Positions 1 through 64,000 of a stretch of 64,000 nucleotides of DNA are shown here, in pieces. The notes under the pieces were generated by a model that was given only the letters and a program-made list of their open reading frames with translations, ran no database searches and was not told the DNA's origin. The translations under genes were made by a program, and so were the position numbers. Source of the stretch: Flavivirga algicola (GTDB lineage Bacteria > Bacteroidota > Bacteroidia > Flavobacteriales > Flavobacteriaceae); the NCBI RefSeq assembly GCF_012910715.1, contig NZ_JABBHF010000011.1, forward strand, positions 1 through 64,000, written 5' to 3'. Numbering within the stretch: position 1 is the stretch's first letter; each line of letters starts with the position of its first letter.

Positions 1-55
1 GCTCACGTATTCTATGATTAAAACAAATTTTTACCGATAAATTTATTAGTTTATT

Positions 56-1051
56 TCAAGCAGCATATTTTTTAATATCTACATAAGGGGTTCCTCTTTG
101 TACTACTGCAAAAACTCTGGCCAATAATTTATTTCTTATCACATTTATTGTGCTCCTTCTATTTTTACCTTCTTCGACTTTCTGCTCATAATATAATTTC
201 ATTTCAATATTATGTTGGATGGCTGTTTTAGCACACATATCCAGCAAACTCTTTATCTTTTTATTGGCATAGTGGCTTATCCTTGTCCTCTTTCGAATAC
301 TACTTCCTGAAGAATATGGAAATGGGGCTATTCCGCAATATGAAGCAAATTTCCGAGCATTCTTAAACTTCGTAAAACCGTTGGTATGAACGATTAAAAA
401 CAAAGCAGTTTGAGCACCTATACCTTTAATGCTGGTTATCAGTCTGTAATGCTCTTTTAGTTTAGAGCTACTATCAATGATATTCTTCATTTGACCTTCT
501 ATAGCTTTAATCTCAATTGACAAATATCGGATCAATTTCTTATGGGATTGAAAGAAAATCCTGTTTTCAACTCTACAAAACAGCCTCTGGTATTCTCCCA
601 ATGAATTTTTATAGCCTGCTCTGTGCTTTACCATTCGGTCACGAAGTGATAGTAGCCGTTTTAATTTATTAATTGCATTAGTAGGCATTTGAAACAGAGT
701 AATTTCATCCCTGAGCCTATATGCATATAAGGCTATTTTAGTGGCATCTATTTTATCGTTCTTACCTCGGACTATTCCCAAAGACTTTTTTATTTCCAGT
801 CCAGAGATCACTGCAAAGGAAATATTGTCTTCGGACAAAAACACGGACAACCCATGTGAATACAGTCCTGTATGTTCAAAAACAAATATCGTTTCCGTGT
901 TTAAATAACGTGTGTTCTTTCTCACCCATTTCAGCATTTTTCCATATCCTTTCAATGTGTTTTCAAAAACGTTGAACGCCTGACTACTATGAATCCTTAC
1001 ATCCAAAGTCAATTTACTAATGTCGATCCCTACCGTTTCTTTAATTTTCAT
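56..1051 (-). CDS. IS110-family DEDD transposase
   Basis: This 331-residue protein has the two IS110 domains. The N-terminal RuvC-like DEDD domain shows Asp10 in VGIDISK, Glu59 in VFEHTG, and Asp99 and Asp102 in KNDKIDA. The C-terminal Transposase_20 domain begins near ITSIKGIGAQTA (about 206) and carries a serine-rich PFPYSSGSSIRKR segment (about 243-255), which in this family holds the catalytic serine. Length is normal and no frameshift is visible, so the enzyme looks intact. Family members excise and insert the element through a circular intermediate, guided in characterised cases by an RNA from the element's own non-coding end. It starts at the ATG at 1051, followed upstream by the unusually long non-coding left end. 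Confidence 0.95.
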   Translation of the reverse strand: MKIKETVGIDISKLTLDVRIHSSQAFNVFENTLKGYGKMLKWVRKNTRYLNTETIFVFEHTGLYSHGLSVFLSEDNISFAVISGLEIKKSLGIVRGKNDKIDATKIALYAYRLRDEITLFQMPTNAINKLKRLLSLRDRMVKHRAGYKNSLGEYQRLFCRVENRIFFQSHKKLIRYLSIEIKAIEGQMKNIIDSSSKLKEHYRLITSIKGIGAQTALFLIVHTNGFTKFKNARKFASYCGIAPFPYSSGSSIRKRTRISHYANKKIKSLLDMCAKTAIQHNIEMKLYYEQKVEEGKNRRSTINVIRNKLLARVFAVVQRGTPYVDIKKYAA

Positions 1052-1082
1052 AATTTTATGTTTTAAGTTAATGGTTACATTG

Positions 1083-1260
1083 ACTAAAACCTTTAATAGG
1101 TAAACGCTATGATTCTATTTGGTCCTTTGTAACCAGTTTTAAAGAACGGAGACTAATACGTGAGATAGTTCTTGTTTACTAACGGGCGTGCAAGTTCACT
1201 CCGTTCTTTTTACTACCCTTAAAATTAATAACAATTTTAAAGGGTAAGAGTCTTCCCCAG
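1083..1260 (-). ncRNA. Candidate IS110 bridge RNA (left-end structured region)
   Basis: Read on the minus strand, the transposase's own direction, this untranslated segment has two stems. One is an almost perfect hairpin at 1214-1246 (arms tacccttaaaatt / aattttaaagggta). The other is an 11-bp perfect stem joining 1141-1151 with 1199-1209 (aaagaacggag / ctccgttcttt) that encloses a 47-base internal region. That internal region contains 1155-1164, whose complement is at 2-11 beyond the transposase stop. Known bridge RNAs lie upstream of the transposase, have large loops in stems, and pair with donor and target DNA. Exact ends are not determinable. The assignment is inference from position, fold and complementarity. 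Confidence 0.45.
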
Positions 1261-1342
1261 ACCCCATCTTTTTAACATAATTATAAATCCCTTTTTTAAT
1301 CTTTAATAAAAACAAATCTAAAGGACCTAGGCGTGGGCTCTC

Positions 1343-1474
1343 TTATTGTTCCAAGGTATACCAGTACCCCAACGGCAATAAGTTGAGTTCCATGCCTTTT
1401 TTGTTTCCATACATATAGGCTTTGAGATGATATCTCCTTTTTAAGGAACTAAACTTAAAATGTTTAACTAACAA
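1343..1474 (-). other. Short ORF or gene remnant of unknown nature beside the IS
   Basis: A minus-strand reading frame of 43 codons from a TTG at 1474 to a stop at 1343 ends with LNLLPLGYWYTLEQ. Its composition (many Tyr, Leu, Lys) looks more protein-like than random AT-rich DNA, but there is no ATG at its head and I recognise no family. It sits head to head with the 110-residue gene that starts at 1486, so the two would share a 12-base start region. It could be the tail of a gene broken near the IS, or simply leader DNA. Confidence 0.2.
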
Positions 1475-1485
1475 CGTTACATTTT

Positions 1486-1818
1486 ATGAAAAAAGAAGAC
1501 CACTTTGTGTTGCCCGATAGTTTTATACTACCACATTATGCCCTTATAGCCACATTAATAGTATTACTGGATAAGTCTGAGCTAAACCATGCCGTTAAGA
1601 AACATTGTAAAACGGGTTTAAGGGTTATTGGTATTATTCATGCTAATACGGGCTATAATACTGGTACCAACTTACTATTAAACAAAGAGTTTGATGCGTT
1701 TTTTGCATTATTCCCTAAAGCGTTTTTTAATAATAGGGAACTCATACCTGCTATTATGATTATTGAAAATATAGAACAATGTATTAAAAACAATTACCTA
1801 GAATGTGTTGATAGCTAG
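1486..1818 (+). CDS. Hypothetical protein, 110 residues
   Basis: I do not recognise this family. The product has no signal peptide, a hydrophobic stretch around residues 18-28 (YALIATLIVLLD) and another at IPAIMIIENIE (about 90-100). It contains an HANTGYNTGTN segment near the middle that could be a conserved loop. The ATG at 1486 is the first in the frame and a terminator hairpin follows the stop directly, which supports expression as a single-gene unit. The neighbouring IS110 element and repeat-rich DNA suggest an accessory locus. The function is unknown. Confidence 0.5.
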   Translation: MKKEDHFVLPDSFILPHYALIATLIVLLDKSELNHAVKKHCKTGLRVIGIIHANTGYNTGTNLLLNKEFDAFFALFPKAFFNNRELIPAIMIIENIEQCIKNNYLECVDS

Positions 1819-1862
1819 AGCCAAATAACATCTTTATTCGAGATGTTTTTGACTCTTTTTTT
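1817..1862 (+). terminator. Rho-independent terminator of the 110-residue gene
   Basis: An inverted repeat (aacatct / agatgtt, with outer agag / ctct pairing) around loop 1834-1840 is followed by a T run. The stem begins inside the stop codon region of the preceding gene. Confidence 0.7.
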
Positions 1863-1876
1863 ATGTAAGAAGGGGG

Positions 1877-2240
1877 AAGCAATGTCATTCAGACTACAAC
1901 AAAGAATCTCTCACCTAATATTGTTATGCCCAACTGGGCAAAGTCCTTTTAGATGCCTTTGTTGTTTATTATTCTGGATGACATTATTGTTTCCTGTTGT
2001 TTAAGAAAAGATTATCTGTTAACTAAAATTACATGTCATTCCAATCTAAGAATGAGGAGGCTGCCTAACGGCAATCAGGGAATCTCATCCTTCTGAGATT
2101 TCTCGTCACTCATGCTTCGCTCTGCCGAAATGACAAATAATTCAATATTAATCATTTACGCATGTTACCTATTTTGTTTAAAAAATGGTATTCTTAGATA
2201 TTTTCTTGTTTAGAGATTCTTCGCTTCGCTCTGAATGACA
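1877..2240. repeat. Intergenic region holding degenerate dispersed flavobacterial repeats
   Basis: This gene-free stretch contains several fragments of one repeat theme: gtcattc...gaatctctcac near 1880-1915, cattccaatctaagaatgagg at 2037-2058, aatctcatccttctgagattt at 2090-2110, cttcgctctgccgaaatgac at 2115-2134 and cttcgctctgaatgacag at 2221-2241. They are short inverted repeats of the kind scattered between genes elsewhere in this window (22.3, 43.3 and 62.8 kb). A 40-codon ORF from about 1881 reads through the repeat and is not credible as a gene. Confidence 0.55.
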
Positions 2241-2247
2241 GTAGGTT

Positions 2248-3459
2248 TTAAAAATACTTAGACAGACTAAATCTTAAAAAGCTATCTTCTCTAAAATTAG
2301 ACAGTATAAATTCGTTGGTATCTATAGAACTAAAAATTCTGGCTTCAACCTCTGCCGTCCAACTGCTTCCAAAGCGTCTGGAAGCTTCCATGCTAAATAT
2401 TTTACTACTGGATTCTAAGTCTGAAATGGCTCCAATTAAAATAGCCGTATCCTGGGTATCGTTAAAAGCAATTCTGCTCCCCAAAAACACATCGTTTTGT
2501 AAGGCATTTAAAGCCAATTCATCACGCTCATCATAAAGGTATTCACCTAACAACCCTATGTCTAACCCGTTGCCATCAATATTACTAAAAGTAAACTCCA
2601 AGCCTGCAACCATGGCAAAGAAATCTTGCGTTTTAGCGCTTCTGTAAATAGATTCCAGTTTCCATAAAAACGCATTGTGGGTAATCTGTAAATCGAGTCC
2701 TGTTTGATTAATTACTGGATAAAAAGCATTGATATTGCCTTGCTGATCGAAAGTAAATAGCGGTTCTCTCCCGTTGCCATAAAAATGAGTAAGCCCCACA
2801 TCAAAAGCCCCAAAATAGTGTTTCCACCTAAAAGCTAAATCCTGACGCCATTCTTCGGCGCCACTTTCGTATTGCAGATCATCTTTATCTATAACTACAG
2901 GGAATCTTAAACGGCCTTTTGCCCCAGAAAATGTTCGTTTTCTGTGATATGGCAAATAAAAGAAATCGAAACTTCCTATTTTATTGGTTGTATAGGTAAA
3001 TTGAACCATGGGTTGTCCTAACTTGTCTTCACCATCAAAAGACTCAACGGCATCGGTTTGGTTTATAATATCTACTAAGTGATTACTCTCTGCTACGCCC
3101 CAATATATTTTTTTAAGCCCTATGCTTAACTCCCAGTCTTTTTTTGCTTTTTGATAATAGAGTTCTCTTACATCCCAATGGGTTCGTTCATCATCAACAT
3201 CCAATCTAAAAAAACCTGTAAAATTTAGCTGCTCATAACCCTTATTCCAATCTAATGAATATTCTGGTGTAAAGGCCATGGAAGGAAAATGCGTTTTTTG
3301 ATTATCAAATGCCGCAGCATCGTAAAAGTATCTATATTCTGCTTCTACTTCCAGCTCGAAGTCCTGATTCATCTTTTTATCTTTATTTTGAGCATGAAAC
3401 ACACCAATGCTCAAAAAAAGAACTAAAATAATGGTACTAAATATTATTTTTTGATTCAT
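2248..3459 (-). CDS. Outer-membrane beta-barrel of an RND export module (DUF1302-like)
   Basis: The 403-residue product has a signal peptide (about 1-23, ending VFHAQ). The rest is rich in alternating aromatic strands such as YRYFYDAAAF, LNFTGFFRLDV and FLRFSLSKYF. The last residue is Phe after Lys-Tyr, the usual C-terminal signature of outer-membrane barrels. A KKIYWGVAESNHLVDIINQTD segment (116-136, given by its ends) resembles alginate-porin and DUF1302-type barrels. It is the third gene downstream of the TetR-controlled MMPL pump and the LolA-like protein, with a 132-base gap. By context it forms the outer-membrane part of a hydrophobic-substrate export or lipid-trafficking module. The substrate is unknown. 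Confidence 0.75.
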   Translation of the reverse strand: MNQKIIFSTIILVLFLSIGVFHAQNKDKKMNQDFELEVEAEYRYFYDAAAFDNQKTHFPSMAFTPEYSLDWNKGYEQLNFTGFFRLDVDDERTHWDVRELYYQKAKKDWELSIGLKKIYWGVAESNHLVDIINQTDAVESFDGEDKLGQPMVQFTYTTNKIGSFDFFYLPYHRKRTFSGAKGRLRFPVVIDKDDLQYESGAEEWRQDLAFRWKHYFGAFDVGLTHFYGNGREPLFTFDQQGNINAFYPVINQTGLDLQITHNAFLWKLESIYRSAKTQDFFAMVAGLEFTFSNIDGNGLDIGLLGEYLYDERDELALNALQNDVFLGSRIAFNDTQDTAILIGAISDLESSSKIFSMEASRRFGSSWTAEVEARIFSSIDTNEFILSNFREDSFLRFSLSKYF

Positions 3460-3591
3460 TCTATTTCATTAAAAAGCAACACCAAAAGGACTAATACCAA
3501 TCTTTACTTTCAATCAAATTAACCAAAAACGAAGAACATCTAAGAAAGCTCTAGTCTATGGCGTTGCTTTACTTGAGTTAGTCTATCAATC

Positions 3592-4356
3592 TCAACTTCT
3601 TTTTAAGGCGACTTGAGTAAAATCTTCATCGGAAAGATTTACATCAAAATTATAATCGCTAAATTCCAATATGGTTTCTTTTTTACTTTGGTGGTTTTTC
3701 ATAACAAACCTGGATGCTCTCCAAAACTTTTTCTTGTACAGTTTATACTCACTATAAACCAATGTTTTTAGTAGTGCATTTTTTCTATCGTAAAACTCAA
3801 CTCTTTCTAAGCGGTATCCTTTATCTTTATTATAGGTTACAAGACGTCTTGTGTATCCCGATTTTGGGTCTACAGGGTCTTGTTCTACAACTAAAAGGCT
3901 GCCTTTTTCTTCAAGAAACTTATACTTATATTTTTCAACTTCTTGTGATGATAAATCCTCATAAGCAAACTCACTTCCTACGAAAGGTCCCGATTTATTA
4001 TTAGATGAAATTCTTTTCACACGTTTAATAGATGGTAAAAACAACCACTGGTCATCTGAACCTACTTTATGTGTAAAGGTTAATGTAGAAGTTCCTTTAA
4101 CATCTTTAGGACTATTAAAAACGATCAGGGATTTATCACCATCTTCTGTAAGTTCTAATGTTTTTGTTGTAAGCGAACGTTGGCTGGTTTGACCATTTTT
4201 ATTTTTAAGGGTCATTTTTAAATTCACCATAGAACTCTTAAACCCTAAATCTGCCTGTTCTGCTGCTTTAGCAATTTTTAACCCGCGCTCTTCAGGAGTT
4301 TGAGCCTGCATTCCAAATGCGATTAATACTGTTAATACGAAAACTATTTTCTTCAT
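3592..4356 (-). CDS. Outer-membrane lipoprotein-sorting protein (LolA-like, PF17131 type)
   Basis: A periplasmic protein of 254 residues with a cleavable signal peptide (about 1-18, ending GMQAQ). The motifs FNSPKDVKGTSTLTFTH, QWLFLPSIKRVKRIS and SGPFVGSEFAYEDL are diagnostic of the LolA-fold family found next to RND pumps of the MMPL type. Members are thought to carry a lipid or hydrophobic ligand across the periplasm between pump and outer membrane. The gene lies 22 bases after the pump gene and is almost certainly cotranscribed with it under TetR control. It is not the housekeeping LolA, which is not seen in this window. Confidence 0.88.
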   Translation of the reverse strand: MKKIVFVLTVLIAFGMQAQTPEERGLKIAKAAEQADLGFKSSMVNLKMTLKNKNGQTSQRSLTTKTLELTEDGDKSLIVFNSPKDVKGTSTLTFTHKVGSDDQWLFLPSIKRVKRISSNNKSGPFVGSEFAYEDLSSQEVEKYKYKFLEEKGSLLVVEQDPVDPKSGYTRRLVTYNKDKGYRLERVEFYDRKNALLKTLVYSEYKLYKKKFWRASRFVMKNHQSKKETILEFSDYNFDVNLSDEDFTQVALKRS

Positions 4357-4378
4357 TTTTTTATGTTTAATAATTAAT

Positions 4379-6757
4379 TTATTTATCTAAAGCTATTTGG
4401 GCTTCATTTATATTTTTTGCTACAGTGGCCTCTTTTCTGCTAGTAAGAATCAATAATGATGGCAGTAAGATAAAATCTATTATAAGTGCTGCCAAAATGA
4501 TAATAACTGTAATTCTGGCCATATAACTATTTAATGCAAATGACGATGTTGACAATACAGAAAACCCTGCCAATAAAACAATGGTAGTTGTTACGAGTGC
4601 TTTACCCACAGTCTCAAAAGCATATACCACGGCTTGTTTAGCATCGTAACCCAACTCACGCCTGGCTCTTAAAAACTTACTCATAAAGTGTACGGTGTCG
4701 TCTACTATAATACCTAAAGTCATCCCAAAAACGATAACCATTCCTGTATTTATTTGTGCCTTATAGAGTGCCCAAATACCAAAACCAACCAGGACAGGAG
4801 TTACATTCGGAATGATACTTAACAAACCTAATTTGAAATTTTTTAGAGCCAACATCAACACCAAGGAAATTAATATAAGCGCAATAATGTTTCCTTTTAG
4901 CATACTGTCTGCTTGCCTAAACCCTAGTTTAGAAAACATAAGCGTTGGGCTTACAGCCATGGTATGCATCGCTTCTGGAGTGTTGTTTTTTAGCCAATCT
5001 TCACCTTTTTTTGCAAAAGCAATCATTTCGGCACTTGAAACATTCTCAATTGTTACTGTTACTCTGGTTTCGGATTTATCTACGTTAATTTGATTATTTA
5101 AATCCAACCCGAAAGGCAAAGACAATTCATAAAGTAATAAATACTGGGCTGCTTCCTCTCTATTATCGGGAATACGGTAGAAACTTTCATCATCACCGTG
5201 CATTGATCTATTAACACGTCGAGCCACTTCACTAAAGGCATTAACATGTATAACTTCAGGCTGTTCATTAAGCCAATTTTCAAAAGCATTTAAATTTTTA
5301 AGATATTCTGGATTGTTAATCCCGCCACTTTCTCCACTTCCTACAGAATATTCAATATTATAAATACCTGTTAAATGATCCTTTATATAGTCGGTATCTG
5401 TCCTAAATTGAACCGATTCATCAAAATAATTTACAAATTCGTCATTGAACGTATTCTTTGTCGCTAGATAAGTCAGTCCACCAATTATCAAGAAAGAGAT
5501 AATTGTTAATCTAATAGGTTGTTTCACTACATAATTTCCTAAACCAGCATACCAATTTTTACGTACAACGGTCGACTCTTTTCTAACTTTAGATTTAACT
5601 GGTAAAACAGCCATCAACGCTGGGAGCGTTGTTGTAGAATAAAGAAACGCCATTAACATACCAAAAGCTGTGATATTTCCTAAATCCCAAAACGGTGGTA
5701 CGTCCCCAAAATTCATAGTTAAGAACCCGATTACTGTTGTTAAACTCGTAATAAATACAGGCATAAAATTTAAACGCATAGACTCTTTTAATGCGTCTAC
5801 TTTATTAAGACCATCTTTACGCATCTTTTGAAGCATGGTAACAAGTATATGGATACTGTCTGCAACAGCCAACGTAAGGATCATGGTTGGAAATACTGCT
5901 GAAGGTGGTGTCATTTTAATACCCATTAAGCCAACAAAGCCTACAGCACTCATTATAGAAAACATGACCACCACTAAAGTAGCTAGAGTGCTCCAAATAT
6001 TTCTGGTTAAAATAAATGTGGTTATAATAACGATGATCAACATGATCATGGTTAATGCCATATCTTTCATTGAAGACTCAAAGAAAGCGGTGTTCATTGG
6101 TATTAAGCCTGAGGTATGCACTTCGAAATTCGGATGTTTTTCCTTAAAATCAGAAATCATATTTCTAACAAAAGGTGTCACCTCTCCTGGTATTTCATTG
6201 ATATCTTCTCCAGGAAGCCTAACCGTTATATTAATGGCCGTAACACTCCCTTCTTCATTAAGTATTCTGTTAACAAGTAGTGGTTCTTTTAAAGCTTTTT
6301 CTTTAATTTCCAATATTTCGGCATCCGTTTTTAAAGATGACTCATAAGATAAATCGTCCACATATAAATCATCGCCATCTGCACTTGTATGCTGAAAGTT
6401 AGTTAATGCATCTACTCTGGATGAATATGGGGTATTCCATGCCTCGGCAGTTAATTCTTCTATAGCTGTAAGGTTTTCTTTTGTAAACAGATTACCATTA
6501 GATGGGGATAAAACAAGGATGACATTATCATCTTTAGTATACTTTTCTTGTAAAGCGTCAAAAGCCTCTAGCTCTGGGTTCGCTTTACTAAAGAAAACAT
6601 GATAGTCTCCATCAAACTCCATACTTCCTTGAGAGCCTAACCCCAAGGCTAATGTTAATGAAACCAATAACACAGGCCACTTATATTTTATGACGAAGTT
6701 GGCCCAATTTCTGGTAAAAACAGTGGTAGCATTTCTTGCTTTTTTAATAGCATTCAT
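4379..6757 (-). CDS. MMPL/RND-family transporter (COG1033 type)
   Basis: The 792-residue protein has the RND architecture in two halves. A first TM near 25-45 is followed by a periplasmic domain (FFSKANPELEAFDALQEKY), then a six-helix block containing LAVADSIHILVTM. A second periplasmic domain follows, then a second block with GMTLGIIVDDTVHFMSKFLRARRE. The paired Asp residues in that last motif fit proton-coupled transport. This length and style match MMPL proteins that move lipids or other hydrophobic compounds rather than HAE1 drug pumps. It is first in the operon behind a promoter bearing GACCAGTC operators for the upstream TetR regulator. The substrate is not deducible. Confidence 0.9.
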   Translation of the reverse strand: MNAIKKARNATTVFTRNWANFVIKYKWPVLLVSLTLALGLGSQGSMEFDGDYHVFFSKANPELEAFDALQEKYTKDDNVILVLSPSNGNLFTKENLTAIEELTAEAWNTPYSSRVDALTNFQHTSADGDDLYVDDLSYESSLKTDAEILEIKEKALKEPLLVNRILNEEGSVTAINITVRLPGEDINEIPGEVTPFVRNMISDFKEKHPNFEVHTSGLIPMNTAFFESSMKDMALTMIMLIIVIITTFILTRNIWSTLATLVVVMFSIMSAVGFVGLMGIKMTPPSAVFPTMILTLAVADSIHILVTMLQKMRKDGLNKVDALKESMRLNFMPVFITSLTTVIGFLTMNFGDVPPFWDLGNITAFGMLMAFLYSTTTLPALMAVLPVKSKVRKESTVVRKNWYAGLGNYVVKQPIRLTIISFLIIGGLTYLATKNTFNDEFVNYFDESVQFRTDTDYIKDHLTGIYNIEYSVGSGESGGINNPEYLKNLNAFENWLNEQPEVIHVNAFSEVARRVNRSMHGDDESFYRIPDNREEAAQYLLLYELSLPFGLDLNNQINVDKSETRVTVTIENVSSAEMIAFAKKGEDWLKNNTPEAMHTMAVSPTLMFSKLGFRQADSMLKGNIIALILISLVLMLALKNFKLGLLSIIPNVTPVLVGFGIWALYKAQINTGMVIVFGMTLGIIVDDTVHFMSKFLRARRELGYDAKQAVVYAFETVGKALVTTTIVLLAGFSVLSTSSFALNSYMARITVIIILAALIIDFILLPSLLILTSRKEATVAKNINEAQIALDK

Positions 6758-6773
6758 ATTAGTGATTTAAATA

Positions 6774-6810
6774 GTTGACCAGTCGTTTTTATATATGACT
6801 GATCTGGTTA
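6774..6810 (-). promoter_or_regulatory. TetR operator cluster just upstream of the RND gene
   Basis: GTTGACCAGTCGTTTTT at 6774-6790 and the looser ATGACTGATCTGGTTA at 6795-6810 share the GACcaGTC core seen at the tetR promoter. They lie within 55 bases of the pump start codon, where a bound repressor would block transcription. Confidence 0.6.
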
Positions 6811-6880
6811 ATAATTTATCTTTTATATTAAAGACGATTTTTATATTTATAATAGGGACAAATAAAGTTAATATTTTAAT

Positions 6881-6900
6881 AGTTGACCAGTCAACTAGTT
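6881..6900 (-). promoter_or_regulatory. TetR operator, best palindrome
   Basis: AGTTGAC-CA-GTCAACT at 6881-6896 is a perfect palindrome with 7-base arms and a two-base centre, immediately followed by CTAGTT-type sequence also present at the tetR promoter. It lies in the 160-base gap between tetR and the pump gene, so it is placed to control the export operon. Confidence 0.7.
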
Positions 6901-6916
6901 ATGGTTAAAAAAACAA

Positions 6917-7507
6917 TCAAAGTATATTCTTGACCATAGCCATAAAATTATCTATAGGTTCTGCACTTTGTTTTTCTTTCATGCTAATCATAGATCCCTT
7001 TCCTGCATCCTCAATAAAAGTGGCTATAACATATGCTTCCATATTTATCTTCACCTCACCTAGTTCTTGGGCCTCTTTAATCACATCGGCAATTATCGAT
7101 AACATTGTTTCTTCCTTGACTAAAATAGCAGTTCTTATATTTTCATTATGTTCTGCCATTTCACTTGCTAAATTACAAGCCATACAGCCCATCTGACAAT
7201 TCAAGTTATTTTTTAAAACATCAACTCTGAATTCATAAAAATCTATAAGCCTTTGTTTTGGGGTTACAGATTTATCGCCCAACATTTCTCTTGCTGTAAC
7301 CAAATGCGTATCAAAATATTTATTTATAGCTTTAACTGCAAAATCTTCCTTAGACTCGAAATAAAAATAAAAAGACCCCTTTGGCACATCGGCAGCCTTT
7401 ACGATGTCATTAACACTCGTCCCGTTATACCCTTTACTCCATAGGATTTCCATTCCCTTTTCTAAAAGGAAATCTGCTTTGGCATCATGTTTAACAGTTT
7501 TAAGCAT
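6917..7507 (-). CDS. TetR/AcrR-family repressor of the RND module
   Basis: The 196-residue protein has a canonical N-terminal HTH (GYNGTSVNDIVKAADVPKGSFYFYFESKEDF, about 25-55, given by its ends). A C-terminal ligand domain carries a CQMGCMACNLASEMA segment with three closely spaced cysteines that could sense thiol-reactive compounds. It is transcribed in the same direction as, and upstream of, the pump genes. GACCAGTC-type operators occur both before its own start (7531-7549) and before the pump gene, so autoregulation plus repression of the export operon is the simplest reading. The effector is unknown. Confidence 0.9.
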   Translation of the reverse strand: MLKTVKHDAKADFLLEKGMEILWSKGYNGTSVNDIVKAADVPKGSFYFYFESKEDFAVKAINKYFDTHLVTAREMLGDKSVTPKQRLIDFYEFRVDVLKNNLNCQMGCMACNLASEMAEHNENIRTAILVKEETMLSIIADVIKEAQELGEVKINMEAYVIATFIEDAGKGSMISMKEKQSAEPIDNFMAMVKNIL

Positions 7508-7530
7508 AAAATAAAATTCAATACAAAAAT

Positions 7531-7549
7531 ATGACCAGTCGTCTAGTTA
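7531..7549 (-). promoter_or_regulatory. TetR operator at the tetR promoter
   Basis: ATGACCAGTCGTCTAGTTA carries the same GACCAGTC core and CTAGTT flank as the sites before the pump gene. It lies 24 bases upstream of the tetR start codon, consistent with autoregulation. Confidence 0.6.
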
Positions 7550-7587
7550 ATCCAAATTTTAAATGTTAAAATTTTTATAAACGCAGA

Positions 7588-7617
7588 AAAGGTCGCCAAT
7601 TAAAGCAACCTTTTTTA
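7588..7617 (-). terminator. Probable terminator after the cupredoxin-like gene
   Basis: An imperfect hairpin aaaggtcgc / gcaaccttt flanked by A and T runs lies 18 bases past the stop of the minus-strand gene at 7635-8018. It also separates that gene from tetR. Confidence 0.45.
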
Positions 7618-7634
7618 CTACTAATTAATCAATA

Positions 7635-8018
7635 CTACTTTACTGTAAGCGTGTATTGTGGTGTTGGATTTAACGGACAGAAATAAACATACTCTCCTTT
7701 TGTTAACTTAGTAACCTTTGTTTTTTCAACCTTTCCTTCTTTAACAACTGTAGTTACATAAGCTGTTTTGATATGGTTTTCTGGTTTACTTGCATCTTTA
7801 CCTTTAGGTACTAATACTAAACCAACTTCTTTAGCTGCGTGATTGTTAAACACTTCAAACACATAAGATCCTTCACTTAATGTTAAAGCTTTTTGGGTAA
7901 ACTCGCCCTTAGTTTGTTCTAAGGATACTGTTTTTACATCCTTTTTCATGGCATCCTGTGCATTTGTATTTATTGTAAATGCTAATGCGATTACTAAAAT
8001 TGAAATGATTCTTTTCAT
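7635..8018 (-). CDS. Cupredoxin-like periplasmic protein
   Basis: The 127-residue product has a signal peptide (about 1-20, ending NTNAQ). A small beta-sandwich domain follows, in which His60 (FNNHAAKEVG) and Cys114 (YVYFCPLNPTPQYTLTV) sit where cupredoxins carry copper ligands. The usual second His and Met after the Cys are not obvious, so a blue-copper site is possible but incomplete. It lies 48 bases downstream of the AhpD-like gene on the same strand and is probably cotranscribed, which suggests a role in oxidative or metal stress. The fold assignment is moderately certain and the function uncertain. Confidence 0.65.
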   Translation of the reverse strand: MKRIISILVIALAFTINTNAQDAMKKDVKTVSLEQTKGEFTQKALTLSEGSYVFEVFNNHAAKEVGLVLVPKGKDASKPENHIKTAYVTTVVKEGKVEKTKVTKLTKGEYVYFCPLNPTPQYTLTVK

Positions 8019-8066
8019 GATTTTAAAAAATTTATTAGTGATTATTATTTATTGATTTATTTTTAT

Positions 8067-8615
8067 TTACACAACTGCGCCTTTTAATGGCTGCGCTACA
8101 GGGAAATCTACCGGTACTTGAGTTGTTTGGTGGATATAATTAGAAATTGTTTTGTCTCCCACCAAAGCAATGGTATCGATTAAATTTCCTTTAGTATATC
8201 CAGCATTGAAGAAATTTTCCAAAACAGCTTCGTCTGTCTTTCCTCTGTTTTCTGTTATATTTTTAGCCAGCTGTGCCAAAGCATTTAATTTAGAATCGAA
8301 TGATGCATAACCTGCTCTTAATTCTAAGATTTGCGCATCGGTAAAACCATTCATTTTTCCAATAGCAGTATGTGCAGACAAACAGTAAACACATTGATTT
8401 ACTTCACTAACTGCTAAATTAACAACCTCTTTTTCTTTAGCCGATAATGATGTTTTTGCGTTTGAAAAATTCAAATAATTTTCTAATGCCGTATCACTAT
8501 GTGCATAGGTTGCGTATAAGTTTGGTACAAAACCTAAAGCTTTGTTTAAGTTATCGAAAATAGCCTGGTTATTTTCGCTTACTTCTTCTCTTTTTGGTAC
8601 ATTAAATGTGCTCAT
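8067..8615 (-). CDS. AhpD-like carboxymuconolactone decarboxylase-family protein
   Basis: This 182-residue protein carries the AhpD core motif VNQCVYCLSAHTAIGK. The Cys75-x2-Cys78 pair and His82 are the redox and proton-relay residues of alkylhydroperoxidase-type members. An N-terminal extension (VPKREEVSENNQAIFDNL) is typical of the peroxidase-related subfamily. The gene has its own promoter, preceded by a 25-base element also found before the adjacent 58-residue ORF. The AraC regulator two genes upstream is the obvious controller. A likely role is thiol-dependent peroxide or electrophile reduction, but the substrate is not known. Confidence 0.85.
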   Translation of the reverse strand: MSTFNVPKREEVSENNQAIFDNLNKALGFVPNLYATYAHSDTALENYLNFSNAKTSLSAKEKEVVNLAVSEVNQCVYCLSAHTAIGKMNGFTDAQILELRAGYASFDSKLNALAQLAKNITENRGKTDEAVLENFFNAGYTKGNLIDTIALVGDKTISNYIHQTTQVPVDFPVAQPLKGAVV

Positions 8616-8668
8616 AATCTTAATTTTTTAATATGTATTATTTTTAAATTCTATTGTTTGTAATTCTG

Positions 8669-8736
8669 GTACAAAGGTGCAACCATATAAAGCGCTGCAC
8701 CATGTAAGTTCTTCCTCTTTACTTGTCAATTATTCC
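8669..8736 (-). promoter_or_regulatory. Promoter and upstream regulatory element of the AhpD-like gene
   Basis: On the minus strand CACCTTTGTAC (8669-8679) is one base off the Bacteroidota TAnnTTTG box. Exactly 44 bases upstream of its gtacaaag (plus-strand reading) begins acttgtcaatt, within a 25-base element TTCC-N5-ACTTGTCAAT-N2-TTCC at 8712-8736. The same element at the same distance precedes the next gene upstream. The repeated TTCC and TGTCAAT halves look like an AraC-type activator site. Confidence 0.6.
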
Positions 8737-8738
8737 CA

Positions 8739-8915
8739 TTATAATTTTGAATGCATGATATTAGCATCTATATAAGGTGCTTCGGCATCGCAATAAAAAT
8801 CGTGAATATGTTTTTGTTCGCAATGTGTTTTAGGGCTTATAGTATTAAGCGCTCTCTTCTTATTATGTCTGAATATTTCAATTAAATTGAAAATGGATAT
8901 GTGTTTTAAGTTCAT
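8739..8915 (-). CDS. Small Cys/His-containing protein, 58 residues
   Basis: An ATG at 8915 opens a 58-codon frame ending at 8739. The product starts MNLKHISIFNLIEIF and contains THCEQKHIHDFYCD, a cluster of two Cys and three His that could bind metal or be redox-active. No signal peptide or TM is evident. The case for a real gene is the promoter: a CTTTGTAC box 25 bases upstream and a 25-base regulatory element duplicated exactly before the neighbouring AhpD-like gene. I recognise no family. By context it belongs to the same stress response as the AhpD-like and cupredoxin-like genes. Confidence 0.55.
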   Translation of the reverse strand: MNLKHISIFNLIEIFRHNKKRALNTISPKTHCEQKHIHDFYCDAEAPYIDANIMHSKL

Positions 8916-8939
8916 AACTTTTACTGTTTAAATTATACA

Positions 8940-9007
8940 GTACAAAGTTGCATTATAACAGGATGCTATAAAATGAATGAATTTCCCTAAAACTTGTCAA
9001 TTTTTCC
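8940..9007 (-). promoter_or_regulatory. Promoter and upstream regulatory element of the 58-residue ORF
   Basis: On the minus strand CAACTTTGTAC (8940-8950) resembles the Bacteroidota -7 box. The element TTCC-N5-ACTTGTCAAT-N2-TTCC lies at 8983-9007 and overlaps the stop codon of the AraC gene. The 44-base spacing between box and ACTTGTCAAT matches the AhpD promoter exactly. Confidence 0.6.
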
Positions 9008-9855
9008 TATGAAGCAGATTTAAGCTGCTTTTTAAAATCTGAAGGTGATACAGAAGTATATTTTTTAAACAATCTGCTTAGATGTGAAGCGTCTTCAAAA
9101 CCAATTTCAAAAGCAATTTCTTTGGCTGTTTTATCTGTATAAACTAACAACCGTTTTGATTCAAGAATAAGACGTTCGTGAATTATTTTTAACGGACTTG
9201 TATTTAGTTTAGCAAATGTATTGGATAAGGTTTTTGGAGATTTAAAAAGTTTATCGGCATAAAAGCCAACACTATGCTCTTGTCTAAAATAAGATTCTAC
9301 CAAAACATTAAAACTTCTCAATAACTCTATTTTTGAATCTTTAGAGGTTAGCGCTGTTTCGGTATTATCTTTAGCTTTAAGTATACGCGTACTTTTAATA
9401 ATAAATCTGGCCATAAGCATGCGCAGCATTTCAGCTTGAATGTTATCTTTGGTTTCCAACTCGTCAACAAACACCTCATGAAGGGTGTTGAACTTATTCT
9501 GTTCTTTTTCATTTAAATGAATAAGAGGTAAATATTCGTTTCCAAAAAATAACAAACCCGCACAACCAACTTCTTGGTCGTGGTCTTTAATACAATAAAA
9601 TTCCCTGTTAAATTGATACACTACCAAATCCTTACCTTCAATAAATTGCAAATATTGAATATTTGTTAATGCCAAAACACTATGTGGTTCGATAGTAAAA
9701 GGTAGACTGTCCACAATAATCTCTGCGCTTGAATCTTTAGTTCTTATAAACGTAAATAATTCTACTTGCTTAGATTTTTTGTACGATTCTAAAAGCGACT
9801 CATTGCCTACTTTTAAAATGGCATCTGTAGAAAATTCAGAGAATAAATGTGTCAT
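9007..9855 (-). CDS. AraC-family transcriptional regulator
   Basis: The 282-residue protein has an N-terminal cupin-like sensing domain (SLPFTIEPHSVLALTNIQYL, about 50-70). The C-terminal double HTH is at about 190-280, with YADKLFKSPKTLSNTFAKL as the first recognition region and KEIAFEIGFEDASHLSRLFK as the second. The last motif is the AraC/XylS signature. It lies upstream of the 58-residue ORF and AhpD-like gene, each preceded by the same 25-base element, so it is the likely activator of both. An inverted repeat at 9878-9901 before its start could serve autoregulation. The effector is unknown. Confidence 0.9.
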   Translation of the reverse strand: MTHLFSEFSTDAILKVGNESLLESYKKSKQVELFTFIRTKDSSAEIIVDSLPFTIEPHSVLALTNIQYLQFIEGKDLVVYQFNREFYCIKDHDQEVGCAGLLFFGNEYLPLIHLNEKEQNKFNTLHEVFVDELETKDNIQAEMLRMLMARFIIKSTRILKAKDNTETALTSKDSKIELLRSFNVLVESYFRQEHSVGFYADKLFKSPKTLSNTFAKLNTSPLKIIHERLILESKRLLVYTDKTAKEIAFEIGFEDASHLSRLFKKYTSVSPSDFKKQLKSAS

Positions 9856-9877
9856 ATTTACTAGGTCTCCAAGAAAC

Positions 9878-9901
9878 CAATAACATTACAAATTGTTATT
9901 G
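9878..9901. promoter_or_regulatory. Inverted repeat upstream of the AraC gene
   Basis: caataaca at 9878-9885 and tgttattg at 9894-9901 form a perfect 8-bp inverted repeat around an 8-base spacer, 23 bases upstream of the araC start codon. It could be an autoregulatory operator. Beyond it, up to 10109, I see no gene. Confidence 0.35.
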
Positions 9902-10109
9902 CAAATTCCTTTAAGAGGTTAAAAGATTTTTTATTTTAGTGTTATAATGTAGGTAAACGAGTTTGAAGATGGAGATTCACTATTACTAATTGGGAAGAAA
10001 AAATAACGACACTATCACCCTATATATACAAAATAGGTACAAACTGGTTAAAGCCTCCTAAAGGTATCTCGATTCTATAAGCTTAAAGACCGCAAAACCT
10101 ATAAGTAAG

Positions 10110-12260
10110 TCACTTATGCAATTTTAGCTGAATACGTTTTCGCAGAATATCAACTTCTAATACCTTCACTATAATTTGTTGATGCAAACTAACATATTCG
10201 TTAACATCCTTTACAAAAGAGTCGGACAGATTTGAGACATGAATCAACCCACTTTCTTTAATACCTACATCCACAAAACAGCCAAAGTTGGTAATATTAT
10301 TGACAATCCCTGGAAGCAATTGCCCCTCCCTTAAATCTTCAATAGTCTTTATATTTTGATTAAATGTAAACACTTTTGCTTGCTCTCGAACATCCAGCCC
10401 TGGTTTCTCAAGTTCTTTAATAATATCTTGAAGCGTTGGCAACCCTACTGAATCGGTACAATATGTTTTCAAGTCTATGCTTTTAAGAAGCGCTGTATTA
10501 CCTATAAGATCTTGAACACTCTTACCCAAATCTTTAGCCATTTTAGTAATAACAGCATAACTTTCGGGATGCACAGCAGAATCGTCTAACGGATTTTTAG
10601 CATCTTTAATCCTTAAAAAAGCAGCACCTTGTTCAAAGGCCTTCCCTCCTAAGCGTGGCACTTTTTTAATATCATTTCTTGAAGTAAACACACCATTTTC
10701 ATTACGGAAATTAAAAATATTCTCTGCTAGCTTCGGGCCAATCCCAGACACATAACTCAATAAGCTTTTACTTGCTGTATTGATATTCACTCCAACCGAA
10801 TTTACACAGTGTTCAACAACAGTATCCAAAGATTTCTGAAGCTTTGTTTGGTCCACATCATGTTGATATTGTCCCACACCAATAGATTTCGCATCGATTT
10901 TAACCAGTTCTGCCAACGGGTCCTGTAACCGTCGACCTATGGACACTGAACCTCTTACCGTAACATCATAATCCGGAAATTCTTCACGTGCAATTTTTGA
11001 TGCTGAATAAATACTAGCTCCAGCTTCACTTACCACAAAAACCTGAATATCGTTTTTAAAACGAATTTTTCTAATTAAGGCTTCTGTTTCTCGTGATGCC
11101 GTACCATTACCAATAGCAATTGCTTCTATTTTATAAGCATCTGCCAACGAGCTTATTTTTTTCATCGCACCTGTGGCATCACTTTTTGGTGGATGCGGAT
11201 AAATGGTTTCATTATATTTTAATTGCCCTTGCGCATCTAAACATACCACTTTGCAACCCGTTCTAAAACCTGGGTCTATGGCCAAAACACGTTTTTCTCC
11301 TAAGGGAGACCCCAGTAATAATTGTTTTAAATTTTTTGCAAATACATTAATGGCAGATTCGTCTGCTTTTTCCTTAGCTATTTGTAGTGCTTCATTGCTT
11401 AAAGATGGTAATAACAAACGTTTGTAAGCATCCTTGATAGCCAACTCTATTTGATCTGCACAGGCATTATTGCTACGAATCATCCTACTTTCAATCTTAT
11501 CTAAAGCTCTGTCGTTATCTATTTCTACTTTAACACGAATAAAGCCTTCTTTTTCTGCTCTTAAAATAGCTAATAATCTGTGTGACGGAATTCTACTTAA
11601 ATTTTCAGACCAATCAAAATAATCCCTAAATTTTTGAGCTGTTTCATCTCTTACACTGAGTGCCGTCGAAGTGTCAGCTTTCGACTTTACAACTTTTGTA
11701 GTAATCATTGCAAAACGCTCTAGTTGATAACGGATGTTATTTCTAATGTCGGTGCGCTCGTTTACCCATTCTGCAATAATATGCCTAGCACCTTCTAAAG
11801 CGGCTTCAACCGAATGAACATTATCTTTTATATAATTAAAAGCAATCGATTCGACATCATTGGCATTCTGACTCATAATAATTTTAGCCAAAGGCTCCAA
11901 GCCATTTTTACGAGCAGTCTCTGCTTTCGTTTTTCTACTTTTTTTGTACGGTAGATAAATATCTTCAAGTGTTGTTAAATCTTGAGCCGATGTTATTTTT
12001 TGTTTTAATTCTGGTGTTAAAACAGCTTGTTCTTCCAAAGCTTTTAAAATAGCTTTTTTTCGTTTATCTAAAGTTTCGAAGACTTCCTTATTCTTTACAA
12101 TCTCTCCAATTTGAACTTCATCTAAATTACCTGTTCGCTCCTTTCTATAACGTGAAATAAACGGAACCGTACAATCTTCATTGAGTAATTCAACTGTATT
12201 TTTTACAGCATGTTCTGGGAGTTGGGTTTGGGAAACTATAAACTTTAAAATATCAATCAT
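10110..12260 (-). CDS. tex: Tex-family S1 RNA-binding protein
   Basis: The 716-residue protein follows Tex order: an N-terminal helical region with VPFISRYRKERTGNLDE (about 32-48), a YqgF/RNase H-like domain (RVLAIDPGFRTGCKVV), helix-hairpin-helix DNA-binding motifs (SYVSGIGPKLAENIFNFR, then VPRLGGKAFEQGAAFLRI) and a C-terminal S1 domain (LLPGIVNNITNFGCFVDVG onwards). Tex acts in transcription and RNA handling in the cytoplasm. It appears intact and monocistronic. One oddity is residues 196-203, DTSTALSV: they are encoded by a copy of a dispersed palindromic repeat and form a loop insertion before the conserved KFRDYF segment. Confidence 0.93.
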   Translation of the reverse strand: MIDILKFIVSQTQLPEHAVKNTVELLNEDCTVPFISRYRKERTGNLDEVQIGEIVKNKEVFETLDKRKKAILKALEEQAVLTPELKQKITSAQDLTTLEDIYLPYKKSRKTKAETARKNGLEPLAKIIMSQNANDVESIAFNYIKDNVHSVEAALEGARHIIAEWVNERTDIRNNIRYQLERFAMITTKVVKSKADTSTALSVRDETAQKFRDYFDWSENLSRIPSHRLLAILRAEKEGFIRVKVEIDNDRALDKIESRMIRSNNACADQIELAIKDAYKRLLLPSLSNEALQIAKEKADESAINVFAKNLKQLLLGSPLGEKRVLAIDPGFRTGCKVVCLDAQGQLKYNETIYPHPPKSDATGAMKKISSLADAYKIEAIAIGNGTASRETEALIRKIRFKNDIQVFVVSEAGASIYSASKIAREEFPDYDVTVRGSVSIGRRLQDPLAELVKIDAKSIGVGQYQHDVDQTKLQKSLDTVVEHCVNSVGVNINTASKSLLSYVSGIGPKLAENIFNFRNENGVFTSRNDIKKVPRLGGKAFEQGAAFLRIKDAKNPLDDSAVHPESYAVITKMAKDLGKSVQDLIGNTALLKSIDLKTYCTDSVGLPTLQDIIKELEKPGLDVREQAKVFTFNQNIKTIEDLREGQLLPGIVNNITNFGCFVDVGIKESGLIHVSNLSDSFVKDVNEYVSLHQQIIVKVLEVDILRKRIQLKLHK
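11653..11674. repeat. Dispersed palindromic repeat inside tex
   Basis: ACACTGAGTGCCGTCGAAGTGT with inverted ends (acact / agtgt) matches the intergenic unit CACTGAGTATAGTCGAAGTG at 43290-43309 in 17 of 20 positions. Here it is read in frame on the minus strand as DTSTALSV. Confidence 0.7.
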
Positions 12261-12294
12261 TTATTTTGTCTGAATTAAATTGAGCGCATAAAAA

Positions 12295-12328
12295 ATCTCG
12301 TTTTCAAAAATAACATTGAAAACGAGAT
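12295..12328 (-). terminator. Terminator of the OmpA/lipocalin operon
   Basis: A perfect 12-bp stem atctcgttttca / tgaaaacgagat with a 10-base loop lies 22 bases past the stop of the minus-strand ompA-like gene. Read on the minus strand, it is followed by a T run. Confidence 0.85.
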
Positions 12329-12350
12329 GTATGCAAGTTTAATTCTAATT

Positions 12351-13055
12351 TTAATTATTCGCTTCGGCCTTGGCTTCTTCAATCATTTTTTCATTGGGTA
12401 AAATAGCGATATTAACGCGTCGGTTTTTTGCTCGCCCTTCTACAGTAGAATTATCGTGCATAGGCTGATCTTCTCCAAACCAATTTGTAGTAAACCTTCC
12501 AGAGCTAAGCCCTTTTCCCTTAAAATAGTTTGTCACTGCGTATGCTCTGTTTTTTGATAAGTTCATGTTATAATTGGCATCTCCAGTATTATCGGTATGA
12601 CCTACAACTAAAATATTAGTATCTGGATATTCTTTAAAGACTCCTGCCAATTTATTCAATGTTTTTTGAGAAGAAGCATTAATATTATACTTATTTGTAT
12701 CAAAATAAACGCCGCTACCCTCGTCAAACGTTACTACGATACCATCATCTACACGCTCAACCTCTGCACCAGGAATTTCTTCTTCTATTTTCTGGGCTTG
12801 CTTATCCATTTTATTTCCAATGAGCACTCCAGCAGTTCCTCCAATAACACCACCAATGACAGCTCCCAGTTCTCCATTGCCTCCTTTACCTACATTATTA
12901 CCAATAATAGCACCCAAAATAGCACCACCAGTAGCACCAATTACGGCACCTTTTTGTTTGTTATTGGCATTTTGTACGGCTTTACAATTTGTTAGACTCA
13001 TTGTTAAAATAAGTGCCAAAAAGATTAATCCAATTTTGTTTAAAAATGTCTTCAT
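12351..13055 (-). CDS. OmpA-family lipoprotein with glycine-zipper domain
   Basis: This 234-residue protein has a lipoprotein signal (MSLTNCKA, Cys about 24). A glycine-zipper membrane-interacting segment follows at about 35-85 (GAVIGATGGAILGAIIG). The C-terminal OmpA domain binds peptidoglycan, with ILVVGHTDNTGDANYN and the final NRRVNIAI motif (about 115-225). The architecture matches YiaD-like envelope anchors. It is placed 4 bases after the stop of the lipocalin-like gene, so the two form one operon ended by the hairpin at 12295-12328. Confidence 0.9.
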   Translation of the reverse strand: MKTFLNKIGLIFLALILTMSLTNCKAVQNANNKQKGAVIGATGGAILGAIIGNNVGKGGNGELGAVIGGVIGGTAGVLIGNKMDKQAQKIEEEIPGAEVERVDDGIVVTFDEGSGVYFDTNKYNINASSQKTLNKLAGVFKEYPDTNILVVGHTDNTGDANYNMNLSKNRAYAVTNYFKGKGLSSGRFTTNWFGEDQPMHDNSTVEGRAKNRRVNIAILPNEKMIEEAKAEANN

Positions 13056-13059
13056 TATT

Positions 13060-13530
13060 TTATTGTTTATTAAAATTCATTGTAATTGTAAATGGTTTAC
13101 CACCAACAGACACGGTCTGTTCCCATTGCATGGTCGCATCTGATAATGAGATTAATTTTAATCGAAAACCACGATTGGTTTCAGATTTATACTTCTCATT
13201 GGTTGGCTTAAGCAGAAAATCGTAAAGCCCTGTTTGGGGATCAATTTCTTGAATTGTAAACACAAAATTTCGAATGCCGCTTGAACAACCAGGACCGTTA
13301 ATATTGTAAATTCCCGTATTATTATTGGGAACAAACTGCCACGTGCTTCCTTCAAAACATTCTTTTGAAGAATCACTAAGCAAATTAACATTATAGGTTC
13401 CTTTCTCACTATAAGTTATTGAGTTTAGTACCCAATCTCCTTTAATTACTTTTTTCGAATCTCTTACAGTTTTTGATGTTCCGCAGGAAATTAAGCTAAT
13501 AGCTATTAAAAAAATAAGTGTGTTTTTCAT
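13060..13530 (-). CDS. Lipocalin-like lipoprotein
   Basis: The 156-residue product begins with a lipoprotein signal (LISCGTSK, Cys17). A beta-rich domain opens with IKGDWVLNSITY, a common start of the lipocalin-like family in Bacteroidota. Two further Cys (ECFEG and GPGCSSG) may form a disulfide. It is the first gene of a two-gene operon with the OmpA-like lipoprotein, separated by 4 bases. Such proteins are envelope components of unknown ligand. The family call rests on the N-terminal motif and length. Confidence 0.75.
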   Translation of the reverse strand: MKNTLIFLIAISLISCGTSKTVRDSKKVIKGDWVLNSITYSEKGTYNVNLLSDSSKECFEGSTWQFVPNNNTGIYNINGPGCSSGIRNFVFTIQEIDPQTGLYDFLLKPTNEKYKSETNRGFRLKLISLSDATMQWEQTVSVGGKPFTITMNFNKQ

Positions 13531-13788
13531 AAATTTAAATTTAATTGGTATGTAATGACATTTACGAATTTAAGACTCCCTTTAGATTTTTTTATATAAT
13601 TTTTCTGAAGAAGTTTAAGCTCTTAAATATAGATAAGTATAAGACACCGATCATCTAGGTTAGTCACTTTTTTTTATACAATTTCATTAAAAATACAATG
13701 AATTAAAAAGCTAAGTTTTAAGTTTCAGAAAGTTAAACTGAAAACAAGCATATCTTGTGAAAATTTAGCCCATTAAAGAGGCGCGTAT

Positions 13789-13950
13789 TTAAGCCACTTT
13801 TTTAAGCAAGTCGAAACAAGGACATTTTTTGCAACGTTTTTTTTCGCCTTTCTTGAATTTCTTGCAACAGCTGGTTTTCACCTTATCGGTAGTAATGATA
13901 CCAATCTGTTGTAATTTTTTTATAGCTTTTTGCTTTTTCTTCTTGCCCAA
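13789..13950 (-). CDS. Small Lys/Cys-rich protein downstream of ferritin
   Basis: From a TTG at 13950 this frame gives 53 residues: a lysine-rich start (GKKKKQKAIKKLQQIG), then TSCCKKFKKGEKKRCKKCPC, a CC...C-x2-C-x-C pattern suitable for zinc or an Fe-S cluster, ending FDLLKKVA. The frame stays open upstream to 14023 but has no ATG, GTG or TTG there. A TATTTTTG promoter box lies only about 30 bases upstream (minus strand, near 13980-13987), which supports the TTG start. It lies 77 bases after ferritin on the same strand, so a role in metal handling is a reasonable guess. I do not recognise a named family. Confidence 0.5.
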   Translation of the reverse strand: MGKKKKQKAIKKLQQIGIITTDKVKTSCCKKFKKGEKKRCKKCPCFDLLKKVA

Positions 13951-14026
13951 AACTGAATCTAAGATTTCGATAACGTGGCAAAAATAGCTTATTTTTATTA
14001 AATCTAAATAAGATTAAGTGTTAAAA

Positions 14027-14545
14027 TTATTCAGGAGCATTGGTTGCTGCAGTTGTAACTGTTAAATTTTCGATATCTCTGTCGAATAGGTACAGGCCTC
14101 CTTTATCATCACCAATCATGTTTATCTTATCAAGAATGGTACGGGCTACTGCTTCTTCTTCTATTTGTTCGGCAACATACCACTGTAAAAAGTTATGTGT
14201 TGCATAATCTTTTTCCTGAAGACTTATATGCACCAACTCGTTGATACTCTGAGACACATATACTTCATGATCAAATAATTTTTCAAACATTTCTTTAAAA
14301 GATTTAAAGGTAACATTCGGCGCCGCTAATTGGGAAATTTTGGCATGTCCGCCACGTTCATTAACAAACTTCACCAGTTTCAGCATATGTTCCCGTTCTT
14401 CATCAGATTGCGCATACATAAAATTGGATACACCTTCTAAGCCTTTCACTTCAGCCCAGCATGCCATCGCTAAATAAATTTGAGAGGATTCTGCTTCTAT
14501 TCTTATTTGATTGTTTAATGCTTCTTCTATGGTTTTTGATAACAT
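14027..14545 (-). CDS. Ferritin (non-heme, ferroxidase-active)
   Basis: The 172-residue four-helix protein carries the ferroxidase centre residues of bacterial ferritins: IEAESSQIYLAMACWAE (about 16-32), then DEEREHMLKLV (about 48-58), and Glu-rich helices ending with VAEQIEEEAVARTILDKI. It stores iron in a 24-mer cytoplasmic cage. A TAATTTTG promoter box lies 26 bases upstream of the start (14571-14578). The Cys-rich mini-gene follows on the same strand. Confidence 0.95.
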   Translation of the reverse strand: MLSKTIEEALNNQIRIEAESSQIYLAMACWAEVKGLEGVSNFMYAQSDEEREHMLKLVKFVNERGGHAKISQLAAPNVTFKSFKEMFEKLFDHEVYVSQSINELVHISLQEKDYATHNFLQWYVAEQIEEEAVARTILDKINMIGDDKGGLYLFDRDIENLTVTTAATNAPE

Positions 14546-14570
14546 GAGTTCTTTTTTATGTAAAGTTAAA

Positions 14571-14578
14571 CAAAATTA
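14571..14578 (-). promoter_or_regulatory. Ferritin promoter, -7 box
   Basis: TAATTTTG on the minus strand matches the Bacteroidota TAnnTTTG box, 26 bases upstream of the ferritin start codon. Confidence 0.55.
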
Positions 14579-15140
14579 ATCATAGAATTTTTCCAAAATA
14601 TAAGTTTTAGATTTATAGAATAAAGAAATCTTTAATACCTAAAAATCGTTTTTGCTGCAATTTAAGTTACCTGATTGAGCATGGTTATTTATTTTGTAAA
14701 AAAAGTTTACAAATATCTTTATCTATGTGATTAAAACATAAATCAAATAATGATTTTATGTGAACAGGTTTTGTATTAGAGCAAATCTTGTAAACAAATG
14801 CGAACCTTTTTAACCAATTAGAAACTCTCCAAAACTTTCATTGGCATTCAAAAATGCTATCTGCAAGACGTTTTTATCATGAAGTATTTTTCATTTAATA
14901 GTTCTTCATGAAATATAACAGATGAATATTCTGAAAATCAATCCTTTTTATTCCTTGCTTCATAAAGGATAACCAATGCTATTTAACAACCATTATGTAA
15001 ACCTATTCCTCTTTTTTTGTAAAAAAAGTATGCTTAAAATTAAAATATGTAAAAAAAATCCCTTAATTTAATCGTTTTATTAGTTTAACCTCCTAAAGAC
15101 TAACAATTAGCATAATTACTAACTTTATATACCTTATTTT
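14579..15140. other. Long AT-rich intergenic region without a recognisable gene
   Basis: The 560-base gap between ferritin and the divergent Tat-type gene holds no convincing ORF. A 15-base sequence ttttgtaaaaaaagt occurs identically at 14692-14706 and 15015-15029, with a partial third copy near 15048. These could be regulatory repeats for the cluster starting at 15141. Confidence 0.4.
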
Positions 15141-15725
15141 ATGAATCGAAGAAAATTTTTATCATCTGGTACTATTGGATTAAGTGCTATATCGATGATC
15201 CCATCGTCAATTATTGCTAATAACAATCCTGTTTCTGTTTTCTCTATCGGAGAAGGGTTTAACCGGGTTTCTAGTCAAATTAATCATATTTCTGTAGCAT
15301 TTCTACCTCAGCATTTTCTTAAGGCGCATACCGCTTTAATGCACATCCTTTTAAAAAAAGGATACAGTTATGATAATACTAAAGTTGTAAAATTAAGTTC
15401 TAATTGCTTTGCAATCCCTTTAAGCAAAAAACCTCTGATAGGTTTTAATACCAAAGAACTTGCTTTATTGATAGAACATAAAGGAAATTGTAAACACTAT
15501 ATTCTTAACGAAAACACAACAATCGCATTTAATTCATTGGTTGAAAACTTTAGCAAAAGTTCAGATTCCCATGAGCTAAATCTAGATGCCATTGCGTTTT
15601 CGGCTCCCGCAAAAGTCATTAAAAAATCTGATGGTAAAGAAAATAGATTTGTTTATAAAAATGCAGATGGAAACACTGTTACCTTAATAGGTTCCTCTAA
15701 ACGACAAATAGCAATGGTTAACTAG
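15141..15725 (+). CDS. Hypothetical exported protein with Tat-type signal
   Basis: The 194-residue product begins MNRRKFLSSGTIGLSAISM, a twin-arginine-like signal followed by a short hydrophobic core and a probable cleavage after about residue 26 (SIIANN). The mature part has no motif I recognise. It contains INHISVAFLPQHFLKAHTA and ends SSKRQIAMVN. It is the first of five co-oriented genes (formyltransferase, two tail-collar proteins, T9SS protein), with gaps of 157, 43, 29 and 110 bases. Folding before export would fit a Tat substrate. The function is unknown. Confidence 0.6.
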   Translation: MNRRKFLSSGTIGLSAISMIPSSIIANNNPVSVFSIGEGFNRVSSQINHISVAFLPQHFLKAHTALMHILLKKGYSYDNTKVVKLSSNCFAIPLSKKPLIGFNTKELALLIEHKGNCKHYILNENTTIAFNSLVENFSKSSDSHELNLDAIAFSAPAKVIKKSDGKENRFVYKNADGNTVTLIGSSKRQIAMVN

Positions 15726-15882
15726 AGAGAAGGGTTATGTAGATTTAATAGTCTTATATATTTCTTACTCTATTTAACTGAATGCATAGAATATCTATAA
15801 AATTATCTCTCTTTAATAATTATAGTAGTTCAGCCATGTGATCTATTTTTTTTCACTTGGTTCATCATAAAACTATGAATTT

Positions 15883-16842
15883 ATGAAAGTAATACTCATT
15901 GGAAGTTTTCCAGTTTGTTTATCGGTTTATAATCATCTTTCAAAAAACAAACACTTGGATGCTGTTTGTTTTCAAGAATCAGAGATTCAAAATACCAAAG
16001 AAAATTTTTGGATAAATGCTATCCAGAAAGAAGGATTTGATTCTTTCCTTATTAATACAAATAATCTAAATCAACAATTTAAGGTATGGTTAGAAAATAA
16101 AACTCCAGATCTTGTTTTAGTCTGTGGATTTTCTTTAAAAGTTCCAGAACCTCTGTTATCCATACCAACACATGGTTTTTTAAACATTCATTTTGGTAAA
16201 CTACCCGAAAACAGAGGACCAGACCCCTTATTTTGGTCTATTAGACGTGGAGAAAAGCAAACTGCTATTACCATACACCAAATGGATAAAAACTGGGATA
16301 CAGGAAACATCCTTACAGAACAGCCAGTTCCCATCATTCCAGGAGAAACATTAGGAATGGCCAATTCTAAAATGAGTAATATGCTTGGAGAGCTTACTGA
16401 AAAAGCAATAAAATTGGTAGCAAATCTCCCAAATTTCAAACCACAATCAACAGAAGGAATAGCATACAATTATAAGCCTAATGATATAGAAACGAGCATA
16501 CAATGGGAAACCCAAACTGCAGATGAAATTGAGCAATTAATCAATGCCTGTAATCCAAAATATGGTGGGGCCACGACCTATTATCAAGGAGCTCCAATAA
16601 AAATACTGGAAGTCTCACCTGTAGACAACCAACCTCTATTAGGTAAAATGCCTGGTGAGATTATACATGCGCATCCACAAGAAGGATTGTTCGTCTATTG
16701 CAAATACGGAAAATTATTAAAAGTAAATACGATAAGTTCTGATGCAGGAGTACTATCTGGATCTAAATATGTACATCTGGGAGTACGACAAGGGCATTGT
16801 TTTACTACCACTTTAAAAGCTAAATACCATACAGAAATCTAA
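15883..16842 (+). CDS. Formyltransferase-family protein (Fmt/ArnA-like)
   Basis: This 319-residue protein has an N-terminal formyltransferase domain with the family's catalytic region LNIHFGKLPENRGPDPLFW (about 104-122: Asn, His and the RG loop). The catalytic Asp lies in HQMDKNWDTGNIL (about 132-144). A C-terminal OB-like domain ends HLGVRQGHCFTT. Family members transfer a formyl group from 10-formyltetrahydrofolate to an amine. It is not in the usual def-fmt context, so it is unlikely to be the initiator-tRNA enzyme. Its neighbours (two tail-collar proteins, a T9SS surface protein) suggest a surface sugar or peptide substrate, which is inference. Confidence 0.8.
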   Translation: MKVILIGSFPVCLSVYNHLSKNKHLDAVCFQESEIQNTKENFWINAIQKEGFDSFLINTNNLNQQFKVWLENKTPDLVLVCGFSLKVPEPLLSIPTHGFLNIHFGKLPENRGPDPLFWSIRRGEKQTAITIHQMDKNWDTGNILTEQPVPIIPGETLGMANSKMSNMLGELTEKAIKLVANLPNFKPQSTEGIAYNYKPNDIETSIQWETQTADEIEQLINACNPKYGGATTYYQGAPIKILEVSPVDNQPLLGKMPGEIIHAHPQEGLFVYCKYGKLLKVNTISSDAGVLSGSKYVHLGVRQGHCFTTTLKAKYHTEI

Positions 16843-16885
16843 ATGATAACCAATAACAAATTATTAATCTTAAACATTAAAACTT

Positions 16886-17464
16886 ATGCAAGGAACAATA
16901 GGAGAAGTTCGTATGTTTGGCGGTAACTTCGCGCCAAGAGCTTGGGCATTCTGTGAAGGCCAATTAATAGCCATATCACAAAACACAGCTTTATTTTCAA
17001 TTATAGGAACTACTTATGGTGGTGATGGAAGAACCACTTTTGCTTTACCAGATCTAAGAGGACGTGTACCTATTGGACCCGGGCGCGGACCAGGTTTATC
17101 GTCTCGTTCCTTAGGTCAGAGAAGCGGTTCTGAAACCAATACACTAAACGTTCTACAAATGCCTTCTCATAATCATAATGCCATAGTTACTAATCCAGGA
17201 GAAATAGCTATACCTGTAAACACAACCTCAGGAGATGAAGATGAGGCAAACCCTGGAGCTGGGGTTTTAGCAAATACCGGAAATGATAATTTTGCTTCTA
17301 GTGTAACTGCTGGTGCAAAATATGCTGGAAGTAATATTCCTGTATCTGGAGGACAAATTACAATAGCTAATAATGGTGCTAATCAACCCATAAACAATAT
17401 GCAACCTTGGCTATCTACTTATTATATTATTTGTTTACAAGGAGTTTTTCCTTCAAGAAGCTAA
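16886..17464 (+). CDS. Phage tail-collar-domain protein, copy 1 (MdpB-like)
   Basis: The 192-residue protein starts MQGTIGEVRMFGGNFAPRAW, the signature opening of the tail-collar family. It continues with ALFSIIGTTYGGDGRTTF and LPDLRGRVPIGPGRGPG (about 35-75). The C-terminal region repeats in copy 2. It has no signal peptide. The next gene encodes a paralogue 29 bases downstream, and no capsid, portal, terminase or sheath gene lies nearby, so this is not part of a visible prophage. Related free-standing collar proteins are known in many bacteria as microcystin-dependent-type proteins with unclear roles. Confidence 0.88.
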   Translation: MQGTIGEVRMFGGNFAPRAWAFCEGQLIAISQNTALFSIIGTTYGGDGRTTFALPDLRGRVPIGPGRGPGLSSRSLGQRSGSETNTLNVLQMPSHNHNAIVTNPGEIAIPVNTTSGDEDEANPGAGVLANTGNDNFASSVTAGAKYAGSNIPVSGGQITIANNGANQPINNMQPWLSTYYIICLQGVFPSRS

Positions 17465-17493
17465 AAAAATATTAACCTTAAAAATAAAACATT

Positions 17494-18072
17494 ATGGATG
17501 GAACAATAGGAGAAATTCGCATTTTTGCAGGCAATTTCGCACCAAGAGCTTGGGCGTTTTGCCAAGGACAATTATTATCTATTAATTCAAATCAAGCCTT
17601 ATTTTCAATTTTAGGGACTACTTATGGCGGTGATGGGAGAACCTCTTTTGGATTGCCCGATTTAAGAGGGCGGGTTCCTATCGGGCCAGGAACAGGGCCT
17701 GGATTAACAACACGTAGACAAGGTCAAAGAAGTGGAACCGAATATAATATATTAACTATTCCACAAATGCCTTCTCATAATCATAATGCCATAGTTACGA
17801 ACCCAGGAGAAATAGCTATACCTGTAAATACAACTTCAGGAGATGAAGATGAGGCAAATCCAGGAGCTGGGGTTTTAGCTAATACGGGAAATGATCATTT
17901 TGCTTCTAGTGCAACTACTGGTGCAAAATATGCTGGAAGTAATATTCCAGTAGCTGGAGAACAAATTACGATAACCAACACAGGAGCTAATCAATCTGTA
18001 AATAATATGCAACCTTGGCTATCTACCTATTATATCATTTGCTTACAAGGCGTTTTTCCTTCCAGGAATTAG
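17494..18072 (+). CDS. Phage tail-collar-domain protein, copy 2
   Basis: This 192-residue paralogue of the preceding gene has the same collar motifs (GTIGEIRIFAGNFAPRAW, TTYGGDGRTSF, LPDLRGRVPIGPG). Its second half is much closer to copy 1 than its first half. From QMPSHNHNAIVTNPGEIAI (about 90) onward the DNA is nearly the same, with long identical runs such as the one beginning at 17158 and 17766. The N-terminal third differs at many codons. That pattern suggests tandem duplication followed by gene conversion or selection on the tip. The product is probably coexpressed with copy 1 as a heteromeric fibre. Confidence 0.88.
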   Translation: MDGTIGEIRIFAGNFAPRAWAFCQGQLLSINSNQALFSILGTTYGGDGRTSFGLPDLRGRVPIGPGTGPGLTTRRQGQRSGTEYNILTIPQMPSHNHNAIVTNPGEIAIPVNTTSGDEDEANPGAGVLANTGNDHFASSATTGAKYAGSNIPVAGEQITITNTGANQSVNNMQPWLSTYYIICLQGVFPSRN

Positions 18073-18182
18073 ATTATTAAAAGAAGAGAATTAGAATATA
18101 TCTTTTTGTTCTCTTCTTTTTAAACTTTTATTCAATGTCACATTAAACAACACCATTTTTTTTAATAAAACTATTTCTAATA

Positions 18183-20108
18183 ATGAAAAAAAATTACTTG
18201 AAAATCAAAATTATTGTATGTGTTTGGGTTCTATGCTCCTTTAGCTTATATGGACAAATCCAAGATGGAGTGATAGACGATCCTGGAGATATTGTGTTTG
18301 TAGCATTTCACGATAATGATGATGGTTTTTCATTTTTATTTCTTGATAACTGCCCTAACGGTACCTCAATTAGATTTATTGATGAAGGATGGAATGGAAC
18401 TTCATTTAATAGCACAACTTCAGAAGGCGAGGTATTATGGACAAACAACACGGGAACCACAATAGTCGCAGGTACGGTCATTGATATTACAGACGCTGAT
18501 GATAACAATCTAGGCATTCAAGCTACTCTTGGGGTTGCAACGGAAGATGAAAGTGGATTTTCGACAGGTGTCACAAACGAACAAATTTATGCCGTAACAG
18601 GAACCCGGGCAGCACCAGGTACTTTTTTAGCTTTTGTTGGCGATACAGATGATGGTTCAGATCCAGCTTCACTATCTGGAACGGGATTAGTAGCAGGTTC
18701 CACAGCGCTTATTCTCATAGACAATGAAGGATATTATACTGGGAGCACTACTTGTAATGGCACGATTGAACAATGTGCTACTATGTTTAACACCTCAGGA
18801 AATTGGACAACCGGAAGCTTTTCTTTTCCATCAGCAGTTCCTGATACAGCAGATGGAAGTGCAATCGCACCAGACACTACCAATCCACAAGTACAATCAA
18901 TTACAAGACAAAACCCTACAACATCTCCAACTAATGCAGATACTTTGACTTGGGATGTTACTTTTGACGAAGCTGTAAGTCTTGTCGATCCTGCTGATTT
19001 TTCGCTTTCTGGAACTACGGCCACAGTAACTGGGGTTACCAATCCAAGTGGCAATATTTATAGGGTTACTGCTTCTGGTGGGGATTTAGCAAATGCGAAC
19101 GCAACAGTAGTATTGAGTTTTAGTGGTGGTCAGAATATAATCGATTCGGTTGGAAATGCTTTAACAGATACAACCCCGACAGGGACTAATGATAATAACT
19201 TTGTTATAGACAATACAGCTCCGACTATATCGATTGGCACACCTAGTGCTGGGGCTGCCAATAATGGGCCTATCACTTACACCATTACTTATACAGGTGC
19301 AAACAGTGTGACTTTATCCAATGGGGACATAAGCTTGAACACCACGGGGACGGCTACGGGAAGCATCGCCGTTACCGGATCGGGAACAGCAACCAGAACC
19401 GTTACCATAAGCAGTATCTCTGGCGATGGCTCCCTGGGCATTTCCATTGCGGCGGATACGGCAAGCGACACCGTTGGAAACAGTGCTTCGGCTGCTGGAC
19501 CCAGTGCCACCTTTACGGTGGACAACACCGCGCCAACCCTTGCCATCGGTGCACCCAGTGCCAGTTCGACAAGCAGCGGGCCCATCACGTATACCATTAC
19601 CTATACGGGAGCAGATGCCGTGACACTGGCAAATGGGGACATCAGCTTGAACACCACTGGAACGGCTACGGGAAGCATCGCCGTTACCGGATCGGGAACA
19701 GCGACCAGAACCGTGACCATTAGCAGTATCTCTGGCGATGGCTCCCTGGGCATTTCCATTGCGGCGGATACGGCAAGCGACACCGCTGGAAACAGTGCCT
19801 TGGCAGCTGGACCCAGTGCCACCTTTACGGTGGACAATACACTAAATGTACAAAGTGATATTTTAGCTAATGAATTAAATATATATCCTATTCCTGCTCA
19901 AAACATCATCACTATTTCTTCGGAAACAAGTTTAGGATTACAAAACGTAAAATTATTTAATCTACAGGGCAAATTGATTCTTTCTAAGAAACTTGATACA
20001 AATAGTAATACAAATGCTATTGATATTTCTTTAATGCCTTCTGGTTTATATCTAATGCATATATCTTCAAAAAATGGTTTTGCCACTAAACGAATCATTA
20101 AACAATAA
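18183..20108 (+). CDS. Large secreted protein with Ig-like repeats and T9SS sorting domain
   Basis: This 641-residue protein has a signal peptide (about 1-25, ending LYGQ). An N-terminal lamin-tail-like domain (DPGDIVFVAFHDNDDGF) is followed by an Ig-like SbsA-type domain (about 235-345) and two tandem Ig-like repeats (about 346-555, each 104 residues). A C-terminal type A T9SS sorting domain (NIYPIPAQNIITI ... SGLYLMHISSK) finishes the protein. It should be carried to the cell surface through the outer membrane. The repeat DNA is strikingly GC-rich against this genome. It is the last gene of the collar-protein cluster and could be a surface partner or anchor for those proteins. Confidence 0.85.
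   Translation: MKKNYLKIKIIVCVWVLCSFSLYGQIQDGVIDDPGDIVFVAFHDNDDGFSFLFLDNCPNGTSIRFIDEGWNGTSFNSTTSEGEVLWTNNTGTTIVAGTVIDITDADDNNLGIQATLGVATEDESGFSTGVTNEQIYAVTGTRAAPGTFLAFVGDTDDGSDPASLSGTGLVAGSTALILIDNEGYYTGSTTCNGTIEQCATMFNTSGNWTTGSFSFPSAVPDTADGSAIAPDTTNPQVQSITRQNPTTSPTNADTLTWDVTFDEAVSLVDPADFSLSGTTATVTGVTNPSGNIYRVTASGGDLANANATVVLSFSGGQNIIDSVGNALTDTTPTGTNDNNFVIDNTAPTISIGTPSAGAANNGPITYTITYTGANSVTLSNGDISLNTTGTATGSIAVTGSGTATRTVTISSISGDGSLGISIAADTASDTVGNSASAAGPSATFTVDNTAPTLAIGAPSASSTSSGPITYTITYTGADAVTLANGDISLNTTGTATGSIAVTGSGTATRTVTISSISGDGSLGISIAADTASDTAGNSALAAGPSATFTVDNTLNVQSDILANELNIYPIPAQNIITISSETSLGLQNVKLFNLQGKLILSKKLDTNSNTNAIDISLMPSGLYLMHISSKNGFATKRIIKQ
19322..19842 (+). repeat. Tandem 312-base coding repeat, GC-rich
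   Basis: Two units begin at 19322 and 19634 (tggggacat...). Over roughly 205 bases they are nearly identical, including long exact runs such as the stretch centred on ctctggcgatggctccctgg. Base composition is clearly GC-richer, and codon choice (gcc, ggc, acc, gcg) unlike the rest of the gene. This indicates recent duplication of an acquired or engulfed Ig-like module. Confidence 0.85.
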
Positions 20109-20130
20109 CGCTATTTTTAATGTTAAAATA

Positions 20131-20158
20131 AAAAACCGAGGTCATGACCTCGGTTTTT
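20131..20158. terminator. Bidirectional terminator between the T9SS gene and metG
   Basis: A perfect 28-base palindrome, aaaaaccgaggtca paired with tgacctcggttttt, lies between the two convergent genes, with A and T tracts on each side. Confidence 0.92.
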
Positions 20159-20180
20159 CTTATTCATATCATATTGTTTT

Positions 20181-22298
20181 TCAACTTATCTGCAATCCAT
20201 TCCTAACATCTGCATCACCGGCACTGAATGCAGTCGAAGTATCTGGATTTACAAATACCAATTTGCCTTCTGGGGTTTCCGTCATTAAAATCATACCTTC
20301 ACTTTCAACACCTCTTAATGCTCTTGGTGCCAAATTCACTAAAACGGTTACCCGTTTTCCAACAACTTCTTCGGCATTAAAACTTTCGGCAATTCCAGAA
20401 ACAATCGTTCTTACATCAATACCCGTATCTACTTTTAAGACCAACAGCTTTTTTGCTTTTGGCATTTTTTCGGCTTCTAAAATGGTTCCAACACGGATAT
20501 CCAATTTTGTAAAATCTTCAAACGTAATGGTCTCTTTTTGTGGTTCTACAACAGCATTCGCTACTTCGTTAGCTTTTTTACTGGCTTCTAGCTTATCAAG
20601 CTGTGCTTGAATAGCAGCATCTTCAATTTTAGAGAATAACAATTCTGCTTTTCCTATTTTATGACCAACTGGTAATAAGACTTCTTTGGTACTGATATCG
20701 TTCCACTGAGATGCTTTGACAAGCTCAGCATGACTTTCGTTTTCATCTTTTCGGGCAAAACCAAGAACACCTTTAAGCTTTTCGGAAGTAAATGGCAAAA
20801 ATGGTTCACTTAAAGTTGCTAAAGCTGATGCTATTTGAAGTGCTACATACATAATCGTTTTTGTACGCGCTTCATCTACTTTAATAACTTTCCAAGGTTC
20901 TGCATCTGCCAAATATTTGTTTCCAAGTCGTGCTAAATTCATGAGCTCTTGCTGTGCTTCTCTAAAACGATAACGTTCGATAGAACTAGCTATAACATCT
21001 GGATAAGCTTTTACTGCTGCTAATGTTTCTTCATCAACCTGTAGCAATTTGCTTGGAGCTGGAACATTTCCGTCATAATATTTATTTGTTAAAACCACAA
21101 CACGGTTAATGAAATTTCCAAAAATGGCGACCAATTCATTATTATTTCTGGCCTGAAAATCTTTCCATGTAAAATCGTTATCTTTAGTTTCAGGTGCATT
21201 GGCTGTTAGGACATAACGCAATACATCTTGCTGCCCTGGGAATTCTTCTAGGTACTCTGGTAGCCAAACCGCCCAGTTTTTTGAGGTTGATAATTTATTT
21301 CCTTCTAAATTTAAAAACTCATTGGCAGGTACATTTTCTGGTAAAATATAGGAGCCTTCTGCCTTTAACATGGATGGGAAAATAATACAATGGAATACAA
21401 TATTATCTTTCCCTATAAAGTGAACCAGTTTTGTGTCTTTATCCTTCCAATAAGGCTCCCAATCTTTTCCTTCACGTGCTGCCCATTCTACTGTAGACGA
21501 AATATAACCTATGGGTGCATCAAACCAAACATAAAGTACTTTTCCTTCTCCGCCTTCTGCGGGCACTGGAATACCCCAATCCAGATCTCTGGTTACCGCG
21601 CGCGGACGTAAGCCATCATCTATCCAGGACTTACATTGTCCGTAAACATTCGATTTCCAATCTTTTTTATGCCCCTCAAGAATCCATTCTTTTAAAAAGC
21701 CCTCATGTTTATCCAAAGGCAAAAACCAATGTTTTGTTTGTTTTAAAGTAGGCGTATTGCCTGTTAGCGCTGACTTCGGATTTATTAAATCGGTTGCATT
21801 ATGGCTCGTCCCACAGTTTTCACATTGGTCGCCATAACTTTCTTCATTGCCACATTTTGGACAAGTTCCTACCACAAATCGGTCTGCTAAAAACTGATTT
21901 GCCTCGGCATCATACAATTGCTCTGTCACTTCTTCAACAAATTCACCTTTGTCATTTAAAGTTGTAAAAAATTCTGAAGCTGTTTTATGATGTACCTTAG
22001 CCGAGGTACGTGAATAATTATCGTAAGTAATTCCAAAATCTTCAAACGACTTTTTAATAATTGCATGGTATTTATCTACAATGTCCTGCGGCGTAACGCC
22101 TTCATTTTTTGCTTTGATGGTAATGGGCACACCATGCTCATCACTTCCTCCAATTAATACAACATCGTTCCCTGTTAATCGTAAATAACGCGCATATATG
22201 TCTGCGGGGACATAAACCCCTGCTAAATGGCCAATATGAATAGCACCATTTGTATAAGGAAGTGCTGTTGTAATGGTATATCGTTTTGGTGTACTCAT
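20181..22298 (-). CDS. metG: Methionyl-tRNA synthetase
   Basis: The 705-residue enzyme shows the class I signature [16 protein letters not shown] (about 13-28, HIGH motif). A zinc knuckle CPKCGN...CENCG (about 145-162), the KMSKS-loop variant NKLSTSKNW (about 336-344) and an anticodon-binding domain follow. A C-terminal EMAP-II-like tRNA-binding domain contains [19 protein letters not shown]. It charges tRNA-Met in the cytoplasm. The extreme C-terminus reads [18 protein letters not shown]. The DTSTAFSAG part is encoded by a copy of the dispersed palindromic repeat also found inside tex, so the tail has been altered by repeat insertion. Confidence 0.97.
20222..20243. repeat. Dispersed palindromic repeat inside the metG 3' end
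   Basis: CACTGAATGCAGTCGAAGTATC resembles CACTGAGTATAGTCGAAGTGTC at 43290-43311 in 17 of 22 positions. It is read in frame on the minus strand as DTSTAFS within the last 25 residues of MetG. Confidence 0.65.
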
Positions 22299-22311
22299 CT
22301 TATTCTTTTTA

Positions 22312-22406
22312 TATCATGTCCAGCGCAGTCAAAGTGTAGCAATCTTATTAATAATAGTTGTATTTAACAGATTCCTGTACTTTGCTCGGAATGACGGATC
22401 GTTTTG
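22312..22406. repeat. Degenerate dispersed repeat between metG and the LD-carboxypeptidase gene
   Basis: GCGCAGTCAAAGTGTAG at about 22323-22339 and AGATTCCTGTACTTTGCTCGGAATGAC at about 22370-22397 (the latter described by its ends and central palindrome) match the two halves of the better preserved unit at 43.3 kb. Confidence 0.5.
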
Positions 22407-22463
22407 AAGCCGTAAAAGTAAACATTTTGACTACGATTTAGAAAAAAAATGTACATTTACATT

Positions 22464-23480
22464 ATGTCAAAAATCTCATTAATTACTACATTATGTTGCG
22501 TTGTTTTGTTCTTTGGAGGCAAACACCTTTCTGCGCAAAATGCGCCATCAACTAAAACAAATACATTGATACAACCACCATATTTAAAAGCAGGCGATAC
22601 GGTTGCCATAGTAGCGCCTTCGGGCATCTTAAAAAATCGAACTAAAGAAGTGCAACAAGCTAAAACACTTCTGAAAAGCTGGGGATTACACACCATTGTT
22701 GGCAAACATGTATTCAGTAAAGACAATCATTTTGCAGGAACGGATGATGAACGCTGTGAAGATTTTCAAAATGCATTGGACGACCCTAAAATAAGTGCCA
22801 TCTGGTGCGCTCGCGGTGGCTATGGCACTGTTAGGATATTAGATAAACTAGATTACACCAAATTTAAACAAAACCCCAAATGGCTTATTGGTTATTCTGA
22901 TATTACGGCACTACACAATCAATTTCATAACGAAGGGATTCAATCTATTCATGCTATGATGTGTACCAGTTTGCAAGATGACTTGGGAACTATTAAAGAA
23001 ACACTTTCTACATTTAAAGATGCTATTTTTGGAAAACCACCAAGTTATATTCTGGAAGGCTCTAAATATAATAAAGCTGGAAATGTCTCGGCTCCTATTG
23101 TTGGTGGCAACTTAACAATGTTGCATACCATGTTGGGTTCTAAAACCAGCATTGATACTTCTGGTAAAATTTTATTCATTGAAGAAATAGGAGAATATAA
23201 ATATCATATAGACCGTATGCTACAAAGTTTAAAACGCGCTGGGTATTTTAATAACTGTAAAGGGGTGATTGTTGGAGATATGACCAAACTTAGAAAAAAC
23301 ACCACACTTTGGGGGAGCTCGATTGAGCAGCTTATCTTAGATGCCTTGTCTGATTATAATTTCCCTATTGCATTTCATATGCCTGCTGGACATGAAAAAG
23401 ATAATCGTGCCTTGATTTTAGGGAGACCTATTGAATTGACTGTAAGCGTCGATCAATCTACAGTTGTTTTTAAGGAATAA
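22464..23480 (+). CDS. LD-carboxypeptidase (peptidase S66)
   Basis: The S66 serine peptidase family trims murein tetrapeptides. The nucleophile Ser lies in LIGYSDITALHNQF, the Glu in LFIEEIGEYKYHIDRML and the His near the end in FHMPAGHEKDNRALILG. AIVAPSG and WCARGGYGTVRIL are further family motifs. I choose the ATG at 22464, giving 338 residues and a clean signal peptide (ISLITTLCCVVLFFGG). An upstream in-frame ATG at 22449 would add five residues. The signal peptide places the enzyme outside the cytoplasm, unlike cytosolic LdcA. It is divergent from metG and apparently monocistronic. Confidence 0.92.
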   Translation: MSKISLITTLCCVVLFFGGKHLSAQNAPSTKTNTLIQPPYLKAGDTVAIVAPSGILKNRTKEVQQAKTLLKSWGLHTIVGKHVFSKDNHFAGTDDERCEDFQNALDDPKISAIWCARGGYGTVRILDKLDYTKFKQNPKWLIGYSDITALHNQFHNEGIQSIHAMMCTSLQDDLGTIKETLSTFKDAIFGKPPSYILEGSKYNKAGNVSAPIVGGNLTMLHTMLGSKTSIDTSGKILFIEEIGEYKYHIDRMLQSLKRAGYFNNCKGVIVGDMTKLRKNTTLWGSSIEQLILDALSDYNFPIAFHMPAGHEKDNRALILGRPIELTVSVDQSTVVFKE

Positions 23481-23491
23481 AGAATTTCTTG

Positions 23492-23581
23492 AAATGCACT
23501 ATTCTCGAGGCAGAGCCATAGAGGTATTTCGTTCGTTTCATTTTGACCTTTTTGGTCAAAAGCTGAGCCTCGGAGAATTAT
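23492..23581. other. Nested hairpin region after the LD-carboxypeptidase gene
   Basis: A perfect hairpin ttttgacc-ttttt-ggtcaaaa lies at 23541-23561. It is nested inside a wider inverted repeat, attctcgaggc near 23500 with gcctcggagaat ending at 23579. It separates convergent transcripts and may terminate both, although no long T run follows the outer stem. Confidence 0.5.
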
Positions 23582-23605
23582 TTTCGATTAAAAAATAAAA
23601 GCTAT

Positions 23606-23841
23606 TTAAAAAGCTTCTATGATAATCTCATCATTAGTTTTATAAAGCTTAATAAAATCTTTTGGGTTTCCTTTTATTAGATACCCTTTTTATCAAACAA
23701 AGCAAATTCATTATTGTTTAGCGGCACTAATATTAAATATTTTTCGTCAATAACTACTTTTGAAAGGATTCCTGTAAAATCTTGTGCATGACCTTGAATT
23801 ATACTTAGAATTATAAATATTCTTAAAATATAGGTTAACAT
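23606..23841 (-). pseudogene. Small exported protein coupled to yceI, broken by a one-base frameshift
   Basis: The ATG at 23841 overlaps the yceI stop in an ATGTTAA arrangement, a classic sign of translational coupling. The frame runs MLTYILRIFIILSIIQGHAQ (signal peptide) to FDKKG and then stops at 23677. Adding one A to the AAAAA run at about 23686-23690 restores a frame continuing YLIKGNPKDFIKLYK to a stop at 23606, for 78 residues in all. So one base has been lost, or the run is used for transcriptional slippage. The family is unknown. Its coupling suggests it works with YceI. Confidence 0.65.
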
Positions 23842-24458
23842 TTATCAGCATTAAAACATTCAATGGTTACTTCAAATTCAATAGTATCAGATATAATATC
23901 ATCTTTAACACCACTAAATAAATCTTTAGATTCGTATTTAATACCCCATTTGGTTCTATCGATAATAAATTTTGAATGCATTTGATACCTCCCATCCAGA
24001 ACTTTATATTTCATGTCGAAAGTAATCTCGTTTGTAATATTTTTAATGGTGAGCTCTGCTTTTACTCTAATAACATCTACATTTTTATGAACCACATTTG
24101 TAAATTTTATTGTGGCCAAAGGATATTTTTCAACATCAAAAAAATCTTGATTCTTTAAATGCCCCACCAGCATATCGTTGTACTTACCATCGGTATTTGC
24201 AATGGAGTTCATATCAATCTCGAAATACCCTCCAAGGATAACATCGTTAGATTTTAAAAATGGACTTATTATAAAATCGTTAGATTTTGTAACATGCCCC
24301 TTTTTAAATTTTACAGTACCATAATGCTTATTATATTTAAACAAATTAGAGCCTGTCCATTTTACAACACTCTTAGCCATATCTATTTCAAAGTTTTTTT
24401 GAGCATTAGTAATTAATGTAAAACAAATAATAGTTGCTAGTGAGATAATTTTTTTCAT
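23835..24458 (-). CDS. YceI-family periplasmic protein
   Basis: The 207-residue product has a signal peptide (about 1-19, ending TNAQ). The YceI lipocalin-like beta-barrel follows, starting FEIDMAKSVVKWTGSNLFKYNKH and including GGYFEIDMNSI and MLVGHLKNQDFFDVEKYPLATIKF (each described by its start). YceI proteins bind isoprenoid-type lipids in the periplasm. It ends ECFNADKC, with the stop overlapped by the start of the frameshifted small gene. It is divergent from the membrane-bound regulator at 24581 across an 86-122 base region, so that regulator may control it. Confidence 0.9.
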   Translation of the reverse strand: MKKIISLATIICFTLITNAQKNFEIDMAKSVVKWTGSNLFKYNKHYGTVKFKKGHVTKSNDFIISPFLKSNDVILGGYFEIDMNSIANTDGKYNDMLVGHLKNQDFFDVEKYPLATIKFTNVVHKNVDVIRVKAELTIKNITNEITFDMKYKVLDGRYQMHSKFIIDRTKWGIKYESKDLFSGVKDDIISDTIEFEVTIECFNADKC

Positions 24459-24580
24459 GATTTATATTTTTTAGTAAAACTAGACGCAACGCATTCAATT
24501 TTTGTAAAAAAAATGTGAAAGAAGTGTGAAACGCATGCAAAAAGTTGAAAATTTTCATTTATTTAAGGATTTTAAATGTT

Positions 24581-25423
24581 ATGACGAAAAAGCTTATTTT
24601 TCCTTTGTTAATCATCCTGTTTTTTACATTTTTAGGGTGTAAAGATGATATGCCTCAGAATCATTTTTCTGAAACGGTAAAAGTTGCTTTGCGAGATGCT
24701 GGTAGCAAATTATTACTTGCTGATAATGATTCTACATCATTAATTCTTCCTATTACCAAAATAAATGAGAACGCATATGAATTGGCATTTCAAAATAAAC
24801 TTTCTATTACACCAGATAGCTTAGTAGCTGCTATAAGCCATAGCTTAAAAGCCGCTAAACTTCCAAAGCAATATATTGTCGAGGTTATTAATTGTAATAA
24901 TGATGAAGTCTTTTACAGTTTTCAAATTAAAGGGGATAAAGAAAACGATATTGTTCCATGCTTAGGTAGAAATCTACCAACAGATTGTTATACGATTCAA
25001 GTATTATTTTTTGAAAAGAAATCGAATTTAAATGGTATTTTTTTAATCTTATTCGCAGGCGTGCTTATTTCTGGTCTTCTATACCTTAAAAAAAGAAAGG
25101 CTAAAGTTACTAATGAAGATGCGGCTTCTTATTCAAAAATTGGTGACTACAAATTTTACAAAGACCAAAACAGATTAATTAAAGAAGCCATTGAAATAAA
25201 ACTATCGGCTAAAGAATGTGAGCTCATGACTATACTTAGTGCCAATCAAAACCAAGTTGTAAAGCGGGAGACACTTGTAAAAGAAATTTGGGAAGACCGT
25301 GGTGTTTTTGTAGATCGAAGTTTAGATACCTTTATATCGAAGCTTAGAAAAAAGTTTAAAGGGGAGCCTTCTATAAACATCGTAAATATACATGGCGTGG
25401 GTTATAAATTGGAGGTTCATTAA
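24581..25423 (+). CDS. Membrane-spanning winged-helix regulator with lipoprotein-type N-terminus
   Basis: From the ATG at 24581 the product is 280 residues: a signal ending FFTFLGCKDD (lipobox-like, Cys20), then a periplasmic domain of about 135 residues. A TM helix (GIFLILFAGVLISGLLYL, about 160-178) is followed by a cytoplasmic OmpR/PhoB-type winged helix with IKLSAKECELMTILSANQNQ and SLDTFISKLRKKFKG. This is a ToxR/CadC-like one-component layout turned around, with the sensor first and DNA-binding last. An upstream ATG at 24545 would add 12 residues and spoil the signal. It is divergent from yceI and 2 bases ahead of the HEAT gene. Confidence 0.8.
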   Translation: MTKKLIFPLLIILFFTFLGCKDDMPQNHFSETVKVALRDAGSKLLLADNDSTSLILPITKINENAYELAFQNKLSITPDSLVAAISHSLKAAKLPKQYIVEVINCNNDEVFYSFQIKGDKENDIVPCLGRNLPTDCYTIQVLFFEKKSNLNGIFLILFAGVLISGLLYLKKRKAKVTNEDAASYSKIGDYKFYKDQNRLIKEAIEIKLSAKECELMTILSANQNQVVKRETLVKEIWEDRGVFVDRSLDTFISKLRKKFKGEPSINIVNIHGVGYKLEVH

Positions 25424-25425
25424 AT

Positions 25426-26193
25426 ATGGCATTTTACGACTTATCAAAAGAAGAGCGAAACCATCTCGTTGAAAAAATCAATCGAGATTTGACGTATGAT
25501 TTGACCTCAAATAAAACAGAAAACATCATTAAATATTTTTCAGATGGAGATACATACATCCGTAAAACAAGTTATCTAGCTATAGGCAAGGTTTTTTATG
25601 CCAAGCAAGAATTACAAAAAGCAATTCTTGCCACTTTAGCGAGTTTGTTGAAATCAAACTCTGAAAAAGTACGCCAAACAACTATAAATGCTGCTGGCGA
25701 AATTGGTAAATTTCATTTTGATAAGATTCAATCCTTTTTTGATACTGGGTTATTTGACGATCACCATTCCGTTAGAAATGCCGTGATAGGTTCTGTAAAA
25801 AAAATGGGGGAGAAAAACCCTGAACCTGTTTTAGCATGGGCAAAGACCTATTTAAAACATCCCAATAAAGAAATTCGACGCGAAATTTGTCATGGCATTG
25901 AACTACGAGGTCGTACTCATCCTCAAGATATTTTACCATTATTAAAAACTCTGGAGTTTGATGAAACCAAACGCGTTTCAGATACGCTAATTCATGTTTT
26001 AGGACAAATTGCCTATAAAAATGGTTGTTTAAAAACTGTTGTAGCCCACCTCAACACCTGGAAAAACAAACCCCTTGTTGAAAAAGCTTTAGATGAAATC
26101 GTAGATGTACACAATCGTTATAAAAAATTTGCTGTTTTAACCCAGCAAGAGGCTATTGATTATATTGATGGGAATTATAAGACTGAAAATTAG
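25426..26193 (+). CDS. HEAT-repeat protein
   Basis: The 255-residue cytoplasmic protein is built of helical HEAT or PBS-like repeats, seen in KVRQTTINAAGEIGKFHFDK, HSVRNAVIGSVKKMGEKNP, KEIRREICHGIELRGRTHP and KRVSDTLIHVLGQIAYKNG (about 85-205). Such repeats mediate protein or DNA binding. It does not show the catalytic Asp pattern that would make it an AlkD glycosylase with any confidence. The start codon is 2 bases after the stop of the winged-helix regulator, so the two are cotranscribed and probably functionally linked. Confidence 0.8.
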   Translation: MAFYDLSKEERNHLVEKINRDLTYDLTSNKTENIIKYFSDGDTYIRKTSYLAIGKVFYAKQELQKAILATLASLLKSNSEKVRQTTINAAGEIGKFHFDKIQSFFDTGLFDDHHSVRNAVIGSVKKMGEKNPEPVLAWAKTYLKHPNKEIRREICHGIELRGRTHPQDILPLLKTLEFDETKRVSDTLIHVLGQIAYKNGCLKTVVAHLNTWKNKPLVEKALDEIVDVHNRYKKFAVLTQQEAIDYIDGNYKTEN

Positions 26194-26341
26194 AAGATGC
26201 ATCATGTCAATATGCGATCGGTGAGCAGAACCGAAACGAGGTATAATTGATACATCTCACAATCATTGGTATAAATACATATTATGAATTTATCCTAACA
26301 ATGAAATGACTAATTTTCTATAAACAAAAAAGTTTAGCTTT

Positions 26342-27121
26342 TTAAAACCCACGCTCCTTCTGCAACTGCTCATAAGCCTTTTGCACCTGTCTAAACTTTT
26401 CTTCAGCACCTACTTGGTGCTCTTTTCCTAAGTGAACTACCTTATCTGGGTGATACTTTTTAGCCATTTTTCGATATGCTCTTTTAATCTCATCATCCGT
26501 AGCATTCTTATCTATTTCCAGAATTTTATAAGCATTATCGCTGCTGTTGTAAAACATGGCTTTAATACTTTCGTAATCCCGCGAACTAATTCCCAAGTAT
26601 CCTGCCATAGTATAGATTTGTCGCTCCTCGTCTTCCGTTACTATACCATCTGCCTTAGCAATACCAAATAAGAAATGCATCAATTGTAAACGAGACGGAT
26701 GATCCATCATTTGTTTAATCTGCAAACAAACTTGTCTGGTCGAAATATTGTTTTGATTATTAATGTTCTTGAATAATTTGAATGCATGGTTTGCACGCTC
26801 TTTGCCATACATATTTACAAATTGCTCACGTACAAAATCCAGTTCTCTTTGATCTTGTTTACCATCTGCTTTTATTACGATAGACGCCAAAATAAGCAGA
26901 CTAACTTCAAAATCGCCCGATTGTGTCTGCGGACGTTGCCTGGTTTCTGTTCTATAGGTAGTTCTTCTATTTTGTTGACGTTCTCCTTCTTGCAAAAACG
27001 GGCTTCCTTTACCATTAGTCATGGAGTCTACAAAACCCCCTATTGCTACTCCAATAATAGCACCTATAGGCCCTCCAAAAGACCAACCCAAGGCACCGCC
27101 TATCCATTTTGAAATACTCAT
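26342..27121 (-). CDS. DjlA-like co-chaperone (TerB and J domains)
   Basis: The 259-residue protein has an N-terminal glycine-rich hydrophobic segment ([20 protein letters not shown], about 8-27) that could insert in a membrane. A TerB domain follows (about 70-190, [20 protein letters not shown] and [18 protein letters not shown]). The C-terminal J domain reads [20 protein letters not shown] ... HPDKVVHLG, with the HPD that stimulates DnaK. The layout matches DjlA. The gene is monocistronic and convergent with the HEAT gene. Confidence 0.9.
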
Positions 27122-27291
27122 GTAAATAATAGATTTTAATTATAGCCAAACCTACGTATAAATTCATTCTCTTAAAAGAAGAAATTATAATAAGGTAGGT
27201 TCACTCTGTCCTAATTTTTGAAAAATAGAAATTATCAGAGTAAATATAATATTTGTTAGTTGATTGATTCACAATTTTGTTACACAATTGG

Positions 27292-27299
27292 TATCTTTG
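27292..27299 (+). promoter_or_regulatory. Promoter -7 box of the bacilliredoxin gene
   Basis: TATCTTTG matches TAnnTTTG, 36 bases upstream of the start codon. Confidence 0.6.
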
Positions 27300-27334
27300 C
27301 ACTATAAAATTGTTAATTATAAAAATTTAAAAAT

Positions 27335-27745
27335 ATGTATCCAGCAGAATTAGTAAAACCAATGCGTGAAGATTTAACAAATGTTGGTTTTGAAGAATTA
27401 CATACTTCTGAAGCTGTTGATGCTGCTTTGGCAAAAGAAGGCACCACATTAGTTGTTGTAAATTCGGTTTGTGGTTGTGCAGCAGCCAATGCGCGTCCAG
27501 GTGCAAGAATGAGTTTACAAAACGAAAAACGTCCTACAAATATAGTCACTGTTTTTGCAGGTGTAGACAAAGAAGCCGTAGACACAGCCCGCGGTTATAT
27601 GGTTCCGTTTCCTCCAAGTTCTCCAAGTATGGCATTGTTTAAAGATGGTGAGTTAGTACATATGCTAGAACGTCATCATATTGAAGGTCGTCCAGCAGAA
27701 CTTATTGCAGAAAACCTAATAGATGCTTATAATGAGCACTGCTAA
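27335..27745 (+). CDS. BrxA/BrxB-family bacilliredoxin
   Basis: A 136-residue thioredoxin-fold protein with the family's characteristic redox motif VVVNSVCGCAAANARPGA (CGC, about 45-62), MYPAELVKPMREDLTNVGF at the start and HMLERHHIEGRPAELI near the end. In Firmicutes these proteins remove bacillithiol from mixed disulfides. In this lineage the thiol partner may differ. It is monocistronic, with a clear promoter upstream and a hairpin terminator 25 bases past the stop. Confidence 0.93.
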   Translation: MYPAELVKPMREDLTNVGFEELHTSEAVDAALAKEGTTLVVVNSVCGCAAANARPGARMSLQNEKRPTNIVTVFAGVDKEAVDTARGYMVPFPPSSPSMALFKDGELVHMLERHHIEGRPAELIAENLIDAYNEHC

Positions 27746-27770
27746 AATATGGCATCATAATTAAGAAATC

Positions 27771-27798
27771 AAACCACGATTATCGTGGTTTTTTTTAT
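27771..27798 (+). terminator. Terminator of the bacilliredoxin gene
   Basis: A stem aaaccacga / tcgtggttt with a short loop is followed by a run of eight T. Confidence 0.92.
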
Positions 27799-27849
27799 AT
27801 TAAGTTACGCAACCTATTTGTCAATTCCTCATCTTCTAAAAAAAGACTT

Positions 27850-28251
27850 ATGAAACTGTATTTAAAAGCGATACTGGTTTTTGCCTATATTATTTTATTA
27901 GTTGCTACTGGATGTTCTTCTAACAATAATGATGCTCCAACTTATGAAAATGAGTTAGCAGAACTTAGTTTATTAAAAGCCGAGATTGAAGCTTTAGCCA
28001 ATACGTCTGTTTGCGATGGCACTACCGAGTGCAAATTCATTGCCTTGGGAAGCAAGCCCTGTGGCGGGCCATGGTCTTACCTAACTTATACAACCTCTAT
28101 TGATGTTGAACAATTAGAAGCAGCTGTTAAAGATTACAACCAAAAAGAAGCTGCTTTTAATATAAAATGGAGCATTGATTCAGATTGTGAATTCACATTA
28201 CGGCCTATAAGTATAAGTTGTGAAAATAACACCTGTGTCATTACTTATTAA
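27850..28251 (+). CDS. Hypothetical lipoprotein, 133 residues
   Basis: The product has a lipoprotein signal (LLVATGCSSNNND, Cys22). The mature domain has six Cys (SVCDG, TECKF, KPCGG, DCEF, SCENN, NTCVI), probably forming three disulfides. The segment GGPWSYLTYTTSIDVEQLEA is the most family-like part. I do not know a function. It is preceded by the bacilliredoxin terminator and followed 20 bases later by plsC, which has its own promoter box. Confidence 0.75.
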   Translation: MKLYLKAILVFAYIILLVATGCSSNNNDAPTYENELAELSLLKAEIEALANTSVCDGTTECKFIALGSKPCGGPWSYLTYTTSIDVEQLEAAVKDYNQKEAAFNIKWSIDSDCEFTLRPISISCENNTCVITY

Positions 28252-28266
28252 AACTTAGTTTTTACT

Positions 28267-28274
28267 TATTTTTG
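28267..28274 (+). promoter_or_regulatory. Promoter -7 box upstream of plsC
   Basis: TATTTTTG lies just ahead of the plsC start. It makes the in-frame TTG at 28272 unlikely as a start, and favours the ATG at 28278 on a very short leader. Confidence 0.4.
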
Positions 28275-28277
28275 CGC

Positions 28278-29015
28278 ATGCAAAAATTATTGTCATATCC
28301 ACTCACCTTTATCTATTTCCTTTGTTTTTTAATAACATTGCTCATATTCCATCCTATTCAGTGGGTATGCTTTAATGCTTTTGGTTATAACGCACATAAA
28401 AAAAGTGTTGATATGCTTCAATTTTGCCTCCTGCGTTGCTTAAATATTTTGGGAACTCGATTTACATTCAATAACCCTCATAGTATCGGACCAAATCAAC
28501 CTTTAATAATTGTAGCAAACCACCAAAGCATGTATGACATATCACCTATTATGTGGTACATGCGAAAATACCATCCAAAATTTATCAGCAAAATAGAATT
28601 GGGTAAAGGCATCCCTAGTGTATCTTATAATTTACGTCATGGAGGTTCGGCACTCATAGACAGAAAAAATCCGCGGCAATCTTTACCTGCAATCATGAAG
28701 TTTGGTGAATATATTGAAAAAACCAACCGTACTGCAGTTATTTTCCCCGAGGGCACAAGAAGTAAAGACGGCCACCCAAAACCTTTCCAAACAAAAGGTC
28801 TAGAGATTCTATTGAAAAAAATACCATCTGCATTAGTAGTCCCTATTTCTATTAATAACTCCTGGAAAACAGTTCGTTATGGAAAATTCCCTATGGGTTT
28901 AGGAACTCATATTACTTTTACTGTACATAAGCCTTTAAAAGTTAGTACCTTTGCCGATAAGCAAGCGCTTATAAATAGTATTGAAACCACTATCAAAAAA
29001 CATATACACCCTTAA
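28278..29015 (+). CDS. plsC: 1-acyl-sn-glycerol-3-phosphate acyltransferase
   Basis: The 245-residue membrane-associated enzyme has an N-terminal hydrophobic helix (FIYFLCFLITLLIF). The PlsC motifs follow: VANHQSMYDISP (HxxxxD catalytic pair), FPEGTRSKDGHPKPFQTKG (substrate-binding) and ALVVPISINNSW. It converts lysophosphatidate to phosphatidate in phospholipid synthesis. I prefer the ATG at 28278 to a TTG two codons earlier, because that TTG lies within the TATTTTTG box. It is followed 9 bases later by the acyl-ACP desaturase, so the pair makes a membrane-lipid operon. Confidence 0.92.
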   Translation: MQKLLSYPLTFIYFLCFLITLLIFHPIQWVCFNAFGYNAHKKSVDMLQFCLLRCLNILGTRFTFNNPHSIGPNQPLIIVANHQSMYDISPIMWYMRKYHPKFISKIELGKGIPSVSYNLRHGGSALIDRKNPRQSLPAIMKFGEYIEKTNRTAVIFPEGTRSKDGHPKPFQTKGLEILLKKIPSALVVPISINNSWKTVRYGKFPMGLGTHITFTVHKPLKVSTFADKQALINSIETTIKKHIHP

Positions 29016-29024
29016 AAATTATAG

Positions 29025-30017
29025 ATGTCGTTAAAGAACGTTAGATTAGAAGTGATGAATTTTTTGGAAAAAGACATCGAATCTTTAATTGAAAAATACT
29101 TAATTCCTATAGAAAAAATTTGGCAACCAACTGATTTTTTGCCGAATTCTGAAGAAAACACCTTTTTTGAAGAAGTCCGTGAAATAAGAGAACTCTCCAA
29201 AGAACTACCTTATGATTTTTGGGTGGTTTTAGTTGGCGATATGATTACAGAAGAAGCACTACCAACATACGAATCCTGGCTAATGGATGTAGAAGGTGTT
29301 AATCAAATGGATAGAGAAAATCCTTGGGCTAAATGGGTGCGTCATTGGACAGCAGAAGAAAACCGCCATGGAGACGTACTTAATAAATACTTGTACCTTT
29401 CTGGACGTGTTAACATGAAAGAAATTGAAAAGACCACACAGTATTTAATTGCTGATGGTTTCGATATTGGAACAGACAGAGATCCTTACAAAAACTTTGT
29501 TTATACCAGTTTTCAAGAGTTAGCAACCTACATCTCTCATAATCGTGTGGCCAAAATTGCTCGAAAGGCAGGTAATAAACAGCTCGCTAAAATGTGTAAA
29601 ATTGTTGCTGGAGACGAAATGAGGCATCATAATGCTTATTCTGAATTTGTTGAACGCATTTTTAAAGTGGATCCTAGTCAAATGATGATGGCGTTTCATT
29701 ATATGATGAAACAAAAAATAACCATGCCAGCTCATTTTTTAAGAGAATCGGGAAACAAAATCAGTACTGCTTTTGAAGAATTCTCCAATACTGCGCAAAG
29801 AATTGGTGTTTACACATCTAATGATTACGTAGAAATCTTAGAGAAATTGATTACCCGTTGGGAAATTGATAAAATCACAAACCTTACCGATGAAGCTGAA
29901 AAGGCTAGGGATTACCTTATGAAACTTCCTGCCAGAATGTATCGTTTGGCAGATCGCATTAAAATACCAGAAAACTCGTTTCAATTTAAATGGGTTGAGC
30001 CTGCAATTATAAAGTAA
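29025..30017 (+). CDS. Acyl-ACP desaturase (stearoyl-ACP type)
   Basis: The 330-residue soluble di-iron enzyme shows the two Glu/His motifs of plant-type acyl-ACP desaturases: EENRHGDVLNKYLYLSGRV (about 111-129) and GDEMRHHNAYSEFV (about 197-210). WLMDVEGVNQ precedes the first motif. It introduces a cis double bond into acyl chains bound to acyl carrier protein. Its position 9 bases after plsC fits control of membrane fluidity. The length is typical and nothing appears truncated. Confidence 0.93.
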   Translation: MSLKNVRLEVMNFLEKDIESLIEKYLIPIEKIWQPTDFLPNSEENTFFEEVREIRELSKELPYDFWVVLVGDMITEEALPTYESWLMDVEGVNQMDRENPWAKWVRHWTAEENRHGDVLNKYLYLSGRVNMKEIEKTTQYLIADGFDIGTDRDPYKNFVYTSFQELATYISHNRVAKIARKAGNKQLAKMCKIVAGDEMRHHNAYSEFVERIFKVDPSQMMMAFHYMMKQKITMPAHFLRESGNKISTAFEEFSNTAQRIGVYTSNDYVEILEKLITRWEIDKITNLTDEAEKARDYLMKLPARMYRLADRIKIPENSFQFKWVEPAIIK

Positions 30018-30040
30018 CAAAAGTCGTTTTTGGAAGTATC

Positions 30041-30961
30041 ATGATCTCTAAAAATGATATAGAAAAAGATTATATCCGTCGGATTAATTCGACTTTAAAA
30101 TATATAGATACTAATCTTGATTCTGAATTATCACTAGAATCTCTTTCTAAAATGGCTCTTTATTCACCATTTCATTTTCATAGGGTTTTTAAAGCTCTGA
30201 TAGGAGAAACACTCAACGCCTATATCATAAGGAAACGTATTGAAAAAACAGCTTCTGTATTACTGCATGAAAGACGTATAAGTATTACAGAACTTTCCTT
30301 ACAATATGGTTTTAATAGTAATTCTTCTTTTACCCGAGCATTTAAAAAGTTTTATGGGATAAGCCCTTCTGGATTTCGAAAAGCAAACCCTGATGGATTT
30401 AGCAAGATAAGTAAAGTTAAAAGCAAGAACGGTCAAGAAATTCAAGTTTTTGAAAAATACATTTGCAACATTAATAATCATTTAAATTGGATTAAGATGA
30501 ATGCAAACATTGAAATTAAAGAAATTCCTGAATTAAAATTTGCCAGTATGACTCATTTCGGAGTACATGGGGTTGAAAATGTATTTGACAGATTAATAAA
30601 ATGGGCAACAGTAAAAGGTTTGATGGACAACCCTGAAACAAAAATGGCAAGAATTTTTCATGATAGCTTTAAAATAACAGATCCAGACAAAGTACGAATG
30701 AGTATTTGCCTGTTAACTAGTGAACCATTTATTGTAGAAGAAGAAATGGACTCGGGAATTATTGAAAAAAGCAAATGCATTGTTGGTCGTTTTGAAATAC
30801 CACCCAATGATTTTGAAAAATCCTGGAGCAGCCTTTTTATTTGGATGAACGAAAACGGATATAAAAAAGCAGAGGAGAATCCTTTTGAAATATACCACAA
30901 CGATTTTCGTATACACCCAGAAAATAAGTGCATTGTTGATTTTCACATTCCTATTGAATAA
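30041..30961 (+). CDS. AraC-family regulator with GyrI-like effector domain
   Basis: Unlike the other AraC proteins here, this 306-residue protein has its DNA-binding domain first. YIDTNLDSELSLESLSKMAL and YSPFHFHRVFKALIGETLN (about 22-60) come first, then ITELSLQYGFNSNSSFTRAF (about 85-105). A GyrI-like SRPBCC effector domain follows (about 150-306, IKEIPELKFASMTHFGVHG). This resembles the Rob/SoxS-like regulators that bind small toxic compounds. It begins 24 bases after the desaturase gene and could be cotranscribed. Targets are not visible. Confidence 0.88.
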   Translation: MISKNDIEKDYIRRINSTLKYIDTNLDSELSLESLSKMALYSPFHFHRVFKALIGETLNAYIIRKRIEKTASVLLHERRISITELSLQYGFNSNSSFTRAFKKFYGISPSGFRKANPDGFSKISKVKSKNGQEIQVFEKYICNINNHLNWIKMNANIEIKEIPELKFASMTHFGVHGVENVFDRLIKWATVKGLMDNPETKMARIFHDSFKITDPDKVRMSICLLTSEPFIVEEEMDSGIIEKSKCIVGRFEIPPNDFEKSWSSLFIWMNENGYKKAEENPFEIYHNDFRIHPENKCIVDFHIPIE

Positions 30962-31162
30962 CAACAATTTGATTTGTAAATTAGCGGCTGTCCAAGAATC
31001 TAAATTGACCGCTATTTTGAGGAATGCCTAAAATGAAAAATAAGAACTTGTTCGCCGTTTATTTTTCTAAGCCTTGAGCTTACAACGAACAAATTGTTAC
31101 GGTTGTTCCTCCCTCACAGTGACATTGATTAATACTTCATGGCAACCCTTTTATCTTTAATT

Positions 31163-31816
31163 ATGACTTCAGAAAAAATTATACAAAAAACCATTGCCTT
31201 TGTTAAAGAACAATTAGCTGATGCTGAAGGCGGACATGATTGGTTTCATATTGAACGTGTTTATAAAAATGCCTTGTTGATTTCGAAAAGTGAAAATGTA
31301 GATACTTTTATTGTGGCTCTTGGTGCTTTATTGCATGATATTGCTGACAGCAAATTTCATAATGGTGATGAAACCGTTGGTCCAAAGACAGCCCGAGAAT
31401 TCTTATTTAAACTTAATGTCGATTCCACAGTTATAGAACACGTTATAAATATTATTGAAAACATTTCTTTTAAAGGAGGCCATGAAGTACAAAAGTTTCA
31501 TTCTCCAGAATTAGATGTCATCCAAGATGCAGATAGACTCGATGCTATAGGAGCCATAGGTATCGCACGTTGTTTTAATTACGGAGGCTTTAAAAACAGA
31601 GCGCTTTACAATCCAGATATAAAACCGAATCTTAACATGAGTAAAGCGGAGTACAAGGCATCTAAAGCCCCAACTATTAATCATTTTTATGAAAAGTTAT
31701 TACTTCTAAAAGATAAAATGAATACCAAAACTGGAAGTCAAATAGCTTCAAACAGGCATGCCTTCATGGAATTATATCTCAAACAATTTTATAATGAGTG
31801 GAACGGAAACTCTTAA
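31163..31816 (+). CDS. HD-domain phosphohydrolase
   Basis: The 217-residue protein (start taken at the ATG at 31163, since MTSEKIIQKT aligns better than the eight extra residues from 31139) has an HD metal-binding domain: GGHDWFHIERVYKNAL, then ALLHDIADSKFHNGDE with the HD doublet, and later VIQDADRLDAIGAIGIARCF. Family members hydrolyse nucleotides or phosphomonoesters. The gene is separated from the preceding AraC gene by about 200 bases with several weak inverted repeats (for example taagccttgagctta near 31069) and no gene. The substrate is not deducible. Confidence 0.9.
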   Translation: MTSEKIIQKTIAFVKEQLADAEGGHDWFHIERVYKNALLISKSENVDTFIVALGALLHDIADSKFHNGDETVGPKTAREFLFKLNVDSTVIEHVINIIENISFKGGHEVQKFHSPELDVIQDADRLDAIGAIGIARCFNYGGFKNRALYNPDIKPNLNMSKAEYKASKAPTINHFYEKLLLLKDKMNTKTGSQIASNRHAFMELYLKQFYNEWNGNS

Positions 31817-31817
31817 T

Positions 31818-32699
31818 TTATTGTATGATTAGTTTTATCTCCTTTCTGTATTGCGATGCACTTTTACCTGTTATTTCATTAAACTGCTTATTAAAATGTG
31901 AAAAATTATTAAATCCACATTCAAAACAAATATCAGCAATACTAATTTGACTCTCGTTTAATAATTTAGTGGCATGTACTACACGGTATTCATTAACTAA
32001 TTGAGTAAAAGTTTTACCCGTGGTCTTTTTAAAATATCTACAAAATGCAGGCACCGTCATACTTACCTTGTCGGCAATCTCATCTAAAGTTATATGTGTT
32101 TTAAAATTAGCATTAACATATTTATATATAATACTAATTTTATCGCTGTCTTGCGGATTCGTTTCTAAAACTATCCCATCTGCATTTAATATGGTATAAT
32201 CATCTGTATTTGCAAGATAATTTAAAATCTCTAAAAATTTTAGCACCCGCTCTAAGCCTTCAAAATCTAAAAGTTTTCTAATTTTTAACCCAATATCTTT
32301 TTTAGTTTCCATATTAAATCGGATACCTTTTTTAGCTCTATCGAACAAAGCGGAAACATTAGCCATTTCAGGAATATTAATAAAGTCGTTTCCTAAAAAA
32401 TCAGACTTAAACTGTACTGTAGTTTCTGTGCCGTTGGCTGTTAACCTATCTGTAAAGCCATTATGAGGTAAATTAGCCCCTATTAATATAAGCTGACTAT
32501 TGTTAAAATAGGACAAATGGTTACCAATATGTGTTTTTCCTTGTCCTTTATTAATATATATGAGTTCTAACTCTGGATGAAAATGCCAAAAAGCATTATT
32601 CTTATCTACTTTCTCTACGTGCTGTTTTACCAATATCGAGCTTCCAAAACTAGGAGTAAGCTTTTCTAATGTAGGTTTCTTAATAATCATTGTAGGCAA
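31818..32699 (-). CDS. AraC-family regulator with N-terminal cupin domain
   Basis: The 293-residue protein begins with a cupin fold (FWHFHPELELIYINKGQGKTHIG, about 36-58, given by its ends). It ends with the AraC double HTH: ITLDEIADKVSMTVPAFCRYFKKTTG and ISIADICFECGFNNFSHFNKQF. This arrangement is common in sugar-responsive regulators. It is convergent with the HD gene (2 bases apart) and divergent from the secreted protein at 32896, which is a plausible target. The effector is unknown. Confidence 0.9.
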   Translation of the reverse strand: MPTMIIKKPTLEKLTPSFGSSILVKQHVEKVDKNNAFWHFHPELELIYINKGQGKTHIGNHLSYFNNSQLILIGANLPHNGFTDRLTANGTETTVQFKSDFLGNDFINIPEMANVSALFDRAKKGIRFNMETKKDIGLKIRKLLDFEGLERVLKFLEILNYLANTDDYTILNADGIVLETNPQDSDKISIIYKYVNANFKTHITLDEIADKVSMTVPAFCRYFKKTTGKTFTQLVNEYRVVHATKLLNESQISIADICFECGFNNFSHFNKQFNEITGKSASQYRKEIKLIIQ

Positions 32700-32835
32700 T
32701 TTTAAAGCAAATTTACCATTTATTTTTCTTACAATATATATATAATTATCTTAATTATATGCTATTTTAACTTTACATAGATTTAACATTGATTTAACAG
32801 ATAAAATAGCATATAAATTGGTCAAATTTGATGTT

Positions 32836-32864
32836 TTGGAGCTTCTTTTTCTGACATACCTTTG
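32836..32864 (+). promoter_or_regulatory. Promoter of the 200-residue secreted protein
   Basis: TTG at 32836-32838 and TACCTTTG at 32857-32864 are spaced by 18 bases, a good Bacteroidota promoter. It lies within a longer reading frame that opens at 32818, so it argues for the later ATG at 32896. Confidence 0.65.
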
Positions 32865-32895
32865 TCTCGTTGAACGATGTAAAAATCAAAACACT

Positions 32896-33498
32896 ATGAA
32901 AAACGTAATTAAAACATTCAAAAAAAACCTATTATTAGTAGCAATGATGTTTACTGTTATAGTAGGTAACGCAACTGAAATTTCTTCTTTCAAAATTGAA
33001 AAAGATCTTAAAGGGACTGCATTAACAATTGATAATGTAAAAGAAGGAGACCTTCTATCTATTAAAAATTACAAGGGTATCACGTTATATAAAGAATTTA
33101 TTCAATCATCTGGAACTTACACTAAGGGGTTTGATTTAACTGAGTTGCCTGACGGGAATTATTTCTTCGAGGTAGACAAAGACCTTGAAATCAACACAAT
33201 TCCTTTTACAGTTACAGGTAAAAAAGTTGTTTTCGATAAAAACAAAGAGGTTGTTATTTTTAAACCTCATGTAAGAGAAAAGGACAATCTAGTTTATATA
33301 ACAAAATTCTCTCCAAATCTTGAACCATTAAAAATAAGAGTTTACGGAGATTACGATGGCGGATTTCATTTAGTACACTCGGAAAAAATTGAGGGTGTTC
33401 AAATTGCCAAAAAAATATTTAAGCTTAGAGAAGGCGGGAATTACAAAATAGTTCTTAATTCAAATAATAAAGAATACACAAAATTCATTAACAATTAA
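32896..33498 (+). CDS. Secreted protein of unknown function
   Basis: The chosen ATG at 32896 lies 32 bases past the promoter box and gives a proper signal peptide (KNLLLVAMMFTVIVGNATE). The mature 175 residues are beta-rich. The segment LYKEFIQSSGTYTKGFDLTELPDGNYFFEV (described by its ends) resembles the terminal fold of T9SS or DUF3244-type secreted proteins. FTVTGKKVVF and REGGNYKIVLNSN continue the strand pattern. It is monocistronic, with a terminator at 33548. Its specific role is unknown. Confidence 0.7.
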   Translation: MKNVIKTFKKNLLLVAMMFTVIVGNATEISSFKIEKDLKGTALTIDNVKEGDLLSIKNYKGITLYKEFIQSSGTYTKGFDLTELPDGNYFFEVDKDLEINTIPFTVTGKKVVFDKNKEVVIFKPHVREKDNLVYITKFSPNLEPLKIRVYGDYDGGFHLVHSEKIEGVQIAKKIFKLREGGNYKIVLNSNNKEYTKFINN

Positions 33499-33547
33499 CC
33501 TTGGTTAATGTCTAATGTCTTATTTAGTTAGTTTAGTTTAAATTGGT

Positions 33548-33577
33548 AAGTGCGGGCATTCTTAATGACCCGCACTT
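33548..33577 (+). terminator. Terminator of the secreted-protein gene
   Basis: A GC-rich stem aagtgcggg...catt / aatg...acccgcactt with a CTT loop is followed by T residues, 50 bases after the stop. Confidence 0.88.
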
Positions 33578-33598
33578 TTTCTGTAATTCATAAAATAT

Positions 33599-33856
33599 AT
33601 GAAAAACCTTATTTTACTATTAAATAGCCTAAACAGCTCGCACAGCTTAGTGAAAAAATATCTTTTAAGTATTGTTTGGTGCATTTTACATACAACGATT
33701 TTATCAATCATCATTTTAATGGTACAAGCGCAAGGAACATCGTTTGAACTTATTTGGCTTCCAATAGTTTTAATTTACATGTCCTTTTATTTGATTACAA
33801 CCAGTATCTTTTTAGATAAAATCGTCTGGAATGAAATAAAAAGTATTAGTAAATAA
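33599..33856 (+). CDS. Small two-helix membrane protein
   Basis: The 85-residue product has two predicted membrane helices, about 24-44 (LLSIVWCILHTTILSIIILM) and about 52-72 (IWLPIVLIYMSFYLITTSIF). A charged C-terminus DKIVWNEIKSISK follows. I recognise no family. The start lies 22 bases after the upstream terminator. The stop is 1 base from the stop of the convergent radical SAM gene. Confidence 0.5.
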   Translation: MKNLILLLNSLNSSHSLVKKYLLSIVWCILHTTILSIIILMVQAQGTSFELIWLPIVLIYMSFYLITTSIFLDKIVWNEIKSISK

Positions 33857-33857
33857 T

Positions 33858-34931
33858 TTAAAACAGCTTTAGCTGACCATCTTTATATTGTTCATGTAAA
33901 TTCAGGTTAAGCCTTGGCATCCTCTTATTTTTAAAATACTTCAGCCGAGCTAGCCTTACTAGGTTATTAATTTGCTCAGCAATTTTCCCTTCTCCCCGCA
34001 TTCTGGTTCCATAACGAGAATCGTTTAAGCTTCCTCCATGACAGCTTTCTATTTGGTGCAGTACTTTTTGAGCTCGATCTGGCATCGTTTTATGAATCCA
34101 ATCTTTAAAAATTTCGCCAATAGCGCCATTTAACCTCACAATAGTATGGGCTATGGATAAGGCACCATACTCGGATGCTGCTTTTGCTAAAGGTAATATT
34201 TCATGACTATTAATAGATGGAATAATAGGTGCCAGCATCACATTTACAGGAATTCCATTTTCGCTCAAAACTTTAACAGTTTCTAATCTCTTTTTTATGG
34301 TAGCCGTTCGAGGCTCTAAAATGCGTCTTGTGTCTTCTGATAATGAAGTGATTGATAAATTTACACTTATTAAATTATCGTTCGCCAATGCTTTCAAAAC
34401 ATCTAAGTCTCTAAGAATCAATGCATTTTTTGTAATGATAGCGGCTGGATGTTTATATTTTAAAAACACTTCCAAACATTGTCTGGTAATTTTAAATTGT
34501 TTTTCGGCAGGTTGGTAACAATCCGTATTTCCAGACATAACAATTGGATGTGCCTTCCAGCTTTTCTTTTTAATTTTTGCTTCCAATAATTTTGGAGCCG
34601 CTTTTTTTACCATAATGCGGCGTTCAAAATCTAAACCCGCACTGTACCCCCAATATTCATGACTATTACGGGCATAGCAATAAATACAGCCATGCTCACA
34701 ACCTTGGTATGAATTCATTGAGTATGACATCCCAATATCTGGGCTTTCAACCTTGTTTATTATGGTTTTAGGAAATACTTCCAGATAGAGTGTTTTATTT
34801 TTATCACTTATTTCGCCTTCTTTACGGCAATATTCGAGGAAATCGTCACGCATTTCATGACTTAATTCAAAAAAACGATTGTGTACATTACGCTGTGCAC
34901 CACGTCCTTTTATGGCAGATTTTGGATTCAT
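33858..34931 (-). CDS. Radical SAM protein, PA0069 / SplB-like family
   Basis: The 357-residue protein has the radical SAM cluster motif CEHGCIYCYARNSHEYWG (about 73-90), with Cys spacing Cx3Cx2C for a 4Fe-4S cluster. A TIM-barrel core (SVNLSITSLSEDTRRILEPR, VMLAPIIPSINSHEI) follows. The start SAIKGRGAQRNVHNRF is typical of PA0069-type proteins, which are related to spore photoproduct lyase but occur in non-sporulating bacteria. The reaction is not established for this subfamily. It stands alone on the minus strand. Confidence 0.9.
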   Translation of the reverse strand: MNPKSAIKGRGAQRNVHNRFFELSHEMRDDFLEYCRKEGEISDKNKTLYLEVFPKTIINKVESPDIGMSYSMNSYQGCEHGCIYCYARNSHEYWGYSAGLDFERRIMVKKAAPKLLEAKIKKKSWKAHPIVMSGNTDCYQPAEKQFKITRQCLEVFLKYKHPAAIITKNALILRDLDVLKALANDNLISVNLSITSLSEDTRRILEPRTATIKKRLETVKVLSENGIPVNVMLAPIIPSINSHEILPLAKAASEYGALSIAHTIVRLNGAIGEIFKDWIHKTMPDRAQKVLHQIESCHGGSLNDSRYGTRMRGEGKIAEQINNLVRLARLKYFKNKRMPRLNLNLHEQYKDGQLKLF

Positions 34932-35032
34932 TATAGTAAAATTAAAGGTTGAATACGCTTTGGGTAGCTCTTTAAAATTACTTATAAATTCTATTCAAAA
35001 ATGTTAAAGTAGAAATGGGTTATTAACAAATC

Positions 35033-35815
35033 CTATTCCCCTGGAAAATCAGCTTTTCGTTTTTCTAAAAATGCCGTAGTACCCTCCTTAAAATCTTCGC
35101 TTCCAAAGCAATTACCAAACTCTTGAATTTCTGTGCTAAAGCCATTAACACCATCTTTAAAGTTTGCATTTACAGCTCTAATAGCTGCACTTATGGCAAC
35201 TGGAGAATTACGGGCTATTTTATCTGCAATTTTCTCACAAAAAGGAAGTAGTTCGTCTAAATTCGTCACATGATTTACCAAACCATAACTTAAAGCACTA
35301 TTTGCGTCGATCATTCCTGCAGTCATTATAAGTTCCATGGCACGCCCTTTTCCTATTAATTGTGGTAGTCGTTGAGTTCCCCCATAACCAGGAATAACAC
35401 CAAGCGATACTTCAGGCAATCCCATTTTAGCATGATCGCTTGCCACTCTAAAATGACATGCCATCGCTAGTTCTAATCCGCCACCAAGTGCAAAACCATT
35501 TATCGCAGCTATAACTGGCGTAGATAAATTTTCAATAAAATTGAATAACAATTCTTGTCCTGTAGCTGCCAACACCTTACCTTCCTCTACATTGTAGTTT
35601 GCAAACTCACTGATATCGGCTCCCGCAACAAAAGCTTTTTCTCCACTACCAGTAACCATAATAACTTTTATGTTTTTATCTAAATCAGCTTCCTTAAAGA
35701 CATGGTGCAATTCATTGATCGTTTCCTTATTAAGCGCATTTAATTTTTTTGGACGATTGATCGTTATTGTGACAATACTATTATTTACTTCTGATAGTAT
35801 ATTAACGTATTTCAT
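35033..35815 (-). CDS. Enoyl-CoA hydratase/isomerase
   Basis: The 260-residue crotonase-fold enzyme shows the CoA-binding oxyanion motif FVAGADISEFANY (about 70-82) and AINGFALGGGLELAMACHF (about 105-123). The catalytic Glu region is GLPEVSLGVIPGYGGTQRLP (about 133-152). Both catalytic Glu positions are retained, so hydration of trans-2-enoyl-CoA in fatty-acid degradation is likely. It lies 25 bases downstream of the histidine kinase gene and is probably on the same transcript, although no functional link is obvious. Confidence 0.93.
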   Translation of the reverse strand: MKYVNILSEVNNSIVTITINRPKKLNALNKETINELHHVFKEADLDKNIKVIMVTGSGEKAFVAGADISEFANYNVEEGKVLAATGQELLFNFIENLSTPVIAAINGFALGGGLELAMACHFRVASDHAKMGLPEVSLGVIPGYGGTQRLPQLIGKGRAMELIMTAGMIDANSALSYGLVNHVTNLDELLPFCEKIADKIARNSPVAISAAIRAVNANFKDGVNGFSTEIQEFGNCFGSEDFKEGTTAFLEKRKADFPGE

Positions 35816-35840
35816 AGTATTTTTTAAAGTTTATAATGAG

Positions 35841-37298
35841 TTATTCTTTAGGAAAGGTTACTGTAAACGTTGTTCCTTTATCTTTTTCCGATTTGAATTT
35901 TATAGTACCTTTATAAGTTTCCATAATATTTTTAACCATGGCCAAACCAAGTCCCATACCACTTGTTTTTGTTGTAAATTTAGGTTCAAAAACTTTGTCT
36001 TTATTCTCCTCCGAAACACCCGAACCGTTATCTGCGACTGTTACGACAACATCATCGTTTACCGTACCTACATTAATAACAATTTTTGGTGTCTGGTTTT
36101 CTGGCATGGCCTGAATGGCATTTTTAACTAAATTGGTAACCACTCTAATTAATTGTGTTCTGTCAAATTTTGCAATAATTTCTTCGGCCTCAGCTGTAAA
36201 AAATATGTAATCTTCATTAAAAATATCTAATGCTAATTTTACAATTTTCACAACATTTAAAGTTTCACTTTGTTGTGCGGGCATCTTGGCAAAGTTTGAA
36301 AATGCCGATGCAATAGAACTCATCGTATCTATTTGCTGAATGAGCGTTTTACTATACTCATCTAACTTCGAATGGATATTTTCATCGTTCGAATCAAACT
36401 TGCGCTGAAAGTTTTGTACGGTTAAACGCATGGGCGTTAATGGATTTTTAATCTCATGCGCTACTTGCTTAGCCATTTCCCGCCAAGCCTGTTCACGTTC
36501 ACTACGAGCCAATTGTACCGCACTTTCTTCAAGCTCGTCAATCATACTATTATAAGAATTTACCAAAGTGGAAATTTCTTCACTTGTATCATTTACCTCT
36601 ATCTTCTCATTACGTTTTTCTAATCTAGTGGTATTAATTTTATCGCTAATCGTTTTTAGGGATTTGGTAATATATTTAGACAGCAAAAATGCAATACCAA
36701 TAGCCATAAATAAAATGAACATATAGGCATATGCTATACGCCTTAAAAATTCTTCCAGTTCTTTGGAAAGGAAATCGTCTTTTTCTAAATAGGGTAGATT
36801 TAAAATAGCTAGAGGCTTCGATTTTTGATCCGTAAGATAGGTATACGATGATTGGAATGTTTCGCCATTCTCTCTATGTTTATCGACAAACCGATGCTCA
36901 GCAGTATTAGAAATGGCATTTAAAACTTCAGCGTCAAGACATTTAGGAGCTGCATTAATTTGCAATTCTGCTTTAGATGATATTAACAGCCCTCCCTCTA
37001 AATCGTATAAATTAATTTGAAGTTTATGGATATCTGCAACGTTATATATTTCTTCTTTATAAATTAAAGGAATATTCTCCGTTTTTATTTCCCAGGAGTT
37101 CTGTCTGCCATTTAAAACACGTTTAAGATGTGTTTGGATGTTTTCTTCTTTACGCTTCAAACGCTCTTTATGATAATCTTGCCGCTCTTCTTTATATTGA
37201 TAAATAGCAACTGTCGAGATAAGGATGGATGCCAACAAAACCAGCAATATCATTGCTAAAAAAATGCGGGTACGTAAAGAGAGTTTTTTTAGTTTCAT
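35841..37298 (-). CDS. Sensor histidine kinase (NtrY-like)
   Basis: The 485-residue kinase has a first TM (about 12-32), a periplasmic sensor region (about 33-185) and a second TM (about 190-208, YMFILFMAIGIAFLLSKY). A HAMP linker follows, then a HisKA motif AKQVAHEIKNPLTPMRLTVQ with the phospho-acceptor His. The HATPase domain carries NLVKNAIQAM, VADNGSGVSEENK and SGMGLGLAMVKNI. No response regulator is adjacent. It lies 144 bases downstream of hemJ on the same strand. Confidence 0.92.
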   Translation of the reverse strand: MKLKKLSLRTRIFLAMILLVLLASILISTVAIYQYKEERQDYHKERLKRKEENIQTHLKRVLNGRQNSWEIKTENIPLIYKEEIYNVADIHKLQINLYDLEGGLLISSKAELQINAAPKCLDAEVLNAISNTAEHRFVDKHRENGETFQSSYTYLTDQKSKPLAILNLPYLEKDDFLSKELEEFLRRIAYAYMFILFMAIGIAFLLSKYITKSLKTISDKINTTRLEKRNEKIEVNDTSEEISTLVNSYNSMIDELEESAVQLARSEREQAWREMAKQVAHEIKNPLTPMRLTVQNFQRKFDSNDENIHSKLDEYSKTLIQQIDTMSSIASAFSNFAKMPAQQSETLNVVKIVKLALDIFNEDYIFFTAEAEEIIAKFDRTQLIRVVTNLVKNAIQAMPENQTPKIVINVGTVNDDVVVTVADNGSGVSEENKDKVFEPKFTTKTSGMGLGLAMVKNIMETYKGTIKFKSEKDKGTTFTVTFPKE

Positions 37299-37442
37299 TA
37301 ATAATTATTGTGCCTTTAAAAGTTCAATAAATATAACAATAATCACACCAAATATTCCTTTTTAAAAAATTCTAAAAACAAACATCCAAAAAGCTGATAC
37401 TTTTCATTTCATAGTTTGTTTTTTAAGGTTTAGATCTTAAAA

Positions 37443-37991
37443 TTAAGCATCTGGGTTTTTGGCTCGAATATTTTTATAAATTTTAAAGCCTAACATGATT
37501 AAGATGCCTAAAACGATAATGCCTACAACACCCCAAATCCAATTTATGGCACTTTTTAAAATAACCAAAAACACGACAGCAAAAAGAATAAACGTTGCTC
37601 CTTCATTCCAGATACGCATAAAACCTGATGTTTTTTTAACAACGTCATTTTGAAGTGCTTTATAAAACATGTGTGTTTTGAAGTGGTATAAAAATAACAA
37701 TACAACAAAGGCCAATTTAACTTGCATCCAATCTTGGTAAATTAACATGGGGTTTAAATAAAATAGCACCAACCCAAACAACAAAGCCAAAATTGCCGAT
37801 GGCCATGTAATAATAAACCACAGGCGCTTTGCCATAAGTTTTAATTGTTTACCTAATATTTCTTTTTCTGGTGACGGTTTATGAAAGGCTTCTATCTGAT
37901 AAACAAACAATCTGGGAATATAAAACAGTCCTGCAAACCAGGTAATAACAAAAATAAGATGAAACGATTTTATGTAATAGTAATATGCCAT
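37443..37991 (-). CDS. hemJ: Protoporphyrinogen IX oxidase, HemJ type
   Basis: The 182-residue integral membrane protein has about five helices. The HemJ/CopD-like signature is at the start, YYYYIKSFHLIFVITWFAG with the conserved His, and continues WMQVKLAFVVLLFLYHF with the conserved Lys. HemJ oxidises protoporphyrinogen IX to protoporphyrin IX in the membrane. The gene starts 3 bases after the stop of hemH, so the last two steps of heme synthesis are translated together. No hemG or hemY is present in the window. Confidence 0.88.
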   Translation of the reverse strand: MAYYYYIKSFHLIFVITWFAGLFYIPRLFVYQIEAFHKPSPEKEILGKQLKLMAKRLWFIITWPSAILALLFGLVLFYLNPMLIYQDWMQVKLAFVVLLFLYHFKTHMFYKALQNDVVKKTSGFMRIWNEGATFILFAVVFLVILKSAINWIWGVVGIIVLGILIMLGFKIYKNIRAKNPDA

Positions 37992-37993
37992 AG

Positions 37994-39028
37994 TTAACTA
38001 ATTTCAACCGACGATTCTGCCCATTCTGTAATCCATTTTGAAAGTAGGTGAACAAATTCGTCATCGTCATTTAAACAAGGTACTGTTGTAAAATCTTTAC
38101 CACCCATTTCATGAAAAATGGCTTGTCCTTCCATGGCTATTTCTTCAAGGGTTTCTAAACAATCGCTAACAAATGCAGGTGTGACAATGGCCATATTTTT
38201 AATGCCCTGTTTGCCTAAGCGCTCAATGGTTCTATCTGTGTAGGGTTGTAACCATGGGTCGAAGCCTAAACGCGACTGAAAGGATGTAGAATATGAACCT
38301 TCTTTAAAATCCAATTTTTCGGCAACCAGCCTAGTCACTTCATAACATTGATGCCTGTAACAAAACTCATGAGCTTCAGATGGTGTTACACAGCAACTAC
38401 CGTCTATTTTACAATGTGATTTTGTAACATCACTTTTTCTAATATGGCGTTCAGGAACCCCATGATATGAAAATAATAAATGCTCATAATTTGTACCTTC
38501 TAAATGATTTTTTATGGAGTTAGAAAGGACCTCAATGTAATCAGGTTTATTATAAAATGCAGAAACGGATTCTATTTTTAAGTTTGAAAAATACTGCTGG
38601 CGTAATTCTTCTGTCAACACCGTTATGGTTTCGGTAGTTGCCATGGCAAACTGAGGGTACAAAGGAAATAACAAAACCTCATCGACACCTTTATCCACCA
38701 ATTCCTGTATGCCTTTTTTTATAGTCATACTCCCATAACGCATCGCTAATGCGACAGGAATATCAACCTGTTTTTGTATTTTGTTTTGTAATCTTTCTGA
38801 TAATACGATTAAAGGAGACCCCTCTGCCCACCATATTTTTTTATAAGCTGCTGCAGATTGCTTTGGGCGGGTATTCAATATAATACCTTTCACCAAAGCA
38901 GTTCTTGCGGCAAATGGAATATCAATAACCCGTTCGTCCATTAAAAATTCTCCTAAATATTTCTTTACATCTTTTGGTTCTGGACTATCTGGAGAACCAA
39001 GGTTAACTAGTAAAACTCCTTTTTTCAT
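37994..39028 (-). CDS. hemH: Ferrochelatase
   Basis: The 344-residue enzyme inserts Fe(II) into protoporphyrin IX. Motifs are VLLVNLGSPDSPEPKDV at the start, the catalytic His in LFSYHGVPERHIRKS, and the conserved acidic segment LETLEEIAMEG. A Cys-rich insertion (CKIDGSCCVTPSEAHEFCYRHQC, described by its ends) is present in the middle, but the C-terminus does not resemble the 2Fe-2S extension of animal enzymes. It is upstream of and 2 bases from hemJ. The divergent hemA operon lies beyond the AraC gene. Confidence 0.95.
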   Translation of the reverse strand: MKKGVLLVNLGSPDSPEPKDVKKYLGEFLMDERVIDIPFAARTALVKGIILNTRPKQSAAAYKKIWWAEGSPLIVLSERLQNKIQKQVDIPVALAMRYGSMTIKKGIQELVDKGVDEVLLFPLYPQFAMATTETITVLTEELRQQYFSNLKIESVSAFYNKPDYIEVLSNSIKNHLEGTNYEHLLFSYHGVPERHIRKSDVTKSHCKIDGSCCVTPSEAHEFCYRHQCYEVTRLVAEKLDFKEGSYSTSFQSRLGFDPWLQPYTDRTIERLGKQGIKNMAIVTPAFVSDCLETLEEIAMEGQAIFHEMGGKDFTTVPCLNDDDEFVHLLSKWITEWAESSVEIS

Positions 39029-39042
39029 GAATCGTTTTCTTT

Positions 39043-40023
39043 TTACGAAGATAAGGACATTACATATTTTTTAGGCGTAGTGCCATATTTCTTTTTAAAA
39101 GCAGCAATAAAATGACTAGAGGTACTATATCCTACTTTATGCCCCACTTCGTTGACATTGTTGTCGCCAGACTCTAATAGTTTTCTAGCAACTTCCATCT
39201 TGTAATCAAATAAAAAACTAAATACAGAATCTCCATAAATTTGTTTAAAGCCTTCTTTTAGTTTTTTAAGAGTTAATCCTATTTCATCTGCTAGTTCCTG
39301 TAAACTTGGAGGTTCTGCCATACGGGCAATAACAATTTCTTTGGCTTTTCTAATTTTTATAACATTGGCCTCGTCTACTAAAAACGGACATTGCTCAACA
39401 TCGGCATCTTCACTCCTGTTAAAATACAAACTTAAAAGCTCATATGCTTTTCCTTTAAAATACAGATTCTTGATGGATTGATTAAGGTTATAATTTATTA
39501 ATTGGTTTAAAACAATGGCCATTGAAGGAGAAATGACACCATCTTTATAATACTTTTTATCCTTATTATCATCACTTAAAAAAGTAATATAATCTGCTTC
39601 TTGAGAAAACAATGCATGAAAGTTTTTAATAGATATTAAAATGGAAACCATCCATGAGTTAGGATCTATTTGCAAATTAATTGGCAAATCACGTTGGGGA
39701 TTATACAATAACAATGAATTCTCTTCGAGAATGTTTAAGGTATACCTGCCTTCATTAAAAACAAAGCGACTCGTCCCTTTTACGCAAAAATGAAATTGAA
39801 TATAATCACTATCTATTTCTTTAGCAAGAGATTGCACTTGGTTTGATTCATTTTTAAATGTTAAAACCAAAGCACCATCATCGACTTTTGTTTCATCAAA
39901 AGAACTTTGAGCGACACTTTTATGACTGTTTATTTCATCATTCATAATGATTTTATTTAGATTGGTTCTAAATAGATTAGACAAAAACCGCCTAATCATA
40001 GGCAAAAATATGACATTTATCAT
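39043..40023 (-). CDS. AraC-family regulator beside the heme genes
   Basis: This 326-residue protein has a sensing domain with FHFCVKGTSRFVFNEGRYTL (about 72-91). Its C-terminal AraC HTH pair is PPSLQELADEIGLTLKKLKEG and NVNEVGHKVGYSTSSHFIAAF (about 240-315). It lies between hemH (14 bases upstream of the hemH start) and the divergent hemA, so it is placed to control both heme arms, perhaps in response to iron or heme supply. That control is inference. A second in-frame ATG at 39945 would skip the first 26 residues. Confidence 0.88.
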   Translation of the reverse strand: MINVIFLPMIRRFLSNLFRTNLNKIIMNDEINSHKSVAQSSFDETKVDDGALVLTFKNESNQVQSLAKEIDSDYIQFHFCVKGTSRFVFNEGRYTLNILEENSLLLYNPQRDLPINLQIDPNSWMVSILISIKNFHALFSQEADYITFLSDDNKDKKYYKDGVISPSMAIVLNQLINYNLNQSIKNLYFKGKAYELLSLYFNRSEDADVEQCPFLVDEANVIKIRKAKEIVIARMAEPPSLQELADEIGLTLKKLKEGFKQIYGDSVFSFLFDYKMEVARKLLESGDNNVNEVGHKVGYSTSSHFIAAFKKKYGTTPKKYVMSLSS

Positions 40024-40104
40024 ATAATATGAAAAAACAACGTTAAAAAACCCAAAACGATATTAAAAGTTCTTTGAGCGTTATTTTTTTTCTTGGCATA
40101 CATA

Positions 40105-40112
40105 TATTTTTG
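40105..40112 (+). promoter_or_regulatory. hemA operon promoter, -7 box
   Basis: TATTTTTG matches TAnnTTTG and lies 22 bases upstream of the ATG at 40135. This argues against the in-frame ATG at 40093, which lies upstream of the box. Confidence 0.6.
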
Positions 40113-40134
40113 CTTTGAATTATCAGGTATCAGC

Positions 40135-41397
40135 ATGCAGAAGTACAACATATCAAGAAGTAACTACTTTTATGCCATTGGTTTAAGTTATAAAAAAGCC
40201 GATGCAGATATTAGAGGTCGCTTTAGTTTAGACGAAGAAGGCAAACAAGCTTTGCTGAACCAAGCAAAGGAAAATGACATTGAAAGCTTGGTGGTTACAT
40301 CGACTTGTAACCGAACCGAAATTTATGGTTTTGCGCAGCACCCTTTTCAATTAATTCAATTACTTTGTGACAATACAAGAGGTACGGTAGAAGAATTTCA
40401 AGACGTCGCCTATATCTACAAAAATAAAGATGCTATTGCCCACATGTTCCGTGTTGGTTCTGGTTTAGATAGTCAGATTCTTGGAGATTTTGAAATTATT
40501 AGCCAATTGAAGTCCAGCGCTCGCGCTTCAAAAAAACACGGATTACTAAATCATTTTTCAGAACGATTGGTAAATGCTGTTATTCAAGCGAGCAAACGTA
40601 TCAAGACTGAAACTAATATTTCCTCTGGAGCAACTTCGGTGTCTTTTGCTTCTGTTCAATACATTTTTAACACAGTTAAAGATGTTTCAAACAAAAATAT
40701 TTTGCTTTTCGGAACTGGAAAAATAGGCAGAAATACTTGTGAAAATCTTGTAAAGCATACCGAAAATGAACAAATCACTTTAATCAACAGAACCAAAGGC
40801 AAAGCAGAATTAATTGCTGGAAAGTTCGACCTGATCGTTAAAGATTATGCAAATTTACAAGAAGAGATTAGTAAATCTGACATTTTAATTGTTGCCACAG
40901 GAGCCCAACGCCCTACTATCGATAAACATATCATTCAGTCTAAAAAACCGCTTTTAGTTTTAGATCTGTCAATTCCAAAAAATGTAGACTCTAATGTTGA
41001 AACGTTAGACAACGTTACCTTGGTTCATTTGGATCATTTATCTAAAATCACAGATAAAACTTTAGAAGAAAGAAAAAAGCATATTCCTTTAGCAGAATCT
41101 ATTATAGAAGAAGTGAAAACGGAATTTAATCAATGGTTAGAAACCAGAAAGTTTGCTCCAACTATCAAAGCGTTAAAACACAAGCTTACTAATTTTGCTT
41201 CTGCCGAATTAGAAACGCAACGCAAAAAAAATGCTGATTTTAATGAAGCTCAGGCAGAACTAATTAGCAGCAATATCATTCAAAAAATAACCAACCACTT
41301 TGCGCATCATTTAAAAGATGACAATATCTCCACTGATGACAGCCTGGAACTTATAAAAAAAGTATTTCAGTTAGAAGAACCAACAACGCATGTCTAA
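40135..41397 (+). CDS. hemA: Glutamyl-tRNA reductase
   Basis: From the ATG at 40135 the enzyme has 420 residues. The nucleophilic Cys is in VVTSTCNRTEIYG, HMFRVGSGLDSQILGDFEI is the glutamyl-tRNA binding helix region, and ILLFGTGKIGRNTCENL is the NADPH-binding fold. A C-terminal dimerisation domain ends the protein. It makes glutamate-1-semialdehyde, the committed step of C5-pathway heme synthesis. It is first in the plus-strand heme operon and its stop overlaps the hemC start by 8 bases. hemL, needed for the next step, is not in the window. Confidence 0.95.
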   Translation: MQKYNISRSNYFYAIGLSYKKADADIRGRFSLDEEGKQALLNQAKENDIESLVVTSTCNRTEIYGFAQHPFQLIQLLCDNTRGTVEEFQDVAYIYKNKDAIAHMFRVGSGLDSQILGDFEIISQLKSSARASKKHGLLNHFSERLVNAVIQASKRIKTETNISSGATSVSFASVQYIFNTVKDVSNKNILLFGTGKIGRNTCENLVKHTENEQITLINRTKGKAELIAGKFDLIVKDYANLQEEISKSDILIVATGAQRPTIDKHIIQSKKPLLVLDLSIPKNVDSNVETLDNVTLVHLDHLSKITDKTLEERKKHIPLAESIIEEVKTEFNQWLETRKFAPTIKALKHKLTNFASAELETQRKKNADFNEAQAELISSNIIQKITNHFAHHLKDDNISTDDSLELIKKVFQLEEPTTHV

Positions 41398-42967
41398 AAT
41401 CATTAGAATTGGCACACGCGATAGTGAATTAGCACTATGGCAGGCAAACATTGTACAACAACAACTCGAAAATTTAGGATATAAAACAGAACTTGTACCA
41501 GTAAAGTCGACAGGCGACTTGGTTTTAGACAAGCCTTTATATGAGCTAGGTATTACTGGAATTTTTACGCGTACTCTAGATATTGCCATGCTAAACCATG
41601 ACATTGACATCGCTGTACATTCCCTAAAAGATGTGCCTACAGTTTTGCCAAAAGGGATAACCCAAGTGGCCGTTTTAAAACGAGGCAATGTAAATGACAC
41701 CCTCGTCTTTAAAAAGAACGAAGAATTTCTAAGCTCAAAAAATGCAACCATAGCTACAGGAAGCCTAAGGCGAAAAGCACAATGGTTAAATAGATATCCC
41801 ACACACACGATTGAGGATTTACGTGGTAATGTAAATTCAAGATTACAAAAGCTAGAAGACAATGCCCATTGGAATGGAGCTATTTTCGCGGCCGCAGGCA
41901 TAGGGCGTATTGGAATAAGACCCGACGAAGCCATTAATCTGGACTGGATGGTTCCTGCTCCTGCTCAAGGCGCTATTATGATAACTGCTCTAGAGGAAGA
42001 TGACTATGTAAAAACGGCATGTGCTGAATTAAATCATGAAGAAACTGAAATTTGCACCACGATTGAGCGTGCATTTTTAAACCGGTTAGAAGGTGGGTGT
42101 ACGGCACCTATTGGAGCTTTAGCCAAAATTAAAAATGAAGAAATACATTTTAAAGGTATCCTTTTAAGTAAAGATGGCTCAAAAAAAATAGAAATCACCA
42201 GAACCGAAAAACTAGGTAAGCATCAAAATTTAGCTGTCTTTTGTGCCGATTATATTATAGAGCGCGGAGGCAAACGATTGATGGATGACATTAAATACGC
42301 AAACAAACCAACAAATGTGATCTCTACTAAATCTTTAACCGAAGACCAGCGTTTATTGTTTCACGAAAAAGTAATTGCGAAAAGTGATGATTTTATCAAA
42401 ATAAGTTTAAATCGTATTCGCCCGCAACTCCTAAAATCTGAAATAAGAAATGTCATTATAACGAGTAAAAATGCTGTCGATGCTCTGGTGACAAACTATT
42501 CGGCCGCCGAATTACAATTTAAAAACATTTACTGTGTTGGACGACGAACCAAAAGACTTATTGAAAGTAAAATTGGCAAAGTAAAACACATCGAAAAAAA
42601 TGCACAAAAGCTGGCAGAATATTTAGTAGAATACCTTGAAGGTACCGAAGTAACCTATTTTTGTAGCGACATAAGATTAGATGCATTACCCTTAACCTTG
42701 GCCGAAAACAATATAAAAGTTAACGAAATAGAAGCTTATCAAACTAAATTTGACGGTCATAAAGTTGAAGAATCGGTAGAAGCCGTGATGTTTTACAGTC
42801 CATCTACCGTACAAAGTTTTGTACAAAAAAATGGTGCAGATGTTATTGCCTTTTGTATTGGAGACACTACGGCAAAAGAAGCAAAAAACCATTTTAAAGA
42901 TGTCAGGGTTGCAAAAGTCCCAACGGTTGAAAGTGTCATTGAATTAGTAAATGAACATTATATCTAA
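41390..42967 (+). CDS. hemC-hemD: Hydroxymethylbilane synthase fused to uroporphyrinogen-III synthase
   Basis: The 525-residue fusion begins with HMBS (about 1-305): IGTRDSELALWQAN, HSLKDVPTVLP, TGSLRRKAQW, and NRLEGGCTAPIGA with Cys237 carrying the dipyrromethane cofactor. It continues with a HemD domain (about 308-525): VIITSKNAVDALV, IYCVGRRTKRLIE, VMFYSPSTVQSFV and AFCIGDTTAKEA. The fused enzyme would pass the unstable hydroxymethylbilane directly to the cyclising step. The start overlaps hemA by 8 bases and the stop overlaps the next gene by 1 base. Such fusions are known in Flavobacteriaceae. Confidence 0.95.
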   Translation: MSKIIRIGTRDSELALWQANIVQQQLENLGYKTELVPVKSTGDLVLDKPLYELGITGIFTRTLDIAMLNHDIDIAVHSLKDVPTVLPKGITQVAVLKRGNVNDTLVFKKNEEFLSSKNATIATGSLRRKAQWLNRYPTHTIEDLRGNVNSRLQKLEDNAHWNGAIFAAAGIGRIGIRPDEAINLDWMVPAPAQGAIMITALEEDDYVKTACAELNHEETEICTTIERAFLNRLEGGCTAPIGALAKIKNEEIHFKGILLSKDGSKKIEITRTEKLGKHQNLAVFCADYIIERGGKRLMDDIKYANKPTNVISTKSLTEDQRLLFHEKVIAKSDDFIKISLNRIRPQLLKSEIRNVIITSKNAVDALVTNYSAAELQFKNIYCVGRRTKRLIESKIGKVKHIEKNAQKLAEYLVEYLEGTEVTYFCSDIRLDALPLTLAENNIKVNEIEAYQTKFDGHKVEESVEAVMFYSPSTVQSFVQKNGADVIAFCIGDTTAKEAKNHFKDVRVAKVPTVESVIELVNEHYI

Positions 42968-43269
42968 TGGTTTATTTAACCGTTTTATTATTTATAAAAA
43001 AAGGAAAAGAGGACGTTTTTAATGAATATGAAGCATTGGTGCTTCCCATAATTAAGGATTATAACGGAAAACTAATTTATAGGGTTAGACCAACACAGGA
43101 TAATTTTATTAGTTCTGAAGACGAATTACCTTATGAAATACATTTTATTTCATTTGAAACTAATGGTGATTTTCTGAATTTTATAAATGATAATAAAAGA
43201 AAACGTTTTGAAAAACTAAAAGTAGACGCTATAAAATCTACTTTTATAACCAAAGGCGAAAAGTTATAA
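42967..43269 (+). CDS. DUF1330-family small protein
   Basis: The 100-residue cytoplasmic protein has a ferredoxin-like fold pattern: VYLTVLLFIKKGKEDVFNEYE at the start, YNGKLIYRVRPTQ in the middle and YEIHFISFETNGDFLNFIND later. This matches DUF1330 or related dimeric alpha-beta barrel proteins. The start codon overlaps the hemCD stop (taatg), so it is translationally coupled to heme synthesis. The role is unknown. Confidence 0.7.
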   Translation: MVYLTVLLFIKKGKEDVFNEYEALVLPIIKDYNGKLIYRVRPTQDNFISSEDELPYEIHFISFETNGDFLNFINDNKRKRFEKLKVDAIKSTFITKGEKL

Positions 43270-43270
43270 T

Positions 43271-43384
43271 ATTGACATTCCTGTTACCTCACTGAGTATA
43301 GTCGAAGTGTCCAAGTAGGAATCTAATATATAAAAATTAAGTTTCAATTAAAAAGATTCCTGCCTTTGCAGGAATGATTATAAT
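43271..43384. repeat. Intergenic dispersed repeat unit, best preserved copy
   Basis: The gap before hemE is filled by CACTGAGTATAGTCGAAGTGTC (43290-43311, inverted ends), a 28-base core at 43333-43360 shared exactly with the scoA-scoB gap, and a hairpin attcctgc-cttt-gcaggaat at 43356-43375. Fragments of the same theme occur near 2.0, 22.3 and 62.8 kb and inside tex and metG. It is probably a non-autonomous mobile or regulatory repeat. Confidence 0.75.
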
Positions 43385-44413
43385 ATGATTAAAAATGATT
43401 TATTTTTAAGGGCTTTAAAAGGAGAGACTGTTAACCGCCCACCAGTTTGGATGATGCGTCAAGCTGGACGTTACTTACCAGAATTTATAGCCATTCGCGA
43501 AAAATACGATTTCTTTACACGTTGCAGAACTCCAGAATTAGCCAGTGAAATCACCGTACAACCTATTCGTCGCTACGGCATGGATGCCGCTATTTTATTT
43601 AGTGATATCTTGGTTATTCCTCAGGCCATGAATATTGAGGTGCAAATGAAACCTAATTTTGGCCCGTATTTGCCAAACCCTGTACGTAGTCAAAAAGATG
43701 TCGACAATGTTATTGTTCCTGACGTAACAACAGAATTGGATTATGTATATCAAGCTATAAAAGCGACAAAAGAATTGCTCAACGACGATATCCCATTAAT
43801 TGGGTTTGCAGGCTCACCTTGGACCATTTTATGCTATTGTGTGCAAGGTCAAGGAAGCAAGACCTTCGATAAGGCTAAGGAATTTTGCTTTACCAATCCG
43901 ATTGCAGCACACCAAATGCTTCAAAAAATAACCGATACGACCATTGCTTATTTAAAAGAAAAAGTAAAAGCAGGTGTTAATGCTGTTCAGGTTTTCGATT
44001 CCTGGGGAGGTATGTTATCTCCAACCGATTATCAGGAATTCTCGTGGCAATACATCAATCAAATTATTGAAGCCTTAAAAGATGACGCTCCAGTAATTGC
44101 TTTTGGCAAAGGCTGTTGGTTTGCACTTGGCGACATGGCAAAAAGCAATGCCTCTGCTTTAGGCGTAGACTGGACATGTTCACCAAGAAACGCCCGTTAT
44201 TTAACTGGTGGAAACATAACACTTCAAGGTAATTTCGATCCGTCTCGTTTACTGTCTCCTCCTGCAGAAATAAAGAAAATGGTACACCAAATGATAAACG
44301 AATTTGGTAAAGACAAATACATTGTAAACCTTGGACACGGTATTTTACCTAACATTCCGTTAGATCATGCCAAGGCATTTATAGATGCAGTAAAAGAATA
44401 TAACCCCTCTTAA
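43385..44413 (+). CDS. hemE: Uroporphyrinogen decarboxylase
   Basis: The 342-residue enzyme has the diagnostic N-terminal motif [17 protein letters not shown] (about 18-34), [19 protein letters not shown] in the middle, and [16 protein letters not shown] and [10 protein letters not shown] toward the end. It converts uroporphyrinogen III to coproporphyrinogen III in the cytoplasm. It follows the repeat-filled gap after the DUF1330 gene and may depend on readthrough or its own promoter. Nothing is truncated. Confidence 0.96.
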
Positions 44414-44515
44414 TCTCACCCAAGGGAATTAAATTTATTAGTGTTTTTGTAAATTTATATCCAACTAATAATAATTTAACCCCTTATCCTTTGGAGAGGG
44501 CTAGTAAGAGGCTTT

Positions 44516-45274
44516 ATGATAAAAAACATATTTTTAGGAATCAAAGCGTATTTCGGAGCTTTTAGTTTAATCTCCAAACTAAAGCTCTGGAAATATTTTG
44601 CAATTCCTATGCTTATAAGTTTTATAACGGCCATCCTTATATTCACATCAGCTTACGGGTTATCCGATAATGTTGGTGCATTTATTTCAAAAATCTGGAT
44701 TTGGGATTGGGGAAAAGAAACCTTTGTAACCATTAGTACTTTTATTGGTGGGCTCTTTATTATTGTTCTCGGATTAATTCTTTTTAAACATATCATTATG
44801 GCTCTATCTGCGCCATTTATGAGCCCAGTATCCGAAAAAATAGAAGCACACTTAACAGGAACAGGTCATACACAACACACGCATAGAAATACAACGTTCT
44901 TACAACAGCTTTGGCGTGGTATACGAATTAATGGAAGAAACTTATTCATGGAGATTTTGTTGACCATTCCATTACTTCTCTTAAAGTTTATACCTTTCGT
45001 CAATATATTGTCAACCATATTGCTTTTTTCAGTCCAGGCATATTACGCTGGTTTTGGAAATATGGACTATACTTTGGAACGCCACTTTAAATATCAGGAA
45101 AGTACATCTTTTGTTAGAAAGAATCGTGGTTTAGCTATTGGCAATGGCATTATATTCATCTTGTTGTTATTAATTCCTATAGTTGGCATTATACTCGTTT
45201 TACCCTTATCTGTAACAGCGGCTACCACAAAGACAGTAGAAGCTCTGAAGTTAAAGAGTACGCCTCATGCTTAG
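44516..45274 (+). CDS. EI24/CysZ-like membrane protein
   Basis: The 252-residue protein has four to five membrane helices (about 25-45, 70-95, 140-180, 212-240). It shows the EI24 family start IFLGIKAYFGAFSLISKLKLW and the internal LSAPFMSPVSEKIEAHLTG. EI24/CysZ relatives include sulfate transporters, but the substrate here is unknown. It sits in the heme operon between hemE and a GNAT gene that overlaps its end by 8 bases. Its position near hem genes is seen in this window only; any role in porphyrin movement would be speculation. Confidence 0.75.
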   Translation: MIKNIFLGIKAYFGAFSLISKLKLWKYFAIPMLISFITAILIFTSAYGLSDNVGAFISKIWIWDWGKETFVTISTFIGGLFIIVLGLILFKHIIMALSAPFMSPVSEKIEAHLTGTGHTQHTHRNTTFLQQLWRGIRINGRNLFMEILLTIPLLLLKFIPFVNILSTILLFSVQAYYAGFGNMDYTLERHFKYQESTSFVRKNRGLAIGNGIIFILLLLIPIVGIILVLPLSVTAATTKTVEALKLKSTPHA

Positions 45275-45809
45275 CTTTAACAGGTATCATATAAAACCTA
45301 TTCAACCAAAAGACGCCTGGAGTTTATGTAATTTCATTGTAGCAAACGAAGATCGATTAAAACGCTATTTTCCTAAAACATTGGAACAAAATTTAACTCC
45401 CGATTTGTCAAAATTCTTTGTTGATAAAAAGGTAAAGCAGTTTGACTTAAAAGAAGAATTCTTGTTTACTATTAAAGAAAATGAATCTGATGAATTTGTT
45501 GGCCTGATTTATATTAAAGAGCTTGACTGGGATAAAAAACAAGGCGAATTTGCCTATTGCATAGGGTATCCTTTTGAAAGAAAAGGCATTATGACAAACG
45601 CAATTCACATCTTGTCTGAATATGCATTTACCAACTTAAATATAGAAACGTTACAAATCATTGTTCACAAAGACAACATCGCTAGTGTAAAAGTTGCCGA
45701 AAACTGTAATTTTACATGGATTAAAACCTTAAAAAATGAGTATACCCCTCCTGGAGAAAAGTCTCTAAATATGGAATTATACGAGTTATATAATAAAATA
45801 GAAGCCTAA
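45267..45809 (+). CDS. GNAT-family N-acetyltransferase
   Basis: A 180-residue acetyltransferase of the RimJ/RimL type. LSFNRYHIKPIQPKDAWSLC opens the fold, EFAYCIGYPFERKGIMTNAI contains the acetyl-CoA loop, and LQIIVHKDNIASVKVAENCNF is the C-terminal motif with the conserved Asn. The substrate is unknown, possibly a protein N-terminus or small amine. It overlaps the EI24 gene by 8 bases and is followed 3 bases later by the tautomerase gene. Confidence 0.88.
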   Translation: MLSFNRYHIKPIQPKDAWSLCNFIVANEDRLKRYFPKTLEQNLTPDLSKFFVDKKVKQFDLKEEFLFTIKENESDEFVGLIYIKELDWDKKQGEFAYCIGYPFERKGIMTNAIHILSEYAFTNLNIETLQIIVHKDNIASVKVAENCNFTWIKTLKNEYTPPGEKSLNMELYELYNKIEA

Positions 45810-45812
45810 AAT

Positions 45813-46160
45813 ATGCCACATTTCGTAATTGATTGTTCAGAAAACATTTTAACGCTACAGCAACCCGATAAAATTATACAAGAGGTTCATAAATGCGCTG
45901 TCGATACAGGATTATTTGATGAAACAGATATTAAAGTACGCCTAAACCCTTTTAAAGAACATTATTTGATCGGTGGCAAAAAAGACGACTTCATTCATGT
46001 TTTTGCAAATATTATGGAAGGTAGAACAACAAAACATAAAGCGAATCTTTCAAAACAAATTGTTACACAATTAAAGTTTTTGTTTCCTACAATTCCTTTT
46101 ATTGCCATGAACATTAGAGACTTTGAAAAAGCGACATACTGCAATAAAGATATGATCTGA
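45813..46160 (+). CDS. 5-carboxymethyl-2-hydroxymuconate isomerase-like tautomerase
   Basis: The 115-residue protein starts MPHFVIDCSENIL, so Pro is exposed after Met removal as the catalytic base of the tautomerase superfamily. VRLNPFKEHYLIGGKKDDFIHVFANIMEGR follows (described by its ends), as in CHMI. No other homoprotocatechuate pathway gene is present, so the physiological substrate is uncertain. It is the last heme-operon gene before the palindrome and RAYT insertion. Confidence 0.85.
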   Translation: MPHFVIDCSENILTLQQPDKIIQEVHKCAVDTGLFDETDIKVRLNPFKEHYLIGGKKDDFIHVFANIMEGRTTKHKANLSKQIVTQLKFLFPTIPFIAMNIRDFEKATYCNKDMI

Positions 46161-46189
46161 AAATGGAGGATAAATTTTCCAAAAACAGT

Positions 46190-46216
46190 CTTCTCAGGTT
46201 TTTAAAACCTGAGAAG
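46190..46216. repeat. REP-like palindrome, upstream copy
   Basis: Perfect 13-base arms cttctcaggtttt / aaaacctgagaag around a single T. It lies between the tautomerase stop and the RAYT start and could also form an RNA hairpin in the operon transcript. Confidence 0.85.
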
Positions 46217-46233
46217 GGCTAAAACAGAATGAT

Positions 46234-47724
46234 ATGTCATTAGCAAAAATAGAAAAAGGCCATTACTACCATATTTTCAATCGAGGAATAAATAGCAATG
46301 TTATTTTCAAAACGGAAGATAATATGGACTATTTTCTAAATTTAATAAAAAAGTATTTGGACAATAAAGTTAGTATAGTTGCTTACTGTTTATTGAATAA
46401 TCATTTTCATCTTATTGTTAAAATTATTGAAAATGAATCGATAGTAACTCAAGCATTCTCTAACCTTTTTAATGCTTACGCAAAAGCGTTTAACAAACAA
46501 CAAAATAGAACAGGGACTCTTTTTGAAAGACCTTATAAAAGAATAAGAATTAATAATGAAGCATATTTAAAAAACCTTATTCTTTATGTACATAAAAATC
46601 CTGAGCATCATAAAATTGTTGAAAATTTTGAAGATTATCAATATACATCTTTTTATTCTTACATTATTGGAAATAAAAATATACTTTCTACTGAAAAACA
46701 ATATGTTTTAAATCTTTTTGAAGATATCGAAAACTTTAAATATGCACACAAATCAGACCTGTCAGGTTTTGAAAGCCTGACAGGTCTTAGTGACAACCAA
46801 AAAAATCAATCCAAAACCTCTATGAAAGATAAATTTTATCAATATATACAAGATTTACAAGACCGTATAACTTCGAAGCTAGAAGCTATAGACGGCAAAG
46901 CAATTTTTCAAGAAGACCTATGGAAACGTCCTGAAGGCGGTGGCGGACGTACCCGCGTTATTGAAAATGGGAATGTTTTCGAAAAAGGAGGCGTAAACAT
47001 TTCTGGTGTTCATGGGAAGCTTCCAAAATCAATGCAAGCCTATTTTAAAGTAGGAGATGTCGATTTTTTCGCCTGTGGATTAAGCTTGGTTTTACATCCT
47101 AAAAACCCTATGGTACCAACAGTTCATGCTAACTGGCGTTACTTTGAAATGTATAATAAGCAAGGGGAAATTATTGATAGTTGGTTTGGGGGCGGACAAG
47201 ATTTAACACCCTATTATCTGTTTGAAGAAGATGCTATTCATTTTCATCAAACCTGTAAAACGGCTTGCGATAACCACAATTCAGAGTTTCATCCAAAATA
47301 CAAAGCACGTTGTGACGAGTATTTTTACAACGCCCATCGTAATGAAGGCAGAGGTGTTGGCGGTTTGTTTTTCGATTATTGTAAAGCTTCAGAAGCCATG
47401 ACCATGGAAAACTGGTATGACTTTGTAACCGAAGTTGGAGATAGCTTCTTGGATGCTTACATACCAATTGTTGAAAAGAGAAAAAATTTAAAGTACACAC
47501 AAGCACAACGTAACTGGCAGGAAATACGTCGCGGACGCTATGTGGAATTTAATTTAGTACATGATAAAGGCACCCTTTTTGGATTGAAAACCAACGGACG
47601 TATAGAAAGTATTTTAATGAGCTTACCGCCTCATGTACAATGGGTTTATGACCATCAACCTGAAGCTGGAAGTGAAGAAGAAAAGTTAATAGAAGTTTTA
47701 AGAACACCTAAAAACTGGGTTTAG
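46234..47724 (+). CDS. RAYT transposase fused in frame to coproporphyrinogen III oxidase
   Basis: One uninterrupted 496-codon frame encodes two unrelated proteins. Residues 1-170 are a Y1/RAYT transposase: GHYYHIFNRGINSNVIF, CLLNNHFHLIVKI with the HUH-type His57 and His59, RTGTLFERPYKRIRI, and the catalytic Tyr118 in LILYVHKNPEHHKIV. Residues 173-188 (KSDLSGFESLTGLSDN) are encoded by a palindrome. From Met197 a complete 300-residue HemF follows, with GGGGRTRVIENG, PTVHANWRYFE, WFGGGQDLTPYY, RGRYVEFNL and a final NWV. Ribosomes starting at 46234 must make the fusion. HemF alone could start at 46822. An assembly join is unlikely but should be excluded. Confidence 0.85.
   Translation: MSLAKIEKGHYYHIFNRGINSNVIFKTEDNMDYFLNLIKKYLDNKVSIVAYCLLNNHFHLIVKIIENESIVTQAFSNLFNAYAKAFNKQQNRTGTLFERPYKRIRINNEAYLKNLILYVHKNPEHHKIVENFEDYQYTSFYSYIIGNKNILSTEKQYVLNLFEDIENFKYAHKSDLSGFESLTGLSDNQKNQSKTSMKDKFYQYIQDLQDRITSKLEAIDGKAIFQEDLWKRPEGGGGRTRVIENGNVFEKGGVNISGVHGKLPKSMQAYFKVGDVDFFACGLSLVLHPKNPMVPTVHANWRYFEMYNKQGEIIDSWFGGGQDLTPYYLFEEDAIHFHQTCKTACDNHNSEFHPKYKARCDEYFYNAHRNEGRGVGGLFFDYCKASEAMTMENWYDFVTEVGDSFLDAYIPIVEKRKNLKYTQAQRNWQEIRRGRYVEFNLVHDKGTLFGLKTNGRIESILMSLPPHVQWVYDHQPEAGSEEEKLIEVLRTPKNWV
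46755..46787. repeat. REP-like palindrome translated as the linker of the fusion
   Basis: Arms at 46755-46770 and 46772-46787 (agacctgtcagg... / ...cctgacaggtct) pair over 16 positions with one G-T mismatch, centred on 46771. Its 33-base length is a multiple of three and it contains no stop in the fused frame. Confidence 0.9.
46822..47724 (+). CDS. hemF: Coproporphyrinogen III oxidase, oxygen-dependent (internal start of the fused frame)
   Basis: The ATG at 46822 would give a stand-alone 300-residue enzyme, the normal HemF length, beginning MKDKFYQYIQDLQDRI. It decarboxylates coproporphyrinogen III to protoporphyrinogen IX using O2 in the cytoplasm. The conserved His in VPTVHANWRYF and the EFNLVHDKGTLFGL segment are intact. 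There is no stop between the upstream RAYT and this ATG and no clear promoter box in the 35 bases before it. Production therefore depends on internal initiation or on an active fusion. Confidence 0.8.
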   Translation: MKDKFYQYIQDLQDRITSKLEAIDGKAIFQEDLWKRPEGGGGRTRVIENGNVFEKGGVNISGVHGKLPKSMQAYFKVGDVDFFACGLSLVLHPKNPMVPTVHANWRYFEMYNKQGEIIDSWFGGGQDLTPYYLFEEDAIHFHQTCKTACDNHNSEFHPKYKARCDEYFYNAHRNEGRGVGGLFFDYCKASEAMTMENWYDFVTEVGDSFLDAYIPIVEKRKNLKYTQAQRNWQEIRRGRYVEFNLVHDKGTLFGLKTNGRIESILMSLPPHVQWVYDHQPEAGSEEEKLIEVLRTPKNWV

Positions 47725-50361
47725 TTATCTCCACACGACTACTTGTTTAGAAACCTTTTTAAAAACATGATAAATATGAGATAACCTGGCTTTTAACAGT
47801 AGTTTTCTACCCTCAATATGCCTGGTATAAAACAACTTATTGCTTCCTAAATAAATACGCCAATATTTCCGAAATACTAATGCGTTTTCCTTTTTGTCTC
47901 CAAAAATTTCTGGAACAGAATAAAAATTCCCTGTATTTAAACGGCTTTTGAAAAAACTTGTTTTTACAATTAAATATCTTGGAGATTCAATCGGCTCTAA
48001 AATGTCGCTCAAAGCTTTAGAGAATAATGAATTCTCTAAAGCATTCCCGCCTAATAAATCACATATAATGTCGCCATTACCAGTACGTCTTGACTCAATA
48101 CTTATTGCATTTTTATTGGTTGTCATAAAACCCAATTCATATAAAGAATCAAGTATTACGAGTCCCATCTTTTTTATTTTTTTATCGAGATATCCATACC
48201 TTATGTAAAGTGTAATCGCTTTATATAATTTATAACCAAAAGACACTAAAAAAGCTATCAAAAAAGTATATAAAAAATACTTAATACCCCGACTTAAAAT
48301 AACATGAATACTTTTAAAAATGAACTCAAGATAAAACAACAGCATAGCAAAAGATAATTCTGCCACAAAAAATCGTACTGCATCAAAATAATAGATCTGT
48401 TTCTGCTTTTTATAAGGGCGTTTATCTAAATGAAAAAACTTGACTTCTTTTGTTAAACCTGTACCTTTCTCAATCGCATCACTCCATCTTTTTATAATAT
48501 CGCTTCTATTAACAGAGCGCTCCAACGTTTGTACATTTAGAGCTTCAATATCTTCTTCTAAAATTTGTTCTGGGAATTGCAACCGTTCAAAACCATTTTC
48601 AATATATGCCTGGCTGCTATTTGAAACGCCAACGAAGGCTTCAAATCTTCGTCTTAAAATATCAACATCTCTACCACCATTAGTAACGGTGCTATCAATA
48701 CATGCTAAATGCCAAATGTTTCCTGTTTTGTTTATTTGATCGGGATCCTTTCTAACAGCCCTTCCTCGCATTTGATTAGAGGACACAAACGAACCAACAA
48801 ATGATGCTAAAATTAAACTATTTATCGATGGAGCATCCCAACCCTCTCCCAGTAAAGATTTTGTGCCAACCAAAATTTTAATATCGCCATTTTCAAAAAG
48901 TTCAGTAATAATATTTACAATCGTATTTTTTGTTTTCTTTTTAGGTGTTACTACTAAAAACGCATTATCTACTTGCAATGGGGTAAATGAAAAATTATTG
49001 CAATCTTCAATGAGGTCAAATGCCTTTAAAATAGCGTTATGAATTAAAACCAAACTCCCAGAAACTACCGCTAATGTTTCTTTATTCGAAAAATACATTC
49101 TTAAATAATGAAAAATAGGAATAACACCTATTTTATTAATGGTTTCGGTCTCCTCTTGCCCAACATTCAAAAACTCTTTTCTAATATAATCTGTTAACAC
49201 GACACACCTTAAATCACTATGCAAACTTCTATATTCTGAAGTAACAATACTTACAATACTATTGAGCTTACTTGGGCTGCTTGCTAAAGATTTATAAAGC
49301 AAATCTTCACCAACAAAATTCACTTTTCTCTTTTCAAATACGTTTATCTTTCTCAATGTTTTTTCTAACCTCAAGAGGTATGGTTCATTTTCTAACAATT
49401 GCCCCCTATCGTTAATCAATAAGTTTTGGAATAAAATTTCTAACCATTCCAAATTTAAAACAGGAAACATTATGGTTTCCTTTTTATTAAAACCTAGTAC
49501 TTCTAATTTATGCCTTTCAATTGCTACTCCACATGCATTTAAAAAAATTAGAATGGCCGAAAAATATTCAGTATTGGAATAAAGCTCTTCTAAACAAGCC
49601 TCGGTTTCATTAAAAAATCGGTGTTGCTTTATAAAAGAAATAAAAACGTCATCATTTAGCAACCCATCTTTAAAATCGGCAATTTTTCGCCTGTACTCAA
49701 CAATAAAATTAATCTCTATATCTTCTGGTTTAGAAAAATAAACTAAATCCTGATGGGCGCATAAATCTGTCTCCCTTACCAAATCTGGTACTGCAATTTC
49801 ATCATCTATTTCACCGCAAAGTGTAAAATACTTCGAGACTTCTATTCTACTACTGTCATAAGGAGGTGTTGCCGTTAATGCTACAACAAAAAAAGAATTA
49901 TTGTTTTTTAAATCAATTAAACAATTCCACCATTCATTTTTAAGGTGATGTGCTTCATCTAAAACAAGTGTTTTAATCTGGCGTTCTTTAAAAAAAGCAT
50001 AGTAACTACTTTTATCTTCAAATGTTTTATAAAAGGCATGCAAAGATTGGTAGGTTACAAAGGTAATATCGCTTGGAGATTTTATATTAAAAGAATACGA
50101 TTTATACGTTTCTTTTTTAGTAAAAAAAGATTGTAATCTATCCTCCCATTGGTTCCTAATAGTAAGCGTTGGAGCAAGCACTAATGTTTTTTCACCTAGT
50201 CTTCTTAAAATTTCAATACCTAAAATTGTTTTTCCGGAACCAGGGGGCGCTATAACATGAAAATGGTCATCTGATATGTGATTATCAAAGTTTTTTAAAA
50301 GATTTGCCTGATAACTTCTCCATGGGAAATTAAATTCTAAATGACCAAACGATTCACTCAA
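47725..50361 (-). CDS. SF2 DEAD/DEAH-type helicase with C-terminal membrane domain
   Basis: The 878-residue protein has a complete SF2 core: a Q-like region WRSYQANLL, Walker A APPGSGKTIL (39-48), motif Ia LAPTLTIRNQW, motif II LDEAHHL (134-140), motif III ALTATPP and motif VI SSNQMRGRAVRKDP (about 540). After about residue 660 it changes character: two to three membrane helices at about 664-723 (LSFAMLLFYLEFIF, YFLYTFLIAFLVSFGY), then a 155-residue tail rich in basic and aromatic residues. A helicase anchored in the membrane is unusual and suggests defence or DNA uptake, but no partner gene is adjacent. It lies antisense between hemF and hemB, whose stop and start it abuts. Confidence 0.82.
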   Translation of the reverse strand: MSESFGHLEFNFPWRSYQANLLKNFDNHISDDHFHVIAPPGSGKTILGIEILRRLGEKTLVLAPTLTIRNQWEDRLQSFFTKKETYKSYSFNIKSPSDITFVTYQSLHAFYKTFEDKSSYYAFFKERQIKTLVLDEAHHLKNEWWNCLIDLKNNNSFFVVALTATPPYDSSRIEVSKYFTLCGEIDDEIAVPDLVRETDLCAHQDLVYFSKPEDIEINFIVEYRRKIADFKDGLLNDDVFISFIKQHRFFNETEACLEELYSNTEYFSAILIFLNACGVAIERHKLEVLGFNKKETIMFPVLNLEWLEILFQNLLINDRGQLLENEPYLLRLEKTLRKINVFEKRKVNFVGEDLLYKSLASSPSKLNSIVSIVTSEYRSLHSDLRCVVLTDYIRKEFLNVGQEETETINKIGVIPIFHYLRMYFSNKETLAVVSGSLVLIHNAILKAFDLIEDCNNFSFTPLQVDNAFLVVTPKKKTKNTIVNIITELFENGDIKILVGTKSLLGEGWDAPSINSLILASFVGSFVSSNQMRGRAVRKDPDQINKTGNIWHLACIDSTVTNGGRDVDILRRRFEAFVGVSNSSQAYIENGFERLQFPEQILEEDIEALNVQTLERSVNRSDIIKRWSDAIEKGTGLTKEVKFFHLDKRPYKKQKQIYYFDAVRFFVAELSFAMLLFYLEFIFKSIHVILSRGIKYFLYTFLIAFLVSFGYKLYKAITLYIRYGYLDKKIKKMGLVILDSLYELGFMTTNKNAISIESRRTGNGDIICDLLGGNALENSLFSKALSDILEPIESPRYLIVKTSFFKSRLNTGNFYSVPEIFGDKKENALVFRKYWRIYLGSNKLFYTRHIEGRKLLLKARLSHIYHVFKKVSKQVVVWR

Positions 50362-50382
50362 TAGAAACTAGGTTTTAATGAT

Positions 50383-50390
50383 TAACTTTG
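50383..50390 (+). promoter_or_regulatory. hemB promoter, -7 box
   Basis: TAACTTTG matches TAnnTTTG, 45 bases before the hemB start. It gives hemB its own transcription, needed because the antisense helicase separates it from the hemF transcript. Confidence 0.6.
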
Positions 50391-50435
50391 CAATTGATAA
50401 AAATAACAATTATCAAGAATTTTTAGACGTAAACT

Positions 50436-51428
50436 ATGTATCCATTAAAAAGAAACAGAAGATTAAGAACCAATAAAGCCATTCGCTCTTTAGTTCGCGA
50501 AACTATTATTACTCCTAATGATTTTTTAGTGCCCTTATTTGTTGTTGAAGGCAAAGGGGTTAAAGACGAAATACCATCCATGCCTAACTATTTTCGCTAC
50601 AGTTTGGATTTGCTTGAAGGCGAAGTAAAAGCATTATGGAAGTTGGGTTTGAAATCGGTATTACTTTTTGTAAAAGTTCCAGATAATTTAAAAGACAATA
50701 AAGGGACTGAAGCTTTAAATCCTAACGGACTTATGCAACGTGCTATAAAAACCGTAAAAAATGTTTGTCCTGATATGTTGGTTATGACTGATGTAGCCTT
50801 AGATCCATATTCGGCTTATGGTCATGATGGTATTATTGAAAACGGACAAGTTTTAAATGATAAAACCGTAGACGTTTTAAGTGAAATGAGCATTTCCCAT
50901 GCTCAAGCAGGTGCAAACTTTGTTGCTCCCAGCGATATGATGGATGGACGTATTCTATCTATTCGAGAAGCTTTAGAGGATGAAGGTTTCACCAATACAG
51001 GTATTATGAGCTATTCGGCAAAATACGCCTCGGCGTTTTACGGGCCATTTCGCGATGCGCTAGACTCTGCTCCAGTAGATCTAATTGATATCCCAAAAGA
51101 CAAAAAAACCTATCAAATGGATTATGCGAATCGTTTTGAAGCGATTAGAGAAACCGAAATGGATATTGATGAAGGAGCAGATATTGTCATGGTTAAGCCA
51201 GGCCTATGCTATTTAGATATTGTAAGAGAAATCAAAAATGACGTGGACGTTCCTGTTGCTGTATATCAGGTTTCCGGCGAATATGCCATGTTAAAAGCTG
51301 CTGCCGAAAAAGGCTGGTTAGAGCATGATGCCGTAATGATGGAACAAATTACCGCTATTAAACGTGCAGGTGCAGATATTATAGCCTCCTACTTTGCTAA
51401 AGATGTGGTTAAAATTTTAAATACTTAA
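50436..51428 (+). CDS. hemB: Porphobilinogen synthase (delta-aminolevulinate dehydratase)
   Basis: The 330-residue enzyme joins two aminolevulinate molecules. The Schiff-base lysines are visible in GIMSYSAKYASAFYGPF and DIVMVKPGLCYLDI. In the metal loop DVALDPYSAYGHDGII the usual zinc cysteines are replaced by Ala and Asp, marking a Mg-dependent rather than zinc-dependent enzyme. It lies beyond the helicase on the plus strand with its own promoter box, and completes the heme set here apart from hemL. Confidence 0.96.
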   Translation: MYPLKRNRRLRTNKAIRSLVRETIITPNDFLVPLFVVEGKGVKDEIPSMPNYFRYSLDLLEGEVKALWKLGLKSVLLFVKVPDNLKDNKGTEALNPNGLMQRAIKTVKNVCPDMLVMTDVALDPYSAYGHDGIIENGQVLNDKTVDVLSEMSISHAQAGANFVAPSDMMDGRILSIREALEDEGFTNTGIMSYSAKYASAFYGPFRDALDSAPVDLIDIPKDKKTYQMDYANRFEAIRETEMDIDEGADIVMVKPGLCYLDIVREIKNDVDVPVAVYQVSGEYAMLKAAAEKGWLEHDAVMMEQITAIKRAGADIIASYFAKDVVKILNT

Positions 51429-51450
51429 AAACGATGGGGCAAGAACATGG

Positions 51451-51720
51451 TTAAGGGTTATAACTTTTTTGCAATCCTCGTTGTTTTTCTCTTAAATATA
51501 CCTTCTGGCTATGCCCACAAATACATTTGATAGCTAAAGAGGCGTCTATTTTGCCCGTTTTCAAGACATTTTTTTGTCCAATAGAGCTCAATTCTGTGTC
51601 TCCAAAAGGGTTCTTAACAACAGTATGTATTGAATAAATAAGAATATCAAATGTTTCATTACAGCCTTTCTTTTCACAAGAAACCTCTGCTAACTCATAG
51701 GATAGTTTTTCGGTTATCAT
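51451..51720 (-). CDS. Small Cys-containing hypothetical protein
   Basis: The 89-residue product has SCEKKGCNETFDI near the N-terminus and IKCICGHSQKVYLREKQRG near the end, a C-x4-C plus C-x-C arrangement like a split zinc ribbon. There is no signal peptide or TM. I recognise no family. It is convergent with hemB (22 bases) and divergent from the CNNM-type gene. The function is unknown. Confidence 0.55.
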   Translation of the reverse strand: MITEKLSYELAEVSCEKKGCNETFDILIYSIHTVVKNPFGDTELSSIGQKNVLKTGKIDASLAIKCICGHSQKVYLREKQRGLQKSYNP

Positions 51721-51833
51721 AATTAATTTAGTTAGTTAAAAATTTTGAAAGAAAAAGCTTATGAAGAAAAGAGGCGTTAACTTACACAATATACAAAATA
51801 AATTTAACTATTTTAGCGGTAAATCAATTTTTA

Positions 51834-52919
51834 ATGAGTGCATTAATTTTTTGGGCCACAATTTCTATTTTCTTTTCTTTTTTATGCTCTATTCTTGAAG
51901 CTGTTTTGCTAACTGTTACGCCAACGTTTATAAATGTTAAGAAACAAGAAGGCAAAGAATATGCTTTTACTCTAGAACGTTTAAAAAAAGACGTAGACAA
52001 ACCTTTAATTGCCATACTTACTTTAAATACTATTGCACATACACTAGGTGCGATGATGGTTGGGATTCAGGCAGAAAAACTGCCCTATAAAATAGAAATA
52101 GCAGGAATTAATACGGTGGGAGTTATTTCGGCTATTATGACTTTACTCATTTTAATTGCCTCGGAGATTGTTCCAAAAACCATTGGTGCTACGTATTGGA
52201 AAGGTTTGGCGAATTTCACTTCAAAAACGTTGACTATTTTAATGTTTCCTTTAAAATGGACAGGTATTTTATGGCTACTACAGCTCACCACCAAGCTTAT
52301 TGGAGATAAAGGTCATGGAAGTGTATTAAGCCGCGAAGATTTTCATGCAATGACAGATATCGCTCAAGAAAAAGGTGTATTTCAAGAAAATGAAAGCAAA
52401 ATCATTAAAAATTTATTGACTTTTAAAGAAGTTTTGGCAAAAGATGTGATGACGCCTAGAACTGTTATGCTGGCAGTAGATCAAAATACAACTGTTGAAG
52501 ATTTTTTTAATAAAAACTTAAATCTTCGTTTTTCTAGAATCCCTATATACTCAAACGAACCAGATAATATAAAAGGATTAGTCCTTAAAGACGAAGTTTT
52601 TAAAGAAATGGCCCTTGGTCATGGAGATAAAAAACTCTCGGATTTAATACGGCATATTATTATTGTTAATCGTAATTTACCGATTCCAAACCTATTCGAA
52701 CTATTGGTTGAAGGCAGAAACCATATGGCCTTGGTCGTTGACGAGTATGGCTCTGTAAGCGGATTAGTTACTATGGAAGATGTTATTGAAACACTTTTAG
52801 GCTTAGAAATTATGGACGAGAGTGATAATGTTTCAAATCTCCAGCACCTCGCACGCAAAAGTTGGGAGGCAAGAGCTAAAAAATTAGGTATTTTAGAGGA
52901 TTCTAATCCAGAAAAATAA
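51834..52919 (+). CDS. CNNM/DUF21 membrane protein with CBS pair
   Basis: The 361-residue protein has a DUF21 transmembrane domain (about 1-170, SEIVPKTIGATYWKGLANF is typical). It is followed by a CBS pair (about 200-335, LAKDVMTPRTVMLAVDQNTT and VVDEYGSVSGLVTMEDVIETLLG). The C-terminal CorC_HlyC domain found in longer relatives is absent. CNNM proteins are linked to magnesium and other divalent-cation export. The stop overlaps the ogt start by 1 base, so the two are coupled. Confidence 0.9.
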   Translation: MSALIFWATISIFFSFLCSILEAVLLTVTPTFINVKKQEGKEYAFTLERLKKDVDKPLIAILTLNTIAHTLGAMMVGIQAEKLPYKIEIAGINTVGVISAIMTLLILIASEIVPKTIGATYWKGLANFTSKTLTILMFPLKWTGILWLLQLTTKLIGDKGHGSVLSREDFHAMTDIAQEKGVFQENESKIIKNLLTFKEVLAKDVMTPRTVMLAVDQNTTVEDFFNKNLNLRFSRIPIYSNEPDNIKGLVLKDEVFKEMALGHGDKKLSDLIRHIIIVNRNLPIPNLFELLVEGRNHMALVVDEYGSVSGLVTMEDVIETLLGLEIMDESDNVSNLQHLARKSWEARAKKLGILEDSNPEK

Positions 52920-53392
52920 TGGAAACCTGCATCATTCAATCTCCTTTAGGTTTTACCAAGATACATGGAGATATTAATGGTATCTCTTCTATTAATGTTT
53001 TAAATTCTAAAGAAAAAATAACTGACATTATTCCTTTAGAATTAGAAGACTGCGTACATCAGTTTAAAGAATATTTTGAAGGCAAACGCAAACAGTTCAA
53101 TCTAAAATTAAATCCTCAGGGAACCGAGTTTCAAAAAAAAGTCTGGAAACAACTTGAACAAATTCCTTATGGCAAAACACTTTCTTATTTAGAACTATCT
53201 AAACAACTTGGAGACGTTAAGGCAATTCGTGCAGTAGCGAGTGCCAATGGGAAAAACCCACTTTGGATTATTGTTCCTTGTCATCGTGTTATTGGTAGTG
53301 ATGGCAGTTTAACAGGTTATGCTGGTGGTTTACACCGTAAAAAATGGTTGCTAGAACATGAAAGCCCCTATAAGCAACAATCCCTTTTTTAG
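52919..53392 (+). CDS. ogt: Methylated-DNA-protein-cysteine methyltransferase
   Basis: The 157-residue suicide enzyme carries the acceptor site IIVPCHRVIGSDGSLTGYAGG near the end (about 124-144), with the reactive Cys in PCHR. A helix-turn-helix stretch is also present (YLELSKQLGDVKAIRAVASA, Arg finger included). It removes alkyl groups from O6-guanine. No AlkA/Ada-type regulator domain is attached. It is coupled to the CNNM gene upstream by a taatg overlap and followed by the DUF4442 gene. Confidence 0.95.
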   Translation: METCIIQSPLGFTKIHGDINGISSINVLNSKEKITDIIPLELEDCVHQFKEYFEGKRKQFNLKLNPQGTEFQKKVWKQLEQIPYGKTLSYLELSKQLGDVKAIRAVASANGKNPLWIIVPCHRVIGSDGSLTGYAGGLHRKKWLLEHESPYKQQSLF

Positions 53393-53393
53393 A

Positions 53394-53915
53394 ATGTACA
53401 GAACACTTACTAAAATAATGAAACGTTTCATGTCTGATAAACAGATATACAAATATGGATTTAACTTATCTCCTATGTATAGACGATCTACAGGGAAAGT
53501 TATTGAAGTAAGTAACAATTTGCATGATGTTAAGATAAAAATCCCCATCAGCTTTAAAAATAGAAATTTTGTAGGATCCATATTTGGTGGCAGTCTCTTT
53601 TCTGCCACAGACCCCATTTACATGATTCAACTTATGAATATTTTAGGTGACAATTATATTGTTTGGGATAAAGAGGCTACTATAAAATACAAGCGTCCAG
53701 CCAAAGAAAATGTTTATACGGAATTTTCTTTTTCATTAGAAGAAATAAAAAATATTAAAACCCAAATTGCAAAAAAAGGGGAATTGAATGTGACCAAAAC
53801 TACCCATATAGTAAACAAAGAAAATATAGTTATTGCAGAGGTGATTAAAACCATTTATGTAGCTGACAAAACATTTTATAAAGAAAAACGCAAGCTACGG
53901 GCAAATCAAAAATAA
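53394..53915 (+). CDS. DUF4442 hotdog-fold protein
   Basis: From the ATG at 53394, one base after the ogt stop, the product has 173 residues. An in-frame ATG at 53358 would overlap ogt by 35 bases and seems less likely. GFNLSPMYRRSTGKVIEVSN and NFVGSIFGGSLFSATDPIYM resemble the PaaI-like thioesterase fold of DUF4442. No catalytic Asp/Glu is certain. It probably acts on acyl-CoA, as inference from fold. Confidence 0.8.
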   Translation: MYRTLTKIMKRFMSDKQIYKYGFNLSPMYRRSTGKVIEVSNNLHDVKIKIPISFKNRNFVGSIFGGSLFSATDPIYMIQLMNILGDNYIVWDKEATIKYKRPAKENVYTEFSFSLEEIKNIKTQIAKKGELNVTKTTHIVNKENIVIAEVIKTIYVADKTFYKEKRKLRANQK

Positions 53916-53971
53916 CCCAGTTTTTATTCGTATAGAATTTCTTATCTTTAATTTCTACTAAAAAAGAACTT

Positions 53972-55132
53972 ATGAAATTCTTAAAAAAGCTTTTTAAATG
54001 GGTAGCTATTGTTATCGGTGTTATTGTTCTATTACTTTATATCTTTGACTATAGCTATATTTTAAGAGGTGTTCGTATTGTTTACATGACTGGACATCAA
54101 ACCGTTTTTATAGATGATTATCCTTACTTTGAAAATGATACTATTAAAAGTGGAAATAATTTTCAACCCTGGTCACTACATAAAAAATATAATAGCATTG
54201 AACCAACTGAAAAATTAACGAACATTAATAGTGAATTGGAAACCGTTGCTTATCTGATTATTAAAAATGATAGTATTTTTTACGAGTGGTATGCTCCTAA
54301 TTATGGAAAAGAATCTAAGACAAATTCTTTTTCTGTAACAAAAAGTATTACGACCTCTATGCTCGGTAAAGCGATTATGGATGGTTATATTGAAAGTTTA
54401 GATCAATCTGTTACCGATTTTTATCCAGAATATGGTGATATAAAAACAACCGTTGGTGATTTGGCCTCCATGGCCTCTGGTTTAAATTGGGTTGAGCATT
54501 ATACCAGCCCTTTTTCACTAACAGCTAGAGCCAATTATGATGATAATTTAGCCGAAACCATTTTGAATCTTAAACAGGTTAAAGCACCAGGAAAAGAATT
54601 CGAGTACTTAAGTGGAAACACCCAATTATTAGGAATGATCATCCAAAAAGCTACAGGAAAAACTCTGGCCAATTACCTTTCGGAAAGTTTTTGGAAACCC
54701 ATGGGCGCATCGCAAGATGCACTATGGCAGTTAGATGATGCAGAAAACAGATTAGCAAAAACGTTTTGTTGTATCTCCAGTAACTCCAGAGATTTTGCGC
54801 GCTTTGGTAAACTTTATAAAGATCACGGAAAATGGAATGGCAAACAAATTTTAGATTCTACATTTGTAGCAAAATCAGTGTCACCCCGTTTTGCAGATAG
54901 CCCAGAATACGGTTACGGATGGTGGTTAAAAAAAATGAAAGACAAAAGCTTCTTTTTAATGCGAGGGCATCACAGTCAATATATCATTGTAGAACCAAAT
55001 GATAATGTCATTATTGTAAGGCTAGGGCACCATACCTCAGCCGATGAGGGTAAAAAACCTTTTACCATAGATACTGATATTTATATTGAGGAAGCTTATA
55101 AAATGCTAAACTCCTATAAAAACAAACCATAA
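53972..55132 (+). CDS. Membrane-anchored serine hydrolase (class C beta-lactamase fold)
   Basis: The 386-residue protein has an N-terminal membrane anchor (WVAIVIGVIVLLLYIFDYSY, about 11-30). The penicillin-binding fold follows with SVTKSITTSMLGKAI (Ser-x-x-Lys), YLSGNTQLLG (Tyr-x-Asn equivalent) and, near the end, FLMRGHHSQYIIVEPNDNV replacing the usual KTG strand with GHHSQ. The target may be a peptide or ester. It is monocistronic and ended by a strong convergent hairpin. Confidence 0.9.
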   Translation: MKFLKKLFKWVAIVIGVIVLLLYIFDYSYILRGVRIVYMTGHQTVFIDDYPYFENDTIKSGNNFQPWSLHKKYNSIEPTEKLTNINSELETVAYLIIKNDSIFYEWYAPNYGKESKTNSFSVTKSITTSMLGKAIMDGYIESLDQSVTDFYPEYGDIKTTVGDLASMASGLNWVEHYTSPFSLTARANYDDNLAETILNLKQVKAPGKEFEYLSGNTQLLGMIIQKATGKTLANYLSESFWKPMGASQDALWQLDDAENRLAKTFCCISSNSRDFARFGKLYKDHGKWNGKQILDSTFVAKSVSPRFADSPEYGYGWWLKKMKDKSFFLMRGHHSQYIIVEPNDNVIIVRLGHHTSADEGKKPFTIDTDIYIEEAYKMLNSYKNKP

Positions 55133-55165
55133 AAGGAGGTCTAAAAAGCGCCATTCAGAATAAAG

Positions 55166-55209
55166 CGAAAAACCTCTTCAAATTTAGACACATTTGCAGA
55201 GGTTTTTCG
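55166..55209. terminator. Bidirectional hairpin terminator
   Basis: Arms cgaaaaacctcttcaaat (55166-55183) and atttgcagaggtttttcg (55192-55209) pair over almost all positions, with A and T runs inside the stem, between two convergent genes. A degenerate dispersed repeat follows at about 55222-55252. Confidence 0.85.
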
Positions 55210-55307
55210 AACTTTAGTTTATGCTGAGCGTGGTCTAAGCAATCGAAATGATAACTTATAGACTTTTTAGACACTCTCCTTTTATTTGATATCTATCTAT
55301 TTAATAT

Positions 55308-58300
55308 TTAGCGTTTTACAAACTTTTTAATCATAATCTCTTCTCCATCATTTACTTCTAAAAAGTATGCACCTGCATTAAGATTAGAAACATCAATTTC
55401 TTTAGATGTAGTACCACTTGCTATTCTTTGGCCTAGCATATTGAGAATTCTGTAGTTTGTACTAATATCACCAGGTAATCTAATATTTAAAATGTTATCG
55501 TTAACTGGATTCGGATAAAGCATAAATTCTTCATCTGAGTTAAATCCATCGTCAGTATTCAACTCTCTTAGAGGTGTAATTTGGGTACCCCTTCCAGCAA
55601 CTGTTCCTGCAATTAAAGGACTAGTCGTTGGATTCCCTATAATGGTAATTTGATCAATATAAATATAATCACTATTACTACTTGCATCGCATTGGAATCT
55701 ATATTGAGCGTTAGAAACAAAATTAATAGTTGAAGCATCTAATACTACTGTAGCCGAATAAAAGGTATTATTATTAAAGTGGGTACCACGAACATACGTT
55801 GCAACTGGCGTCCATGTTGAGCCATTATAATAACTCAACCAAAAATCTTCTCCATTCTCCATGCTATATGCGTAGAAATAAAACTTAACTTCTACTTGAT
55901 TGAATGCCGTTATATCAAATATAGGTGAAGTCATTGCCGATGCTGTTCCCGAATTATCTCTTAATCGAATCGAGTAACGTCCTTCATAAGAACGGGATCC
56001 TCTATAACGAGCACAATCGCTTCCGCCATCAATCCATCCGTCCCAACCAGTCTCAAAATAAACCTCATGAAGTGTTGTTGGTCCTGCTGATTGATTATTG
56101 ACTATGATGGTTCTCGTTACTTGAGCAGCTGCATTACCAGCTGCATCACTCACATCATAGGTTACAAAATATGATCCTGCTATCGTAGTATTTACAGAAC
56201 CTCCAATAACTATGCTAGAAGTTAAATCTCCATCAACATTGTCGGTTGCCGTTGCCCCAAGTTCTGTATACGTATCACCCACCGTTAAGTTAATTGTAGA
56301 ATCACCGTTTAGTGTAATTACTGGAGCTACCGTATCAGCTCCTGGCGCAAGAGTCGTTATATTTACTTCATTACTTGCTACCGACACATTTTCTGCAGCA
56401 TCTTTTGCTCTAACAGTAAAATCGTATGCTGTATTAGCACTCAATCCAGTAACTTGATATGTTGTACTGCTAACATTTGTAATTAATGAGCCATCTTGAT
56501 ATATATCATATCCTGTGACTCCAATGTTATCAGTTGAAGCTGTCCATGATAAATCAACACTGGTTTGAGTAATAGTAGAAGCTATTAAATTAGTAGGTGC
56601 TGTTGGCGCTTCTGTATCTGGGATAGATGTCGCCGTAAAACTACCTGTAAATACGCCCCGTCCATATGTAGATGCTATAACTTTATTTGTAGTATCATCT
56701 CCACTAACATCCCAATAATCAAACGAAGTTACGCTAACATCACTCATACCGTTATAAGCTTGGGACCATGTAGGACTCGTAGCATTAAAATCTGATGTTT
56801 CCCAAACACCTAACTGTGTAGCAATAATAGCTTCATTAAGGTTTAACGGGTTTAATAAAAAGTCTCTTACAGGTATATTAGGCAAGTTCCCTTCTTTACT
56901 CGACCAACTGGTGCCCGCATTTGAAGAGTACCATACACTTGTAACACCATAATTATGCATGGTTACTATTAGATCATTTGATGTTTCTCCAAATCTAATA
57001 GAAGATACTGAGCCTACAAAAGGTGTTGTAATAGTTGTCCAAGTTGCTGAAGAATTAGAAACATTAGTCAACCTTAAAAGACCTCCCGTAGCTGTACCAA
57101 CATACCAAGTATTAGTAGCAAAAGGGGATGCTCTAAAGGCTGTTGGTTTAGCTGTTAAAGCAGCATTAGTTAATGTTCCACTGCTATTTGCTGCAACATT
57201 AATGCTTCTAATAGAAAAATTTGTGCCTGAAGAGTTATTAGACAATAAACGATTCGCATCACTATCGTAACCCATTTGATTTACAAAATCTCCAGTGGTT
57301 TGGCTATTTGACAACGTTGTAGCAGCACCATTAATACGACCCAACCCATTCCAAGGTAAATTGAATCTATAAATAACATTAAATACATACGATGCAATCA
57401 TATATTGACCATCTTTATCTACAAATGTGTAAAAACCATCGCCATCGCTTAATTCTTCAGAACTATTAACTCCCGTCGTTGCATTTCTAAAAGCCTGGGT
57501 TCCGTTATCTTGTGCTCCAGCAGAAAATATACCACTTGTATCGCCAGTTCCATCAGGCCCTATTCCTGCTTTCACAAATTGTGTGACATTATAATTATTA
57601 TTTCTAACAGAAATAGTACTTCCAGAATTACCAGAATAATATAAACCTCCATCATTCCCAAACATAATTTGTGAAGACGAATTATTTCCAAAAGCAATAG
57701 CGTGTTGGTCGGCATGAACTTCTTGATGTCCAAAACCACCATACCAATGTGAAAGTTGTGACCAAGAAGTCCCCCCATTAGTTGTTTTAAATAAATCAAT
57801 TCCCCCAACATAAACAATATTATCGTTTGAAGGATCTGTTTCAATAACTAAATTATAAAACGCTTGATCCCTACAAAAGTCGTTAGCCGCAATTCCAGGG
57901 TCTGCATCATTAGGAAGACTTGTAGAGGAAATGCTCGCAAAACCATTTGTAGTGCTATAAATATGAACCGGAGAAGCAACTCCCTGTGTTAGGGCATAGA
58001 ATGTATTCGCATTGGTTGCAGATGGTTCAAGTTCAACCCGATTAGAATCTGTTAAAGGAGAAGCTGCAGCCTCGGTCCATATACTCCCATTTGTAGAGCT
58101 AAATACACGACCACCGCCTTCTCCAAGAGCAGAGCCTATGGTGCCCATCCATAATTTATTATCAGCACCTACCTCTAGATCATTAGGAATATAATAATAG
58201 GTTAAACCTCCAAACGTATGCTGCATGTTTGCAGATTCAATTCTACTCCAAGTTGCACCTCCATTAGTTGAGCGATATAATCCAGAGGATTGTAACCCCA

Positions 58301-59198
58301 ACCAATTTGTTGGACTCGAAGAATCTCCGTAAGCATGAGCGCCAACAGCAACAAATAATTCTGTTGAAGTACCGTTATCCCAAGCTAGAATATCATTTAC
58401 ATAATAAATCCCTGAAAGAAATAAATTTGTTGCGCTAAAATTTATATCGCCACTATCTGCTGGAGGAATATTTATGGCACTCCATGTTGTTCCTCCATCT
58501 GTCGTTACATATACACCATTACCAACAACATCCCCTGCCGTGTACTGCTCCCCTGTTCCAACATACCAAATATTGGAATTTCTAGGGTCTACGGTAATCG
58601 AAGTCACTGATAAATTACCAGGAACATTTTCTATTCTGGTCCAAGTAGAAGTACTACTGCTTATATTCGTATTTTTCCATAAGCCTCCACTTACACCTCC
58701 TGCATAAACAGTGTTATTGGAAGTATCATTTGGATCGAACATAATCACTCTTGTTCTACCTCCTACATTATTTGGACCTCTTTCCTCCCAAACATTGGCA
58801 GCATTGCCAGGATTACGCTGGGTTAAACTACTTGAAAACCCTTTCTTTTTACGCTCTTTTTTTAATTGCTCTCTCAAATTAGTAAGTCCTTCAACATCTA
58901 GCTTTCCCGTACCTGGATTTATAGTTAATTCCCACATTTGTTCGAAATAACGGTTTGGAGGTAAGCCTTTTTGTTTTCTTGTTTTTTTATCCCAAGTAAG
59001 TGTCTCAATAAATGGGCTATTTTTCATAAATTCGGCATGTTGTTCTCTTTGTTTAGTAATTTCATCTTTCAATGACTTTTCATTACTCAAATAAAAGATA
59101 AATCCAACTGATAGACATATTAAAAAAAGTAAAAAGCTTTTTTTAATAATTGATTTTTTAGGCATAATAAATTGTTTTAGTTTTTTAAATTTAAACAA
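55308..59198 (-). CDS. Giant T9SS-secreted beta-propeller protein (BNR/sortilin-like)
   Basis: This 1296-residue protein has an N-terminal membrane/signal segment (SFLLFLICLSVGFIFYLS). A long beta-propeller region with BNR-type blocks follows (about 150-860, for example GGSTWSAIN-like GTTWSAINIP, GGATWSRIES and GTSWSQLSHW). Next come fibronectin type III (about 865-955), a HYR/DUF5011 Ig-like domain (about 960-1045) and a jelly-roll-like module. The last 75 residues are a type A T9SS sorting domain (FMLYPNPVNDNIL to IMIKKFVKR). It should be exported across the outer membrane and may bind or cleave extracellular polymers. No catalytic motif is certain. Confidence 0.88.
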   Translation of the reverse strand: MFKFKKLKQFIMPKKSIIKKSFLLFLICLSVGFIFYLSNEKSLKDEITKQREQHAEFMKNSPFIETLTWDKKTRKQKGLPPNRYFEQMWELTINPGTGKLDVEGLTNLREQLKKERKKKGFSSSLTQRNPGNAANVWEERGPNNVGGRTRVIMFDPNDTSNNTVYAGGVSGGLWKNTNISSSTSTWTRIENVPGNLSVTSITVDPRNSNIWYVGTGEQYTAGDVVGNGVYVTTDGGTTWSAINIPPADSGDINFSATNLFLSGIYYVNDILAWDNGTSTELFVAVGAHAYGDSSSPTNWLGLQSSGLYRSTNGGATWSRIESANMQHTFGGLTYYYIPNDLEVGADNKLWMGTIGSALGEGGGRVFSSTNGSIWTEAAASPLTDSNRVELEPSATNANTFYALTQGVASPVHIYSTTNGFASISSTSLPNDADPGIAANDFCRDQAFYNLVIETDPSNDNIVYVGGIDLFKTTNGGTSWSQLSHWYGGFGHQEVHADQHAIAFGNNSSSQIMFGNDGGLYYSGNSGSTISVRNNNYNVTQFVKAGIGPDGTGDTSGIFSAGAQDNGTQAFRNATTGVNSSEELSDGDGFYTFVDKDGQYMIASYVFNVIYRFNLPWNGLGRINGAATTLSNSQTTGDFVNQMGYDSDANRLLSNNSSGTNFSIRSINVAANSSGTLTNAALTAKPTAFRASPFATNTWYVGTATGGLLRLTNVSNSSATWTTITTPFVGSVSSIRFGETSNDLIVTMHNYGVTSVWYSSNAGTSWSSKEGNLPNIPVRDFLLNPLNLNEAIIATQLGVWETSDFNATSPTWSQAYNGMSDVSVTSFDYWDVSGDDTTNKVIASTYGRGVFTGSFTATSIPDTEAPTAPTNLIASTITQTSVDLSWTASTDNIGVTGYDIYQDGSLITNVSSTTYQVTGLSANTAYDFTVRAKDAAENVSVASNEVNITTLAPGADTVAPVITLNGDSTINLTVGDTYTELGATATDNVDGDLTSSIVIGGSVNTTIAGSYFVTYDVSDAAGNAAAQVTRTIIVNNQSAGPTTLHEVYFETGWDGWIDGGSDCARYRGSRSYEGRYSIRLRDNSGTASAMTSPIFDITAFNQVEVKFYFYAYSMENGEDFWLSYYNGSTWTPVATYVRGTHFNNNTFYSATVVLDASTINFVSNAQYRFQCDASSNSDYIYIDQITIIGNPTTSPLIAGTVAGRGTQITPLRELNTDDGFNSDEEFMLYPNPVNDNILNIRLPGDISTNYRILNMLGQRIASGTTSKEIDVSNLNAGAYFLEVNDGEEIMIKKFVKR

Positions 59199-59373
59199 TA
59201 AATTCGATGATTTAATAACAATTAATCAATGTTTTTTGCAAAACACCTATAATAAATCAATATTACGGGTTTTCCACAGTTTTAAAGAAAGAAAAAGATT
59301 ACTTTTAAAAAATATTTTAACCTACAATAACAAAATGTAAAAGCTTACATTTTTTAAAGAATTAAGATCCATT

Positions 59374-60087
59374 ATGATTTCAAAACTCCATTTAGAACAC
59401 ATTTTATTTCTGGATATTGAAACTGTTCCAGAAATGCAACACTTTTCTGAGTTAAATGAAGATAAGCAAGCACTTTGGGATAAAAAATCCCAATACCAGC
59501 GAAAAGATGATTTTACTGCAGAAGAATTTTATGATCGTGCAGGTATTTGGGCAGAGTTTGGAAAAATAATCTGTATCTCGGTTGGCTATTTTAATATTTT
59601 AAATGATGTTCGAACTTTTAGGGTCACTTCTTTTTATGGAGATGAAACCAAAATTTTAAAAGATTTTAAAAATTTATTGATATCACATTTTAGTGAAACA
59701 AAGCATCTGTTATGTGCACATAATGGTAAAGAGTTTGATTTCCCTTATATTGCACGCCGTATGATCATTAATAATATTGAGCTCCCTTATAAGTTAAACC
59801 TTTTTGGAAAGAAACCTTGGGAAGTACCTCATTTAGATACCCTCGAATTATGGAAGTTTGGTGATTATAAAGCCTATACATCTCTAAAATTACTGACTAA
59901 TGTTTTGGGAATACCATCTCCAAAGGATGATATTGATGGAAGTGAGGTGTATCGTGTATATTATGAGGATAATGATATTGATCGAATTATTATTTATTGC
60001 GAAAAAGACACCATAGCTGTGGCTCAAATATTCTTGAGACTACGCGGTGATGACCTATTAATTGAAGATGAAATTATCCATATCTAA
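59374..60087 (+). CDS. Predicted 3'-5' exonuclease, DEDD type (PolB-exo2)
   Basis: The 237-residue protein has exonuclease motifs: ILFLDIETVPEMQ (DxE, about 10-22), LLCAHNGKEFDFPYIARRM (motif II Asp, about 110-128) and IIIYCEKDTIAVAQIFLRL with the final Asp (about 205-223). The HLDTLELWKFGDYKAYTSL segment is typical of PF10108. It probably trims or proofreads DNA or RNA. Its stop overlaps the ABC gene start by 1 base, so the pair is coupled. Confidence 0.88.
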   Translation: MISKLHLEHILFLDIETVPEMQHFSELNEDKQALWDKKSQYQRKDDFTAEEFYDRAGIWAEFGKIICISVGYFNILNDVRTFRVTSFYGDETKILKDFKNLLISHFSETKHLLCAHNGKEFDFPYIARRMIINNIELPYKLNLFGKKPWEVPHLDTLELWKFGDYKAYTSLKLLTNVLGIPSPKDDIDGSEVYRVYYEDNDIDRIIIYCEKDTIAVAQIFLRLRGDDLLIEDEIIHI

Positions 60088-61766
60088 TGCAGGACAACAC
60101 TATCTTAGACATAAAAGGGCTTTCTATTACATTTGGTAAAAATGAAGTGATTCATAATATTTCCTACTATCTAAACAAAAATGAAATCTTGGGTATTGTG
60201 GGAGAATCTGGTTCGGGAAAATCAGTATCTTCCTTAGCTATTTTGGGTTTATTACCAAAAAAGATTTCAAAAATTACTTCGGGGAGCATTCATTATAACA
60301 ATCAAGATTTAACCACAATTCCGCTTAAAACATTTCAAAAGATTCGTGGAAAAAAAATTGCAATGATTTTTCAAGAACCCATGAGTTCTTTAAATCCCTC
60401 GATGACCTGCGGAAAACAAGTTCAGGAAATTTTATTGCAGCATACTAAGCTTTCTAAACTAGAGGCAAAAGAAGAAACCCTTTTATTATTCGAAAAAGTA
60501 AAACTCCCAGACCCCAAAAGAGTGTTTAATGCTTATCCGCATGAGATTTCTGGCGGACAGAAACAACGAGCTATGATTGCTATGGCTATAGCCTGTAAGC
60601 CAGATATTTTAATTGCAGACGAGCCTACAACAGCACTCGATGTTACGGTTCAAAAAGAAATTATCAAACTATTAAAAGCATTACAAGTCGACACAAAAAT
60701 GAGTGTTATTTTCATTACGCATGATTTGGCTTTAATTTCTGAAATAGCCGACAGGGTTCTAGTTATGTATAAAGGTGATATTGTTGAACAAGGTCCTGTT
60801 TCAACTATTTTTAACACCCCAAAACATATCTATACAAAAGCACTTATTAACTCACGTCCTTCATTAGATACAAGATTAAAAACACTCCCTACCATTGATG
60901 ATTATCTAAACAGTAAAATCTCAAACGAGGTAATCACTGCAGAACAGCGTAAACTCCAGCATGAAAAACTATACAGTAACACCCCACTTTTAGAAGTTAT
61001 AAATGTTGAAAAAGAATATATTTCAAAATCGGGTTGGTTTACTAAACCCCAATCATTTAAAGCGGTAAATAATGTTAGCTTTTCATTATATGAAGGAGAA
61101 ACATTAGGCCTGGTAGGGGAGTCTGGCTGTGGCAAATCTACACTAGGAAATGCTATTCTTCAATTAGACAAAGCTACAGCAGGACAGATATTATATAAAG
61201 GTACAGATATTACCAAGTTACCCAATTCTGAAATTAAAACGCTTCGGAAGGATATACAAATTATTTTTCAGGATCCGTACTCTTCACTTAATCCTAGAAT
61301 TCCAGTTGGAGAAGCCATCATAGAACCCATGAAGGTTCATAATCTCTATCATTCAGATAAAGAAAGAAAAGAAAAAGCCATTGATATTTTAAACCGCGTC
61401 GGCTTGTCTGAAGACTATTTTGATCGTTACCCTCATGAATTTTCTGGCGGACAAAGACAGCGGATAGGTATTGCTAGAACAATTGCGTTACAACCTAAAT
61501 TAATTGTATGTGATGAATCTGTATCGGCCTTAGACATATCGGTTCAAGCACAAGTTTTAAACCTTTTAAACGAGCTTAAGGAAACCTTTGGTTTTACCTA
61601 TATTTTTATTTCACACGATTTAGCTGTAGTGAAATACATGTCTGATCAATTATTGGTAATGAATAAAGGTCAAATAGAAGAATTGGATGATGCAGATGTT
61701 ATTTATAGCACACCGAAAAAAGAATATACAAAGAAATTAATTGAAGCCATACCCAAAGGGTTATAG
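60087..61766 (+). CDS. Dual-ATPase ABC transporter subunit (peptide/nickel type, YejF/DppDF-like)
   Basis: The 559-residue protein carries two complete nucleotide-binding domains. The first (about 5-255) has [18 protein letters not shown], the signature [15 protein letters not shown] and [14 protein letters not shown]. The second (about 285-555) has [30 protein letters not shown] and [31 protein letters not shown] between them is the oligopeptide-transporter C-terminal motif. It powers uptake of peptides or nickel with membrane partners that are not in the window. It is coupled to the exonuclease gene by a 1-base overlap. Confidence 0.93.
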
Positions 61767-62156
61767 CATAAATATCTTTTTAGTTAAATACAGTAGGCTT
61801 TTTAAAAATCGTAAATTCTCCTTGAGAGTTTCTTTAAATTTACTTTCATTTAATGTAGGTTGTTCAGGTAGATTTGTTGCAAATTTCATAAGTTTTCAAT
61901 TTATGGTAGATTTGGGGAAATCTATGTTTATTTGGTTTGGTTTTTTTGGGGACTGCTAATATGATATTTATTTTTAATATAATCGTTTAAAAACATAAAA
62001 AATCGATGAAATGCATTTTTATTTAACACTTTTCATCGATTCCAAATTATTTGTCTCTTTTTTATTTGCCTTTTTTACATTCGTTTCTAATTTATAGATC
62101 TTTTTTTAAGCAGGTAAAGCATATTTACACAATCATTATAGTAAGTGCTTAAACCT
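61767..62156. other. 390-base region without a convincing gene
   Basis: Apart from a hairpin at 62002-62040, the stretch is T-rich. A 42-codon minus-strand frame (61889-61761, MKFATNLPEQPTLNESKFKE...) overlaps the end of the ABC gene and has no clear promoter. It is recorded as doubtful. Confidence 0.4.
62002..62040 (-). terminator. Terminator after scoB
   Basis: A perfect 10-bp stem atcgatgaaa (62002-62011) / tttcatcgat (62031-62040) is followed on the minus strand by a T run. It lies 117 bases past the scoB stop. Confidence 0.7.
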
Positions 62157-62810
62157 TTAAATATTCATTTCTGGAATATCACCTTCAACAATTAAATTCC
62201 CTTCTGTAGCTTCCTTAATGGCTTCCACAGTTACTCCTGGAGCACGTTCTAAAAGCTTAAAGCCCATGTTAGCTACTTCAAGTACTGCCATGTTAGTCAC
62301 GATCTTTTTAACACAGCCCACACCCGTTAATGGTAATGAACATTGCTTTAAAAGTTTTGATTCACCCTTCTTATTAGTATGCATCATAGCCACTATAATA
62401 TTTTCAGCACTAGCAACTAAATCCATGGCACCTCCCATACCTTTTACCATTTTACCAGGAATCTTCCAATTTGCTATATCACCATTTTCTGCGACTTCCA
62501 TCGCACCCAAAATGGTGAGATCAACATGTTGTCCACGTATCATAGAAAAGCTCAGGGCCGAATCAAAAAAGCTAGCTCCTGCCAATGTTGTTATGGTTTG
62601 CTTTCCTGCATTTATAATATCGGCATCTTCTTCACCTTCAAATGGGAAAGGCCCCATCCCTAAAACACCATTTTCACTTTGAAACTCTACTTCTATATCA
62701 CTTCTTACATAGTTTGCAACCAAAGTTGGTATTCCAATTCCAAGGTTCACATAATAACCATCTTTTACTTCTTTTGCTATGCGTTTCGCAATTCCTGTTT
62801 TATCTAACAT
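62157..62810 (-). CDS. scoB: 3-oxoacid CoA-transferase subunit B
   Basis: The 217-residue subunit carries the catalytic Glu in EFQSENGVLGMGPFPFEGEED (about 41-61, described by its ends), the family glycine-rich start NLGIGIPTLVANYV and GGAMDLVASAENIIVAMMH. With subunit A it transfers CoA from succinyl-CoA to 3-ketoacids such as acetoacetate. It follows scoA on the same strand, separated by 95 bases containing a dispersed repeat. Confidence 0.95.
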   Translation of the reverse strand: MLDKTGIAKRIAKEVKDGYYVNLGIGIPTLVANYVRSDIEVEFQSENGVLGMGPFPFEGEEDADIINAGKQTITTLAGASFFDSALSFSMIRGQHVDLTILGAMEVAENGDIANWKIPGKMVKGMGGAMDLVASAENIIVAMMHTNKKGESKLLKQCSLPLTGVGCVKKIVTNMAVLEVANMGFKLLERAPGVTVEAIKEATEGNLIVEGDIPEMNI

Positions 62811-62811
62811 A

Positions 62812-62900
62812 ACTTTTGTTATTCCCGTGAAAACGGGAATCTTTTTAATTGAAACTTAATTTTAAATGCCAACTCCCGTCTTAACAGGAATAACAATCCC
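62812..62900. repeat. Dispersed repeat between scoA and scoB, inverted relative to the hemD-hemE copy
   Basis: The hairpin attcccgt-gaaa-acgggaat lies at 62821-62840. A 28-base block at 62836-62863 is the exact reverse complement of 43333-43360. A second half-hairpin tcccgtcttaacaggaataac follows at about 62874-62894. The order and hairpin position mirror the copy at 43.3 kb. Confidence 0.75.
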
Positions 62901-62905
62901 TCCCT

Positions 62906-63607
62906 TTAATCTCTTTGTCTTACAGTTCGTTGTTCAATGCGTTTTTCATAATGGGCTCCTTCAAAAATACGTTGCACAAAAATGCCTGGAATATGAATTT
63001 GATTAGGATCCAAAGCACCTAAAGGAACTAACTCTTCGACCTCAGCAACCGTTATCTTTGCAGCACCACACATATTCGGATTGAAATTTCTGGAAGTACC
63101 TTTAAAAATTAAGTTGCCCGCAGCATCACCTTTCCAAGCTTTTACAAAGGCAAAATCAGCTTTAAAGGCATGCTCCAATACATACATTTTCCCATCAAAG
63201 TTCCTGGTCTCTTTGCCTTCAGCGACTTCGGTTCCATAACCCGCAGGCGTATAAACAGCAGGAAAACCAGCTTGAGCAGCCCGACATCGCTCTGCTAAAG
63301 TCCCTTGAGGGATAAGCTCAACATCCAATTCTCCTGAAAGCATCTGGCGTTCAAATTCATCATTCTCTCCCACATACGATGAGACCATTTTTTTTATTTG
63401 TTTTTTTTGAAGTAGCAGCCCCAATCCAAAATCATCAACCCCTGCATTATTAGAAATACATGTTAATCCTTTCACTCCAAGTTTTACCAATTCGGAAATA
63501 GCATTTTCTGGAATACCGCTAAGTCCAAAACCTCCAAGCATACATGTCATGTTATCCGATACACCTTTTAGAGCATCTTGAACATGAGCAACCTTTTTAT
63601 TAATCAT
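62906..63607 (-). CDS. scoA: 3-oxoacid CoA-transferase subunit A
   Basis: The 233-residue subunit shows the subunit-A motif [15 protein letters not shown] (about 23-37), [20 protein letters not shown] and [20 protein letters not shown]. It pairs with subunit B to form the transferase for ketone-body or short-chain 3-ketoacid activation. It is upstream of scoB in the same orientation. Length and motifs are normal. Confidence 0.95.
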
Positions 63608-63721
63608 TTTATTAAATTTTTACTGTATAAATGTACATATAAATGAATTATTTTTAAAATAATTACCAAATAAGTTATTTATCAATAAAATTAAGTGATT
63701 AGTCTAAGGTTAAATTCACAA

Positions 63722-63748
63722 AAAAACCATTCATTTTGAATGGTTTTT
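63722..63748 (-). terminator. Terminator of the penicillin-binding protein gene
   Basis: A perfect 12-bp stem aaaaaccattca / tgaatggttttt with a TTT loop ends 24 bases past the stop at 63773 and is followed on the minus strand by further T residues. Confidence 0.9.
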
Positions 63749-63772
63749 ATTATTAGTAAAAATATATCTCTA

Positions 63773-64000
63773 TTAGAATCCTCCTAAATCTTCAGGGATA
63801 ATATCATCTGGGTCATCATCAGTGGCTCTTGAAACCTTAGAACAATCTACATTTATAGATAAGTTTTTCGGCTTTTCAAATGCTCCTTTAGAAATATTTA
63901 ATGTCTCATCTGCGTAACAACTTTTCATATAAAGTCCCCAAATAGGTAGTGCCATGGCTGCCCCTTGTCCATAAGTTATGGATCTAAAATGTGCCGCTCT
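63773..64000 (-). CDS. Class A penicillin-binding protein, C-terminal end only (partial)
   Basis: The frame is open to the window edge; the last 75 codons are visible. It reads RAAHFRSITYGQGAAMALPI then WGLYMKSCYADETLN and ends PDDIIPEDLGGF. The GQGAAMALPIWG segment is the usual tail of bifunctional transglycosylase-transpeptidases of the PBP1A type in Bacteroidota. It builds cell-wall peptidoglycan. The internal ATG at 63955 is not the real start. The upstream part lies beyond 64000. Confidence 0.8.
   Translation of the reverse strand, partial: RAAHFRSITYGQGAAMALPIWGLYMKSCYADETLNISKGAFEKPKNLSINVDCSKVSRATDDDPDDIIPEDLGGF

Follow-up and report, generated by a model that had tools for sequence, protein, structure and literature searches.

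A single reading frame in the genome of Flavivirga algicola joins a transposase to an enzyme of heme synthesis, which raises the questions of whether such a gene is real, whether it is read as one protein or two, and how it came about. RAYTs (TnpA-REP) are widespread, mostly single-copy enzymes, and both their benefit to the cell and their movement are still debated. In the window (the whole stretch of 64,000 nucleotides analysed here), a preliminary description had pointed to one stop-free frame in which an intact-looking RAYT runs into a complete HemF within a heme gene cluster. This was borne out, and the arrangement proved to be common to relatives: the RAYT-HemF fusion gene (46234 – 47724, forward strand) is an open frame of 496 amino acids, both halves match families in Pfam and NCBIfam, and the fusion is conserved in 36 distinct loci of the Flavobacteriaceae. 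We propose, with a probability of about 0.6, that a mobile RAYT cassette was joined in frame to the 5′ end of hemF and so became costly to lose.

Structure of the fusion gene and its hairpins

The RAYT domain, a Y1/HUH transposase (46234 – 46752, forward strand), was identified by Pfam, NCBIfam, alignment and fold comparison. Pfam Y1_Tnp matched residues 10 – 121 with 23.9 bits against a cut-off of 23, and NCBIfam REP_Tyr_transpos gave 53.7 bits for the whole protein and 57.7 for the domain alone, below its cut-off of 80. The HemF domain, an oxygen-dependent coproporphyrinogen oxidase which keeps its own ATG (46822 – 47724, forward strand), was matched by Pfam Coprogen_oxidas at residues 201 – 495 (446.3 bits, cut-off 31.8) and passed the NCBIfam cut-off (421.6 versus 297); it is complete by these curated cut-offs, as it is in 24 of 24 members of an alignment of fused proteins. 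His57, His59, Tyr118 and Met197 (46822) were found where the preliminary description had placed them.

An AlphaFold model with 24 fused proteins as input reached a mean pLDDT of 70.9 and a pTM of 0.48. The Y1 domain was mostly modelled at pLDDT 70 – 92 and the HemF domain had several weak stretches; residues 178 – 194 of the linker (46753 – 46821, forward strand) fell below 50, and the linker is predicted to be disordered. In Foldseek, the HemF half resembled solved coproporphyrinogen oxidases (38 – 51% identity), and among Y1 proteins the RAYT half fitted the RAYT-REP complex 4er8 best. The RAYT sequence profile found no solved RAYT chain among PDB sequences at E ≤ 0.01, and this match comes from fold comparison alone.

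Perfect or near-perfect REP-like hairpins lie on either side of the RAYT, and as single strands both are much more stable than shuffled sequences. REP-L (46190 – 46216; DNA fold z -5.6), upstream of the RAYT, has diverged from the genome consensus. REP-R (46755 – 46787; z -6.7) has copies in the genome, encodes part of the linker and is translated there as SDLSGFESLTGL. Allowing up to 3 mismatches, the palindrome was present in 7 copies in the genome of the window (REP-R among them), in 7 – 23 copies in each of the six occupied genomes of the genus, which carry the fusion, and in 8, 10, 10, 0, 0 and 0 copies in the six empty ones, which have hemF without RAYT; a reversed control pattern gave 0 copies in all genus genomes. 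In G005, the listed genome copies mostly had a CTGCCAGG core, and the hairpin immediately upstream of its RAYT has this core as well.

An isomerase-like gene (45813 – 46160, forward strand) immediately precedes hemF in most empty relatives, and downstream of it in the window, just before REP-L, what is probably a remnant of the earlier hemF start was recognised by eye (46163 – 46188, forward strand). Against the first 16 nucleotides of hemF it ranks second among the matches in the window, with 2 mismatches and in a tie with one other site. The RAYT of G007 (L056) is preceded by a longer relic, a decayed copy of the hairpin, the linker and about 100 nucleotides of a hemF start; it looks as though a second cassette was inserted where the fusion already existed. 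Relics of the hemF start in both places appear to suit insertion at this site better than loss.

Distribution and genomic setting

Within the genus Flavivirga, the fusion was found in 6 of 12 genomes and hemF without RAYT in the other 6; both states that the preliminary description proposed to look for among relatives therefore exist. A survey of 397 genomes of the family found the fusion in 17, spanning 16 genera among the matches listed, where loci were taken for the best 30 matches and the remaining long frames from the match table. In a class survey with even sampling (395 genomes), long fused frames were found in G000 and G158, and the RAYT piece of G722 continues into an unrelated reading frame. 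A collection by species added Algibacter, Flaviramulus, Hanstruepera, Mariniflexile, Seonamhaeicola, Hyunsoonleella, Gelidibacter and Winogradskyella. The 110 loci examined comprise the 80 of this collection (23 fused, 57 separate) and 30 others (17 fused, 13 separate), and removal of duplicates left 36 distinct fusions, G006 included. The group that bears them consists mostly of marine bacteria. RAYTs were said in the preliminary description to stand alone normally. This does not hold for these 36 loci, where the frame continues into hemF, but separate RAYTs also occur, and in 9 of the 80 loci of the species collection a separate RAYT has hemF downstream in the same cluster.

An artefact of sequencing or assembly, or a chance open frame, can practically be dismissed for the set, since the same in-frame join recurs in 36 distinct loci; five of the fused genomes (G004, G158, G190, G201 and G378) are listed as one-contig assemblies, so that the set cannot be put down to misassembly. 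The same RAYT ending in a stop in relatives had been named as a sign of error, and such a case does exist in other species. The RAYT of Seonamhaeicola aphaedonensis (L107) is 99.8% identical to the fused one of Hyunsoonleella jejuensis (L160), and one extra CAAT unit right before the hemF ATG of L107 splits the two frames. This difference shows that the fusion can be toggled, and is not a sign of error.

The heme cluster of the window consists of hemA (40135 – 41397), a hemC/uroporphyrinogen-III synthase fusion (41390 – 42967), hemE (43385 – 44413), two further genes, the isomerase-like gene, the RAYT-HemF fusion and then hemB (50436 – 51428), where hemA, hemE and hemB are the names that we presume for these genes. 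The hemC and uroporphyrinogen-III synthase parts form a single frame of 525 amino acids. A helicase-like gene on the opposite strand (47725 – 50361) lies between hemF and hemB and is missing from this position in several relatives. In another genus (G018; L063 / L091) a separate RAYT is located 11 bp upstream of hemE, again within the heme cluster.

HemN was considered as a backup enzyme and rejected, since each of the 12 genus genomes has just one HemN_C protein, and that of the window's genome (384 amino acids) we take to be HemW by its motif. HemF appears to be the only coproporphyrinogen oxidase detectable, and the cell probably needs this heme enzyme.

Start codon and selection on the two halves

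The frame had initially been read in two ways, as coding for one fusion protein or as a HemF gene starting internally at 46822. In 21 of the 36 fusions, that of Flavivirga amylovorans (L099) among them, the HemF ATG has gone and is replaced by ATC (11), ATA (3), ACC (3), or TTA, CTC, GTC and TTT (1 each), and the next in-frame ATG lies 67 – 68 codons into HemF. Because the start codon is missing and the next is about 68 codons in, HemF is most likely made only within the fusion protein in these loci, and a single polypeptide is their likely product. The ATG is kept in the other 15, the window among them; since it survives at 46822, a fusion protein and a separate HemF are both possible there, as in the other 14 such loci. 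Many of the loci without the ATG offer an alternative codon in frame upstream, TTG or GTG; the distance is usually tens of codons, but in L095 a GTG lies only 4 codons ahead of the HemF start. An N-terminally extended HemF could conceivably be made from such codons.

It is possible but unlikely that the RAYT frame is only a translational leader, which couples and doses the translation of a HemF made separately from its internal start. The ATG kept in the window and 14 other loci would fit this, as would three relatives in which RAYT and hemF are separate genes that touch or overlap (a gap of 5 bp and overlaps of 4 and 11 bp), the layout of translational coupling. A leader of this kind is difficult to reconcile with the 21 fusions whose HemF start has given way to diverse codons, although the upstream TTG and GTG codons, from which a longer HemF may start in many of them, limit that objection.

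All three catalytic residues (His, His and Tyr) are preserved in 35 of 36 fusions (23 of 23 in the species collection, 3 further Flavivirga and 9 of 10 others); in the exception, L074 (G167), the first HUH His is Gln, the HemF ATG is kept, and another, separate RAYT is present in the same genome. Within the genus, dN/dS (NG86) was 0.07 – 0.20 for the RAYT (10 of 15 pairs, those with finite dS) and 0.04 – 0.07 for hemF (15 of 15 pairs), and both genes are under purifying selection. We infer that the RAYT domain is an active-looking single-strand DNA nuclease.

Probable movement of the cassette and its proposed explanation

The preliminary description had regarded the fusion as a domestication, and a single event of this kind was not borne out: within the genus, occupied species are interspersed with empty ones. 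A tree built on seven heme-cluster genes from 15 genomes (15 of the 16 fetched regions, G017 being left out) did not show the fused members of the genus as monophyletic; G007 grouped with the empty G001/G009 (85) and G010 with the empty G003 (91). One compact junction is found in most of the six empty genomes and relatives, where no more than a few bases separate the end of the upstream gene and the hemF ATG.

Two cases were found in which similarity between species is higher in the cassette (hairpin, RAYT, hairpin and linker) than in hemF; the switch lies at the first codons of hemF. Among G004, G006 and G010, RAYT dS is 0.38 – 0.45 versus 0.81 – 1.04 for hemF. The RAYT of G010 is closest to those of G004 and G006 (dS 0.44 – 0.45 versus 0.99 – 1.04 for hemF), and its hemF most resembles the one in the empty G003 from the first 60 nucleotides onwards, with third-position identities of 0.80 – 0.86 there and in most windows of the comparison. 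Between Algibacter 2-1026 and H. jejuensis, the RAYT is 96.7% identical in nucleotides and hemF 83.1% (third positions 0.95 versus 0.61), and windows of 60 nucleotides gave 0.93 – 1.00 from REP-L to the hemF start versus 0.68 – 0.92 on both sides outside. These comparisons suggest that the cassette has been passed between species in one piece, and at least twice independently of hemF. AU tests rejected a common tree for RAYT and hemF, but since mutual rejection was seen among control heme genes as well, and the hemE tree fits the hemF data worse than the RAYT tree does, the tests do not discriminate and were dropped as proof of transfer.

The cassette that we propose would consist of a REP-like hairpin, a RAYT without a stop codon, a second, translated REP-like hairpin and a short linker, and would be attached in frame to hemF at its 5′ end. 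Most likely one polypeptide would result, in which a flexible linker connects an active-looking nuclease domain to HemF. The HemF start codon would then decay in many lineages, after which the RAYT could no longer be dropped, because the only coproporphyrinogen oxidase detectable would go with it; the fusion would in this way protect the cassette from loss. Spread between species would take place at the hemF site alone, with entry either by recombination through the hemF flanks, which would explain the relics and edges, or by cutting by the RAYT. Three of the six empty genus genomes have 8 – 10 REP-like palindromes, so loss may occur beside gain. Some observations sit less easily with a mobile cassette. 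RAYT and hemF divergence are correlated over the 35 loci compared (0.80 for all positions, 0.76 for third positions), so that much of their history is common to both; the HemF ATG is kept in 15 of 36 fusions including the window; and L074 is without the first HUH His.

The correlation would also be expected from an old fusion passed on mostly vertically, in which the RAYT serves the cell, e.g. in REP binding or heme-linked control, and the empty species have lost it. We think this improbable. Purifying selection on both genes agrees with it, and so do Arenibacter and others, where an unfused RAYT gene adjoins hemF. Cassette-bounded identity between species speaks against it, as does a RAYT dS of about half that of hemF in the Flavivirga trio, and repeated loss would need to restore the compact isomerase-hemF junction shared by the empty species. 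A single domestication with vertical descent is likewise improbable, as it fits poorly with the breakpoints in G010 and between Algibacter 2-1026 and H. jejuensis.

The mobile cassette may have a second home. Among six genomes of another genus, a RAYT is joined in frame to a PIF1-type helicase in G257, G813 and G814; the helicase occurs without RAYT in G413 and G811, and G812 yielded just a RAYT piece. The fusion in G257 (L215:2118-5195) encodes a 1025-amino-acid protein with PIF1, HRDC and HTH_40 domains, and a different palindrome is translated inside its RAYT and in its linker. Of the three, L224 lacks an ATG near the helicase start; in L223 one lies three codons upstream, and in L225 it is kept. 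Tentatively, the RAYT cassettes of Flavobacteriaceae could be homing-like selfish elements specialised on the 5′ ends of conserved genes, with hemF as main home and the PIF1-type helicase as second, in which a stop-less RAYT, a readable terminal REP and decay of the host start would together block removal.

Homing elements such as inteins occupy a fixed site in a conserved gene, have occupied and empty relatives, spread independently of the host gene, and encode a nuclease. The RAYT cassette resembles them in its fixed hemF site, its occupied and empty relatives (6 of 12 each) and its predicted nuclease, and in two cases it seems to have spread independently of the host gene as well, against an overall correlation of the two divergences; it differs in that it sits at the 5′ end and is not spliced out. 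It resembles known RAYTs in its HUH and Tyr residues, in 4er8 as best fold match and in flanking REP-like hairpins with genome copies. Unlike them, its RAYT lacks its own stop codon, is joined to HemF and scores below the NCBIfam cut-off. A GT(A/G)G head has been described for REP sequences (PMC2817692), whereas by eye no such head was common to the palindromes here (39 fetched, with the hairpin properly found in 38, not in L194). HemF is complete in the fusion, but has an N-terminal RAYT extension and has lost its start codon in the 21 loci above. According to a 2018 survey of the enzyme family, TnpA-Y1 subclasses 2.4 and 2.6 both occur in Bacteroidetes, the former with REP sequences inserted inside its gene and the latter with atypical flanking structures of which further copies occur in the genome (PMC6006769); host group, REP in the gene and copied flanking structures are all shared with the present fusion. 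Unexpectedly long proteins, gene fusions included, were set aside in that survey (PMC6006769). A search of openly licensed PMC papers found none on a RAYT-HemF fusion; the parts are known already, and the arrangement and its spread were not found in the literature searched.

The RAYT is thus tied in frame to a probably needed heme enzyme across dozens of species, and relatives with an empty site are there to compare them with. It can therefore be tested directly what keeps a RAYT in a genome, service to its host or the cost of losing it, and the arrangement suggests how a mobile element may come in at the beginning of a conserved gene and leave that gene intact.
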